Part shown: piece by piece, positions 1 to 64,000 of the stretch
Layout: every line of letters begins with the position of its first letter
How positions within the stretch are numbered: the first letter of the stretch is position 1
DNA from: Schistocephalus solidus
Lineage: Eukaryota; Platyhelminthes; Cestoda; Diphyllobothriidea; Diphyllobothriidae
Assembly (NCBI GenBank): GCA_017591395.1
Contig: WEDG01003321.1
Coordinates: 62,001-126,000 of the forward strand
Direction: 5' to 3'
DNA: 64,000 nt
Notes under the pieces: model-generated
The model's input: the letters and a program-made list of their open reading frames with translations, nothing else
What the model was told of the DNA's origin: nothing
The model's database searches: none
Position numbers and translations under genes: made by a program

Positions 1-189
1 TCATCAAGTCAAATATGCGGGTAATTAGAAAACAAAATCGTGCGGTTATTAGGATGGGGGAGGGGAAGGGGGGAGGAAAAATTGCCGTCAGTCGTCTGAT
101 CAACATCGTAGGCATGGTGGTCGCCGGGACAAGTCATTAACTGTGTGTGGCTTTTGGTAATTGCGGCGCCTGTATGCGCGCACAGGACC

Positions 190-1140
190 GGCTGGTGTTA
201 CCTGATTGCAGCCACTTCTGGCGTAGCCAGCAGACGCTCTCCCAGGAAATTTTGGATAGTTTGAGGGGACCTGTAAATCACCTGAAAGTATTCTCTGGCA
301 TCTAAGCGATGACCTGTGACTGCCATATGCGCGGGAATGGATCTTTTTATGTTCATTATTTAGCTTATATGTTCTATTATCCTTTTGGAAAAACGCCGGC
401 TTCTGCGACCAATATATTCTGCCCCACATGAGCAGGTAAAGGAATAGATGAACATAGAGGTGGTCTGAGCTAACAGTTTGTCCTTGCCCTCTCCATATAG
501 GCTCGGAGCAGTCTAAAACAGTACATGGGCATCAGCTGATGGTTAGGAAGGTTGATACAGCTTGATTTAGGCACCTCCCTAACAGTTCACTTGCTGCGTC
601 AACATGAAATGGGACCCTGGCAAAAAGTATTTTTTTGTCTGCCGTTAGCGCTGGGGGCTTTGGTTGTCTTTCGGACATGTTCTTAACAATAAATCAAGCT
701 GGGCGTCCGTTCTGTCGATAAATGCTTTCTAAGGCCTTATATTCATCTACCATGGTATCGGCCGAGCAAATCCTTTTCGCCCTTTTTGTCAAATAGCGAA
801 CAAAGTTACGCTTAAAGTTAAGCGGTAAGAAACTCCTGAATTGTGTATATTGCCCCGAACACGTCTTTTAACGATAGACACTAAGCCGAACATTCCTTTA
901 AAACCTTCTATTCAGTAGCACGTGCAGAAAAGTTAACAATCCGAACTGTTCTTGTTCCAATGTAAATTGGATTGACGGGTGTGCCTCATTTATGGTATCC
1001 ATTAGAGCTAAAATGTCAGTCTATTTAAATGCAACTGCGTATATACCATCCACAGAGCGCATGTAATATTTCCAACGGTTTATCTGACGACGGTGGTAAA
1101 TCTTCCAGCTCGCCCAGCTTGCTGCAAGGTTTCATTTTTC
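190..1140 (-). mobile_element. Decayed Penelope-like element (RT end plus GIY-YIG endonuclease)
   Basis: Reading the minus strand across several frames gives a recognisable PLE C-terminal half. First comes a relic of RT motif C near 1045-1060, where the family's YVDD reads SVDG, followed by an HPSIQFTLE block near 960. Next is the thumb block FLPLNFKRNFVRYLTKRAK near 780-840. Near 424-436 is a CSCG pair directly joined to AEYIGR (about 408-423), the GIY-YIG nuclease entry motif, followed by a TGHRLDAREYFQVIYR-type segment. Stops and frameshifts interrupt all of it, and the catalytic aspartate pair is damaged, so it is inactive. PLE RTs are telomerase-related and couple to GIY-YIG nucleases; that is family knowledge. 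No intact LTR-like end or hammerhead was found beside it. Confidence 0.72.
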
Positions 1141-1514
1141 ATGTTTCCTCGATAGGATTACTACAGCGGTGAGAATCGATCGACCCCTTTGTTATTTGTT
1201 TGAAAACCAAATTCATCGTGCGTGGAGCAGGCGTACGTGGTACATATAGAAGGGCTATTTAGCTTTTTCCACCAATTCGTTCGATCCCACCTCTTGTCTT
1301 TTGACACCGCGATTGGGTGGGTGAGAGAAGATGAAATCATTATGAAATAGTTCACGCTCAAGTTTCCGTCACTGTGCACATTATGCTGTGGAGAACGCTG
1401 TTGTTCGTGCGGTCAAAAGGTCGGTAATGAAATTAATTTTTACCGTCTCAGCTGTTTAGATAACCGCTTAAAGGTGATACCGCCAAGTGTGATTAAAGTC
1501 AAGGCTCTAGTTGT

Positions 1515-1610
1515 GGCCTCGTTGTTCAAGTGACTAGAGCGTTGGCTGCACTAAAGCCTTCCCTTTGCTGTCCTGGTTTTGAATCCCGCCGAAGTCACCG
1601 ACTTTCGCGT
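1515..1610 (+). repeat. tRNA-like SINE relic, family 2, copy 1
   Basis: This shares the string from AGAGCGTTGGCTG through CTAAAGCC and the following CCTTTGCTG with the copy at 40445-40535, and continues with a box B-like TTTTGAATCCCGCC. The box A region is disrupted by an insertion near 1530-1536, so it should not be an active pol III gene. The extra arm between the anticodon-like stem and box B recalls class II tRNAs. It could instead be a decayed tRNA pseudogene. Confidence 0.5.
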
Positions 1611-1849
1611 TCAAATGAATAACTAGGCAGAAACCACATACCCATCTATCGCGCCAGCTGTTTTATATAGTGAAAAGAGCGTTGAACGCGATTAGGATAC
1701 CTTGCAGGGCCGTTTAATCGGGACACGGGAGTAGGTAGGCCTCGCCCACTTAACATCGAGGACCTTGCGATAAATTTCAAGGATACAAAATTTCCGTGGC
1801 TTAACGTTTACACTGAATCTGACAAAAAAATAGATGCTAACCATAATCT

Positions 1850-2030
1850 TAGCCCAAGCCATATCCTAAACCTAAACCCTACAGGTAACATGAACGCAAA
1901 TCTTAACCCCTAGCCTTATCTTGACTCTCACCCTAACTCTGACCTTAGCGTCAAAGTTAAACCTTACCCTCAACTTAACGCTAACCTTCATCTTAATCCT
2001 AAACCTAATTTCCACGCAATTTTGTACAAA
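1850..2030 (+). repeat. Degenerate interstitial telomere-like hexamer tract
   Basis: The tract shows repeated CCTAA/CCCTAA/CTTAAC words at roughly 6-base spacing, each copy slightly different. This is a diverged form of (TTAGGG)n read on the minus strand. The hexamer periodicity also keeps two long opposite-strand reading frames open as simple repetitive peptides (LTLTLTL and VRVRVKV types), which are artefacts of the repeat. Confidence 0.6.
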
Positions 2031-2225
2031 GCAACATACCCTACGGGCAGTCCACATTCCCGTGTCCCGAATAGGCGGACATACGAGTCATCTTTACTTA
2101 GAACTTTTGCTAACAGTAGAGAGTGACCGGCTTTTCCCTAGCACCACGGCAGTGGGAATCGGGTTGCTGAATGTTGTGTTAATGTACTGAAACTCCAGTT
2201 AACTTATGAAAAATCTTGTTTTAAT

Positions 2226-2525
2226 TCATGCAAATGCCGCCACCTCATGGCGAATTTGCTTAGTCTGGTTTGAATAGCGTAAATCACCTACGAATTTAAG
2301 CAAATTCTTTGGAGGATAGGCCATTGCGTATTCTACAACATCAAATAATGTATGGATGGCGACGTTTCTCCCAGAGAAAAAGCCTTCCAATTTCGTCAAA
2401 AATGCCGTGAATCCTTGCCAATACAAGCGAAAATGCGAGTCCCAGGAAGTAATTGAGAAGAAGTAGATGCGGTCGCTGGAACGTGAATCATATCCTTTAG
2501 CTTCATCTCCTCTTCTGGTTCAAAG
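2226..2525 (-). other. Open frame of about 100 codons, unrecognised
   Basis: A minus-strand frame stays open for about 100 codons with mixed, protein-like composition (for example YWQGFTAFLTKLEGFFSGR and FDVVEYAMAYPPKNLL). I recognise no domain. In this AT-rich context it is longer than most chance frames, so it may be a retroelement relic or an exon. No splice sites were settled. Confidence 0.2.
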
Positions 2526-3153
2526 TGCAGTCTGGTATTTAGATGGTTTTGTGCAAACTGATGGACAACCGTGATGACCCAGTAATGATAGAATTTAAAC
2601 TAAGATTCCGATAGAAAACTGTGGCCACGCGGTTCTCAGGAGCCAAATTCATTGTAATACGTAATTTTTAAAGTCCATTCGAGTTGAGGCCTGTATATTA
2701 GAGTGTTCAGAACTCACAACACCGATAATTGCCGTACTTATGGCCTGGAACGGCAGGTGGATAGCCTAGAGCATGACTCAATAATTCTAGTTCTGGTTCT
2801 AAGTACAATTATGATCATGGACGAGGATAATTGCATCGAGTGATATGCTACAAAGTTAAGCAATATATTTCTTTAGTTGAAATTCTATATTTCGTTATTT
2901 TCCTCTAAACCTATGACGTGCATAAAGTCAAATTTTTCGGTCACACGTAGCGCACATAAAGTAGATTGCCTAAATCAGGAAATGTTATGCTCGAAATATG
3001 AAGTGGTATGGCGACAGCATCTTTCAAGAACTGCCGACGCCTGGTGATTTGGATGGCTATCAAATTTAGTGAGTGACCGATCTGGCGATTGGCAACGGAG
3101 AATATTAACCGCAATATGCTCGTCGACATTGTATAGTCTGCCTTCGGTTATAA

Positions 3154-3453
3154 CTGCATTATATTCCCGCCAACAGTCCGGATCTGAATCCAATCAAAAA
3201 TCATTTTGCAATTACTAAAATAAACAGGAAAAAGATAAAGAAAGGTGCTTTCATGCAAGCAAAAATTGATTTTGTGCTGCATACTCACCATGAGAAATAT
3301 ACTCTAGAAAACCTGGTTATCTCCGTATCTGACCGACTTCATGCTTTCATAAATGTAAATGAAGAGTTCATAAAATCTGATCTTGTGTATTTGTTAGTAT
3401 TTCACATTCTTTTCCCGTTTGTATGCGCCCCCTTTCCATATACACTTATATAG
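3154..3453 (+). pseudogene. Tc1/mariner-type transposase C-terminal relic
   Basis: A frame opening right after a stop at 3151-3153 reads ANSPDLNPIKNHF at 3169-3207. This is the SPDLNPIE-W signature around the last catalytic acidic residue of Tc1/mariner transposases, with Lys in place of the usual Glu. Further on, LENLVISVSDRLHAFINVN with a following IKS matches the usual C-terminal NLV-x-SM-x-RRL-x-A-x-I pattern. The N-terminal DNA-binding and first DDE parts are missing or unreadable upstream, and I saw no terminal inverted repeats. The family call rests on these two motifs. Confidence 0.5.
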
Positions 3454-4700
3454 TTAGCATTATCTGAGTAAGTTGTAATATAGCAATTTTCTTAAATTTA
3501 GGTTTTTTTAGTGGAAAACAATAATTTTTAGGTCATTAAATATTAAGTTATAAACCAAACAATACCTTCATTTGAGAAAAATCGCTTCTTTATTGCTGTG
3601 AAACTATGGGAGAGGCAGCATGGGTTAATTTCCGTGAGCGGCCGTTTTTTGTAAAATCCATGCGATTTCCTGAGTTAGGACATCTACCATAGTTACCAGG
3701 ATATGCTGGATAACTCTTCCCTCCTTTTCAGTACTGCAATCCCTTGATTCCAGCCATATGCTAGCGTTTTTCATGGGAATTTTATATTTGTTTGAAATCT
3801 TCGGTGCATAAAAATCTGACGCAGATTTATCTTTACTATTTCAACATTTATGAAAGAAATTTATTTCAACCTATGTGAAAATAGTTGGCCTTGTGGAAGG
3901 TGTTCTAATGTATCACAAGTTTAAATTTAATATCGAAACCTATGACTCAGGCAATCCAGCATATGGATTTTGTGGATCTTGAAAAATTTCAAGTGGTGAA
4001 TAGTGACAAAGTATTGCAAGTATCACATTAGCATACTCTTATTTCTATTTACTTACTCTTGCAAGGTGTGTCATGTGTCTTCGACGGGAAGGATATCCAG
4101 TCCAGGAAAAAATAATAAAATTTATTGAACCTTCGCTTACACGATGGTTTTGGATTCGATTGGCACTTACAACCCCAGGATGAAATTTAATTAGTTGTCA
4201 CTCCCGCGAAGTTTTGGTGATAGGGACAAGCTGGTTTTTCCGATAATAGAAGACATCGAGGGGAATTCAAAATCCACACTAAGTTCGAGAGAAATATTTC
4301 TTAGCTTACAGTGCTCATTTTGTGTGATTTCCACATAGATTATTAGAACGGAGACGGCTTTTTCGGTGGCTACATTTGATGTTAATTCACCATGAGTATA
4401 TGATTGAAAGAACACGCGTTTTGTCGACAGAGAACGGAAAATAGAAAAACACTGTTATTATATACGTAAGAAAGAATAAGCTATTCAGTGCTAATCATTG
4501 CCGCTGGAATAGATTGAGATTATTACTTCCAATGATATTCCAAATCTTTAGGCAGTTACTTTGCTCAATAGGTTTCTGTAGATAGTTTTCCGAGATGATC
4601 ACCCTGTTCTCCACAGAGTACACAGAAGCCAAATTCAGTAGTATTTACAAGTACTTAACTGACATTGATGATAATATCAAAACACTAAAGGTATGATAAG
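3454..4700. other. AT-rich stretch, nothing recognised
   Basis: No coding, RNA or repeat signal that I could support; only short chance frames. Confidence 0.5.
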
Positions 4701-4701
4701 A

Positions 4702-4925
4702 AGGCACTTACCGATCGGTTACAGGACGCACTCGTCCCTTTATGCCTCGGGGCTCCCTCTCAAGCCCCGCCAGCATCCACACAATAGCCTTGAATGTCTA
4801 ACCTAAAGATCGCGAGTTTTAGCCTCGGGTGCCCCAACACCTGGGGCTCGGTATAGCTGGCTGATAATGGCTTATAAGCCAGAAGTGGCTATTTTAATCT
4901 CCCTTGTCTTTGTAAGTAATATTAT
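4702..4925. repeat. Degraded inverted pair of ribozyme-SINE fragments
   Basis: The left part (about 4710-4786) matches the minus-orientation body of the SINE subfamily at 55.4-56.3 kb (ACCGATCGGTTACAGG, then a CAAGCCCCGCCAGC block). The right part (about 4810-4920) matches the same element in plus orientation, from just upstream of box B through the hammerhead region to the CTCCCTTGTCTTTGT tail. The hammerhead core is mutated to CTGATAA and the second core strand to GAAG, so no activity is expected. It has the same minus-left, plus-right arrangement as the intact arrays. Confidence 0.75.
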
Positions 4926-7054
4926 TTCAACATTAAATGTTTAAGTAAAAGGATAATTAAGGTGAATAGCAGCAACGACCGGAAAATATGCTAATAGAAT
5001 CTGAAAAATCCCAAATCGAGCAAGAGAATAAATCCTCTAATTTACTCATTTATCTTTTAGATCTTGCTTATATGATTGCCCAGCCGTTTGAACAAAATTA
5101 CTTAAGAAGTACGAATAGCGTTCTTTCAATTTGTCCTCCAAATTTGTAACAACGCTTGTGACAGGTTTATGGCGCAAAATATTAACATCTCCTTGACTTC
5201 ATTCCCTCTAGACTTACGTGGGAATGCTTTCCAGCTTCTTCAGCGCACCACTGCCTTCAACGAATACATTAATAGTAAATTGCTTCGGATGTTATTTCCG
5301 CCCTTGCGTGCAAGTAAGCAACACGTTTCATCTATTTAAAAGCAGTCCATCATCAACGCAAATTAAGTTTAACAACCTATTAAAATTTAAAGCCCTGAAC
5401 TGTGACAGTTACCCTATGACTAAAATCCATAGTGTTGAGGTAGGTTATGAAAGTGATTGATTTTTTCACACTAATCCTGCTTTTTGGAAAGCAATATAAA
5501 TTTAAAACAAATTTGAAAATCTTAGGAATCACTAACACAATGAAAATTTCCGGTTTCATACTGGGGAAGCTTGAAAAGCTTCCGCCTTTTCTTAAGAATC
5601 CAAAGCTGCGAACTAAAAATTATACTTTTGAATGTCTTTTAGATAAAACTAATGACAGGGTTTTCCTACTGCCAATTTGTGAGTATTTGCTAAGAAGATA
5701 TGACTGAAAATACAAGAGATGTTGGATAACCACTATCAGAGACTTAGTTGCTTCTATGAACAGCTCATATTTTGGCTCAAATGTAGGATTGTTTGAGGCT
5801 CGAATCTGGGCTTTAGGGTTAGCACGCATTTAGGTGCATTGGCGATATAAGCCCATTAGCGGGTTACAAGAGACGTTTAAGGCGACAAAGGTGCGCTCGC
5901 CGGAAGGAAAACCTTTGCGTGACGTTTCAATTTAACAATCAACAGGCAACAACAGATATTTATCGGCGTTATGTGATAATAAGTAAACATCTTTGAAGTT
6001 GGCACCGTCACCTAATAGCCAATTTAAGGAAGAAAGTCAAGTGTTTCCTCCATTAGTACAGCCAAACGTCCTTCAATCAATACTGATCCGGGTTCAACCT
6101 GCATAGATTTTCAGATTTCCAGGACTAAAAACGAAATCTACGAAATAGAGAGAAACGTTCGTGAAACCCGTTACGTCAGGAAATATTGAAAAACCATACC
6201 AGATGGTCAGCGATCTCCTGATAATGGAGGAAATATATAATAAAATGACTTCAATTTTTATGCGATCTTGCTTAGTTACGAAAAAGAATACTGCGGAATC
6301 AGACAAAGAGGCTAAGGTCCCCTTTTATTAATACACAAACCGATGAATAAAGTATTTGTCGTCGGTCTTTATCTTTCATTTGGTTTCGTACTAATGGAAT
6401 TTTGAGGCAAGTAAACCACTTCAATGTATTAGGACCATTTAAATTTTTGTTTGAAAATAATGATGATATAAGGTTCATTAGCATCGCAACCATGGCACTG
6501 CGTTGCAGTCATGAAGTTCATATATTTTTGGCCTTCCCTTAAAAGCAAAGACAAACATAGATTGAAAGTGACTATCAAAAATATTCTGAAAGTGTTGTTG
6601 CCAGATAGTTAAGCAAAACATGTAAATCCACTTACTAGCAGTGTGACTAATGTTTTAAGACAGTTCTGTTTTACGGGGTCCTGAACTTTTTAAAACGAAG
6701 GCCTGCTTAATAAGGTAGAGAAGGAGTCAAAAATTCCAGGTGAAACAAAACAACGAAATATCATGTTAATTAAGTGAGGAGGACCATAGGAAGCATTATT
6801 TTATGGTCAACATGCTATCAAAATTATTTGAGAAACATTATCTCCTGATTCTTGAATTTTAACGACAAAATAAGCGGCTGTAACTCGGATTGTGCATTTT
6901 TAAAAAGCAGAATTAGGCAGTGTCCAGACGCGTTTCATCCACTCATTATGTTTTAAGGTAGCATCAACAATTATGAAAAGATACATAAATAAACTATTGC
7001 GCATTCAAAACTCACCAAAAAAATAATTGATTTATCCATTATTCACTAACGTAA
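4926..7054. other. AT-rich stretch, nothing recognised
   Basis: Several frames of 60-90 codons occur on both strands, but none shows a motif, convincing composition or splice context. I see nothing to annotate. Confidence 0.45.
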
Positions 7055-7357
7055 GTTAAAAGATATTGGTGGGACCTTCCACTAGCGGGTGGCCAAACCG
7101 CGCCAGGCCGAGGCGTTGAATCCACGTTAGTTTATCGATCAGACTTGAATAGAAGGGCGCATGGGCAAGCAGCTTCTTCGGGCTTAACCGAACGTGCGTC
7201 CAGGCCTATCATGCTTGAACCAACTGGAGAATGGGTTCGCGCTCATTCGCATGATATAGATCCCGAAAACCCCGTTTATGTCAAATTGCAAACGAGGGAG
7301 ATTAGTCGATTCGACCTGCAAACTGAAAATCTGCACATTAATGAAAAGCCGTTCAAA
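7055..7357 (+). CDS. Candidate internal exon of an unidentified host gene
   Basis: The frame is open from just after a TAA at 7052-7054 to a splice-donor-like CAAA/GTGAGC at 7357/7358, ending in phase 0. The local base composition is richer in GC than its surroundings. The peptide looks soluble and charged, with HSHDIDPENPVYVKLQTREI and FDLQTENLHINEKPFK near its end. I know no family with it. The acceptor side is weak: a CTAAC branch-like site at 7047-7051 and AG near 7055 or 7062, with no good pyrimidine tract. It could belong to the same gene as the exon at 13610, which begins in a compatible phase, but that is speculative. Confidence 0.33.
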
Positions 7358-7769
7358 GTGAGCAGATGTAGGCAAATTTTCTTTCTTTGTAGTTTTTTTA
7401 AAACATTTTTGTGAATCTTCATAAAAGATTTTTCGTTATCCTTCTTTATTAGATATTTGCTTGCCATATTTTTTTAAAAATTAAACCAGGGTCATCGCAT
7501 TAAGCATATGTATGCTTTACAAGCGGCTGAGCCTAAGCATAGACTTTGCATACGCTTTCGATAATCCGCCATGATTTTGGATGCTTTGTTAGAAACCAAT
7601 TTTGGTATTTTTACCAGTTCATTACTGCTTATTGAACATTCGAGTATTCGGTGACGATCTAATATATAAGGCAGTAGATTTGTTAGCATAACATGCCTGC
7701 TTATTCAGTTCAGGTAGGCATTTTATATCAGGATTATTGTTCTAGTTGAGATAAATAAAATGAGTAAGG

Positions 7770-7845
7770 AATAAGTTAAGGTTATCCTTAAGGCAAGACA
7801 AAGGTTAGGGTCGGATTTAAGGTTAAAGTTAGTATTAAGCTGCAG
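7770..7845 (+). repeat. Short degenerate telomere-like tract
   Basis: Runs of GTTAAGGTTA, GGTTAGGGT and AAGGTTAAAGTTAG at roughly 6-base spacing. This is a small diverged TTAGGG-like tract, opposite in orientation to the one at 1.85-2.03 kb. Confidence 0.45.
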
Positions 7846-10800
7846 ACTACCTGCATTAGACCGTGATAGCAAATCTTACCTTCTTTAACTAATAAACTTG
7901 GACCACCAGGTTACCTGCCCTTATTTGCATATTTTATATTGCGCGTCTGTTCATGCACCTAATTAGAGTAATAAAACAAACTCACGCTACAAATGCGAAT
8001 ATTTTTAATGCCTTCCGCAGGCTCTGTTAATCGCCTCTCTTATCTGCCATACTCAAAACATATATGATCAGTGTTTCTGTTTTATAGGAGTCCCTGTGCT
8101 CTATTTCCTCAATAGACTTCTTATATATTAGATCCTAGTCGCGTATCCTTATGAATCAATGCGAGAAAAAACCCATTTACAACGCAACTTAAATACAAGT
8201 TAACCTTGGTCCTTCTTACACCATATAAATTCAGCCATCTATCCCAAAGTAGCCACTTAGCAACGCTTTCGAACGTAATGGAAGCCCGTGACTCTGGGTC
8301 GGACTGTTTCATTTTGGAGTCACGATCTTGAATATTTTAAGGACTTCTTGTGGACAGATTGTTCTATAATTATAAAAGGAATCGGATCAGAAATCATAGC
8401 ATTATGCAGTTTGTCAGATTTCGTTTACTACCAACTTTGTCACCTTCGGCAAAGTTCCGTCGTTGCGTTTAACAGTGGTCTTATCTGAAGGGGAAGTCTT
8501 AATTTAGCTTCAGTTTGGAGCATCCAATTAGCTTCAAAAAGTTACTAAGTACACGGGCATTTGCAAGAGCAACCATAATTGACTTTGCCATTTTGACGAT
8601 TTTGATCAGACAAGGATACCAAGGAAGAGTTTAGGGTAGAAATTTTGGATGATGATGATCCACTGCAATAACGTTTGTGAAAAGCTAGATTAGCGGGACG
8701 AATTTCACTGAGAGAATAAAAACTAATACTCTTTCTCTATAAAGGCAATGAGAGAAGCGTTTTCTGGCAATTCCGCTGCTGTTTGCGGGGAATGGTACAA
8801 AGAAAATAACCTTCATTTGTGTTATCAAGTGCAAATGTTTTCAAGAATGCTTCTAGAATGACATTTTCAGTGCTTTTTACTTAAAATTGCATTACCCAAG
8901 TTCATATTGAAGAGGTAGGTTTGAATGGCAGTTAATGTTAGTATCAAACCTCATAGGTGACTTTTATAAACGCTGGCGAAGGCAGATGGCAAGCTTTTGT
9001 CATAAATGTGTGAAAGTCCTTTCACTGATTAATAATTAGAAACTGTCTTCAAGCTCAACCGAGGTCTATTTACCAGTGACGAAGACAGAGAAAATGGTCC
9101 CAAACAAAAAACTGCCGATAAGTGGAAAGATGGATTTTGCAATTTAAAAATCATGTTTTTTCTGTACGTTGATCTAGGGCATGGGTTCGATGGCTCCTTG
9201 AAAATCTGACTGTCAGAATGCTCGGCGGGGTAAATATAATTCTGCTGTAGTAAGCTGCTGGGAGGATGGAACAGTCGGAGAGAATGCGTTATTAAGCAGC
9301 GTATGCTAAAGACTGAAATACAGATACAAGTTCCCATGCTATTTGGATGCAGTTGGGAGGATCAATCAGAGGCAAAAACGAATGTAATAATACGCGATTC
9401 ACAGAGTTGCAATTATAAGATAACACGTCTGACAGCATTTCTTCCGCTCCAGGGAACCCCTTAAGTGCCGAAATGTTAACAATGGTGGTATTTTTGTATG
9501 TCTTAAGAGAAGTATACAAAATAATGAAATTCGATATAGATTAAAAGCGTTAAAAGCGTCCAGCGATACAGTATCCGCGCCTCAGCAAAGATGAAATGCT
9601 TTGCATAAGCCCAGAGAATAGAGCAATTTGGACGTAAATTTGGGGCAGGCAGTCCATTTCGTTAATGTCCAAGCTGATGGTCTGTCGTGGAAAGGCCACG
9701 CTGATAGAAACCACAACTTTTTGAACTTATAAGGCGTTTCTTATTTCGTGATGTACAGTAGCCATGCAACCAGTGCTACTCTACTTTGCATATAAGTTTA
9801 ACCATCAAATCAGAATGGCACCCGTAGTGCAGCCAATATTTGGACAGTCCTTTAACATCAAATTACCTGCAAGGCATCCAACTACCACCTGGAGAGCAAA
9901 TAGTACTATTTTGAGTGGTATAGACAATTAGCATACTGATTTTATCCCTTTCTTCAAAGTTATACGTTCAATAGTGTGCTAGCGCAGAGCCATGTTTGTG
10001 TTGTTTGAGCGCTTAGACTCGCATTAAAAATGTGCTATTATAACTGACAGACTTCAACATTCTAAACAAAAAGAGCTTATAAGGACATGCATATTAATGT
10101 GTGGTAGCGTTAAAATGCACAGAGCAAAATTTTGAGATTTGCTTTCACCTTTGAAAAATTATCTTGAACAAATCCTTCCTGATCAAGTTATCTTGAGTAG
10201 GCAAATTATCTGTTCCCCTTGACTGGTGCAATGACTTGAGGGTACTGTTGTACCTTCAGTTCATGTAGTCAATGCTCTCTAGTTGCCTTTTATCCGGTGT
10301 TTCCTCGTAGCCTGTCCAGACTGCCAGCTTTTTGTCCCCCTGCAGATGCTTGGGGAAGGAAGAATGAGTTTGCAATGAATCCTTTGCCCAGTTTGGTTTC
10401 GAGCGGGCGTAACGCACAGGGTGGTTACGGAGCATAGGCCTCACACTCGTGAAAACACTTCCCGACTACGAACGTGTAATGTCTCGTGTTCTCTCACGCA
10501 CAAAGGAATATAGTCAGGCACGATATGTTGGGTAGAATTGCGACGGCCTCCCACATCGCAACAGCAGCCACAGAAACGGTGCTGTTTTGTTTTACTTTCG
10601 GCGCATGCAGTTGGTGTATTTATCCTTCATAAACGGGACATAAAAATGTTTCTACCTTTTTGGCACGTGGTTTCTTACTGCCATTACGAGCAAATCCTCC
10701 GGAGTTTTCGCCAAGGTGGCTGTGATGCAAATAATCCCCTGAGTCTTCATAAATCTGTTTAAATCCGCTGAGGAAGTATTTCAGTACAGATATAGAGCAT

Positions 10801-13567
10801 ACCTTTAATTAGCTTGACAATCCACCTTTCTTCTATGTATCAATCTTTGCATTAAAAAAACAGAATTGACTTTTATAAACAGTTTTACAATAAGTTTAGT
10901 AAATTAATAAGTAAGTTGTTTGAGAAGTCTAAACAAATGTGGGTGAACTGAACGTTTTCTAAGTTTTTGGTTTAAATGGGTTCACATCCATCCAAATCAA
11001 GACATTTTAAGTAAAAATACGTCGTCGTCAAAGGCAAATCGAGCTGTGAAGGTATATTTCGTATAAAACTATGATGTTTTCGCATAATTCTTTATTATAC
11101 GCGTAGAGGTTTGTTGTTAATGTCGTACAGACTTTGACAAAAAAACTATCAGGATATCCTGCAAAAGTCGGTTTTATTGTAAAGCGGGTCATTGGGATGC
11201 CTGCCAACCAGTTTGTTGCCTTTCCGTGTGATCAAACCTACCTTCTCGAGTGTCCTGATTTTATTCCAGAGAATACTCCGTTGAATGAACGTTCCAGGTT
11301 CCATGCCGTCCCCTTTTTGAGATAAAGAGCGAGATGTGGCTTAAACATCTTGTGCGAATGAGGAAAATTGTATTTATCCATCGGATAATAAAAGCATAAG
11401 AATTGATTTGGGAAGTATGAGCTAAGTGTACTCAAATTATTCGAACCCACTTTCGAAAACGTGTTTTATCACAATTTTTCCAACTTTTTTCCTGTGCAGA
11501 AGTTATGTCCGAATCATTCGGTGGAGACTGCCTATCCTTTTATACAGCATTTTCCATTCTACTGGTTTTCCATAAAGTGCCCTGTTCTTTCGGGATCAGC
11601 AATTAGAGATTCATACACTGTGTTAGCATGAGCTTACAAAGATCACTGCGAATTTATCAAACTAATATGGAGACTGATAGTTAGAGCCTCCAGGCAAAAC
11701 CGATGAGCAGTCGGAAAAATGCGTCCAAACACGTAAATAAAAATGCCAGTTTTTATAGTCGAGGATAACTTTGAGTAAAATTCAAGATGGATGGAAAGAA
11801 GGAAGACACAAGAGTGCATAAAAGTTTACTTCCTAACTAATAAAAACAGGTACGTCACGAACAAGTGTGAAACCTATCTTGAAAAATCACACATACAGCC
11901 CTTACGTTTAAGATTATATTTTTCATATCTTTACTGAAGGCTTAATATTCGGTAGTTGAATGTATTAAAGATAATAAATGAGAATGAAGAAAGGGGCATA
12001 AAGCATGAGCGTAAACAAATTTGGTTATAGTTTGAAATCATTCTAAAACTTGGTTACCAGTATAGAAGGCATTAAAAAAGTAATTAAGCCTGATAGATGA
12101 TGACCGCAAGTAAATGTCTCATGTTCTGCTGGTTTTCATTGTGGATTATGGATTCATTCGTGGGCCAAGAAGGACAGCGGTCTTCACCCATAAAATATAG
12201 TCGCCGTTTAAGACATGAAAACGAGAGCCAGTCGAAAGCGTTGCCAGAGGAACCTAGCAGTTTGAGAAAGACAGAGCGTGCTTTACACTTCTGAAATCAA
12301 AGCACTTTGCGGCTCAGCGGTTCTCTGAAACAACACATTAAACGCCCGCGTCGGCTAACTGTGGACTTGGATGACTAAATTGGTATTCAGTTCTGTCAAA
12401 TTAGCTAGCTTTTTGGCCGCAAAACCTTATCAACCTCCTGAAAATGCATTCAGTTAATTAACGTTAGGGCCTGGACATCAGAACACAGATAAGACAGAAC
12501 AAGCCTAGTTCCACAGCACATGTTTCACAAGCGACTTTGACATTTCTCTGCCGTATGTGTCCATTGAACGTCAACCCATTGAAGAAGGCAGTTTAAAGTA
12601 AATCTTGAAGAGCCACTTATTCAAAGAATATCCACAACATAAGAAAAGCATAATCATCCATGATAATATACTAGCTCTCAAAATCGGCCTTTGTTTGTGG
12701 GACTGGTAGGGACAGATAAACGGTCAGACAATTTCGATTCCAATTTTGTACCAGAATTCCTCACATATTCTTCTGCACACCTATACGAAAACCCTTTAAT
12801 TTAAAATCACATGTCGGTCGTTTTATGTTTTGCAGTGAACAATAAAATTTGATCACAGAAACACGAAAAGGACCCTCGGAATTAAAGGTTTTAGGTCTCG
12901 AAATTCGGAGAGCATCGCTGAAGGATAGGCAAACAACAGTTTTTAGAGTTCGATAGATTTTCGTCAACCTTATTAAGTTTTGAAGTAGTCAAAAGCAGTA
13001 CTGTCCGTACGTCTCCTGCCTCCACGTTACGGCCGAGTTTGGTCTGGTAGGTAGTTATCCGTTTAATTACCCTGCCATCCATTTGGAGTTTGTTAGAATG
13101 AGAAACCTGATGAATTTATTTGCACCTCCGGTATTTACCAGTGCTCACGTGTAGGCTATTATATTAATGATTAAAGCGCGTTAATTTCCAACCAAAGAGC
13201 CAGCATATTGAAGCGTCAGAGCCTACCTAGGGTTATTTCCTCCAACTATGGGGTTTTGAAGCCCTTCTGAGTAATCCTTTCCAGTTCAATCAGTGTCCAA
13301 ATCTGCCGATCAGTGTTTCATGACCCATGTGCACGTAGTACAAAGGGGCCATACAGAACGCTTTACACACTAAATAACCCAGTATTGAAAAAAAACAGAT
13401 TTAGATTTGATGCCACCAGCACCCACAGGTCCTTTAGTGAAGGGAATTATTTGACGCGCAGATTTGTTCATATCCTTATAAGTGGTCATTTAAACGAATT
13501 GTATTCCACCCGGCCCATCGCCCTTCATTAAACCGGTCCAGTTGGAGAGACGTAGATTTACGTTTAA
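7846..13567. other. Possible intron or intergenic DNA, no supported gene
   Basis: The DNA is AT-rich with scattered short frames. Two look slightly protein-like, at about 11131-11325 after a TCGTACAG acceptor-like site and at 12097-12294 with a hydrophobic start. Neither has a recognisable domain, and donors are poor. If the exons at 7055 and 13610 belong together, this would be intronic. Confidence 0.35.
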
Positions 13568-13609
13568 GGGATTCACCTACCTTTCCTTTATTATGACCTT
13601 TGTTTTCAG

Positions 13610-14437
13610 CTATCTATCTTCAATGATGATGAGCCAATTGTATACGTGGGAAACCTGGAGTGCACCAATTATCGTAAACTTGCCTGGAAGGCGAATGACG
13701 AAGATGACGCTGAGGGTTCCTTAGACACTGATAATGGTCTTATCTTGCCTAAACCCAACGCTGAAACCCATATAAACCTCCGAACTAAAAACCTTACAGA
13801 CCTGGTGCCAGATGACAGGTGTTTGGAGGACATACGTGCGGTGTCCGCTTGCAGAGTGAACATAGCATCTCCGGTCATCATGCAGAGTGGAGCAGATGGA
13901 CATCGTCACGCAGAGAACATGCGTTGCCTTTTTGGTTCCACTTGCCTTTTATTCAACAGTCCCCAATACCTCAAAACTGCCGGTGAGACCATTCAGCAAG
14001 TCTATGAAAGCCGGATCCTTCATGAGGAGGCTGCGCGGCAGCAACAAGAGAAGGCCCGGTGTTTGTTCGAAGAGCTGCGCCTCGCGGAAAAACGCCATGG
14101 AAGCCTACGACAACCAAGTTTCTGTGCTGAAAGTGAATCGATGGAGCCCGAGATCAAGGCAGAGGACAGAATCCAGCAAGATAGTGTCGAGAAAAAAATA
14201 ATGCGTGGCTTCGATATCAGTTGGAAACTGCCCTCGGGACGAATATCTTCTCTTTCTGAGGGTCTCTTAGAGATGCCGGAGGAGATAATTCGGCTGGAGA
14301 GTCATCGCGTGCCTGCGTCTTCCATTGAGAAAGCCTACTCTGAAGCGTCTGAACTACTAGCCACCCATCTCAGCAGACTGGACGATCGGAAGTTTGTTTT
14401 TCAACATGGTGCTGCTACCCGTAAAATCAGAAAGTAA
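13610..14437 (+). CDS. Probable 3' terminal exon, unidentified coiled-coil protein
   Basis: This is the longest credible host-like coding stretch in the window, about 275 codons ending in TAA at 14435-14437. A pyrimidine-rich run and TGTTTTCAG at 13601-13609 make a good splice acceptor, so the first base is likely 13610, in phase 0. It starts LSIFNDDEPIVYVGNLEC. The middle has a charged, glutamine-rich helical stretch (EEAARQQQEKARCLFEEL, about residues 140-160) typical of a coiled coil, and the C-terminal part is rich in Glu, Ser and Leu. There is no signal peptide or membrane segment. I do not recognise the family. The GTG at 13646 is not needed as a start if upstream exons exist. No clear AATAAA was found soon after the stop. 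Confidence 0.58.
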   Translation, partial: LSIFNDDEPIVYVGNLECTNYRKLAWKANDEDDAEGSLDTDNGLILPKPNAETHINLRTKNLTDLVPDDRCLEDIRAVSACRVNIASPVIMQSGADGHRHAENMRCLFGSTCLLFNSPQYLKTAGETIQQVYESRILHEEAARQQQEKARCLFEELRLAEKRHGSLRQPSFCAESESMEPEIKAEDRIQQDSVEKKIMRGFDISWKLPSGRISSLSEGLLEMPEEIIRLESHRVPASSIEKAYSEASELLATHLSRLDDRKFVFQHGAATRKIRK

Positions 14438-16420
14438 ATACTAGAGGGCGCTCTGTTCGGACCGACGTTTTTGTGCACTGCAAAATTATGCATCGGCACA
14501 CGTGTACAATTATAAATACGAAGTGCAAAAGTGCCCTGAACATGTTCGTTCTTTGAAAGCTCTCAATCCTTCACTCGCTTGGTCCTAAACGTTTCTCTCC
14601 CCGAGCGTAGGTTTGCAACATTGATAACAGGATTCATTCTAAATGACTAACTAATGCCGAAACTAGTTCCATCTCAATGAGAAAGCTCCGAACTCACTGA
14701 CATAGTTTTCCCATTAAATACGAGATAGGTTTATTGGAGTATTCTTATGGCAGAATGAAGTATGACCAAATCGATTCCTAACTGACCTAGTAGTCGATAA
14801 CTCTTGGAGTAGGAGCTTGACAAAAGCAATCAATAATTCCTCGATGTAACCGCCAAGGATATGAGAAACTAGGATGGCCATTTTCGGTTTATGCGTCTTA
14901 ATCAGGCAGTAATGTCAAAATTACAGTTTAAAGATAACATAATATGAACCTAAAGCAGTTGTTCGTCTCTTACGCTCATTAGACCCAGCTTCCACGTTAT
15001 GTCGGCTGCTTTTGGGGGCTTTTCAGTTGTTTCCGGGGACTTTTGATTGCAGGAATTAATCAGGCTCTTCTGCCTTGAAGTTCCTATTGAAAGCCCTTAC
15101 CTCAAGCGGATGACTGTGAACAATCGTCATAGGACAAACCAGTGCACATCACTTCTATTCAACTGTGAACTGCCAGTGAGCATTTGAGTATGTAAGTGGA
15201 GAGCTTAAGTGGATACCTTTATGCTATGCTGGCCCCTTTTCGAAAATTCCACCACCAGGGTCAGAGCTGGTGGTATGATTGAATGATAATGATATCAAAT
15301 TGAAACTGGTCCTCACAGACATTATAAGCTTTTTTGGCAAAACTGCTTCTCCATTGCATCCAGATGATTTCGACCAAACTAACTTATCGTCATGCATAAC
15401 TATGAGGCTTTTGATAACAGTAGAGGCAATTTCTAAGCACGGCGAAGACATAAATTATTTTCACCAGTGTCATTACTTTGCACTATTCATCATAGCAGCG
15501 TCTCAGAACCGTTACAGCTACCTGATCACAAATGGCCTGCCATAAATTCAATAATCAAATCGTATTTTGGAATTTTATTTAGCAAAGCCGACGTTGTAAG
15601 TCGAGTTACTAAAACACTAAAAGTCCAGTGCATCACACGGGGTGTGTCGCGACAAAAATTGGATTTTTTTATCTGCTTCTAGGGATAAATAAAAAACGCA
15701 AACTCAATTAATTTCACCTGGCTAAAAGGCGTATGTAGCTTATTTTTTCACTGGGAATATTTAAGTCCAGTAAAATAAGTACCGGTAACCAGAGTGCTCC
15801 AGAGGTATTTAGAATGCACACTCAGAAAATAATTCCCTTTAATTAGGAGTAGCGTCAGAGGTTAATATATAAAAACGTGCCTTTAGCAAAGTAAATGTAG
15901 AAGGACAGTGAGCAGTTTGAATGTTTGAAGGCCTCCTCACAATATTTACCTCTTTAAAAACTTTATGAAAAATTACGTTAATCCCCGAAAATGCATAGCT
16001 TTATGTTCGAACACAGGATAGCAAACCTTGATATTTCTTTTTGCATGGCATAATTTTCGCCTGACCCTCAGTTATAGTGCAGTCGTTAGTTATGGTCAAG
16101 TGACTCATTTTGTGAACTGTTGAGGTTCTCATGCCTAAAAATATTTTTTATAGCCAACACTACTTGCAACTTTTAGTTTTGATTAATTTTTTTAAGACTA
16201 GATTCTTTTCTAAATTTGAATATTATTAATAAAATTTCGACTCAAGTTTCTACAATTCGCAGCATAGCAAAAATAAGAGCTCTGAACATTATTTACTACC
16301 GTAGGTAACGGGAATCAGGCAGATATTTGCATAGCTGGAATCAGCTATGGCTATGTATTCAGTCGATACAAACCTTTAACGCTTATGACTTGTCCGATGA
16401 GGAAGAAGCCTGCGCAGTGA
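14438..16420. other. No supported gene
   Basis: AT-rich DNA with chance frames, including overlapping opposite-strand frames at 15.2-15.7 kb that lack any motif. Confidence 0.45.
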
Positions 16421-16780
16421 GAAGTCTGTTTATTATCTCGCCTTTGGAGGCGAGAAATCTACAACCCAACTGGGGTTTTCTTACACAGATCGCCTGAGGC
16501 CTACTCTGTCCATTTCACCGATGCCAGTTAAACGAGGCGAGGTATACGGTTCGATGGGACCGCACATGGTGTCCCCTAGTTCGTAAAGCGTGAACAATGT
16601 CCCTCCAGTCCTGGCTATCGGCGTCTGCCGCTGGCGGACTAGACCTCAATACGTCTTGGCTGTCTTCGCAGTAGCGCAGAACCGCGGCGGCCGCAGGCAT
16701 ATGCATACAGCTACGCGTGCGCCGGTTGCTTTGTCTCGTTATTCCTACTTGACTATATGAACTCGCATCCGTTGATGATC
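16421..16780. other. GC-richer segment, unidentified
   Basis: The segment has markedly higher GC than its surroundings and a minus-strand frame of 116 codons at 16515-16865 that runs into the SINE copy to the right. The peptide has no recognisable domain. It is probably an old repeat rather than a gene. Confidence 0.25.
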
Positions 16781-16784
16781 GCTC

Positions 16785-17240
16785 ACAGATCGCTAACGGA
16801 ACAAACTCGTTCCACTCTGCCTTAAGGCTCACTCTATAACCCCACCAGCAGCTGCACAGCGGCAAGTATTAGAATAGGCAGATGAATATTTCCTTCAAAG
16901 GCAATGGAGACTGGAATGCCCTATTCTACAAGCCACTGTGCGGCTGCTGACGGGGCTCGGGAGTGAGCCTCAAGGCAGAGTGGAGAGAGTGAGTTTGAGT
17001 AGCGATCAGTGAGCGTTATTCAACGAATACATGTCAATATTCCTGATCTAAACCGCCAAGACAAGGAGCCCGTGGCTCAATGGTTAAAGTGTTTGACTTC
17101 TGTTCAACGGGTCGCTAGTTCAATCCTCGGGTGGTGCACCACCATGGGTTGGGTATGACTGGCTGTCAGCGGCTAATAAGGCAAAAATTGTCATTGCAGT
17201 TTCCCTTGTCTCTGCCCGCAATATTCATCTGCATATATGA
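16785..17240. repeat. Degraded divergent inverted pair of ribozyme-SINE copies
   Basis: The left arm, about 16785-16922, is in minus orientation: the reverse of the body followed by GAGACTGGAATGCC, which is the reverse complement of the hammerhead cleavage neighbourhood. The right arm, about 16923-17240, is in plus orientation. It has box A (GTGGCTCAATGG near 17070-17082), a box B-like TAGTTCAATCC near 17117, and a remnant TGACTGGCTG hammerhead stem I that decays afterwards (TCAGCGGC). The two arms' body segments around 16790-16860 and 16935-17010 are complementary, so the locus is an imperfect palindrome. No ribozyme activity is expected. Confidence 0.75.
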
Positions 17241-19000
17241 ACTCGATCTTGTTATATTCGAACCTTTTCCCTCTTGACCTGATCTGAGATTCTCTGCATC
17301 GGTATGTGTCTGTTCTCTCGCCTCTGTTGGTCAGTCCTGTCGACTATTACTTGCTAGTCACTCTGCGAAAGTCTCTAACTGTTCAAAAGAGGAAAATAAC
17401 TCTTCCTCCGTTTTACAGTAAAATGAGACGGCTGAAAGCCATTCCCACAGGAGCTTGAATAATGCAGAAAGAGATGGGGTCACAGCTCTGGTGATGGAGC
17501 CCTTCCGTTAGATGCTAAATAACCAAGTTAACCCCACTATATATAACATGGTGACTTATAGGGCCATAAGTAGGAGTGCATTAACGTTTAAATATTTTTT
17601 TCCCTTTATTTTTAAAGTCTTGTCGGTTTCGAGTGAGCGTTTGCACGGCTAGTGCCTGAGATGCCGGAAATCTGGTTTGTTACTTGAGCAGAAACGAGAT
17701 ATACATATTTTCGTTGATTCTCGGCATTTCAAAGGGGAGCGTGCTCACCCTAACCGGCGACGTATTCAGCTCCAATCAAATGATGCATCTGTGTATTCCC
17801 CGGTTGTACAAAGCTCCCGGAAATGGGGCATCCGTTGGCTGACCGTTACAATTATTAAGTTAGCCTTCAGTTGCGGTGGAATCTTTTGGCGAAATTTTGT
17901 GCGAGTTACGGGGGTGGTTATTGCGGTAGCTTTACATCTGAGGCTTTTCATTCGGTTTTTTAAACATTTTGGGTTCACTTGGTCGCTGGATTGACTGCAG
18001 ACAGATGAATGAAGAGGGAATTCGACTGCCCCTGTTTTTCTCAACGGTGAATCATACTTCCGGATGTGTTGAGTTCGGTAGCTCCGTTCGTGTTTTAAAT
18101 TGTATGAAGTCAATTAATTGCAAGTTCTCGTTTGACTTGAAGTAAATTTTGCTTTTTTACATTAAAAAGGTGTTTCAACTGCACGTCCTTCTACAATACT
18201 TAAGAAAATATATTCATAGTCCTTATGCATTGATCAGACTCAGCATATAGTTTGAAAAATAAGAATTAAATGCTTTAAATACATTTAAGATTCTGATCAA
18301 GCTGAAACTTTTGACGTCATATTTGCATTAAAAATTTTCTAGATAAGCATTTGCTGGCGTAAGAATTTCAAAAGCAGTCCTTTTTTCCGGCTTTTGGTAG
18401 TTTTAACCTGCCTTCGACTACCATCATCCTTAAACAGAGAATACAGTGTAGGTCTGTTAAAACCTTAATATGTGTGGTTATTTTTCAGTTTCTTTGGATT
18501 ACTCTGCTACTTATGGAATTAACATTCAGCTTATACTGTGGTCACATTCCTTCACAATGTTGAAAAATCTCATTTTACATCCCATTTCTCAATAACTAAT
18601 TAAAACATATAAAAAAATATTTTTGTACATTTTCGCAAAAATGCAATGGCTAAATGTTATTCGAATCCAACATTCACGATGAGCGCTTTTTGCAAATTTA
18701 ATGAAACACAGTATCGACATTCGGCATCCCAGAATGGAATGTCTGACTGCTTAGACTAGCTGCAGCTAACACGAAGTAAAATCTTTAAAGTTTTATTTTA
18801 AGTAGGAGAGTAATGCTTCTGTAATAGTTGCAAGGAAGCTATATCTTACTGACACCATTTGACAGATGCAACATTTACCAAATTTGAAATGACTCACGCG
18901 AAATGAGGCTGAAAATAAACGAGTGAAGCCCTAAGAAGAGCATCGTAAATTGATGGACCATATGCCGATCGGAACGCGCCTATGTTGTGACGTTGGCGGA
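17241..19000. other. No supported gene
   Basis: A GC-richer patch at 17.62-18.11 kb keeps overlapping frames open on both strands for 105-115 codons, but neither product is recognisable. The remainder is AT-rich without structure that I could support. Confidence 0.35.
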
Positions 19001-19004
19001 TGGA

Positions 19005-19310
19005 CGCCTCGCAGATCGGTTACGGAACTGACTCGTCCCCTTCTGCTTAAAGCTCACTCTCAAGCCCCGCCAGCAGACGCACAGTGGCTAGTAGTAGAAA
19101 AGGCAGAAGAAAATTACCGGAAAAGATAAGGGAGATGGGAATAGCCATTTCTGGAATATAAGTCGTCATCAGCTAGCCATACACAACACAAGGCTCGAAC
19201 CCGTGACCAGGGGTTGGTATGACTGGCTGCTGATGGACAATAAACCAGAAATTGCCCATTCCGGTCTCCCTTATCTTTGCCAGCAATCTTCATCTGCCTA
19301 TGTTATGATT
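19005..19310. repeat. Degraded divergent inverted pair of ribozyme-SINE copies
   Basis: The minus arm at about 19010-19200 runs from the body (CAGATCGGTTACGGA, then CAAGCCCCGCCAGCAG) through a hammerhead remnant. Read on the minus strand it keeps CTGATGA and CCAGAAATGGC, but stem II no longer pairs. The plus arm at about 19205-19305 starts inside the element, keeps GGTATGACTGGCTGCTGATGG with a damaged core, and ends with the TTCCGGTCTCCCTTATCTTTG tail. The arm order is again minus then plus. Confidence 0.75.
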
Positions 19311-19639
19311 TCCTGCATCCATTTAAACAATAAAAATGATTTCTGCATTTTATCAAGATTCACCAACCCACTACTGTGCATCATAATATGCGCACGATAA
19401 TAAAAACCTTTAAATTCCCATTAGTTTGTCATCTGCAATTGCCTGGCAAGTAAAGGATTTGTAGTAGAGCTATGGAGTCTCTCTGGGTAAGATTAACTGC
19501 CGGACAGTGAGATTGGTATACAATTATGAGTGGTTTTCTTAATAAATTGAATTATCCTGTTAGAGAACACAAAGAATTCTTTGGAATTAAGTCTTCCTAA
19601 AGACATCAAAAGAACGCAAAGCACCCAAAGGAGCAATCA

Positions 19640-19890
19640 GACTTCATTTTTCTCAGCCTGTTAACCCGCAGTGTTAGAGACAAGGAATGCTTTGTCTATG
19701 AACAGAAACGAAAAGCTTTGGCTATTATCTTGTGGGTAACAAAAGTATTCCCTTCATGATAGTAACTCCCGATATTTTTTCTATCGTATTCTCGTTCGCT
19801 TTCAATCGATCACATCACTTCTCATAGCGCTGCAACGTCCCATTTGGAAGCCTTGACAAGATAGCGGAATTTATTCCCTATCAAACAGCG
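19640..19890 (+). pseudogene. Ty3/gypsy-type RNase H relic
   Basis: In one plus frame a block reads FIFLSLLTRSVRDKECFVYEQKRKALAIILWVTKV. It follows the usual retrotransposon RNase H pattern of a Ser/Arg-rich strand, then E-x-x-Y-x-x-x-E-(K/R)-E-x-LAIVWA-x-x-K-F. Three stops follow at once. After a shift, an LEALTR-stop-RNLFPIKQRRKG stretch resembles the RW-x-x-x-L-x-x-Y-x-F-x-I-x-(H/Y)-(R/K)-x-G segment that normally comes next. I found no LTRs, protease or integrase around it. It is a fragment. Confidence 0.55.
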
Positions 19891-19899
19891 GCGAAAGGG

Positions 19900-21055
19900 A
19901 TAACCAAACAAGAAATGGCCAAACAGGAATAAACCAAAAAAAAGCGCCCTTAACAGGGAATTAAAGGAATTTAAATCAAGTGCTCAGAGTAGTAAAATCG
20001 AAGGAAAAATTCATATTTTTGTGAGATTAACGAATGCAAACAGAGAACGTCGTAAAAATTCAAAAATATTTGTGGTTGAAGAATAATACAAACTATTTTA
20101 TTATTTGACCGAACATGTAGATAACGCTAGATGAAGGCCTTAGCAGGACAAAGTGGAGGACACCAGGTTGAAATATAATTCAATTTTCAAAACTGACATT
20201 ACGGGCACCCTATTGAAATTGGATATTTGAAAACTACATTTTACTCTGCAGTTGGGGCCTTAGAAATGGAAATAAATTCCTTATAAAAAAATGAAAATCA
20301 ATGTATTGTAGAGTGAAAAGGGATCAAAAAAGCCAGTTGATTTCACAAACATGACTCAGACATACCCACCATTTTTCTATTACCTCCAAAGCTCGATAAA
20401 TCTCAGAGACCAGAATAGAAAATCTGGAGGCGTATCTTTTGATCCAGGGATTCGAATCTCGTCAGTGAAATTTCACACATGGCCTGCTGGTTAAAACGCA
20501 ATGTTGGCGATGTAACTGATGAAAGGGAAACAGTTATGACGCACACACACTTGCGTTGGCAACTCATTGTTATGCAAATGATGCATTTGCTGTCCTAAAT
20601 TTAAAAAAATCTTTTTGATTTCCACATTAAACTTTTGTTACGAGCACGTTGAATTCGTATAACAAAGGAGTGACCGCCAAAACTAGAGGACGGTTACCGC
20701 TCAAGAACAGTCAACTGAACCTGTCTACGACAGACCAGACCCGCAGTGTACACCTGGACATGAGTGATAGCTGGGAGCAAGGCTGAAAATCAAAAACTAA
20801 CGTCATCATGTGACTGTGTCGATCGACGGCATCAGCCATTTCTTTCGCCAAATTTTCCCAACATCACATTGACCCCATTTGGTGTGACATGTCAGAGAGA
20901 GTAAGTACAGTTACTACCGGAATGGCCAGTCCATATGATGGCCAAATCCTTAGCAATTGCCCTGAATCAGCAGTGCGAGCACATGGCTAACTGAACTAAT
21001 GGATCCTCAAAGGCGCGTTTTAGGTATCATCCTTGAGAATGGACGAATAATAGAA
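19900..21055. other. No supported gene
   Basis: Mixed composition. The part from about 20.64 kb onward is GC-richer and may be the unreadable upstream portion of the PLE relic that follows. Confidence 0.35.
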
Positions 21056-21059
21056 GCGA

Positions 21060-21430
21060 ATAAGCCAGGTTCAGTAAGTAGTCGCGGAGAAGTAGACTCG
21101 AATAACAGAACATGCAACAGTAATGAGGAGGAAAGACGCCAGGTCCCAAGTCGCTTCTCATTCTACGAGACCCGGCCACTCATTCAAGTTTGAGGGAGCC
21201 GTAATGCTCGCTAGAGGTGACAACCACGCGAGCCTCGAGCTGCTGGAATCATGGTTGTCCACCCTTCAAGCAACAAGCGCAAGGATCTGCATACTCCATA
21301 TTCTGTATTGATACTTTGTGTGGGCAAAGTTGTAAGCCACGCAGAGAACGTGCGGTTCGGCACTGTTCCTGTTGTCAATGTTGGTGCTCCAAATTATGGA
21401 AGAGCTCAAAGGGATGACGAAATTCGGGCG
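21060..21430 (+). mobile_element. PLE relic, GIY-YIG nuclease C-terminal end
   Basis: The plus-strand reading at about 21075-21270 gives TRITEH followed by VMRRKDARSQVASHSTRPGHSF, then a GDNHASLELLESW segment. This is the C-terminal half of a GIY-YIG endonuclease module of the kind found in flatworm PLEs (T-R-I-x-EH and the late catalytic Glu in ELLE-W). After a frameshift near 21270 it continues HTPYSVLILCVGKVVSHAENV to about 21430. A stop lies upstream inside the domain. It differs in sequence from the PLE at 0.2-1.1 kb, so it is probably a second PLE lineage. No RT part is readable beside it. Confidence 0.7.
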
Positions 21431-21649
21431 TGAGCAACACGACTGCGTGACATCATCGCACCACAAACAACCACGTGCGATGAGCGTGGGAACCGATCAG
21501 CTTGAGGAGCATTCTGGCGCACAGCAACGACATAACAACTGCATATGCAACAGCTGGCAGGTCAGACAACTATCACACCACCTGCAACTATTTGCGATGT
21601 ACTTGGGAACTGCCAATGTTGATAGGCGTTTTATGGCCTAGCAACTATA

Positions 21650-24600
21650 TCCTTTAAATGCTGCAAAACCTGGGCGATCCAGTACCCTTATCTGACTCTA
21701 TCTCTGAGGATGTGTTAGAGGAAGATTCCAAAAACATCAGGCTAAGAAAGCTCTTTTTCCAGTTGTTGCATCTTTTTCGTCGAGAATAGACAACTAGTTG
21801 CCTTTTAACCTGTAAGGAAATGAAAATGGATTCAGGGCTGGGTTTTTTTGTTGAAGGAAATATCCACATCAAAAAGCAAAGTAAAAATTAGGGAATCAAT
21901 GGAAGTTATAAATAAGGCTTTATTTTAAAATAAAAAAACTGGAAAAATCTGGCACAAAGGGCGTAAAGCAGAGTGCGGCAGCATAGAGGGGTCATTCATA
22001 AATGTACAACGAGTTTTGCAAGATTTACTTTTGCCTTAAATTGGACCCGTATCTTTGACCGAGGATTGTTCATGTAACGCAGTGCCAATGCACCTATCAT
22101 GTGATATACCCACTCCGAAGACATTCTTAAAAACCCATGGACGCCTATTATCAGATGAACGGTAAAACTGAAGTCAACGCTACTGCTTTGGTTACTGCCC
22201 AGGTTTAAGATATTCAAAACCCAGGCTAAAACACCAGAGGGCTAAGCCCCACTGTATTCGATCGTCCTGTGCTGGAGCTAAGGTTTCAAGCCCCATCGGC
22301 CACGGTTGCTTACACTGAAGATTGAGTGGGGACTGCGATCTATCCACTCTGATCGCTGGTTGGAAGTGGGCTTTCTGTTTTAATCTGGACCTCCTATCGC
22401 TGCTTCTCTTATAATTGTCTAGAAAAAGGCCTTGAAAAACATTTGTGAGGGCTTTAAAAAATAAGTCATGTTAAGCCTTTCATTTCGAAAACAAGTGCAT
22501 AGTTTAGCAGGAATTAGTCGTTTAACCAATTAACTATAGCGATTTCATGTTTATTTATACTGCTTTTGGTCTACGTATGTGGCAACTAAGTGGTCCTCCT
22601 AAAGTATTGTGCGTTTTTGTGACCAGTTAAGCCTTCCATCAGCCTGAATTTGTGCGCTTTCTTGTTGAATGTCACCTACCTGAGCTACAGGCAACAAAAA
22701 AGAATGAAAATCGGTTCAGTCTCGTTTTAAATGTCAAGATTATTACAAATATTTGAAACGCTTCTTGTCTAATATTGCTTTGAAAGAGTACATAATCAAA
22801 ATATGAGGTAGGTTAAACAGAAGTTCTCTCTCAAATAAACACTGATTTTGTAGTTACGAGGGCTTGAAGGAAAGTATGTCCCCAGATACGCAGTTCAAAA
22901 ATTGATTTATAGACATGCTCTCAAAGCAAACTGGAATTCTGCAGGTTGAAACTGCACCTGCTACTCAAGTACTTACCCACTTTAAAATTTCCTCTAAGTA
23001 GCCACCGATACTGTCTGAGTTTCCTGATAAATAAATAAGAATTAGCGTCTTCCCTACTCTGGGAACTACGTTATCGTGAACTGGTAGCCGAAATGCCATC
23101 AGGAGATGGAATAAGTTGTAATGTAAAACCACGTTACCTAAATATGACACATCTATCAAAGTTCTGTAACAAGTCACTCATGAACTTCTATGAAATACCC
23201 CTTCTTATTGGCAGGATAGTTGTCCCTCAATGCGCAACGTACCCTCGTAATTTACACGTAAAAAAGATGCTGCCATGGCATACGTACTTTTCCGGTATCT
23301 GCCTGTCAGATTCTCGATCTTTCCATATCAGGACGGCCGAAGCCGAAAAGTTTTTTCGCAGTTTCAGGAAGAGGCTACTGTCAATCGCTGTGTGCACTAA
23401 GTGGAGTGTCTATGCAGTGTCGAGTGGGTTTCGCAATGATCGACTAGCCCAGTTTTATGTTTTATCCTGGTTAACGGCTTAAAGTAGGGCCTGAAAGAAG
23501 TCCATTTCTCCCAGAGAGAGGCGATGATCAGGTCGCCTTAATTTTATGCCGAAATAGAAAATAAATAAAAAGAAAGTGATGATGAGAAGGCCTAAAATTT
23601 ACTAATGCAGAAGGTCTTATCAATGTTATGTTAATTGAAATTCACAAATCGACTTCTGAATAAGAACAACTGTTGATTTGTCAAAATTTTATTTACGTTA
23701 GGTTGCTTGCCTAGTTAATTAATAAATTACTTCGAATTATATATACTTGCGAGTGATTCTATGTGTACACATATTGAAATATTATGCATGTTTGTGCAGT
23801 TTATAATCTCTTGTACGTAGTAAATAATAATCACGCGCCCACAAGAACATAGCCCAAGGTTACTCGACATCGTCAGGAGCGAATTTCTGTCAGGAGTGAT
23901 TTTCTTTCTGCGGACGAATGCAGTATATTAAGAACTCCTGAAGCCGGAGGATGTTTCAGCACGCTGTCAGTTAGGCAATCATTTCAAGGGCCTAAGACTG
24001 TGAATGCTTTATGGAACTATGGAATTTTATGTGCCAAATTGTTCTTATGTCTGTCAACGGCCGCAAGATGCCACTTGTTCGGCAGATCTTTCTCTTCAAA
24101 CTATTTGAATTTAATTAAAATCTCACAGTGAAATCAAGCTGGGCGTTTGCATGATATAATTTTTCATTGCATCATTGGATTCAAAGTTGTTTTATTAACC
24201 AAGGGCACTCGAAAGATATTGGAAGACCCTTTCCTAACCGGAGAGAAAGTAAACGACTTTGACGTGAATTTCTCTCTCGGTTGTGCCTTTTGTATGTACT
24301 TCTCAGTTGTTAAAGTGGACAAAAGCATGAGTTATTACCTAATTCAGTTGAAATTATAATTCGTCAATTTTCTCAAAAAGAAACTTTAGATGATCTCACT
24401 CAACCTTAACTGTTGTACAGGTGACAACCCTCATCTTATTTTTAAGAGGTTCCTATCATCACATCGCAACTATAGATCCCAAAATACAGTCTCTTAATTT
24501 AACAGTTTTTATTTGCTCAAAGGGTTCGAGAGAGTTAATACTTCGGCATCTTCGCTCGTGTTCAACATGGCTTTCATCGTTTCAAGGTTTATTTATTCTG

Positions 24601-27600
24601 TCATCATTGTATCTTCCTGATCCTACACCGTCATGCGAAAAGTGGGCAACCCTTTTGCAAAGGTAGTTTTTTTTAACAAACCTATATTATTTCAGTGAAG
24701 CCCCAATGTCCTACCAAAAGCAACAGTTTAAGCACGCTCAGCCTGAAAATATATCGTGTTAGGCTCGTATTCTGGCACCGAACTGAATATTATTGTGAAC
24801 CAAATTTACTTTATCCCGAAAAACAACGTAATGTTTATAAAAACTGATATTTTATATATCATGTTCTCCTTATTAATAACAATTTTATGCCCAGATTTTT
24901 TTACAAATTCTGGTTGATAATTATGAAGTGGAATGTGCTTTCGCAGTAAGCATTCATCTTTCTTTTGCAAGGTGTTTTGTGCAGACATTTTTGAGCCTAT
25001 CAGAGAATGCAAACTTCAAACAACATTTTATAACTCTTGTGGCAGACAAGCTTGGTAAAATTAAACGCATCGTGCCGTTTTGACTCTAACCAGTGGAGCC
25101 CTCTCTTTGTCTGCACGGACATACGTGCCGACTTAATACTTTTTCTCATTATCATTGGTGTTGGCAAACGTTATCTGCATTCTTTTCACCCCCTCCCCCG
25201 ATTTTTCTCCTAATGCATGAAGAGGAAACATCAAACCTATTAGCGATTACCAAATTTATAATTCAACTTAATTAAGTGTAGGAGTGCTCTTAGGCGTTAG
25301 GGTGGTAAGTCTTTCACATTTTTGTGGGGGTGCAAATATCTGTCGGCTGGACTTGAGCAGACAGTTTAAATAGGTGATTAAAACGACACTTCTTAAGGAG
25401 AATATCCCTAATAAACAACCTTCTACATTCTGCCGAGCCAAGCTTTTTGATTATAAACCGTTAAATTATCACTAATTGGTTGACCACAATATACTTCAAT
25501 CATAAATTTATTGTTTATTTCATCTGAAAAAAGAGTAAGCCTCTTTCACAGTTATCTTGTCCACGGGGGCGTTTTTATCCTTTTTTCTTTGGCGGTTTAG
25601 CTGCCAAGGGTTTGTAAGTACATGTGTTACTCTATTATAATGTATTACGTAAGCGCTCAGATGGATGGGTTCGTTTTGCAAACGTGCAGACTATCATTTC
25701 CTCATAGAAGGATAGCTTATGAGAAAACAAAGCATTATTGACTATCATTATTGACTAATTTGTCAAACATTATCAGATAGAATCCAGAAGGTCCTTAAGT
25801 GTTAAGAGGTTTGTTATAATTTTTCCAGTAACAGTTACGATTCCTAGCTATTCCTGCACAGCACACTACCAGTTAAATCATGATCACACCATCACGAATG
25901 TTCATTACTGAAGTGAAAGATTATTCTGCTTTAAATACAAGCTACAGACGCCTCCAACTCACTCAAATAACAACTTGAACTATAAGTTTCGAAAAGGTAT
26001 GGAAAATATATTACTATTATTATTTAGCATTATTCCGGCTATGTTTGTCACCGGGCACAGTTCAATGCAGTCAGGGAAGTTGACGATTTATCAGATCATT
26101 TTTAAGTTCTTTTGAGATTAAATGAGAGAATAACCGTCGTGGAGAAACGTCCTAGGGATTAAGGCCAAATATTAATAAGTTTTAAAACTACTGCTAGAAT
26201 CTGTTTATGTAAACTTAAAAATTAATAATTTTATTCAGTTTCAGTTCATTTTTGGTCCTTTCCTAGATGTTTGTGATATATGTTGATAAAGCTCGTTGAT
26301 AAAGCTCAATCTGGGATTCTAAATTTAATTCTGGCCAACCTATGCGAGCCTAACATTAGCCCGTTAATGCCGATGTGCAGGTGGTATCATTTAGTCTGTT
26401 TGCCATTCCTGTTAGTTTTTGAATATTCAAGGAGTCCATCTTGAGTTGAGCTAATGAGAAGCTTCAAATTCGACTAATATCCTACCAATAAACGTCAAAA
26501 TACCACAAGCTGTTCATAATATAAACTTCTAAACCACTAGGGCAAAACATGTCTCAATCACACTCATGGTTTGAATCTATTAAGAATGAGGCCAATGCAC
26601 TTATGGTATTGCTGGCTCACCAAATAATGAAGGCAAGGTTTATGGCAGTCAGACCTTTCCTACTCACCAGTGGCAAAGAAAAAAATGCAACTTATTCCTT
26701 ACTTTTTTACAGCTCCATTTATTAATGAGGTCTTTAACTGGGAAAACGTAAAACTGTTGGTCCAGTATTTAAACATATTCTTCATCAGTTACTTTACAGC
26801 CACAATAATGAGGCCAGTATTCGCAAAATAACCAGCCATGTCCTTGTTATTTTCACTATCAGACTTATTTGGAAAGTTTCCTGACTATCACCTTTAACGA
26901 TTTCAGTAGACGCAGTAGATTTCCTATCTTATGAAATGTCAACCGAAATTCTGAAATGTTTTTTCGATTCACATAAATTACTTAAGAAGGGTTTTCACAA
27001 TGATTATCACGCAGTCTAATGCCAAGCTATTTTTCCCTCAGTGTGATGCTGGCTATTGAAAAAGCTTCTTTCGGACCGCCTGCAGAAAAGATAATTGGCA
27101 AAATTTGGCTACATATGAAGTATGCATGTTTCTCATTGAATTTACTACTCTTAATAATTTAAAGATATTTTACAGAAAAAACACATAAAGGGATTCTTTA
27201 TTTTACAAATTTGATAGAAAAAGTACGTTCTCTTTTAATTTTACACCACAAGAAAGGCTTTCCTTCAGTTTTTAAAAAGGATTCTAAATTGCTGAGTAAT
27301 TTTGAACGCTACTTGCCGTTTAAAATTGAATTCAAGGTTTCCAAACTACATTAGGTGCCCTATCTCATGAAATCTCATGGATCTCATTAGAAAAGGCCCG
27401 TTGTGCGAAATCAGCTCACACTGCGTCCCCAAAGTTTTAGAGGAGCAAAGAAGTGCCCTTTCTTAAAATAAAGGCATATTGCGGTTTAAAATTAATATAA
27501 CGTTGTTTAGAAATAATACACGTTTTCAAAATAAGACAAATTCCAAAAACGTAAAAAATTGAGTTAGATGAATAACCTGAAGTTTTAAGTGTACAGAATG

Positions 27601-30600
27601 CCTTTCGACGTAAACAAACGAGTAAATAAAATACCACAAGTAGAATTACTTTTGAAAATAGTCCTTTAGTATATATTTTACAGAATTTGTCTTCCGGATT
27701 AAAAGGCAATTGAAAGTATGGCCATTACCAAATAGCGTACATTTTGCTAAAGTATTTCAACATAGTATCGCGAGAAATGGCAGTTTATTCTTCCGTTTAT
27801 ACATTGGTGAAGCTTCGTTTGACTAAGGCAAACAGATTTTCGCTTGATTGCGGCGGCAGAGACGTCACAGGAATAAAATATTTCATAAGCTGACAGGCTG
27901 TCAGGTCGGTCCCTGACTAAATAAATTTAAATAGAATCGTCAAGTGAAATCGAAAACGTAGCATTTTATGCATATTAAGAGGACTTTCCTATTCTTAAGT
28001 TTCTTTTAACGTGTTTCAGGTGTTTGATTACGAGGAATTTCAGATCATCCTTGAAATGGTGGTGAATACTTTACGTTTCATTTGAATTTCTATATTTTGC
28101 CCATTAAATGTTGATTCTGTTGTATGTGCTTATCAGAACCTTAACCATAACATATTCCTTAAAAGGCATTTACCGAAATAGTGACTTCTGAGTCATTCAT
28201 TCTAATGGAGATGGCCGTTTAGGTCATATATTTAGACTCACCCGAACACGAAAACTCTTAGCGGAGAAAAATATACGCCCACAATATAATTCGGCAGTTA
28301 ATATGCCTAAGATCAATTTAAAAACTCTTTTAATACGTTACATCTTTAACAAACACCTAAATTAGTTAGCTCATTGTCAAATGTCTATACACTTAGCCCT
28401 GTTTGAAGATCAAGTCCAGGAAAAAATGCAGACGTTCAACCAGTTTTGCGACGTCACTGAAAATAAGGGAAAACATTTGTCTACTGAAAACGAAAGATCT
28501 CACTAACTAATTTCTATCGGTGCTTTTTTGCTGTATTTCCTAACTTTTCAGTCCCATCCTAAGATTGTTGACACATAAGTGAGTTTCCGAATATATACTA
28601 AAATTTTCCGATGAAATGCCATTCTTCTGAACTGTCCGTTTTTAGTTTCGTTTTTCATTTTTAATCAACTGCAAATAGACATTGTCAGGACATCTTTCGC
28701 GTACACCATGACGGATAACATAAACATTATGGCGCGGCTCCTCATTGTTAGGCGTGGTTAAGCTTCTCATTTTGGGTGTGCTAAAATAAATTACAGTCAC
28801 ACAATTTGATTATTTAATTGTGTGGTATAAAGATTCAAAATTTGCAAAATGGAACTTTTTGAACTGAATCTGTTCGTGATTTCCTGGAAACAATGTTATT
28901 TCTCAGACCTGCATTTACCTGATTTTCATGAACGCAAAACCAAATTTTCCGTTCTCTCAAAGAGATATTTATACATATTCCGTCTTATATTAATATCCGT
29001 TTATAGCACAACGCATAGAAACAAAACGTTTGATCCGGATCTTTCAATACCTTAGGAAAATTACTGGATGGCAAAAAACGGGCGATATGTCCATGTTTTG
29101 TCCTGTTTTTCCTTCAATAAACAGATCTCAAGAGAACTGCTTATAAATGAACAACTTCCTTTGCTTCAATTCAAAACAAATAATTAAAATAATCCAATAA
29201 AGTTTGTGCCATACTAACACCTCAAATTTTTATCCCCACATTTCATGAGTTAGGCAATCTAATGTACATGCTCTGTTGTCTTCCGTAAAAGGCAAAATCA
29301 CACATTTGTCTGCGTTGCATGGAATTAACCGCATAGTTCCCATTAAATGTGGCAGTGAATGTAGATCATGTTCTATACTTTATAGGAAATGTCAATGAAT
29401 TCGAAAATACAACGTTTTATGAATGAAAATTCCACAGTCTTCAAAATCTCATAATAAAAAACGTTTAAGGAAACCGAAAGATCCCTTTCTGTAAAAAATA
29501 ATCTTTTCAGAAGAAATAATTCACTAGTAACCAAATACAAGAAATAATATTTCTGTGTCTGTTTTCTATAAAATATATTTTAATTCATAAGAACATCAAA
29601 AACCAATGGGCAAATGGCATACTACTTATGTAGCTAGTTTTTACGGAGTATGCTTTCCGCAAATGGTCAGGTAGAAGCTCATTCAAAAACCAGCATCCTG
29701 AAATGACTGAAATACACTGGGATTAGGCATGCTTAATAATCAATACAACAAACCCAAAATTAAGTTATTTGTTTCAGTCGAAAAAACATTTCAGAATTTC
29801 GGTTCACATTTAATGAGATAGGGAGTCTTCTGTATTCATCCATTACTACCTTTACGAATTTCGCAAACGGTCCCATCGTCGCACATGTATACTTTGCAGC
29901 CTAATCAGTTTTCTCATTCGTTTTCGTCATATGTAAGAATTATTTTAGAAATGCATGTACCTATGTTGACTGGGGTCCTAATAAATCTCTTAACATAGAC
30001 GTTTTCTGTGTCGAGACCAAGAGGTGAAGGCATAACAGTGCTTCAAATATCAGTTTGATGCCCTTCTCGAGCTGTTTTGATTTCTATCTCAAGAGAAGCT
30101 GTCTTGCAGGTCAGTTGAATCACAGTAGAACCAGATCTGCTTCTGGCAACTATTCATCCTGTTATACCGAGTGCACTTGCTCCCTTATAACTAGCTTGCA
30201 ATTTTGCATCAGGTCTCACTGCCAGGTCAGACAATCTATCCACTTTCGTCGCCATTTGGGTGGCAGGTTTTTACTGACGATTGGTCCAGAGTAGAGGGAA
30301 AAGGAAAGAAGGCTAACTCGGGGATTGCCTTCATCACGCTAAATCAGTACGCTCCTCTGCATTATAAATATTAAATTTTTCAATCTTTCACGACGCGCTA
30401 AGATTTGTGACCTGGAAGTTTGTTAGCCAATGCGGTAACACTATCCTTTTCACGACTGAGGGTCAGTCTGCAATAGCTAAGTCGAAACGTGACCCATGCA
30501 GAATCTTAAACCAAGTAGGGTTTGAAACCCTCCCCTTAATTTAACCCTGGACCAAACAGAGTGGCGACCAGGTCCTTGTTTGCGTTGTTCAAGCTACCAA

Positions 30601-32850
30601 ATGAATAAGAGTGAGGAAGTTTGCTTTCGTTCGATGTCATCATGCAGTGTCTGAAGGAATCAAGTTGCCTAATAAAGCATATTGGCGCCTATTGGCTTCA
30701 CGTACATCCTCATTTTTATGTTGCCTAGTGATGTAATTTAGTAACCTCAATTGTATTGCATGTGCCACAGCTCAGGAAAAATTTCCCAATGGTTTTGGCG
30801 CTGTTTAAAACCAAAATATTAATCTGGCGCGTTTTAAAAACCGAGCAGCAGGGAAGATAACCCAACTTTAGTCCCTGCAGTGTAGCCAGTAGGGTTTTGA
30901 TCGGGCATATTTTCAAACTCTTGTGTAAAGTACATGCGAAAAAATAGATGGTTTGTGGACGCAGTTATATACAACGGGTTTTGCATCTGCAGAGGAGCAA
31001 TTCTAAGGTATAAATTAAGTTACTGAGGTCGACCATGTAATATAACAATTTCGAAAGCTCTTAAAATGAGAAAAAATAGCAGTTGATGAGAATTCAGTAT
31101 ACTGCCGTTGTAATGCTATGAAACTTGCTTCCTTCTAATCACTCCTTAATCATGCGAAGAAATAATAGATGGAAATATGTTTTCTTAACATAAAATACCG
31201 TAATAATCTTCGATGTTTACTTAATTAAAGCTTATGACCATGTCCGTATTTTACAACCAGTCGTTTCGATTTTCAACTGCAGTGCTTGGAGGGAAAATGT
31301 CTTTCAATTCAAAAATCTTTACCAACTTAAAACAAAGTCGGGAGACGTCTTGCATGTCTGCCTGCCCTTGAAAATTTCGCACTTACGTTTTGACTTTTTT
31401 ACCTAAAGGAAAATTTTATATCACAGTACTCTATAAGTCTAAATGTTAATGTTCATAGTGTACTAAAATTTATATGGACCACGCTACATGCTTCAATAGA
31501 AACAATATTAACTGATCTACGCAAAATCGTGAATCTCTCTTAAGTACCCTCATAATTACAAGCCCTTTAAACCGAGCATCAATCTCCTTTTAGGTATACC
31601 GGGTTCTTTATGCGTAGCTGCAAAATAAACTGGTCTCTGAAATGAAAGTTTTCGCGTCCTTTGATTAACTTAGTAATCATCATCCGTTAAAGAAAGAGCA
31701 CGTCTTATCTAAGATATGATATTACTACGAGTGTGATTATGATAAATGACTTATAAGCTGGCTACTCGAGCATTAACGCTAAAATATGGTTTAACAGCTT
31801 GGAAACTTGGCTGCAAGTTGGTCAGCCCAAATTAAATAGGATTTGTAAAAAGTAAAAAAATTGACTTCTACAGTTTAGGCAAAGGTTTTATGATTTATAC
31901 TAGACACATGACAAAATATACAAAAATAAGTAACTAAATATTACGCAAAATTAAACTAAATTAATTTACACAATATGAAGAGAGTACATACAGTTTTATC
32001 TCAGCACGTCATCGAGAAAATTTTGCAATTTAAGCGGGATTTTCCATGTTGATTATCTTCCTTTTGGTGGCTACTGCAGCTCGATACTGATGTGCTAAAT
32101 GGCCGTTTAGGATTTCGGAAATTCGTATTGGCTAATAAAATAGTACACAATTATGCAACACAAAGTGTGCATGAGAGTTTTGGTACGGTTTAAAACTTAA
32201 CTTGCAAAATCTCTATTTTCTCGCGCCAACAGGTAAAGGCTTGTAAAATATCAGAGTTTCCAAATGGCATTTTTATCTGTTCTGTTGCAGCCACTTTTCA
32301 AGAAGCTACTTAATTTGCCTTCTAAGTGTTTATGTTACTGTTTAGCTTAAATGAACTTTAAAGGAAAGTAAACAGCCTTATTATTGTGCCATTGTTTTGA
32401 CAGTAACATGTTGCTCAAGTATACATCATTAAATCCATTTATTAGCACAGATCGTGCGAAATGCGCAATATTTTTATTTTGACTGAGGAATGAAGAGAAC
32501 GCCTCGGCACTCGAGACTGCATATTCTCTGTTAGATCCAGAGCAAACTACATGCCATGAGTTGAGGGAGCGAAGACAGTAAAAAACAGCTTTCACAGGGG
32601 TGAATGCTTGTGATCGTAAACAGAGTGATTCGAAACGCTGTACTGGAGTAAAGCTTACGAAAGATGCCTTACACTGAACATTGCAGGCTTGTCCACTACT
32701 GCTGTGAAGGTGGGTAGCCTCATTCAAGACGACTGAGTTTAAGTCTAGCAACTCGATTTAACAATGGTGTCCGTCATCACTGAAGGGGAAATAACTGAGG
32801 TAACGAACAACCCTGTCTGGCGTGAAGTTTCGTTTTACATCATGGTGCTT
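21650..32850. other. Long AT-rich region, nothing supported
   Basis: Eleven kilobases hold only short frames. The longest is 129 codons on the plus strand at 23093-23482, in a slightly GC-richer patch, with no recognisable domain. I see no RNA genes, tandem repeats or transposon motifs here. A minus-strand 134-codon frame at 32347-32751 is likewise unrecognised. Confidence 0.45.
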
Positions 32851-32859
32851 AAGTTTCGC

Positions 32860-33250
32860 AGAAGGCTGTCCAAGGTTTCGCGCAATGGAATAACGTACCC
32901 AAGGACTGACAAAGGCCGGTTAGTAGCATGAAGCCAGCAAAGGTTCTCTTCTTCAACATACCCTATCACTAAAGTCACAAAAACGTACGTACTGCACAAG
33001 TGCCTATTTCCGCGTCTTCAATTTTTGATCGGTCTTCGTCAACAACAGACAATTCTTTGACACAATTGTTGGAGAAAATTAAAGGGGTCATTTGCCTGCC
33101 GCAGTATGTCATGGTAGCATTTGATATCACGTTCCTCTTCTGTTACACAGGATCTGGCGACAGAGGATGTCTTCCTGCAGGTCCAGTTCCTTAAAAATTC
33201 CGTGTGTTACTTAAAGTCTGACATTATGCTCAATGAAAAGGTTAACCAAC
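32860..33250 (+). mobile_element. PLE relic, RT palm fragment
   Basis: In one plus frame KTYVLHKCLFPRLQFLI at about 32980-33033 resembles the PLE segment with TY-x-LAKWLFRRL. Shifting frame gives LLEKIKGV, then YVMVAFDITFLF at about 33103-33145, which is RT motif A with its catalytic Asp. Another shift gives TQDLATE, the usual next block. Farther upstream a TDKGR string resembles the N-terminal ADKGR motif of PLE RTs. Three frameshifts and stops make it a dead fragment, and similarity fades after about 33250. Confidence 0.6.
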
Positions 33251-36200
33251 AGGTAGAATGCAGTTTAGTAGAGTCCCTTAGCTATGGCCTCATAGTGGAT
33301 TAGGTCCTTGAATATTTTGTATCACTGATCTCCAAAAATTACAAATTGGGATACGGAGCTCCATATATTAATGATAACTTTGACGTCCTTGTATATTATC
33401 GTTTATTTATATAACCCGAGCGTCATCTTGCTGGTTGCGCATTGTAGGATGAATGAAAAATTTAAATAGAATTCTGACTTTTGTTGATTTTCTCATCTGC
33501 AGCAGAGTTTGAAATAGTTTAAATCTACAACATTCAGCACATTGATAAGGCAACGAACATACAACATTTCAACTGCCAACACCAAATCGACCGCAAACAA
33601 ATTTGCGCAATAATAGTATATTACTGTGTCTTAATGCAAGTACATGGATCGGAAGGAATGGTAAATGAGTCAATTTAATTTAAATAAGAGACCAGGATCA
33701 AGGAACATTGACAAAGGCTTTCCAGTATGTACTTGTGGTAACAAGACGTGAGACCAAACTATCCTGGACCCATATCTTGGCCAACACGCTCATTAATTAA
33801 TCCTTCGGAATCCGTCAGCCACACCATGGATATATTGTTTCCAACAGGATGGAGGTTATCAGCATGCATTTGGTAATGAGACAGAAAGACAGGCTGCCAC
33901 GGTACGAAACTCCTTGAGTCCTTTCTCGAATATTAGAGTAGTTGGAATATAGGGCCATTTAGCATCTTATTCGGTGAAACTCGGTCACACCTTCAAGCTG
34001 GACGATTTGATGTCCACGTGGGTGTTTGGCCACAGTGTACCAATAAAGTCCTTAACTTCCCCTTCTTATTCGATCATCAGTGTTGTTAGCGCAGAGTATA
34101 TCATCAGACGGGAAGCCGCGGACGAAAGCTGCTTTCATTGATAACATCGATGAGCCAAAGAATTTGGTGAACGTTAATAACAAACACTTTTCGTCAAATT
34201 CTAGCAATTAAACAGTGGGATACCGGCGATCAGGTAACCATTGCATTAAGTAAGACCATTGACGATAAATGGGGGAGCTGCTTATCGTGTTACGCATGGA
34301 ATTGCTTGTCCACTCCCCAAAGAACTCGCTGCATAAAACAATCTGCTCTGCTGCTGTCTCTAATGATGGATTTGAGTGCAAATTTAAAACATCAGGTTGA
34401 AATGTTTTTATTTCAGCTATCGCACCTAGATTTACATAAGGAAAGTTAATCATCAAGCAAAGTAAAAAGTAAGTCCGCAATTTTTCACATTCAAAAGTGT
34501 AAGCAAAATATCAGTAGATATTTAAGAAATTTAATGGTTAAACATATATGTTGAGGGATACTTATCTACAAAACCTACCCCAAATTATCTTTTTTCGAAA
34601 ATACGTACATAAAACAATAAATAAATTTGGTATGTCTGCATTTTTCAATGAAGCTATTTGGGTTTAAGTATGTTCTGACCGACCAGACATCATGAAATCC
34701 TATTTATTTTCTAGGTTGCACAAATCGCTTCCTCCTTAAGTAAAGTTTAAGGCTAAAAATATTAACTAAAAGCGGTATTCCTCTTTAAACTTTAGTATGC
34801 AACGAAATTGGCCATCTAGCAAATTCAATTTCAGAAACGGCCGATAGCAGGTTTGCTGTTTGTCATACCCAGACGTCAGCCTTTGAATTGCCAAAGTCGT
34901 ACTGGTCAAAACGTTAACACCTGCAGTCTATGCCGGGAGAGTAGCAAGAGGCGCAATCCCAGAAAACTAGGAAAATTTACAACTGGTTAAATCAAGCAGA
35001 AAAGAAATGCATCGACATGGGGGCAGCAGATATGCCGATATCACATTTAGCGTTATTCTCATTGAATAAGAGTTGCATGTAAAAGATAGCCCATTTCCTG
35101 TGATAAGTATTGACTGCTTCGGACCACTCGCTTTAGAGATATCTCTTTCACCAAAGGCGCTATAAAATCATCGAATGTTGAAAAATGACTACGTCCTTCC
35201 GATTATATGTTGGCGACATCAATGGTTCTGCCAGATATCCAATTCTTGTTCTTGACAATTAACTTCATTCGTAAAGAGCCTACTTTAGGATTCTTTGGAG
35301 ATATTTTGTAGAAATCGACTTGTCTCCATACTGCCGGCACATATTCGTAAATACACAAAGAGAAAATACATTGCAATATGACACCCAAATTAAGGCCTTT
35401 TTTTATTATACCGAAGAAATGCATCGCTTCAGGACTTTGCTCCCATGCGCTCGATGTGCTAACGAGGTTCTACTTCCTTCTACTTATTGCGTCACTCGTC
35501 TTCCAAATATTGCTTCAACAAAATCTTTTGGTCCTAGAAGACTAAGTGCATTACTAATGCAATATTTCATGCTGGAGAGCACTAAATAAATGTAAGCTGT
35601 AACTTCCGTAAATCAGAAATGATTATTCATAGAGCCTTGTCAGACTACAGAGTTCAAAATGCTCAGTTGGAGTTGCTCAATAACATTTACTCACTTTACT
35701 TTAATTTTCAAGTATTGACTCTGATTTTGATCAACTCTTATCTGACGTCATGTTTTTATCTATGGTCATATTGACATATAAAAATATCGGCTGTCCAAAT
35801 GGTGCTCGTTTTCCTCTTTTTAATGAACGAATTCAGCATAACTATTGTTCTTATTTCAGATTTATCATCACACTGATTGCTATTTTTGGCTTATTGGATA
35901 TCAGGTTATCAGCACCTGATCCTTGACTTACGTTCTTTGTGATCGATTAATATAAAGTCTAGGCTTATTTTTATGAACTTTCTCCTGCATACACTACTAG
36001 CTGCATAGCACAACAAAAGAATATGACACATAATTCAATCAATGAATGTCTGTCGTGCATAGGCGCAGTCATCAAAAATCCCATCTGTATAGTTTTGCTA
36101 ATTTCCCCTTTGAGCGCTTTTTCATTCAATAGGAGATGCCATTGTTCGATATAAAAGTTTCGCCTGCAGTACAGAACTGTTATTTTGCTTCGGTTGCTAA

Positions 36201-37440
36201 TAAGCCTTTTTAAAGTAACCTTTTTCTAATGACTTTGGAAACGCACTCCTATCTTATGTCAGCACGTGAGCTTGCTGGCGGTTTCATAGTTTTGGTAGTC
36301 ATGCTCTCAACGGCTTTTGCGCTATAGAAACTTTATTGCTGATGAACACTTATAACGATAAATGTAGCCGCTAGGAGCCTAAACAACACCAAAACAGAGC
36401 GTTTTGTTTTTAAATGAAACTTTGTCTGTTCTCCAACTGGCTAGCCTTCTTATAGTTCTATAATATAATATGTTTGTTGTAATGTGTATCATAGAATTAA
36501 ACTCGTGTCTTGAAATTTTGAATATTAGGTGCGATGTGAATAATAAATTTTTATGACTCAAATTTAATTACGCCTCAAATTCAGTCTGAAGTGCATCGTA
36601 CACGTTTGACTCAAGTCACAAGGTTTACGAAAATGGGCCATTACGCGTTTTTAAGAAAACAAAATTTTCAGCGAAAAGTATTAAATCAGCACAATCCAGC
36701 AGACGCAGGAAAGGAAGCTGAGGACTTGACGGCGTTATTAGTAGAAACTGAAAATTTCAGCAATAATGAAAAATAAACAGACCACTTATATTTTTCCAGA
36801 TGGTCCGTTTTCTTCCTTTAAACCAAATGAAATTCATAATTGAGTTCAATTAATAAAGAGAATAAGAAATGCATCCCCAAATGTAATTTTCAAGACAAGG
36901 AACAAAATTAATCCTTATCGCGCTTTTTATTCAATTCTTATGTGAAACGATTATCTCAACAATAGAGTATGAATTGCAATTATATAATTACGGGATAAAA
37001 TCATTTCAATCGTTCTATATGAAATTCAGCATTGGTTATAAATCTCTCCGAAAATTAAATTGATGGCTGCACACCTGGATGAGCGAATCCCCATCCAAAA
37101 ATGAAATTCATATTTTTACCTATTTAGTAAATTGAACGTTGCATAAATATGCCTTAATCTTATATGAGGCCCATAGTGTGAATACAGAAATTTGAGCAAC
37201 TGACATCCAAATGATACACGTGAAAATAATATCCTGTAAATCAGTAAATATCAGTTGTTTTGACAGAGAGTTTTTCATTCCGTGATATTACAGAGAAATG
37301 AGTTTATGATATATTTTCAAATCAATATCTTCTCGCATACATTACTTGTACATTGACCGACTGTGCATCCAGCGCAAAATTGTTTCAAAAGTTTCTAGCC
37401 CTACAGACCTACCTTCATACTTACTTGCTAAGAGTAGCTT
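33251..37440. other. AT-rich region, nothing supported
   Basis: Only short frames on both strands, with no repeat, RNA or transposon motif that I could support. Confidence 0.45.
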
Positions 37441-37442
37441 GC

Positions 37443-38025
37443 AAGAAGTAGGACAACATACGAAAATCAACAATAGCAGAGATGTGTAAATGGCCATTGC
37501 TGGTCCATCAAATTTTGTTTAAACCAGGTTTCTTGGCTGATGGTTGAGCTGACTTCTAACTCCTTGCGTATAGTATGTTAGTAATTTAGCTACTTCAGTA
37601 AAGTTTCTTTTTCCGGGCAATCATCTCGTCTCCAGGTGGCATTTAGGGTTAACAAAGTAAGAAAATTGTGCATTTATGTTATTGCTCGTCTACATAATGC
37701 CTTTAATTTAACAAGCATTAGAAGAAGGTCTAGAAGAAGTAGGACAACCTACGAAAATCAACAATAGCAGAGATGTTTAAATGGCCATCGCTGGTCCTTC
37801 GAATTTTGTTTAAACCAGGTTTCTTGGCTAATGGTTGAGCTGACTTCTTACTCCTTGCATATACTATGTAAGTAATTTAGCTACTTCAGTAAAGTTCCTT
37901 TTCCGGGCAATCATCTCGTCTCCAGGTGGCATTTAGGGTTAACAAAGTAAGAAAATTATGCATTCATGTTATTGCTCGTCTGCATAATGCCTTTACTTTA
38001 ACAAGCATTAGAAGAAGGTCTAGAA
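37443..38025 (+). repeat. Two-copy direct repeat, 291-bp unit
   Basis: Copy 1 (37443-37733) and copy 2 (37734-38025) are head to tail and differ at only a small number of positions. Examples are GACAACATACG versus GACAACCTACG, and GGCTGATGG versus GGCTAATGG. Both copies contain the palindrome AAATGGCCAT, and copy 2 contains a GTAGG-ACAA-CCTAC hairpin followed by GAAA. These look like hammerhead pieces, but no proper CUGANGA strand is present. It is a young duplication of unknown nature with no protein frame. Confidence 0.85.
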
Positions 38026-38029
38026 ATAT

Positions 38030-40440
38030 TTTGTTACTTTGTTTTTACTTAATTTTAATTTGTTTATGTATATTATATTAGTTGTTTATGCAGGATTTCA
38101 AAAGCCCACGTATTTTTAATTTTTGTATTTAATTTAATAAATGCATTGTTATATAATGGATTTTTTAAATATAAGATTTGATTCCCAATAATTTAAATTA
38201 AATGTAAGGACGTACCAGATGAAAGGAAAGAAGCATTTATAACAAGACATTCACCGACCAGACGTTTTGAATTCTCACTTTTTCCTATCATCAGCGAAAC
38301 CTGTAGAGGAATAGCCTAAATTGCAAACCAAAGTGATGAACACAGACGCTGGTAATTAGAGTGGCAACTACATCCTATACATAATGCATCGATTGTGCCT
38401 CCGTAACACTTTACTAGCAATTGTTTGTGATGCTGAGATCGAGTAAGAATCGGAAACATCCTGAAAATAAAACCATTTGGATCAACGATGAAATCTGAAC
38501 TGTTTCATGGAATTCGCTTACTTAATTCTATCGACATGATAAAAGTGTTAAGTTGTAGAATTAAAGAACATTTCTTTTTAAAGGTATTGACAACATAACC
38601 AAAGTCAGAAGCCATTCCCAGATATTGGCAGGGTATAATTTAAAAAGTCTAAGTTACCGGTGCATGGGTTCTCAAAAAGTGATTATATACGTACTCCTAA
38701 TTCAACTACTGTTATACAGGTCGGTTACATATCCTGTATTTTTCAAACATTAAGAGGCTCTAATGTTATAAGGGACTAACCGAAGCCATCAGTATCTGTA
38801 ATATAAGAACAGTTTTGAAACAGAGAAGAACAGCAACCATTATTAAAGAAACTGAAAATGTCAGCTGTCTATAATGTCTTGATTAGTACATACCAACTCT
38901 TTTCCTCCTCTGACACTTCCAAAAAATACTTTTGTTTTGTGAGCACAGAGACTTTTGATATATTTTCCGGCACTTTTTGGAAATTTACGAAATTGAGCTT
39001 CTAAAAAGGATACGGTAGTAGTGAAGAGCAGAGTCAAATGTACAGAGCAAGGTGAGTCTGAATGTTGAGTGGCTTGACATTCTATACGAAAAACCTCAGT
39101 ATCCTGGTGATTATTATTGTTTGACAGCAATATTTATAATTATTTTTATTATACCCAGTCGATTTTTGTGTAGATCTCCTTGACTAATGCTTCGGGAATA
39201 CATCACGGATTCTTTTTGTTTAGGCCTTTTCGATTCATTCACCATTTTGCAATTTCATTTGGCAGTTTAACTGATGACTCCACTCAAGAGTAGTTGAATT
39301 TGAATGCCATTTCTGGCGGAAGAGCCATAAAAAGTGCACAACACCTACAACGCATCCAGGAATACTTCTAGCGTTGTTCCTATGGCAAGTAAAAACTATG
39401 AAAAGCTTCGTATTGTCCATCCAAGCTTGCTTTCCTAGTCTTTAGTAAAAACCTCAACTGGCAAACGCAGCGTCGCCTGCGCCAAGTTTTCGGAATAGTC
39501 TTCATCAGGTAGTTGGACAGGCATTAACTTGTTTTCGCAAACGTTTTGATCGTTTATTAAAATATATGAGAAGTTGTCTTGAGAGTACTATTTAGTTGCG
39601 CATGGTTAGGTGTTGAACCGTGGACTAAATATTTTCGGTCTTCAATATTATTTCTTTCTAGGTGAATGGTGTCTAGGTACTTTAAATTAAATGTTTTTTA
39701 AAAGGTATTCAAACGTTTACCAGATGCCTCAAACTGTTAGAATAAAGGAGTTCACAAATTAATTAACGCAAGCTATGACAATAAACTTTGCCAGTGCAGA
39801 AACATCTCTGAACGTAATGGCATTCGAAAGGTCCGTCAAACATTTTATTAGACAATGAACCGTTTGCATTAGTTAACAGTATAAATATGAAACAATTTAT
39901 GGAAAAATATGAAACTAAATTATTCTATTAATTTCCAGTCTTTCCAATTTAGTTTAATTTTGTAAGGTCACCTCAAAGCTTTCTCAATGAAAAGCCCCCA
40001 GCAGGTCCGTATCACACCACTCAATCGTCTGAATGCCCTCATGTAATCTGAATAGGTAAATATCGTGCCTACGGGATGTTAACTAACCCAAATCACAGTC
40101 AACACAATTGGAACGCGTTCCTTCAAAGAAGTTCGTTCAGGGGAATTATGGACAGCCCACATTTATATCCCATGTTAACTCAAGCCTTTATGCTTGGCAG
40201 AAAATTCCACCGGACAACACTTCGAACATTTCATTAAATGTTGGCAACCAGTGGCCTCTGAAAATAATGATTGAAATTCCAAGGTACCCCGGAAATTTGT
40301 TTGCAACAACACCGGACCGATAGGGTTTTTCAAACAAATTATATCCACTTTTAATCTGGTCATTGAATACAGATCATAGGTCGTATTTTAACTTTTGAAA
40401 TTATTTATATCCTGAGCTAAATTTAAGACCTTTTTAGTAG
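38030..40440. other. AT-rich region, nothing supported
   Basis: Very AT-rich just after the 291-bp repeat, then ordinary non-coding sequence with short frames only. Confidence 0.45.
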
Positions 40441-40444
40441 GGAA

Positions 40445-40535
40445 GCCTTGTAGCTCAGTTGGCAAGAGCGTTGGCTGTACTAAAGCCTTTCCCTTGCTGG
40501 CATGGGTTGGAATACCACCAAAGCCGCCAATTTTT
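40445..40535 (+). repeat. tRNA-like SINE relic, family 2, copy 2
   Basis: A good box A (TAGCTCAGTTGG, 40451-40462) and paired D-arm (GCTC/GAGC) are followed by an anticodon-like stem GGCT/AGCC and a box B-like GGGTTGGAATACC whose conserved TTC has become TTG. The acceptor ends do not pair well. It is a clear relative of the sequence at 1515-1610, so it is a repeat family derived from a tRNA rather than a working tRNA. The anticodon cannot be assigned safely. Confidence 0.55.
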
Positions 40536-40539
40536 CATA

Positions 40540-43500
40540 AGTAGTTTAAAAGAATTAGAACCTTTTTCACAAAAATTATACAAATTGCCCCCGCATCATA
40601 TTGACCTGCATAATAGTTCGTTAAGACACCAGTTCGTATAGGTTTGAGTCATTTGTAATAATTTGTTTTTGTTTTTGTCTTTTTTATCTCCTTGCGCAGT
40701 GGTTTAAGCATTAAGTCAACTCAACTTATTTTCATTAAAAATTAATCAAACATTTTTCTGCACAGCAAAACGAGCTGATATTCTGTCTTATTGCATTACA
40801 TATTACTTTACAAGTTTAAATTACGTGATAAACTCTCCAAGCCGTTTCTTCCTAACATGAGCATTTTGTAAATTTCTTTACAAATATTGTTGTAAAATAC
40901 CAGAAACAACACCTTTTGGCGTCTTGAGATGTTTTTCTCTGAGAAACCTAAGTAACTTTAAATGCACAGCTAACAAATATGCAGCATCCGAACATATGTA
41001 ATTACACACCAGAACGTTTTGCCAAGCATATGGGCGTTCGCTATGGGCTGCTTATTTTATACAATTGAGGGATAATTTATTTGTTGTAACTTTTATCTCG
41101 TGGTCTAAATAATATGATTTATCGCGTCAATTGTGTGCTCAGAGAAAAGAAATTAGACCTGTTTCTGTGGGATCCTGGCGCTAGGAAAATGTTTCAAAAT
41201 CTCTAGAATCCTCCTTGACAAGGAAACAGCGCCTGCGCAAGAAGAAAATGATGGATGGACAGGACAATTTTACTGCTGAAAGGCCTTAATGGTAACTTTA
41301 TGCACTGTATAACAAACGGAATAAGTAAATTTCAACTAGAGGCACTGATCCACATTATCGACCGTAGCCAGGGAAAAACGGATTTATCGCGCAATTATTA
41401 TCATGACCATTGGAAATTAAGCATATCACCATCGTCGAAGCACGCACAAATGTATATATTAGGGGCCCTGGCTCTTCCTGACTCATACACTGGAACAGCT
41501 CACATTCGTCCCACAATCAGAGCACATCTATGTACAACGCATAAACGAGACAAAAAAGACAGCTTCCCACATATATTTAAGAAAAACGTGTTTTCATGAA
41601 GTAAACACTTAAATGAGTTTTTTTTGAAATAAAATTAATAGTGAATTTACCTTAAATTGAATTGCAAACTTAAGAAGTAGTTAAAAATTTCTTCCATTTG
41701 CTGCTTAACTTGTGGACCAGCAGTCGAGCGGAACAGCTATTTTTGGTATTAATTCGGGTAAGAGAGTAGATGCCAACTACAGAATGTGTTTATGTCCCAT
41801 GCGTGTATCACAAATGATGCTCATATTCGGCTTTTCTGTCAGAATACCAAGGCAGAAGCCGTAGGACTTGGCGTTTCGGAAATAAAAGAATAAGAAAATG
41901 TCAACAAATTTGCTCTATGTTTATGAGCTAGATGGTTCCACTTACTTCATAACCATCGTCGGGAATACGATTTTATGGCACCTCACACTATCAAGGAGTG
42001 ATTATGGACACCTAGACTTCTGATCCTCTTCTCAGATGTTCAAGAAAGTAAGATTAAAAATATTTTCAAGTCCCTCGTTACTTTCCCTCCGCTAGCCGTA
42101 AAACTTCATTTTTGATCGGAGTGAGACGTTAAAATAAGTGGTTAATGTCGTAGATGACCAAACAAAGTGAGCTCTTACAGAGCAGCATGCTGACGTTTGA
42201 CTTAAGCCGATCACCTGAAAAAGAACGCTCAAAGTTTACATTAGATAAAGTTCGATGGATGTCTCCTTGAGCAAAAATATTTGATAATTGGTGTAATCCT
42301 GAATTCAGTAGGAAGGAATAAAGGTTCCTTTTTAAGAAATTGCACACTTTTCTACACGCTTGATTTTAGAAGTAACCATTTTCACTGTTTCTGCCAGCAT
42401 CAGCATTCTGAACCTTACGGATAATACACCAAAGAAAGGAGACAAATGATACTCATTTCAAACCAAGTTAGAATATTATTTTCCTTGTCTCCGAAAGCGA
42501 GCATTTCTGGAAATCGTCAGCTAAACGTGAAATTGCAAACAAAGCAATAAAATATCCGTGCGTCTTTAGTATTGCCCATGGTCTGCCTATAAATTAAAGT
42601 AAAAAAATAAATGATGAATGTTAGGAAAGGGAGGTAAGTGCAGAGGATAAAGTGTATAACGGCAACTTTCTCATGACAGAAGAGTGGTATATCGTCTTTG
42701 CGAACTCTGCACTATAGGCTTGCTAAGTAGCATGTTGGTAGATCGGAGGTTGCAGAAATGAACATCGGTGGGCACCAAATAAGGTGAAGATTAAACAATC
42801 AAAAGTAAACTGAAGTCTTATTGATGAAAAAATGGATTTAGATATCAAAGTCGCATAGGTGTTGATTAAAGAATTCTACCTTTTAATGAATTACATTTCT
42901 TTATAAGAAATTCAGTAGCAATTTTCTACATCCTCGTAGAATCATGTACTGTAAGCCGTATCTCTAAGAAAACCGTTAAACTAATGATGATCGAAAGTGT
43001 CCAAATAAAGTGAAATTCGGCAAACTACGAAAGTTTTTTAAATATTTGTTCGAAAACCTAACTCTTATAATGAATATATGAGTGAATGCAAGGAAAGTTT
43101 AGATGACATAGTGCGTTTAAGCGTATTAGAATTCCATAAAATGTGCGAAAAAATTACCAATATATCGTCACGTTTTAAAAAATGCTTACCTATGAGAAAA
43201 TTTTACGTTTTAAATAAATTTAGAACTTATTGTACGTTTGCATTTTTTAACAGTAGGTAAATATTTTCCGGGAAGAAAATTCGACCTTTATCTTGAATAC
43301 CTTAGTTGCACAGTCAACTGCGCATATGGGTGGTATACTGTTTAAATAATTCCCGGTAAAATTAACCAGATATATTTAAAAAGTTCAGGAGCGACTGCCC
43401 TTAAACACCGTATTTGAAGATACCTGTAAAAGAGCTGCATTTGGAGTCGAAGAAGCCATAGATTTTGATGGCATTATCTTTCTAATAACCAGCACTGTTT

Positions 43501-44055
43501 CTATACTATTGCTTAATGATCTCCCGTTATTATTTTATTTGGAAAATTATGTTGCAAAAAAATCTGTCTTAGTAGTCACACTCAATCATAGACTCTCAGA
43601 TTCGAGCCTTAATTAGATCAGACTCCACGTGCCATAAACGCGGCAAGGCACGAACCGAAGACTGAAAACACCTATGATACTGTTGTTTCATCTAGCGTCT
43701 TGCTCCAAGCTTGCTATCGTGATGCCCTTTGCAAGTACTAAACTGCTAAAAATGTAAGCAAACAGTTAAACCGTTTCCTAACCCACCTAACCTGAACGGC
43801 ATTGTCGAATGGAATGTACATATGTGGTGAGACCCTTACTCCTTATTACACATTTGTAGAGTGGTTGATTCTTAGCAGATGAAACGGGTCAATTTAAGAG
43901 GATGCAGGTTAAATTGAACACCAAAAGTAACTCCTTTATTTTATTTATGTGACATGCTACTAAATACAATGCGAATCTTCTCTGAAAGTTAAATAATTGA
44001 ATAAAACGGGCATATAAGAGAAAAGGAAACCCCTGTCATCTATTGGTACTTTCAC
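40540..44055. other. AT-rich region, nothing supported
   Basis: The longest frame, 114 codons on the plus strand at 41255-41599, has no recognisable domain. The rest is non-coding in appearance. Confidence 0.4.
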
Positions 44056-44059
44056 AAAA

Positions 44060-47000
44060 TTTAAAGGAGAATGGGGTGCCCGTTGCCTATTGGGCGTGGC
44101 TTGCTGTAAGATTTATCCGACCAACGCAAACTGAAGTAGGTGGGTGCCCGTTACATCTTTTCCTGAAGTGGCCACCCAAAGGCAGAACGAGGCGACGCCG
44201 GATTCGCTTTGCCATCCGGACCGATATATTGCGAAGCCTGCTCTGTATACCAAAGGGCATCAACGATCGTCCGATGAGCCTTCGACTACTCCTTCGGGGA
44301 GACAATTTCGTAAGCTTTGTCAACTTCTAAGCCCCACCCCCATTTCCCCCGATAATCAGCTCTGGCATGGCAACGAACATATTCTACGAGGACATGCACG
44401 CCCTCCTGGCGGCAGTGCCGAGGCCAGATAAATTGATAGTCTTTGGTGACTTCAACGCCCGCGTCGGGACAGACTAAGCTGCCTGGCAGGACGTTTTTGG
44501 TCCCCAGGGTCTTAGTGGTTGTAAGGATAATGGCCTCCTGCCTTTCCGAACTTGCGCGGTAAAGCGTAACCTGCTGAGCAACACATTATTCCGCCTTCTG
44601 ATATGCGTGGAGGCCACATGAATGCACCCCCTATCGCGGCGGTGGCAACTGCTGGATAATGTTCTAGTCTGAAGGCGGGATCGACAGAGCGTGCTGCAGA
44701 TCAAGGCGATTCGAGACGCAGCTGGCTAGAGAGATAGATTGCCTGATCTTTCCCAATGTGAGGCTTAGACTTTAAACCCCCAGAACGCCGCAAGATAGGC
44801 AACAACCGTGTAAGTTAAATATGTTTTTGTTACATTTGCCTGCTAACCGTTTTGAGTTCAGCAGCAAATTAGCCCAGAAAATGGAGGACTTGTAGGCTCC
44901 AGCAGATAATGCCGGCGTGGACACCCGATGGTGTCAACAGCAGAAAATCATCGAGCCCTCCGCCCTCGAAGTCCTTGGACGCGCACGCCGTCATCACCAG
45001 AACTGGTTTGACGACAGTGACGCCGACATCAGTAGCCCACTCGCAGACAAAACCGAGTACATATAGCCTACATGAACAGCCAGGCTGCCGCCAACAAAGC
45101 AGTCTTCTTCAGATGCCACCACAATGTACATAAACAAGCGTGGAAGATGTAGGTTACATAGATGGTGCGCTAGACTGAGGAACTCAAATGTATGCTGATC
45201 ACAACGAAATGAAAAACTCCTTCAAGGCCTTGTACGGCCCCTGCACCAATGGAGTCGCACCGCTGCTCAACTCCGATCGTGATAACCACAGGGTCATTTG
45301 ACTGTTGAACATCGCCGGTAAGATCTTCGCATCTATCCATTTTAATCGTTTTAACGGCCACGTAAAGCAGTATACTGCCCTCTGAAAGCCAATTTGGCTT
45401 CCGACGACACAGCGGAAAAACCGACATGATTTTCTACGCTTTTCAGCTACAATAAAATTATCGGGAAGTGGGAATCCACCTCTATGCTACCTTTGTTGAT
45501 CTGACCCAAGCCTGGGACAATATGTGGGTGATTTATTGTGAAAAAGTATGCAGAAATTCAGCTGTCCTGAGTGTTTCACGCACATTGTGCGTTAGCTCCA
45601 CAAAGGGATTGTGGCACGCGTCACCTACAGCGGAACAGGCTCCTGAGCATTCGCGGTGACTAAAGGGGAGACGCAGCGACTACGCCCTCAACACTGCGAC
45701 AGAGGAGAACGTGCAAAGGAACAGGGACCTCTTCACCACTGGCTGCACCGATTTTGGCATAACAATCAACACGGAAAAAACGGTGGTCATGCACCAACCA
45801 CCACCCAGAGCGGAATGCAATGTTCCTCGAAATGTCAACGGCACCCAACTGAAAACGGTGGGCAACTTCAATTATCTAGGAAACACGCTGTCACGCAACA
45901 CGAGAATCGACAACGAGGTTGCTTAACTGATCTCCAAAGCCACCCAGGCCTTTTGCAAGTTGCAAGCTCTCGTGTGGAAGTGCCACGGCCTACAACTGAA
46001 CACCAAACTGAAGATGTACGAGGCCCTCATCGTGCCGATACTCTGTTATGGAGGGGGAACCTAGACAGTCTACTTCGACCAAGCCAGGAAGCTGAATCAT
46101 CTTATCTCAACTGCGTCCACAGAATACTTAAGCTGTGATTGCAAGACAGGATCCTGTTCACAGAAGTCCTAGACTGGACTGGAATCCTCAGCAGCTGCGC
46201 CATGCTGAGTCAATCGCAATTGCGATGGAGTGGCACACCCGGTGAGAAAGGATGGCGAACAAATAGCCAAACGACATTTCTACGAAGATTTCGCTCCGGA
46301 TACTCGCAGACAGTGAGGACACAAATAGCGCTACGAGGACAATTTGAAGAACTCTGAAATGACCGCAATTCAACCCGGTGATCTGGGTGTACCTCGCCAA
46401 GGATCAACCGGCCTGGAGAAGAGCAGTGAAGAACGATGCAGTAATCCACGAAGTCAACCGGATATCCGCTGCTAAGACCAAAATGGCGGCTTGCAAGACA
46501 TAAACGCTCCAGAGCCACACAACCAACGCCCAAGCCCACTCAATATGCTGCCGCTGTCAACGCACCTTCCGCGCGTGAATCAGTCTGGTCAGAGATCTTC
46601 GGACGCAATGCAATAACAATTCGACAACATCAACTTCTGCGTCAGTGACCATCGCTTCTGCCAACCCTGTTTTGAACCCCATGATAATGACCGCTCCCAC
46701 AATCACCTTGCCGGTACTCCGCTACCTTCTATCACAGGCACTCTCCTCCCTCTCCGCAATCCCCGGTGATCACAACGACCATCACCACTGGCACCATTTC
46801 CCCCACTCCAACCACCGATTAGACCACCTCCGACAACCCGCTACCTCCACCACCACCATTACCACCCCAAATTCCAGTGATGATGACTTGGTTCTAAGCT
46901 GTTCTCATTGGTATCACGCATTCATCTCACGCATCGGCATAGTTGGGCACTTGCGAATCTATCGCACGAGGACTTGTCAACCGGTGCCAGAGGTTTCGAT

Positions 47001-47110
47001 ATACAGTCGCCGCATCCGTCTCCAATATCCCCACTGCTCACGTACCTTCATGTACCACATGAGCCTGCTTGGTCATATGCGCCTTCACGAAAATCTGCAG
47101 TAAATTGCCC
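44060..47110 (+). mobile_element. Decayed LINE copy A: endonuclease, RT, C2H2 tail
   Basis: Read across frames, the order is an apurinic-type endonuclease middle part ([13 protein letters not shown] at 44380-44420, then a [10 protein letters not shown] catalytic block ending at a stop near 44475), a linker with NWFDDSDADIS near 45000-45040, and RT pieces (LLNIAGKIFA near 45310-45335, FVDLTQAWDNM near 45490-45520). The RT motif C region with FADD is deleted near 45655. Beyond it are EENVQRNRDLF, then INTEKTVVMHQPPP, then the thumb segment LNTKLKMYEAL, and finally two degenerate C2H2 fingers (46880-47100). Many stops and at least two internal deletions make it dead. The closely related copy B lies in opposite orientation at 56.3-59.9 kb. 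Confidence 0.82.
46645..47103 (+). pseudogene. LINE C-terminal zinc-finger tail
   Basis: A 152-codon frame, the best preserved part of copy A. A His, Thr and Pro-rich linker leads to finger one (CSHWYHAF, then GHLRIYRT), which has lost its second Cys and last His. Finger two (YPHCSRTF, then GHMRLHE) has lost its first Cys. The spacer between them (TCQPVPEVSIYSRRIRLQ) is the characteristic link between paired fingers of this tapeworm LINE group. The fingers presumably bind nucleic acid in intact relatives; this copy cannot coordinate zinc properly. Confidence 0.75.
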
Positions 47111-47439
47111 CAATCCTGCCCTCACCAGTACACAGTCTCTCCCTAAACGCATTCAGTACACTTTTACTCCGTCATCACCACCCAAAATAAGCATCTTTAA
47201 CGTAAATGAAAATGGTTTTCTATGGTTCTTCTTCAAGTGACTTTCACAACTACGTGCGGATTCTGTGCCGTAAATCCTGGTCGACTGTAGGCGAAGACCA
47301 GGGGAGGTGTGCTGGTTGAGTTGCATGGAGGCCCAGGTGCTTGGATCCACGTTGTCGCCCACATCCTCTTTATTTTTCAACCAGTGCCTCTCACTGAGAA
47401 AGACGTACGATTCTTGGTTCCTTCTCTATGTGACTTCTC

Positions 47440-48165
47440 TGCTGTATGTGTGGTTCGAGCCCAGGGCTATTAAGGTGCCCTAAGCGCCATGGCTTGGAAG
47501 TTTGCTTACTGACTGTTACATTCAGACCTCGCAGGTAGTCAGTGTACGTGTGCACAGCGGCCGACTGGTGGTCTGAGAGGCAGAATGCACTGTCTCCTTC
47601 TTAAAGTGACCTCTGGCACTGTGACACACATTAGCCGCTAAACCCCTTTTTTGCGTGAAATGCTGGTGCTTGTGTTGGGGGGCTGGTCGTGTACGTGGTA
47701 CGCGTAGACGATGTCGTTAGATACATAAGCAGCTGCGCCCAAAAACCAATCCGCTGACCGGCTCGGACGTTCCCTGTTGTCTGGGCATGGGATTAGAGAG
47801 TGAGGTTGATGTCTCACTGGATATTCCTCACTAGAAACAAACCAATGCGATTAAAATCTATCAGGGTTCGCTAAAAGCCATGGCGTGGATGGTTGCCAAC
47901 TGCTGGCTCACTCGGACCGCACGATCAGTGCGGGTCGCTTTTGTGCGGAGTGGCTGACTGGCGGACTTAGAGTCAGGCTGCACTACCTCCTCCTTAATAT
48001 GGCCTTTATGGTAATCCTACCCCATTGGATCGGAGCCAGCTATAGCGCCAGCCACCTGCGCTTTCTCTTGGCTGCAGTCTAATTGACTCTGTCTTGACAC
48101 CGGACACAGACGGGTGAGGGATAAGAGAGTGCAATAGTTGCAACGCAAGTCTAATATCACTTAAA
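47440..48165 (+). repeat. GC-rich diverged direct repeat pair
   Basis: Two blocks about 400 bases apart share ordered words. Block one (about 47466-47640) has GCGCCATGGCTTGGA, GCGGCCGACTGGTGG and CTGTCTCCTTCTTAAAGTGACCT. Block two (about 47860-48040) has AGCCATGGCGTGGA, GTGGCTGACTGGCGG and CTACCTCCTCCTTAATATGGCCT. GATTAGAGAGTG near 47790 recurs as GATAAGAGAGTG near 48120. This fits an old tandem duplication of an unidentified GC-rich element just downstream of LINE copy A. Confidence 0.5.
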
Positions 48166-48169
48166 GCTC

Positions 48170-50920
48170 ACCCATGGGCAACTCACCGTCCCTGCAATAC
48201 CATACTCTGGATCATACGGTTGAACTCGCTTTAATCGACTGTCAAACGCTTATGATGGTTAGGGTTAGAAAACTAACCTTAAGCATATGGTCGCCTTTAT
48301 TACTGAAGGCTTTGATTCTCATGTCTTACCACAGCATGTATTCAGGGAATGAAATTTTCATCATTTTAATTTTTCTATAAATCTCGCCTTTTCGGTTGGT
48401 TTTTCTTTATGCATAAGCTTAGTCATAACGCTGATGAAATGGGTACAGGGCATGAGTGTGAAACTCCACCGCATTGCGGATGCCCTTGCGATAAGTTTCA
48501 GTAAGATGAAGGTAAATTTAGAGTAAGATGGGTTAGGTTAATGAAATAAATTAAATTCTTTGCGGAAAATCACATAAACTAGGACATGAAACAATTAAAT
48601 TCGCTGTAAACAAAAGAGAAACTTGGAATAGTTGTCTGTTTTTTACTATTAAATAATCATAAAAAAGAAAACTTTATCGAGTATTTAAAATAAAAATATT
48701 TGAAAAGATAAGGGAACTTGAATCAATTAAAAGCATATAATACTTATTAAGTTGTTATTTTTCCATATCTATCTGATGAAAGCAGCTGGAAAAACCTATT
48801 CAAAAGCCGGCATCCTATCATCAGTTAAATTTCTTGTGATATTGCTGCAATAATCAATAATATAATCATACCAAAATAACCCTCTACTTTCGGATTTTAG
48901 TTAACATTTACAAAGATTGTCCAAATAATGTATGCTCTGAAGTTCCGAACTTTGGCTCATAATTTTTTTTTAATTCAAAGGAAGAATTCGGAATGCTAGC
49001 TAGGAAGCTAAGGTTTGCTTTGAGTAAATTCTCAATGCGCACCGTGGTGAAAGGTTGACTAATTTCATGTGACTTTTGGCACCCTCTCGCTCCCTCCACG
49101 CTGATATAAACCTTATAAGCCTCGATGCCCCTTAATTACCCTTTCTCATATTCTTACACCTTAACTGTTGGTTACGACTAACTTTAGCCGGTCTGGTATT
49201 TCTTAAATGTTTTGCTCGTCCTCGTTCTCATACAAATTTAGTTGCCCGACGAGTATTCACCGAAGCAAAACGTATACTCGCAAATTCTACTTTTTTAACT
49301 GTTACATAAATATATTTCCAACTTCATATGTTGATGACTACCGCAATCTTGTCGAAAAGCACTCATGACTTTCCCGATTATGTTTTCTGCATAATTAATT
49401 TTTCCGAATGTTTTTCTTCCCAAGTTTCGTGTTCTCATTTAGATTGTTGGGTTGATTGTCTAATCTAGAAAGCCGCAACATTATGCTTAGCTGTTTACTA
49501 ACTCAGTTATTTTGTGTGCTTCCTGGCTTTTTAACCTGATTCAACAGTTTTGCTTTTTGGTTATGACACCTAATTATGCCTTTCTTTCTTCAGCGGTCCC
49601 TAAAGCCTCCCTAAGATCGGCTCAAAATAAACGAATCTTGATGCTGACTAAACCAAGCACGTACCTGGCTGGCAAGATTACATTCGCAACAAAGTATTAT
49701 AAGCGTATTTCACCTACTTGTATAAAGCATACTGTTTTATAAACATACACTGACGATCAGGACACCATAGAAATATGCTGGATGAACTATTTGTATTACA
49801 CGAAATTAAACGTTTGTAAACTTTATATTCGCATTTAGTCGTTTATGCAAACGTTTTGACTGCAAATGATGGCATCATGGAAACTTGTTGATGACATTAA
49901 TCTGCCAAACAATGTGTTGCAGCAAACGGGTTTCTTCGATCAATTTATAAAATAATGGTTTGAAACTTTTAGTTATTTACCTTTCAAATTTTATCATTTG
50001 CTTGGCATTTACTTCACATGCTCTACATTAACCTTTTACGATTAACCGTTTTCATAGAATATTTTTGAGGATTCTTACATTTTTTGCATTCCTATTTACG
50101 TAATCTCTGTGGTGCAGTTAGAGATATTGCGCAATTTCCACATTCTAAATAATATGGTGCGGAAACATATGCGTATGTTGACCAAAGAAATATACCTGAA
50201 AAACTCTCCTTGCAATCAATTTATCCGAGTTTTTGCGAAGAAAACAACCTGTTAATTATGGGTTCTTACGGCACGACCGGGCATCTTAGTTTTACAGCCG
50301 AGCTTATGACGGCAAATGTGTAAGTGAAATTTATTGTAGAATGTAGCATTAGTGGAGGACGCTACAGCAGAATTGCACGGTCACAATCATCGAAACCCGG
50401 TATAATGATAAAGTCATGTGTGCCAACTCGCACTCATTCTCAAACCTTTGCCACAGTACGCAAAACAGTACTTTGGTATTCATACTTAGTTCGTAGGATA
50501 ACATTTTATGGAGATGAATAGAACTTAGGATTATAAAAGGAAACACAACACGGATCCAAAAGGGAAGATTCCAGTCATCTGTAAAATCTAACAAAACACA
50601 ACGCTAAACGCTTTATCAGCACCCCGGGCTGCAATTTCAATAACGTAGACCTCGAACCACAGATCTCCAATTCCATAGCCAAACTCACGATCTAAAGATG
50701 GCGTACCTTGCGACATATCAGCTGACATTTAAAATTTTATTGTGGCTACTGAAAAGAGTCTGGGATTGTAAAATCGATTATAGTCGAGGATAGGCACGAT
50801 ATATTTCAGACACAGATGATGTAGAAATTTGAGAGCACCTCTTTCACGTCTCCTTTAACAATCTTACTGGCCGTAAGAAACTACTTATGTAGTATAACCT
50901 ATTCTTAATGGTGGAAGATG
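48170..50920. other. AT-rich region, nothing supported
   Basis: Only short frames; no repeat or RNA structure that I could support before the TA microsatellite. Confidence 0.45.
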
Positions 50921-50925
50921 TTCCT

Positions 50926-50973
<48 letters not shown>
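50926..50973. repeat. TA microsatellite
   Basis: An almost pure TA run directly abutting the left edge of the ribozyme-SINE array. Confidence 0.95.
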
Positions 50974-50976
<3 letters not shown>

Positions 50977-51111
50977 AGTGTGGGGCTCACCGATCTGCTT
51001 AAGGAACATGCATGTTCCGTTGTGCTCTGGAGCTCAGACTAGAGCCCTCGCAGGCGGTCGCATAGCGACGTGTAGCATATGATGGAATGGAACCGACAAA
51101 GACAAAGGGGA

Positions 51112-51158
51112 GACCGGGAATGGCCAATTTCTGGCTTATTAGCCGTCATCAGCCAGTC
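51112..51158 (-). ncRNA. Hammerhead, 302-bp family, minus unit 1 (altered)
   Basis: Core CTGATGA (51146-51152, read on the minus strand) and GAAA are present. One extra T in stem III and one extra C before stem I shift the cleavage neighbourhood, so activity is doubtful. Confidence 0.6.
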
Positions 51159-51415
51159 ATACCCAATCCCAAGTGTGGCACACCTGGGATTTCCAACCCG
51201 CGACCTTGGTATTTGAGTCGAACGCTCTACCATTGAGCCACGGGCTCGTTGTTTTGTCGGTTGTGATCGGGAATATGATGATAGTGTGGGGCTCACCGAT
51301 CTGCTTAAGGAACATGCATGTTCCGTTGTGCCCTGAGCTCAGACTAGAGCCCTCGCAGGCGGTCGCATAGCGACGTGTAGCATATGATGGAATGGAACCG
51401 ACAAAGACAAGGGGA

Positions 51416-51459
51416 GACCGGAATGGCCATTTCGGCTTATAAGCCGTCATCAGCCAGTC
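51416..51459 (-). ncRNA. Hammerhead, 302-bp family, minus unit 2 (altered)
   Basis: Core CTGATGA lies at 51447-51453. The base at the foot of stem II before GAAA is missing (AAGCC-GAAA rather than AAGCCA-GAAA), leaving GGCU/AGCC as stem II with an unpaired C. Stem III AUGGCCAU and stem I ACUGG/CCGGU are kept. Possibly active. Confidence 0.65.
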
Positions 51460-51798
51460 ATACCCAATCCCAAGTGTGGCACACCTGGGATTCGAACCCG
51501 CGACCTTTGGTATTTGAGTCGAACGCTCTACCATTGAGCCACGGGCGCGTTGTTTTGTCGGTTGTGCTACATATGCTACATGTCGCTATGCGACCGCCTG
51601 CGAGGGCTCTAGTCTGAGCTCCAGGGCACAACGGAACATGCATGTTCCTTAAGCAGATCGGTGAGCCCCACACTATCATCATATTCCCGATCACAACCGA
51701 CAAAACAACGAGCCCGTGGCTCAATGGTAGAGCGTTCGACTCAAATACCAAAGGTCGCGGGTTCGAATCCCAGGTGTGCCACACTTGGGATTGGGTAT

Positions 51799-51843
51799 GA
51801 CTGGCTGATGACGGCTAATAAGCCAGAATTGGCCATTCCGGTC
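51799..51843 (+). ncRNA. Hammerhead, 302-bp family, plus unit 1 (A15.1 lost)
   Basis: CTGATGA is at 51805-51811 and stem I is GACUGG/CCGGUC, but the second core strand reads GAAT. That destroys the A15.1-U16.1 pair next to the cleavage site, so this unit is probably inactive. Confidence 0.7.
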
Positions 51844-52101
51844 TCCCTTGTCTTTGTCGGTTCCATTCCATCATATGCTACACGTTGCTATGCGACCGCC
51901 TGCGAGGGCTCTAGTCTGAGCTCCAGGGCACAACGGAACATGCATGTTCCTTAAGCAGATCGGTGAGCCCCACACTATCATCATATTCTCGATCACAACC
52001 GACAAAACAACGAGCCCGTGGGCTCAATGGAAGAGCGTTCGACTCAAATACCAAAGGTCGCGGGTTCGAATCCTAGGTGTGCCACACTTGGGATTGGGTA
52101 T

Positions 52102-52146
52102 GACTGGCTGATGACGGCTTATAAGCCAGAAATGGCCATTCCGGTC
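52102..52146 (+). ncRNA. Hammerhead, 302-bp family, plus unit 2
   Basis: All conserved positions are present: CTGATGA at 52108-52114, stem II CGGCU-UAUA-AGCCA, GAAA, stem III AUGG/CCAU without a loop, and stem I GACUGG/CCGGUC. Predicted cleavage is after 52140. Confidence 0.85.
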
Positions 52147-52322
52147 TCCCTTGTCTTTGTCAGTTCCATTCCATCATATGCTACACGTCGCTATGCGACC
52201 GCCTGTGAGGGCTCTAGTCTGAGCTCCAGGGCACAACGGAACATGCATGTTCCTTTAGCAGATCGGTGAGCCCCAACACTATCATCATATTCCCGATCAC
52301 AACCGACAAAACAACGAGCCCG

Positions 52323-52376
52323 TGGCTCAATGGAAGAGCGTTCGACTCAAACACCAAAGGTCGCGGGTTCGAATCC
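52323..52376 (+). promoter_or_regulatory. Internal pol III promoter boxes A and B of a SINE unit
   Basis: Box A TGGCTCAATGG at 52323-52333 fits TRGYNNARNGG. Box B GGTTCGAATCC at 52366-52376 is a perfect match to GGTTCGANTCC. The D-arm GCTC/GAGC of a tRNA is retained, but the acceptor ends do not pair, so this is a tRNA-derived promoter head and not a tRNA. Equivalent boxes occur in the other units; the unit near 52625-52675 has box B damaged (GGTTAAAATCC). Transcription by pol III is inferred. Confidence 0.8.
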
Positions 52377-52404
52377 CAGGTGTGCCACACTTGGGATTGG
52401 GTAT

Positions 52405-52449
52405 GACTGGCTGATGACGGCTAATAAGCCAGAAATGGCCATTCCGGTC
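52405..52449 (+). ncRNA. Hammerhead, 302-bp family, plus unit 3 (reference copy)
   Basis: Type I layout in order: stem I 5' strand GACUGG (52405-52410), CUGAUGA (52411-52417), stem II CGGCU-AAUA-AGCCA (52418-52431) with a C-A foot, GAAA (52432-52435), stem III AUGG/CCAU (52435-52442) with no loop, residue 17 = U (52443), and stem I 3' strand CCGGUC (52444-52449). Cleavage is predicted after 52443. The NUH triplet is AUU, which is allowed. Without a loop, stem III would form more readily between two copies. Confidence 0.88.
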
Positions 52450-52706
52450 TCCCTTGTCTTTGTCGGTTCCATTCCATCATATGCTACACGTCGCTATGCG
52501 ACCGCCTACGAGGGCTCTAGTCTGAGCTCCAGGGCACAACGGAACATGCATGTTCCTTAAGCAGATCGGTGAGCCCCACACTAGCATCATATTCCCGATC
52601 ACAACCGACAAAACAACGAGCCCGTGGCTCAATGGTAGAGCGTTCGACTCAAATACCAAAGGTCGCGGGTTAAAATCCCAGGTGTGCCACACTTGGGATT
52701 GGGTAT

Positions 52707-52751
52707 GACTGGCTGATGACGGCTAATAAGCCAGAAATGGCCATTCCGGTC
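52707..52751 (+). ncRNA. Hammerhead, 302-bp family, plus unit 4
   Basis: Identical core, stems and cleavage neighbourhood to plus unit 3. Cleavage is predicted after 52745. Confidence 0.87.
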
Positions 52752-53008
52752 TCCCTTGTCTTTGTCGGTTCCATTCCATCATATGCTACACGTCGCTATG
52801 CGACCGCCTGCGAGGGCTCTAGTCTGAGCTCCAGGGCACAACGGAACATGCATGTTCCTTAAGCAGATCGGTGAGCCCCACACTATCATCATATTCCCGA
52901 TCACAACCGACAAAACAACGAGCCCGTGGCTCAATGGTAGAGCGTTCGACTCAAATACCAAAGGTCGCGGGTTCGAATCCCAGGTGTGCCACACTTGGGA
53001 TTGGGAAT

Positions 53009-53052
53009 GACTGGCTGATGACGGCTAATAAGCCAAAATGGCCATTCCGGTC
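53009..53052 (+). ncRNA. Hammerhead, 302-bp family, plus unit 5 (G12 deleted)
   Basis: CTGATGA is at 53015-53021, but the second strand reads AGCCAAAATGG, missing the invariant G12 that acts in catalysis. A natural knockout. Confidence 0.75.
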
Positions 53053-53311
53053 TCCCTTGTCTTTGTCGGTTCCATTCCATCATATGCTACACGTCGCTAT
53101 GCGACCGCCTGCGAGGGGCTCTAGTCTGAGCTCCAGGGCACAACGGAACATGCATGTTCCTTTAAGCAAATCGGTGAGCCCCACACTATCATCATATTCC
53201 CGATCACAACCGACAAAACAACGAGCCCGTGGCTCAATGGTAGAGCGTTCGACTCAAATACCAAATGTCGCGGGTTCAAATCCCAGGTGTGCCACACTTG
53301 GGATTGGGTAT

Positions 53312-53356
53312 GACTGGCTGATGACGGCTAATAAGCCAGAAATGGCCATTCCGGTG
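53312..53356 (+). ncRNA. Hammerhead, 302-bp family, plus unit 6
   Basis: The core is intact (CTGATGA 53318-53324, GAAA). The outermost stem I pair is lost because the 3' strand reads CCGGUG. Cleavage is predicted after 53350. Confidence 0.83.
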
Positions 53357-53613
53357 TCCCTTGTCTTTGTCGGTTCCATTCCATCATATGCTTCACGTCG
53401 CTATGCGACCGCCTGCGAGGGCTCTAGTCTGAGCTCCAGGGCACAACGGAACATGCATGTTCCTTAAGCAGATCGGTGAGCCCCACACTATCATCATATT
53501 CCCGATCACAACCGACAAAACAACGAGCCCGTGGCTCAATGGTAGAGCGTTCGACTCAAATACCAAAGGTCGCGGGTTCGAATCCCAGGTGTGCCACACT
53601 TGGGATTGGGTAT

Positions 53614-53658
53614 GACTGGCTGATGATGGCTAATAAGCCAGAAATGGCCATTCCGGTC
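53614..53658 (+). ncRNA. Hammerhead, 302-bp family, plus unit 7 (perfect stem II)
   Basis: The foot of stem II is U-A here (UGGCU-AAUA-AGCCA) instead of the C-A mismatch of its neighbours, so all three stems pair. Cleavage is predicted after 53652. The unit is cut off about 20 bases later where the 354-bp family begins. Confidence 0.88.
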
Positions 53659-53912
53659 TCCCTTGTCTTTGTCGGAATAATCAAGGAAATAATTTCTGAA
53701 ATTATTAAGTGCAGGACATGGAGTCAGGTGATTCGGACATGAGTTTTTAGGGTCAGAGCCGAAATTTCAATGAACATTTGGGTCGAAGACAATCAACCAC
53801 TGTGGAATAACCACGTAATGCCCATTCTACAAACAAGTAGTACTACAAGTAGTATGAATCTTATATGGCAAAGACGTTATACCGTACTTCCGACATAGAT
53901 ACTAGCTAAAAG

Positions 53913-53984
53913 CCCAGACACGTGTTTCGCCGATGTTTCTGCTGCTGTGTGACACAGCAACGAGGGGTTCGGCTCCTCAGTGGG
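53913..53984 (-). ncRNA. Hammerhead, 354-bp family, minus unit
   Basis: Read on the minus strand, it has CCCA, CUGAGGA (53974-53980), stem II GCCGA/UCGGC, GAAA (53925-53928), loopless stem III ACAC/GUGU, C17 and UGGG. All are intact, with predicted cleavage between 53917 and 53916. Confidence 0.83.
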
Positions 53985-54148
53985 TCCCCCAGCGTTCTCT
54001 ATGCGGTTTCTGGTATATGGGTCTGACCCTAAAAAGTCATGTCCGAATCACCTGACTCCATGTCCTGCACTTAATAATTTCAGAAATTATTTCCTCGATT
54101 ATTCTCTGGAGTCCATATACCAGAAACCGCATAGAGAACGCTGGGGGA

Positions 54149-54220
54149 CCCACTGAGGAGCCGAACCCCTCGTTGCTGTGTCACACAGCAGCAGAAACAT
54201 CGGCGAAACACGTGTCTGGG
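54149..54220 (+). ncRNA. Hammerhead, 354-bp family, plus unit 1
   Basis: CUGAGGA is at 54153-54159 and GAAA at 54205-54208, with stems as in the reference copy at 54858. Cleavage is predicted after 54216. Confidence 0.84.
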
Positions 54221-54502
54221 CTTTTAGCTAGTATCTATGTCGGAAGTACGGTGTAACGTCTTTGCCATATAAGATTCATACTACTTGTAGTACTACTTGT
54301 TTGTAGAATGGGCATTACGTGGTAATTCCACAGTGGTTGATTGTCTTCGACCCAAATGTTTATTCAAATTTCGGGTCTGACCCTAAAAACTCATGTCCGT
54401 ATCACCTGACTCCATGTCCTGCACTTAATAATTTCAGAAATTATTTCCCCGATTATTCTCTGGAGTCCATATACCAGAAACCGCATAGAGAACGCTGGGG
54501 TA

Positions 54503-54574
54503 CCCACTGAGGAGCCGAACCCCTCGTTGCTGTGTCACACAGCAGCAGAAACATCGGCAAAACACGTGTCTGGG
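54503..54574 (+). ncRNA. Hammerhead, 354-bp family, plus unit 2 (G12 to A)
   Basis: CUGAGGA is at 54507-54513, but the second core strand is AAAA (54559-54562) in place of GAAA. The stems are kept. Loss of the catalytic G12 should abolish cleavage of this unit. Confidence 0.78.
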
Positions 54575-54857
54575 CTTTTAGCTAGTATCTATGTCGGAAG
54601 TACGGTATAACGTCTTTGCCATATAAGATTCATACTACTTGTAGTACTACTTGTTTTGTAGAATGGGCATTACGTGGTTATTCCACAGTGGTTGATTGTC
54701 TTCGACCCAAATGTTCATTCAAATTTCGGGTCTGACCCTAAAAACTCATGTCCGAATCACCTGACTCCATGTCCTGCACTTAATAATTTCAGAAATTATT
54801 TCCTTGATTATTCTCTGGAGTCCATATACCAGAAACCGCATAGAGAACGCTGGGGGA

Positions 54858-54929
54858 CCCACTGAGGAGCCGAACCCCTCGTTGCTGTGTCACACAGCAG
54901 CAGAAACATCGGCGAAACACGTGTCTGGG
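54858..54929 (+). ncRNA. Hammerhead, 354-bp family, plus unit 3 (reference copy)
   Basis: Order: stem I CCCA (54858-54861), CUGAGGA (54862-54868), stem II GCCGA (54869-54873) pairing UCGGC (54909-54913), GAAA (54914-54917), loopless stem III ACAC/GUGU (54917-54924), C17 (54925), and stem I UGGG (54926-54929). The cleavage triplet GUC is the classical preferred one. Stem II continues past an internal loop into a 7-bp hairpin UGCUGUG-UCA-CACAGCA. An outer GCU/AGC pair can extend stem I across an internal loop, a feature that could support the loop-loop contact natural hammerheads use. Confidence 0.86.
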
Positions 54930-55212
54930 CTTTTAGCTAGTATCTATGTCGGAAGTACGGTATAACGTCTTTGCCATATAAGATTCATACTACTTGTAGT
55001 ACTACTTGTTTGTAGAATGGGCATTACGTGGTTATTCCACAGTGGTTGATTGTCTTCGACCCAAATGTTCATTGAAATTTCGGGTCTGACCCTATAAAAC
55101 TCATGTCCGAATCACCTGACTCCATGTCCTGCACTTAATAATTTCAGAAATTATTTCCTTGATTATTCTCTGGAGTCCATATACCAGAAACCGCATAGAG
55201 AACGCTGGGGGA

Positions 55213-55284
55213 CCCACTGAGGAGCCGAACCCCTCGTTGCTGTGTCACACAGCAGCAGAAACATCGGCGAAACACGTGTCTGGG
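55213..55284 (+). ncRNA. Hammerhead, 354-bp family, plus unit 4
   Basis: Intact core (CUGAGGA 55217-55223, GAAA 55269-55272) and stems. Cleavage is predicted after 55280. The unit is truncated downstream by the TA tract. Confidence 0.84.
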
Positions 55285-55314
55285 CTTTTTAGCTAGTATC
55301 TATGTCGGAAGTAC

Positions 55315-55344
55315 GTGCATATATATATACGTCTATATATAGCT

Positions 55345-55375
<31 letters not shown>
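55315..55375. repeat. TA-rich microsatellite
   Basis: An interrupted TA run separating the 354-bp array from the sister SINE subfamily. Confidence 0.95.
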
Positions 55376-55378
<3 letters not shown>

Positions 55379-55400
55379 CAGATTGATATTACCGACAAAG

Positions 55401-55460
55401 ACAAGAGAGATCGTAATGGCCATTTCTGGCTTACTTGCCATCAACAGCCAGTCATACCCA
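55401..55460 (-). ncRNA. Hammerhead relic, sister subfamily, minus unit 1
   Basis: The core reads CTGTTGA on the minus strand (55441-55447), with A6 changed to T, and stem II no longer pairs fully. Predicted inactive. Confidence 0.6.
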
Positions 55461-55716
55461 ACCACAGGTGCTGCGTCGCCCAAGGCTCGAATTTAAGACC
55501 TGTTGGGCAGAAGTCCAATGCTCTACCCACTGCGCCACAAGCTCGTTTTCTTGCCGGTTTCGATCGGGAATATTAACAATGGTAGTCGGGCGCTCACCGA
55601 TCGGTTACAGGTCTCACTCGTCCCGCTGTGCCTTGGGGCGTACAATTCAGCCCCGCCAGTAGCCGCAGAGTGGCTAGTGATATAGGCAGAATGATATTTC
55701 CGAAAAAGAAAAAAGA

Positions 55717-55761
55717 GACTGGAATGGCCATTTCTGGCTTATAAGCCATCATCAGCCAGCC
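55717..55761 (-). ncRNA. Hammerhead, sister subfamily, minus unit 2 (perfect)
   Basis: On the minus strand: stem I GGCUGG/CCAGUC, CUGAUGA (55749-55755), stem II UGGCU-UAUA-AGCCA, GAAA, loopless stem III AUGG/CCAU. Every stem pairs. Cleavage is predicted between 55723 and 55722. Confidence 0.88.
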
Positions 55762-56123
55762 ATACCCAACCCCAGGCGCTGCGGCGCCCGAGGCTCAAAC
55801 TCGCGATTTTTGGGCAGAAGTCGAAAGCTCTACCCACTGCGCCACGAGCTCGTTGTATTGCCGGTTTCGATCGGGAATATTAAAAAATGGTAGTTGGGTG
55901 CTCACCTATCGTTTAAAGGACTCGGGGCTGTAGAGAAAGCCGCAAGGCACAGCGGGACGAGTGAGTCCTTTAACCGATCAGTGAGCGCGAAACTGCCATT
56001 GTTAATATTCCCGATCTATAACGGCAAGAAAACGAGCTCGTGGCGCAGTGGGTAGAGCAATGGACTTCGCCCAACAGGTTGCGAGTTCAAGCCTCGAGAA
56101 CCGCAGCGCCTGGGGTTGGGTAT

Positions 56124-56168
56124 GGCTGGCTGATGATGGCTATTAAGCCAGAAATTGCCATTCCAGTC
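56124..56168 (+). ncRNA. Hammerhead, sister subfamily, plus unit
   Basis: Stem I GGCUGG/CCAGUC, CUGAUGA (56130-56136), stem II UGGCU-AUUA-AGCCA, GAAA (56151-56154). Stem III has one mismatch (AUUG/CCAU). Cleavage is predicted after 56162. Confidence 0.82.
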
Positions 56169-56996
56169 TCTCTTGTCTTTGTCGGTTATATCATTCTGCC
56201 TATATTACTAACCGCTCTGCGGCTGCTGGTGTGGCTGTAGTGTAAGCCCCAAGACACAGCGGGACGAGTGAGTCCTGTAACCGATCGGTGACTGCCCACC
56301 TACCATTATATATATATGGGGAAGGGCCTGGGCATTGGCGGTGATGGTCCGGGGCGCTGGTAAGTTTCATGCCACTCTTTTAGTCTTGGCGGCGGTGATC
56401 CTGTTGGCTTAGTAGACTACTTACCCTGTCTTCTCTGTCCTTCTCAAAGAAGGTCGATTCCGGGCGAGGTCCTCCCAGGTCACCGGGTTCATCTGCAGTT
56501 GCTTCAGATAAGTCTTCAGAGTGTACTTGTAGCGTCGTACTTGACGCACTTATCGATGAGAACAAAAGGCCACATCTCTATAGAAGATTCCTTTGGGGAC
56601 TCGTTCGTCGTCAGTCCTCACAAAATGCCCGCTCCATCACAGTTGCAGTTGTTTCAGCTGAGCATAAATGCTGCGAAGGCCTGTTCGTTCCAACATTTCC
56701 GTGTACGGTATCCTGTCTGCCATGTCAGCTTTAGTGTTCTGCGAAGACAGTTGAGGTGGAAGTGGGGTAGCTTCTGCGTCCAGGTTTTTTCTCCCTTTAC
56801 AGCAGCGTCGGCAATATGACAGCATTTACGTCTTGAGTTTAGTGCTAAGGTGGAGACATTGCCAATTCCTGACCACGTTCTGCATGCGTCCAAAGGCTTG
56901 GCTGGCTTTGGCGATCCGATGAGCAATCTCATCATCGACTTTGGTACTGTGGGAGAGATTGCTACCCAGGTACGTGAAGGTATCCAAAGCTTTCCG

Positions 56997-57332
56997 TTAG
57001 GCATCATTAACATTGATGTGAGCTGCAAAGGAAGTGGTATTGGGCGGCGGCTGGTGCATCAAAACCACTTTCTCAGTGTTAATGCAAAATCCGAAGTTGC
57101 TACAAGCAGCAGCAAATAGGTGCATGCTCCTTTGCATTTCCTCTTCTGTCATTGCATTGAGTGCGAAATCGTCAGAGAAGAGAAGTTCGTTGATGGTAGC
57201 TGTGGAGACACGCGAGCGGAAGTGCATCCGACGTTGGTTGAGGAGTCGGCCGTCCATCCGGTAGGCGATACGGATCCCGGGGCGTTCTTCACGACATTGC
57301 AGAGAACCTGAGACTTCAGAGGGTAGGTGCAA
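56997..57332 (-). pseudogene. LINE copy B RT motif C region
   Basis: A 111-codon frame with RPGIRIAYRMDGRLLNQRR, ELLFSDDFALN (the catalytic Asp pair is kept although the preceding Ala is Ser), EEMQRSMHLF and INTEKVVLMHQPPP. It is joined to the motif A frame at 57360-57551 only through a disrupted stretch. Confidence 0.75.
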
Positions 57333-58780
57333 TGACGCAGCACTGCTTCACTCTGTTGGTCACTGCGAAAGCTTCGGATACTGTCCCGTTTTCAGAAACG
57401 TGCGCATCATACCATCGTGAAGCTGACGTACCATATGCGTGAAACGTTCAGGACAGCCGAATTTCTGCATGATTTTCGACAGCCCACCACAATTCACCGT
57501 GTAAAAGGCTTTCGTCAGATCCACGAAGGTAGTGTAGAGGTGAGTCCGCATCTTCTGGCACTTTTCTTGCAGCTGTCAAGCGGCGAAGATCATGTCGATC
57601 GTTCCTCGGTGTTGTCAGAAGCCACATTGGCTTTCCGGGATCAGTCCTTGCTCCAGTTAAGCGTTCAGGCGATTGAGGAGTATGCAAGCAAAGATCTTTC
57701 CAGCGATGTTTAACAGCGAGATTCCTCGGTGGTTGTCGCAGAGTTGGCGGTTCCCTTTCATCTTGTATAGGTGGACAATGGTTGCGTCTTTGAACTCCTG
57801 AGGGCCTTACCCTTGGTGCCACATCTCCTGGAGGAGCATTGTGAGTCGGTTCATCAGTTTGGGTCAACCATGCTGGTAAATCTCAGCAGGGATCGCGTCC
57901 GAGCCAGGTGTTTTACCGCTGGAGAGTCGCTGCACGGCTCTGCTGGTTTCTTGGAGAGAGGGCAGGAGATCAAGGGTGGCGTTGATTTTCACTTAAGGCA
58001 GGTGATCAATGACGGCGTCGGAGATAATTGAGGGCTGATTGAGAACGCTCTGGAAATGTTATGCCCATCGCTTCAGGATTCACGTTTTCTCAGTAAGTAG
58101 CGTCCTGCCGTCGGCACGGAGAAAAGGGGCGGCGCCTTTGACGGGAGGTCCACAGACAGCCATGATGGCAGCGAAGATGTTCTCCCATTCGTTTCAATCA
58201 ACGAATCCTTGGATTTTCTAGGCTTCGCGCGTCATCCAGGCATCCTGCATCTCCCGCATCCGTTTCTGTACAAGGTGGCGATTACCGTAGAAGGCTGTCT
58301 TGTTTGCAGCAGTAGGGCTATCAACGTAGGCTTTGTGCAACTCGTTCTTCTCGACGAGCAGAGAGTTGATAGCTGCGTCGTTGTCATCGAACCAATGTTG
58401 GTGCTGATGACGTGCGCAGCTGAGGACATCCAGGGCGGTTGATTGGATGGTGTCCCTCAGCTGACAACAGCGCTTCTCCACGGAGATGTCCGCGTCGGCG
58501 ACTGGAAAGGTGGCTAGTCGGTTGGCCAGTTCATTGCTAAAATGGAGATAGTGAGCAGGCATATTCAACAAGACAGTGTTCAAATTACCTTGTGGTCACT
58601 TACCTTGGGGTCGTCTGCATGGTTGCAGATGAAGCCTCATCTTGGAGATGACGAGGCGGTGATCAGTCCGTCCGCCAGCCCTTGGGGCCGCCTTTGTCAC
58701 CAGCACGTCCTGTTGATCTCGCCTTCGGACCAGAACATAGTTCATGAGGTGCCATTCTCTCGAACGTGTGTGTACCCAGG

Positions 58781-59527
58781 TCAATTTTGCTGCATAGGGA
58801 GGCGGAAGAAGGTGTTGGTCAGCAGGAGACGGTGTTCCGCACACTTTAACAGAAGAAGGTGGGCGTTATCGTTACGGTTACCGAGACAATGGGGACCCAG
58901 CTCTCCTCTCCAGGAGGCACGGTTTGTCCCGACGTGGGTGTTAAATTCACCAAGGACAAATAACTTATCCACCTTCGGCACAGTTGTCAGCAGGGCGTGC
59001 AGGTCCTCGTAACATTTGTCTTTTGCCGCATCAGAGCTCGTCATTGGGGGAGCGAAGGCACTGATGATGGTGGCGAACTTGTCTCCCAGAAGAGGCATGC
59101 GGAGGCTCATCAGGTAAACATTGATACCCTGCGGCAAACAGGGCAGACGTCCCACTATGTCGCTCTGGATGACAAAGGCGACACCAGCGTTACGTTGCTG
59201 TGCCTTTGACTGGCCACTCCAGAAGAAGGCGTAGCCGTACCCACCTCCTCCAGCTGACCTTATTCTAAGAATCGGGTCTCGCAGAGAGCAGCAATATCCA
59301 CCTTGTAGGGCGCTAGATCCCGAGCGACTAGTGCCATCCTCCGTGCCGGTCGGTTGCTCCTGGGATTGTTTAAAAGAGATCGAACATTCCAGGCTACTAG
59401 AGTGAGCAGGCTCACTTGAGCAGTCCAGGGGGTACCCCGGAGAGTTTGTTGGGGGATTGGGCGAGAAATTGTTGTTGATATTGTTTAAAGTTTTTTCGAA
59501 CGCATGTAATCGCAGTCTGCTATCCAT
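58781..59527 (-). pseudogene. LINE copy B endonuclease region, longest frame
   Basis: A 248-codon frame starts at ATG 59527. Its first third is partly out of register with the true endonuclease frame, which carries WNVRSL and ETRF in the neighbouring phase and meets a stop just after ETRF. From FFWSG onward this frame is correct and contains GEFNTHVGT and [13 protein letters not shown] before the next frameshift. The conserved Asp of GDFN is Glu. Not a working nuclease. Confidence 0.75.
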
Positions 59528-59728
59528 GGTCTGCTTCGGCTGTCCTGAGACCCCCTGCCCCGCGAGGGTTTAAGCAGTGCTGTTCCTTAATAAGGCTGCT
59601 GAATCATCCCAGGTGGCTACAGACCTTCACTTTGGATAACAATTTGGGTTAATGAGAGAATGCCCGATTCGCCTGGGCCACCTACGTGATTGCTGGGTAC
59701 CCTCCCCTTAGGTCTTTTTCGATGGTTA

Positions 59729-59890
59729 GGGAGGAGGGAAGGGTGAGGAGAGAGGGAGAAGGGAAGAAGTAAGTGTATAGGAGAGGAGGAGAGAGAGAGA
59801 GGGGAAAAGAAGGGTGAGAGCATTGGGAGAGGTAGAAGAAGAGGGGAGGACAGGGAGGACAGGGAGGACGGGAGATGGAGAAGAACAGGG
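59729..59890 (+). repeat. Purine-rich tract in LINE 5' leader
   Basis: About 160 bases are almost entirely A and G on the plus strand (GAGGGAGAAG, GGAGGACAG repeats), hence a C/T tract in the LINE sense strand. It sits just upstream of copy B's coding region. Confidence 0.85.
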
Positions 59891-59939
59891 GAAGGGAGCA
59901 GACATACCGGGTGTGAAGACACACACACACAACACAGAT

Positions 59940-62900
59940 GTTCATGTTGTTGGCATGAGTAAGCGTCTATCCACTGGAAAATGTGAACACTTTCAACACG
60001 CCTGATAATTTGCGAAATGGAACTGCAATCAGTGCCATCCTCGTATATTGTCGCTTCCATGCAGAATCTAAGTGACAAGCTTCCCTTACCGAACTACTCA
60101 CGATCGCTGATACATCATTCACTAGCAATAGCAGGAGCAACTGCAATCAGTCCACAAAAGCCGGTCTTATGAGCAACGAAGACCTTTCTGCCTGGCCCCG
60201 TATTCAACATAGCCAAAGTCTTTTTAACCGTCAAATTACAAGTACTTTTGATAAATTCTAGTTATTTTACTTAACCTTACGTTCAATAAACCTCTGATAG
60301 CTGAAAATAAGTTGAAGCTGCTCTCTAACACTCTGTTCTAATTATCTTGCTAAAGGCCTTATAAACTGAACGCACACTTACTACTATTAATAGAGTTCAT
60401 CCTATATTCATGATGATTTTTACATAAATGAATTATGTAATATTCAAATATTATATTCTATATAGATTTTAAACTAAGAGAAATATCAAAGAAGAGAAAA
60501 ATTAGTTTTTTACAATTTTCAAATACGCAATAGAGTACTGTCTGATATTAGAGTTGCAGGCTGGAGCATGGTTATGGCTTGTGGGCAGTGATTATTTAGG
60601 ACCGTTAATTGCTGTTAAAAAGTCAAATCAAATCAGGAATTTCGTTAAACGATTTTAAATTTGAACACACCCATTGACCGTCATGAAAAATACCAGTGTA
60701 TGTTAGCTTCTATATTAACAATTCACTGACGTAATAACATAATCATAAAAATTTGAAAGGTTGATAGAACTGAACAGGCGAGTTCCAGCAAGCAGTTAAA
60801 AATAAGAGCCGATAACTGGAACACAGATCACCTTTTATTTTTCTGAATAAGAAAAGCCTCTGTTTCGCAGTGAAATGTTCTTTGCTATCAGCAGAGATAC
60901 AGGTAGGCTTGAGAATGACGTGGTAAGCCATTTTTATGGTGCTCGGCCTGCCATTTTTCAAGTAAGCGAACGCATGTTACATACTTCAATGGCCTGGCAA
61001 CGTTTGCTCAGAATATCCTCAATATACTCTAAAACCTTCGTTCTATTCTTTTTTAATCATTCCTTCTTATTGCTGGTGCCATGCTAGATAACTAAAAATG
61101 TTGAGAAGGAAAGATCAAAAATGTGGCTTGTGCAGGAGGAGATATCTGGCACATTAACACCCTGTTTCACAAAGCATAGATAAATGAAACGTATAACTTT
61201 TAATATCTATAAACCTGTACGAGAAGTATCATAGTATAAACTGGAAAAATCCACACCTTGTTAACAAAATTCATGATGCGGTTTATATGCTAATCCAAAC
61301 TAAAGTGCTAGGGATAGCTGCGAGATCCTGGCAACTTTTATTCGCTCTCTGTAGAACAAAATGGAATTCGGCAGTTGCGCTTTGTGAAAATTAGTTGAAA
61401 TTCGTTGAACATCTGTGGATATCCGAGGATTATTCGGCAATAAGAGGCTTACTTTCGGTAAATTCTCAGCATACAACATAATTTCTATTGTCATAGCATA
61501 GAATAGTGCATTTAGAACTGGTAATTGACTCTTTGTGTTTTTATGTTAAGTCACGTAGTAATAAATCTTAGCATAGAGACACACCTTGTATGCAATGTCA
61601 AAGGTTGCATAAATCGAATTATGTATAGCAATTTCACGGGTCTACTAACATTTACATACGAACGCTCCAGATTTCAGGTTTAGCATAAGAGATTTGCTTG
61701 CCAACGTCCTACAACCTCATACTAGATAATGAATCTTTAACATTTGGGCACTAAACTTGCAGTTCAATGCTCCTCAAAGCCCAAAATCTTCTACTTTTAA
61801 CACCTAATGTCCATATTTGCCATGGTTACGGAAAAATAAATGCTGATATGTTCTGCGGACTGGCATGGAGTTTCATAAGCGAAATCTTTCAACAAATGAA
61901 TTCACAGTTTTAAAAGATATGCAAACACAGATTTTCTATAAAAAAATACAAACAACAATAGTACAAATTTATTGGAAGGAAGACTGCAATCTGCAAATTG
62001 CTAAATAAGAAAAACACTGGCAGTTATTTGATCCTTATCAGGAAACTAGCAGAATAGATGAACGATTGAAGAGCAGAGAGTAATAAAACTGGAGGACAAA
62101 TAAAATCAATGTTAAATATAAGGATTGGATTTATATAGCAAAACAAATTCGAAATGTATTACCTATGTTGCTTTATCGATCACAAGTCTTGTTAGTCAAA
62201 TACGCAACAACAACTTTCTATAGTGCATTTATTTGCAAGCAAACGTTAAACGAGGACACGCTGTGCATGCAAGAAAAAAAAACACAACGCAAAGAGGGTA
62301 TGAGTTAACATGCTAATAGCCCCAGTATACATGCATCAGAACACTTGCGTAAATTCTCTTCTTTAAGTTAGACTGGGTATATCGACTGCAGTCTAACTAC
62401 TAGGTGATTTATATCATCTTCAAGCACAGAGCTAATTATAATCTAACCACCCCAACACTTTCCGAAAGAAATCCTTCAAGGTTTACTTGATTGCCAGTTT
62501 AGTACGTAGTTTGACAATTTCAGTTATCAAGAAAACATTTTAAGTTAGAAATGTAGCCAAATAAACAAAAAAAAAGCGTGTCTTCAGTGCTGGAAGATTA
62601 TAAGTGATGGCTTTTGGGGTGTGAGCTCAACCGTTAAACACTATACTGAACCCATCTATCCTAACAGCAGTTCTTTGAAGTTACGCATATTTTCGGGTTT
62701 GGTAATTTATTAAAAACGCAGCCCTGGATGACAAGTTAGATAATAAGTTGTTGAGTACGTTTAATTCGGTCGCTTCTCTAATCTTTAACGAAGTCGGTTC
62801 TCTCTGAAAACTGAAAAATTGATGTTTTTTGACGGGTTTTCCAGCTGGGGTTGAATCTCGACATTTAGGAAATTTGAGTAAAGGTTGAAAATGTTATTTT

Positions 62901-63360
62901 GCTTGGCCTAAATGTGTTACCAATTGTTTCTTTCTAAAAGCACTCTGGCAATAAAAAATCCTTTTTTTTCAAAATATTTTAATGGGAAGTAAAAAAGCTT
63001 CTGCTGTCATTCCGACAAATAGAACTGGCAACTCCTGTGTGATTTCAACATGAATTATTGTGTAAACACCAAAAATAATCTTATATTTCTGGCCTGCTGA
63101 CGTTAATTTCAGAATACATTCATTTGACTGTGCGGAAAGTAAGCACAGCCAATTGCACGTCCAATCATTGTATTAATTTTAAGACAATTTTCAGCGCCAG
63201 TAGCAGGTACTGGAGAAAACGCTTGAACAAATTACTCTCGCACTTTTTAAAACATTGCTTATATGAAATCATTTACCTCATTTAATGACGCAATGTTGTG
63301 TTTGGAGGTCAACATTCTGATGTCATACATCAAGCTCACTAAATTATGAACATAAACCAG
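59940..63360. other. AT-rich region, nothing supported
   Basis: No motif, structured repeat or convincing frame. Confidence 0.45.
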
Positions 63361-64000
63361 TTCAAACCTTGCCAACGACGAAATGCACAGGGTGATTCAC
63401 ACCATAGTAGGCACTGGGACTGTGGATTTCCTGCGAAGTAACTAAGCGAACTCTCTTCTCTCTTTATCCTCATTCTGACAAGAGAGGTTCAAAAGTACAA
63501 CAGGATCGCTCAGATAAAGTGTCAAACAAAATTCGACCACCCGTCTACGTGAGCCACGCATACCTGAACCACGCAAGATAGACTAGGGTTGCGCAGAAGT
63601 AACATGGGGACGTATCAGATCACAACTGCCCATGATTGCGGTCGAGGCCAAAATAATAAGGAGCCATTGTAGCCGAACTCTATCGCGTGAAAACGAAGGA
63701 GACATTTTCTTAATTGACAAAATTCCAATCCACACTTTAAGGCAACCATGATAGTTTAAAACGTGACAAGTTGTTTATAGTAAGGAAAGTGTGGTAAATT
63801 CTGTAGGAACGCAGTTCACCAAGTCCACCTTGATCCCTCCTGGCCCTCTCCCAGGTAAAAGCCCACTGTCTGAACTGGCCAGTCGTCTGCTGCAGGAATT
63901 GGGCGCATGTAGCTGATGCGACGTGAGCTTGTGCTTTGCATGCCATGGCACCCTATGTATGGCCTTTTTATGTGTGTGCAATCCGAGTAACGCATTTGGT
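63361..64000. other. GC-richer end segment, unidentified
   Basis: Two overlapping minus-strand frames of about 70 codons (63737-63981) have fairly protein-like composition, but I recognise neither. It may be the edge of another retroelement cut by the window. Confidence 0.25.

Follow-up and report, generated by a model that had tools for sequence, protein, structure and literature searches.

A 354-bp tandem repeat family with a type I hammerhead in the tapeworm Schistocephalus solidus: a probable retrozyme with an insertion anatomy like that of Penelope-like elements

The closest described relatives of the repeat family considered here are the metazoan non-LTR retrozymes (Cervera and de la Pena 2020, PMC7229834), with which, as far as the excerpted text of that paper goes, it has in common tandem units, a type I hammerhead, a GC content such as its own 44%, a structured RNA and the presence of more than one family per genome. 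The likeness extends to detail, since the second axolotl retrozyme family in the same excerpts also has a 2-bp stem III closed by a tetraloop. Penelope-like elements (PLEs) have been proposed as the helpers of animal retrozymes (PMC7229834, PMC7761336), and were called 'a strong candidate' for moving them on the grounds that type I hammerheads occur in both, that both are found in tandem and that the two co-exist (PMC7229834). The biochemistry of a PLE protein has been described (PMC11167929): it uses AT-rich targets, extends both strands, initiates internally and leaves tails of 30-40 nt, and hammerhead mutants of the anole element PAc still insert in vitro, with insertion unaffected. Inverted terminal copies are on record for PLE insertions (PMC3846280, in the part consulted). 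More distant are the schistosome hammerhead repeats SM-alpha and the W-elements (PMC8490949), alike in being flatworm repeats associated with hammerheads, and the plant LTR retrozymes (PMC4918200), which are equally non-autonomous and carry hammerheads. According to the passages compared, however, these plant elements have a type III hammerhead, LTRs, PBS/PPT and a Gypsy partner, whereas the family described below has a type I hammerhead and tandem units (PMC7229834, PMC7761336).

The window, that is, the whole 64,000-nucleotide stretch of S. solidus DNA that was analysed, holds at 53675-55315 3.7 tandem units and one inverted unit of 354/355 bp, carrying five copies of the canonical type I hammerhead motif, and the existence of a 354-bp tandem family with its own hammerhead at this place is confirmed. 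Tandem Repeats Finder reports 54019-55315 with a period of 355, 3.7 copies and 98% matches. The blastn map resolves this plus-strand array into a 5'-truncated first unit (unit 158-355) at 54019..54216, full unit 1 (354 bp, running from one predicted cut to the next) at 54217..54570, full units 2 and 3 (355 bp each) at 54571..54925 and 54926..55280, and a 3'-truncated last unit (unit 1-34) at 55281..55315. A first-pass annotation of this DNA had seen a single tandem family at 53677..55314; its tandem units stand, but it did not set apart a copy on the minus strand at 53675..54018, which lies head-to-head with the main array and, read outward from its head, comprises unit 252-355 followed by 1-243 (inverted repeat 53675-54020 / 54113-54458, 98%). 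The idea that this inverted copy is a fold-back of the unit facing it was dropped, the copy being closer to plus-strand unit 3 (2 internal differences) than to that facing unit. A match to MIR5084 at 53962-54172 (68.7 bits, gathering score 110) corresponds to the palindrome of the 354-bp family and not to a microRNA.

The motifs of a hammerhead, previously read from the sequence in the right order and with a GUC ending at 54925, were recovered both by motif and by unit mapping. A covariance-model search, which had been suggested as a check, places type I hammerheads on the plus strand at 54136..54230, 54490..54584, 54845..54939 and 55200..55295, with predicted cuts after 54216, 54570, 54925 and 55280, and on the minus strand at 53903..53997 in the inverted copy, with a predicted cut between 53917 and 53916. 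All five score 123-127 bits with our own model, which was trained on 80 copies, one of them from the window, so that copies related to these 80 are bound to match. The Rfam Hammerhead_1 model, which is independent of ours, finds the copies at 54845..54939 and 55200..55295 with 22.8 bits and an E value of 0.11, under the gathering score of 34, and at the gathering threshold it reports no hammerhead in the window; run over the whole assembly, RF00163 gave no match anywhere, the controls being equally silent, which makes that search uninformative. In the structure, stem I consists of CCCA/UGGG, an internal loop and then GCU/AGC, and stem II of GCCGA/UCGGC bearing a 7-bp hairpin; internal loops are present in stem I and, in stem II, beyond UCGGC. 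Stem III is the palindrome ACACGUGU, and ACAC/GUGU, as it had been written, would be loopless; in the monomer only 2 bp and an ACGU tetraloop remain, and cleavage would therefore probably work best in a dimer. The centroid of an unprompted RNA fold, also computed for the copy at 54845..54939, draws stems I and II together with the postulated 7-bp hairpin and leaves the core unpaired, although the stability of the hammerhead segment is not significant against shuffles (z -1.55, 15/200 as stable).

In an alignment of 80 of the 102 distinct hammerhead segments (22 were left out), one pair of the stem II hairpin covaries via a wobble intermediate (UA 52 / UG 19 / CG 8 among the 80 distinct sequences). 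Double-change cells number 9 against 3.7 in shuffled alignments (0/500), and the covariation score and the number of cells paired are each reached in 1/500; double-change pairs (2; 216/500) and further pair types (19; 154/500) are unremarkable, and some slid versions of the structure show more double-change pairs (up to 5). This test takes its structure from the same sequences, most copies of which are young. Across 332 near-full units collected from the 604-Mb assembly, substitutions per site are 1.78 in the core vs 3.01 in the rest, a conservation that is not significant (66 substitutions over the 37 sites of the core, a count equalled or undercut in 14% of mask rotations). The core strings CTGANGA and CGAAA...GTC end are both kept in 306/332 of these units, the first being lost in 14, the second in 8 and both in 4. 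A hammerhead structure is present in the 354-bp unit, and cleavage after the GUC would be expected.

Insertions of the 354-bp family are dispersed across the assembly. The array set consists of 26 regions on 23 contigs, in which arrays reach 30 or more units (up to 30 blast matches fall in one extracted stretch, and contig C6738 is almost entirely made of units). Differences in unit length in arrays L009-L034 come mostly from indels in homopolymers, at a small number of positions common to many arrays; as these look like sequencing (long-read) errors, substitutions alone were used in the array statistics, for the 314/332 units at least 95% identical to the consensus (the 18 below were left out). 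Units of the same array differ by a mean of 2.33 substitutions vs 3.84 for units of different arrays (none of 500 label shuffles brought the mean within arrays below 3.44), and neighbouring units differ slightly less than distant ones (2.09 vs 2.46). This homogeneity fits one or few founding templates as well as local homogenisation, and the data separate neither from the other. The size of 354/355 bp lies within the range of about 150-450 bp given for the tandem repeats of retrozymes, the GC content of the unit is 0.441, under 50%, and the whole linear unit RNA is more structured than shuffles (z -2.72, 1/100 as stable). The unit is too short for an ORF with reverse transcriptase (RT) and GIY-YIG domains.

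The plus strand of the unit bears no A or B box beyond chance, unlike a tRNA-type SINE (best A box with 1 mismatch, as in 45% of shuffles; best B box with 3 mismatches, as in 67%), in agreement with the earlier statement that no tRNA promoter is visible, and ARAGORN finds no tRNA within 50000-57000. SM-alpha, in contrast, is reported to carry a pol III promoter, and the 354-bp unit differs from it in lacking one on this strand. On the minus strand, the stem II region contains GGTTCGGCTCC, a B box with 1 mismatch that 1% of shuffles reach, and a pol III promoter may exist on the antisense strand.

Judged by eye, 16 of 24 3' ends of arrays and fragments within extracted stretches pass directly into TA-rich repeats and two more reach TA after a short gap (4 nt for the window array, a 26-nt PLE tail at L019); the remaining six are not at TA (the inverted copy of the window, the inverted arm of L009, L011, the fragment at L015, L023 and L034). 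For comparison, when 9140 stretches of 23 nt were sampled from the window, only 24 contained (TA)4. A fixed rule (unit sequence with at most 2 mismatches in 14 nt beside at least five TA repeats), applied to the window and 26 loci, yields 14 3'-side junctions, six at unit 50 (GCC|ATATA), five at unit 235 (CCCG|ATATA) and one each at unit 57, 170 and 227; those at 170 and 227, in palindromic stretches, are probably mirror images of 5' junctions. On the 5' side the same rule gives seven junctions, all at different positions, including 2 and 4. The unit-50 junction, searched as an exact 27-mer, is present at 455 places in the assembly (reversed control, 0). The window array ends at neither preferred position: it stops at unit 34, and TA-rich DNA begins 4 nt past 55315 (tract 55319..55376 by the repeat finder). 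Since TA tracts lie on one or both sides, target duplications are unreadable. Head-to-head arms like those of the window, where both its 302-bp (see below) and 354-bp families show them, recur at L009, L020, L022 and L048.

Some copies begin where the hammerhead is predicted to cut. Thirteen places (control, 0) have (TA)n joined directly to TGGGCTTTTAGC, which is exactly the 5' end that cleavage is predicted to leave; the count was made for that start only. Twelve of these were inspected: six are unit 1-55 between TA tracts (L036, L040, L041, L043, L044 and L045, the 3'-side tract being short at L043 and L045), L038 is unit 1-40, L039, L042 and L046 extend further, L035 has a compound structure and L037 mixes pieces of the two families. 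A search with an open gap, in which the start is not presupposed, gave 33 distinct places among the first 100 of 187 overlapping matches; five of the 33, among the matches listed, lie at the exact cleavage distance, with P 0.003 for a preset position and P 0.09 for any position reaching 5 (among the matches listed, and with three of the 33 places, at the lower gap bound, left out of the P values). Four of the 33, again among the matches listed, start six nt upstream of the cleavage nucleotide (gap 45). Among the five at the exact distance, C2267 and C3151 only are confirmed by sequence, C396, C470 and C755 being without the exact cleavage-start 12-mer. The gap-45 places are C55, C1664, C2207 and C2291, and the start at C55 lies inside the stem III palindrome. 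In the first 20 of the unit-50 junctions listed, a start at the cleavage nucleotide is never seen: 18 continue upstream through the hammerhead and two are rearranged or head-to-head. Starts at the cleavage nucleotide are real, but they are a minority, and a preference for this nucleotide as 5' end is not established and is suggestive only, because two of five places are confirmed, P is 0.09 and another position is at 4/33.

PLEs are resident in this genome. A GIY-YIG search of the assembly returned five places, and in one PLE locus, L051, which combines a GIY-YIG domain (E 5e-6) with an RT (RVT_1, E 2e-11), the element runs out into (TA)10. With pieces of L051 as queries, a PLE RT or endonuclease was found in 8 of the 26 array loci vs 0 in the 64-kb window, which is the sole comparison. 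Ten matches to the PLE 3' region were inspected, and eight of the nine with flank reach a TA tract within about 50 nt (that of L048 has only four repeats); L047 leads into a 302-like repeat and L032 is cut off. A conserved PLE tail lies behind this 3' region in L020, L041, L047 and L048, and the tail followed by A(TA)n is found at 92 exact places (control, 0). PLEs and the 354-bp family also meet directly. In L009, L024, L025 and L041, one common TA tract lies between a 354 copy and a PLE arranged tail-to-tail, and there are three joints between the two: (i) in L013 the PLE RT runs into the 5' end of an array in the same sense, (ii) in L019 an array is followed by the exact last 26 nt of the PLE tail and then by (TA)n, an arrangement with a single place in the genome, and (iii) in L047 a PLE ORF comes close behind a 354-like hammerhead. 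Each of these joints may have arisen by template switching or by nested insertion.

How, then, are these observations best read? The first-pass annotation had left the choice between a retrozyme and a derivative of a PLE terminal repeat. Unit size, tandem arrays, hammerhead, GC content and structured RNA all argue for the former, and the 354-bp unit is a new sequence family of the known metazoan non-LTR retrozymes; PLEs look like the partner that moves it rather than its source. Taken as a whole, the interpretation that we consider probable is that of a non-coding, non-autonomous metazoan non-LTR retrozyme copied by PLEs into (TA)n. It has in common with GIY-YIG PLEs (PMC11167929, PMC3846280, as far as the excerpts reach) AT-rich targets, an internal start downstream of the hammerhead, 30-40 nt tails and inverted head-to-head terminal copies, while differing from them in its lack of any coding sequence and of similarity to the one PLE compared. 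From the metazoan retrozymes of PMC7229834, as excerpted, it differs in being a tapeworm sequence family, in its two internal 3' points in (TA)n, in having some 5' ends at the cleavage nucleotide and in its head-to-head arms; no such insertion anatomy appears in the excerpted parts of that paper. As to the suggestion that the family may not have been described, no tapeworm hammerhead repeat appears in the titles and abstract openings of the open-licence papers searched; platyhelminth retrozyme-like repeats are mentioned in general in PMC7229834, within the same excerpts.

The likely mechanism is target-primed reverse transcription, carried out by a PLE enzyme, that starts internally and often proceeds on both sides. 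Arrays would be transcribed into multi-unit RNA, in which the type I hammerhead of each unit would cut after GUC, probably best as a dimer, and the unit RNA, linear or perhaps circularised, would be copied into (TA)n by the RT/GIY-YIG protein of a resident PLE. Copying would mostly initiate inside the RNA, just 3' of GCC (unit 50) or CCCG (unit 235), with priming on the TA-repeat DNA seen at the junctions, and by going round or along several units it would generate tandem arrays that end at preferred points on the 3' side but begin at varying ones on the 5' side. Where the hammerhead had cut the template, synthesis would halt at the cleavage nucleotide, and this may be the cause of the 55-nt inserts seen between TA tracts. 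Frequent extension of both ends of the DNA break would produce the head-to-head arms. One could go further and, more tentatively than for the interpretation itself, see in this genome a record of the retrozyme life cycle, in which the PLE would insert both cut linear and multi-unit RNA, copies starting at the cleavage nucleotide would be footprints of ribozyme activity in the germ line and joints would be template switches that identify the enzyme, a possibility towards which we do not lean.

That a LINE (an EEP-type non-LTR element) moves the retrozyme by ordinary target-primed reverse transcription, proximity to PLEs merely reflecting common AT-rich targets, seems unlikely. Cervera and de la Pena left both LINEs and PLEs open (PMC7229834, in the excerpted text), and LINE fragments do lie in the window, at 56317-59569 and about 45.9-46.5 kb, one match (the window's) stopping at (TA)5. 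However, TA tracts are met by 8/9 PLE ends and by 92 exact PLE tails, whereas among five LINE 3'-region matches, whose true ends were not located, that one stops at TA and three continue into a common downstream sequence, and head-to-head arms have been described for PLEs (PMC3846280, in part). The best protein matches of the window LINE fragment and of a PLE of this assembly come from Spirometra, Sparganum and Schistocephalus, in keeping with a diphyllobothriidean host.

It is quite unlikely, too, that the family is an ordinary satellite whose hammerhead is a relic and whose copies spread through unequal crossing-over or through excised DNA circles that re-integrate at TA repeats. A satellite would agree with the long homogeneous arrays, with units that are alike within arrays and slightly more so between neighbours, with a core that is not demonstrably conserved and with the ATATA microhomology at the unit-50 junction, but one 3' junction at 455 places combined with scattered 5' ends, short inserts with the cleavage nucleotide as 5' end and the head-to-head arms all argue against it. 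Descent of the unit from a PLE terminal repeat (pLTR) that decayed and amplified on its own is very improbable: pLTRs carry type I hammerheads (PMC7229834, PMC7761336, as excerpted) and several loci have a PLE next to the unit, but such a derivation is unsupported, since the comparison with a PLE end that had been proposed, made with the 3.2-kb locus L051 (RT, endonuclease and 255-nt 3' region), gave no match to the unit at E<=1. PLE loci L047-L051 have no hammerhead besides the 354-like units of L047 and L048, and in their internal loops stems I and II follow the canonical retrozyme form, unlike the minimal form of PLEs.

As for the PLE partner, the junction anatomy bears on the question of what moves animal retrozymes, and, read from the DNA of one genome, it lends new support to the PLE-helper proposal. 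With hundreds of junctions, two preferred 3' points, the same TA targets as PLEs and a few copies that begin at the cleavage nucleotide, this question becomes testable with a single purified protein and a 400-nt RNA.

The neighbouring 302-bp family deserves a description of its own. It has, as had been claimed, no body sequence in common with the 354-bp unit (no match better than E 0.8, the longest 27 nt). Its inverted arm, of about 2 units on the minus strand at 50968..51566, has its 3' end in a (TA)n tract (50925..50973, repeat finder), and its direct arm, of 7 units on the plus strand at 51570..53675, abuts the inverted 354 copy at 53675, the whole 302 + 354 composite being flanked by TA tracts at 50925-50973 and 55319-55376. 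Its units start with a tRNA-like head, for which the Rfam tRNA model gives 35.7 bits in one copy, and they contain a hammerhead-like stretch with the predicted cut placed at AUU|CCGG rather than at GUC; genome-wide, inserts with a cleavage end number 0 for AUU|CCGG and 0 for GUC. At L037 (223-640), one copy switches repeatedly between short pieces of the 354-bp and the 302-bp family, a mosaic that may be due to recombination or to an error of the assembly consensus, and this locus was excluded from the arguments on mechanism. Many 3' ends of the 302-bp family also lie in TA tracts, and three diverged, SINE-like relatives of its unit, 76-78% identical, are found at window positions 55391-56187, one of them sitting just past the TA tract that ends the 354 array.
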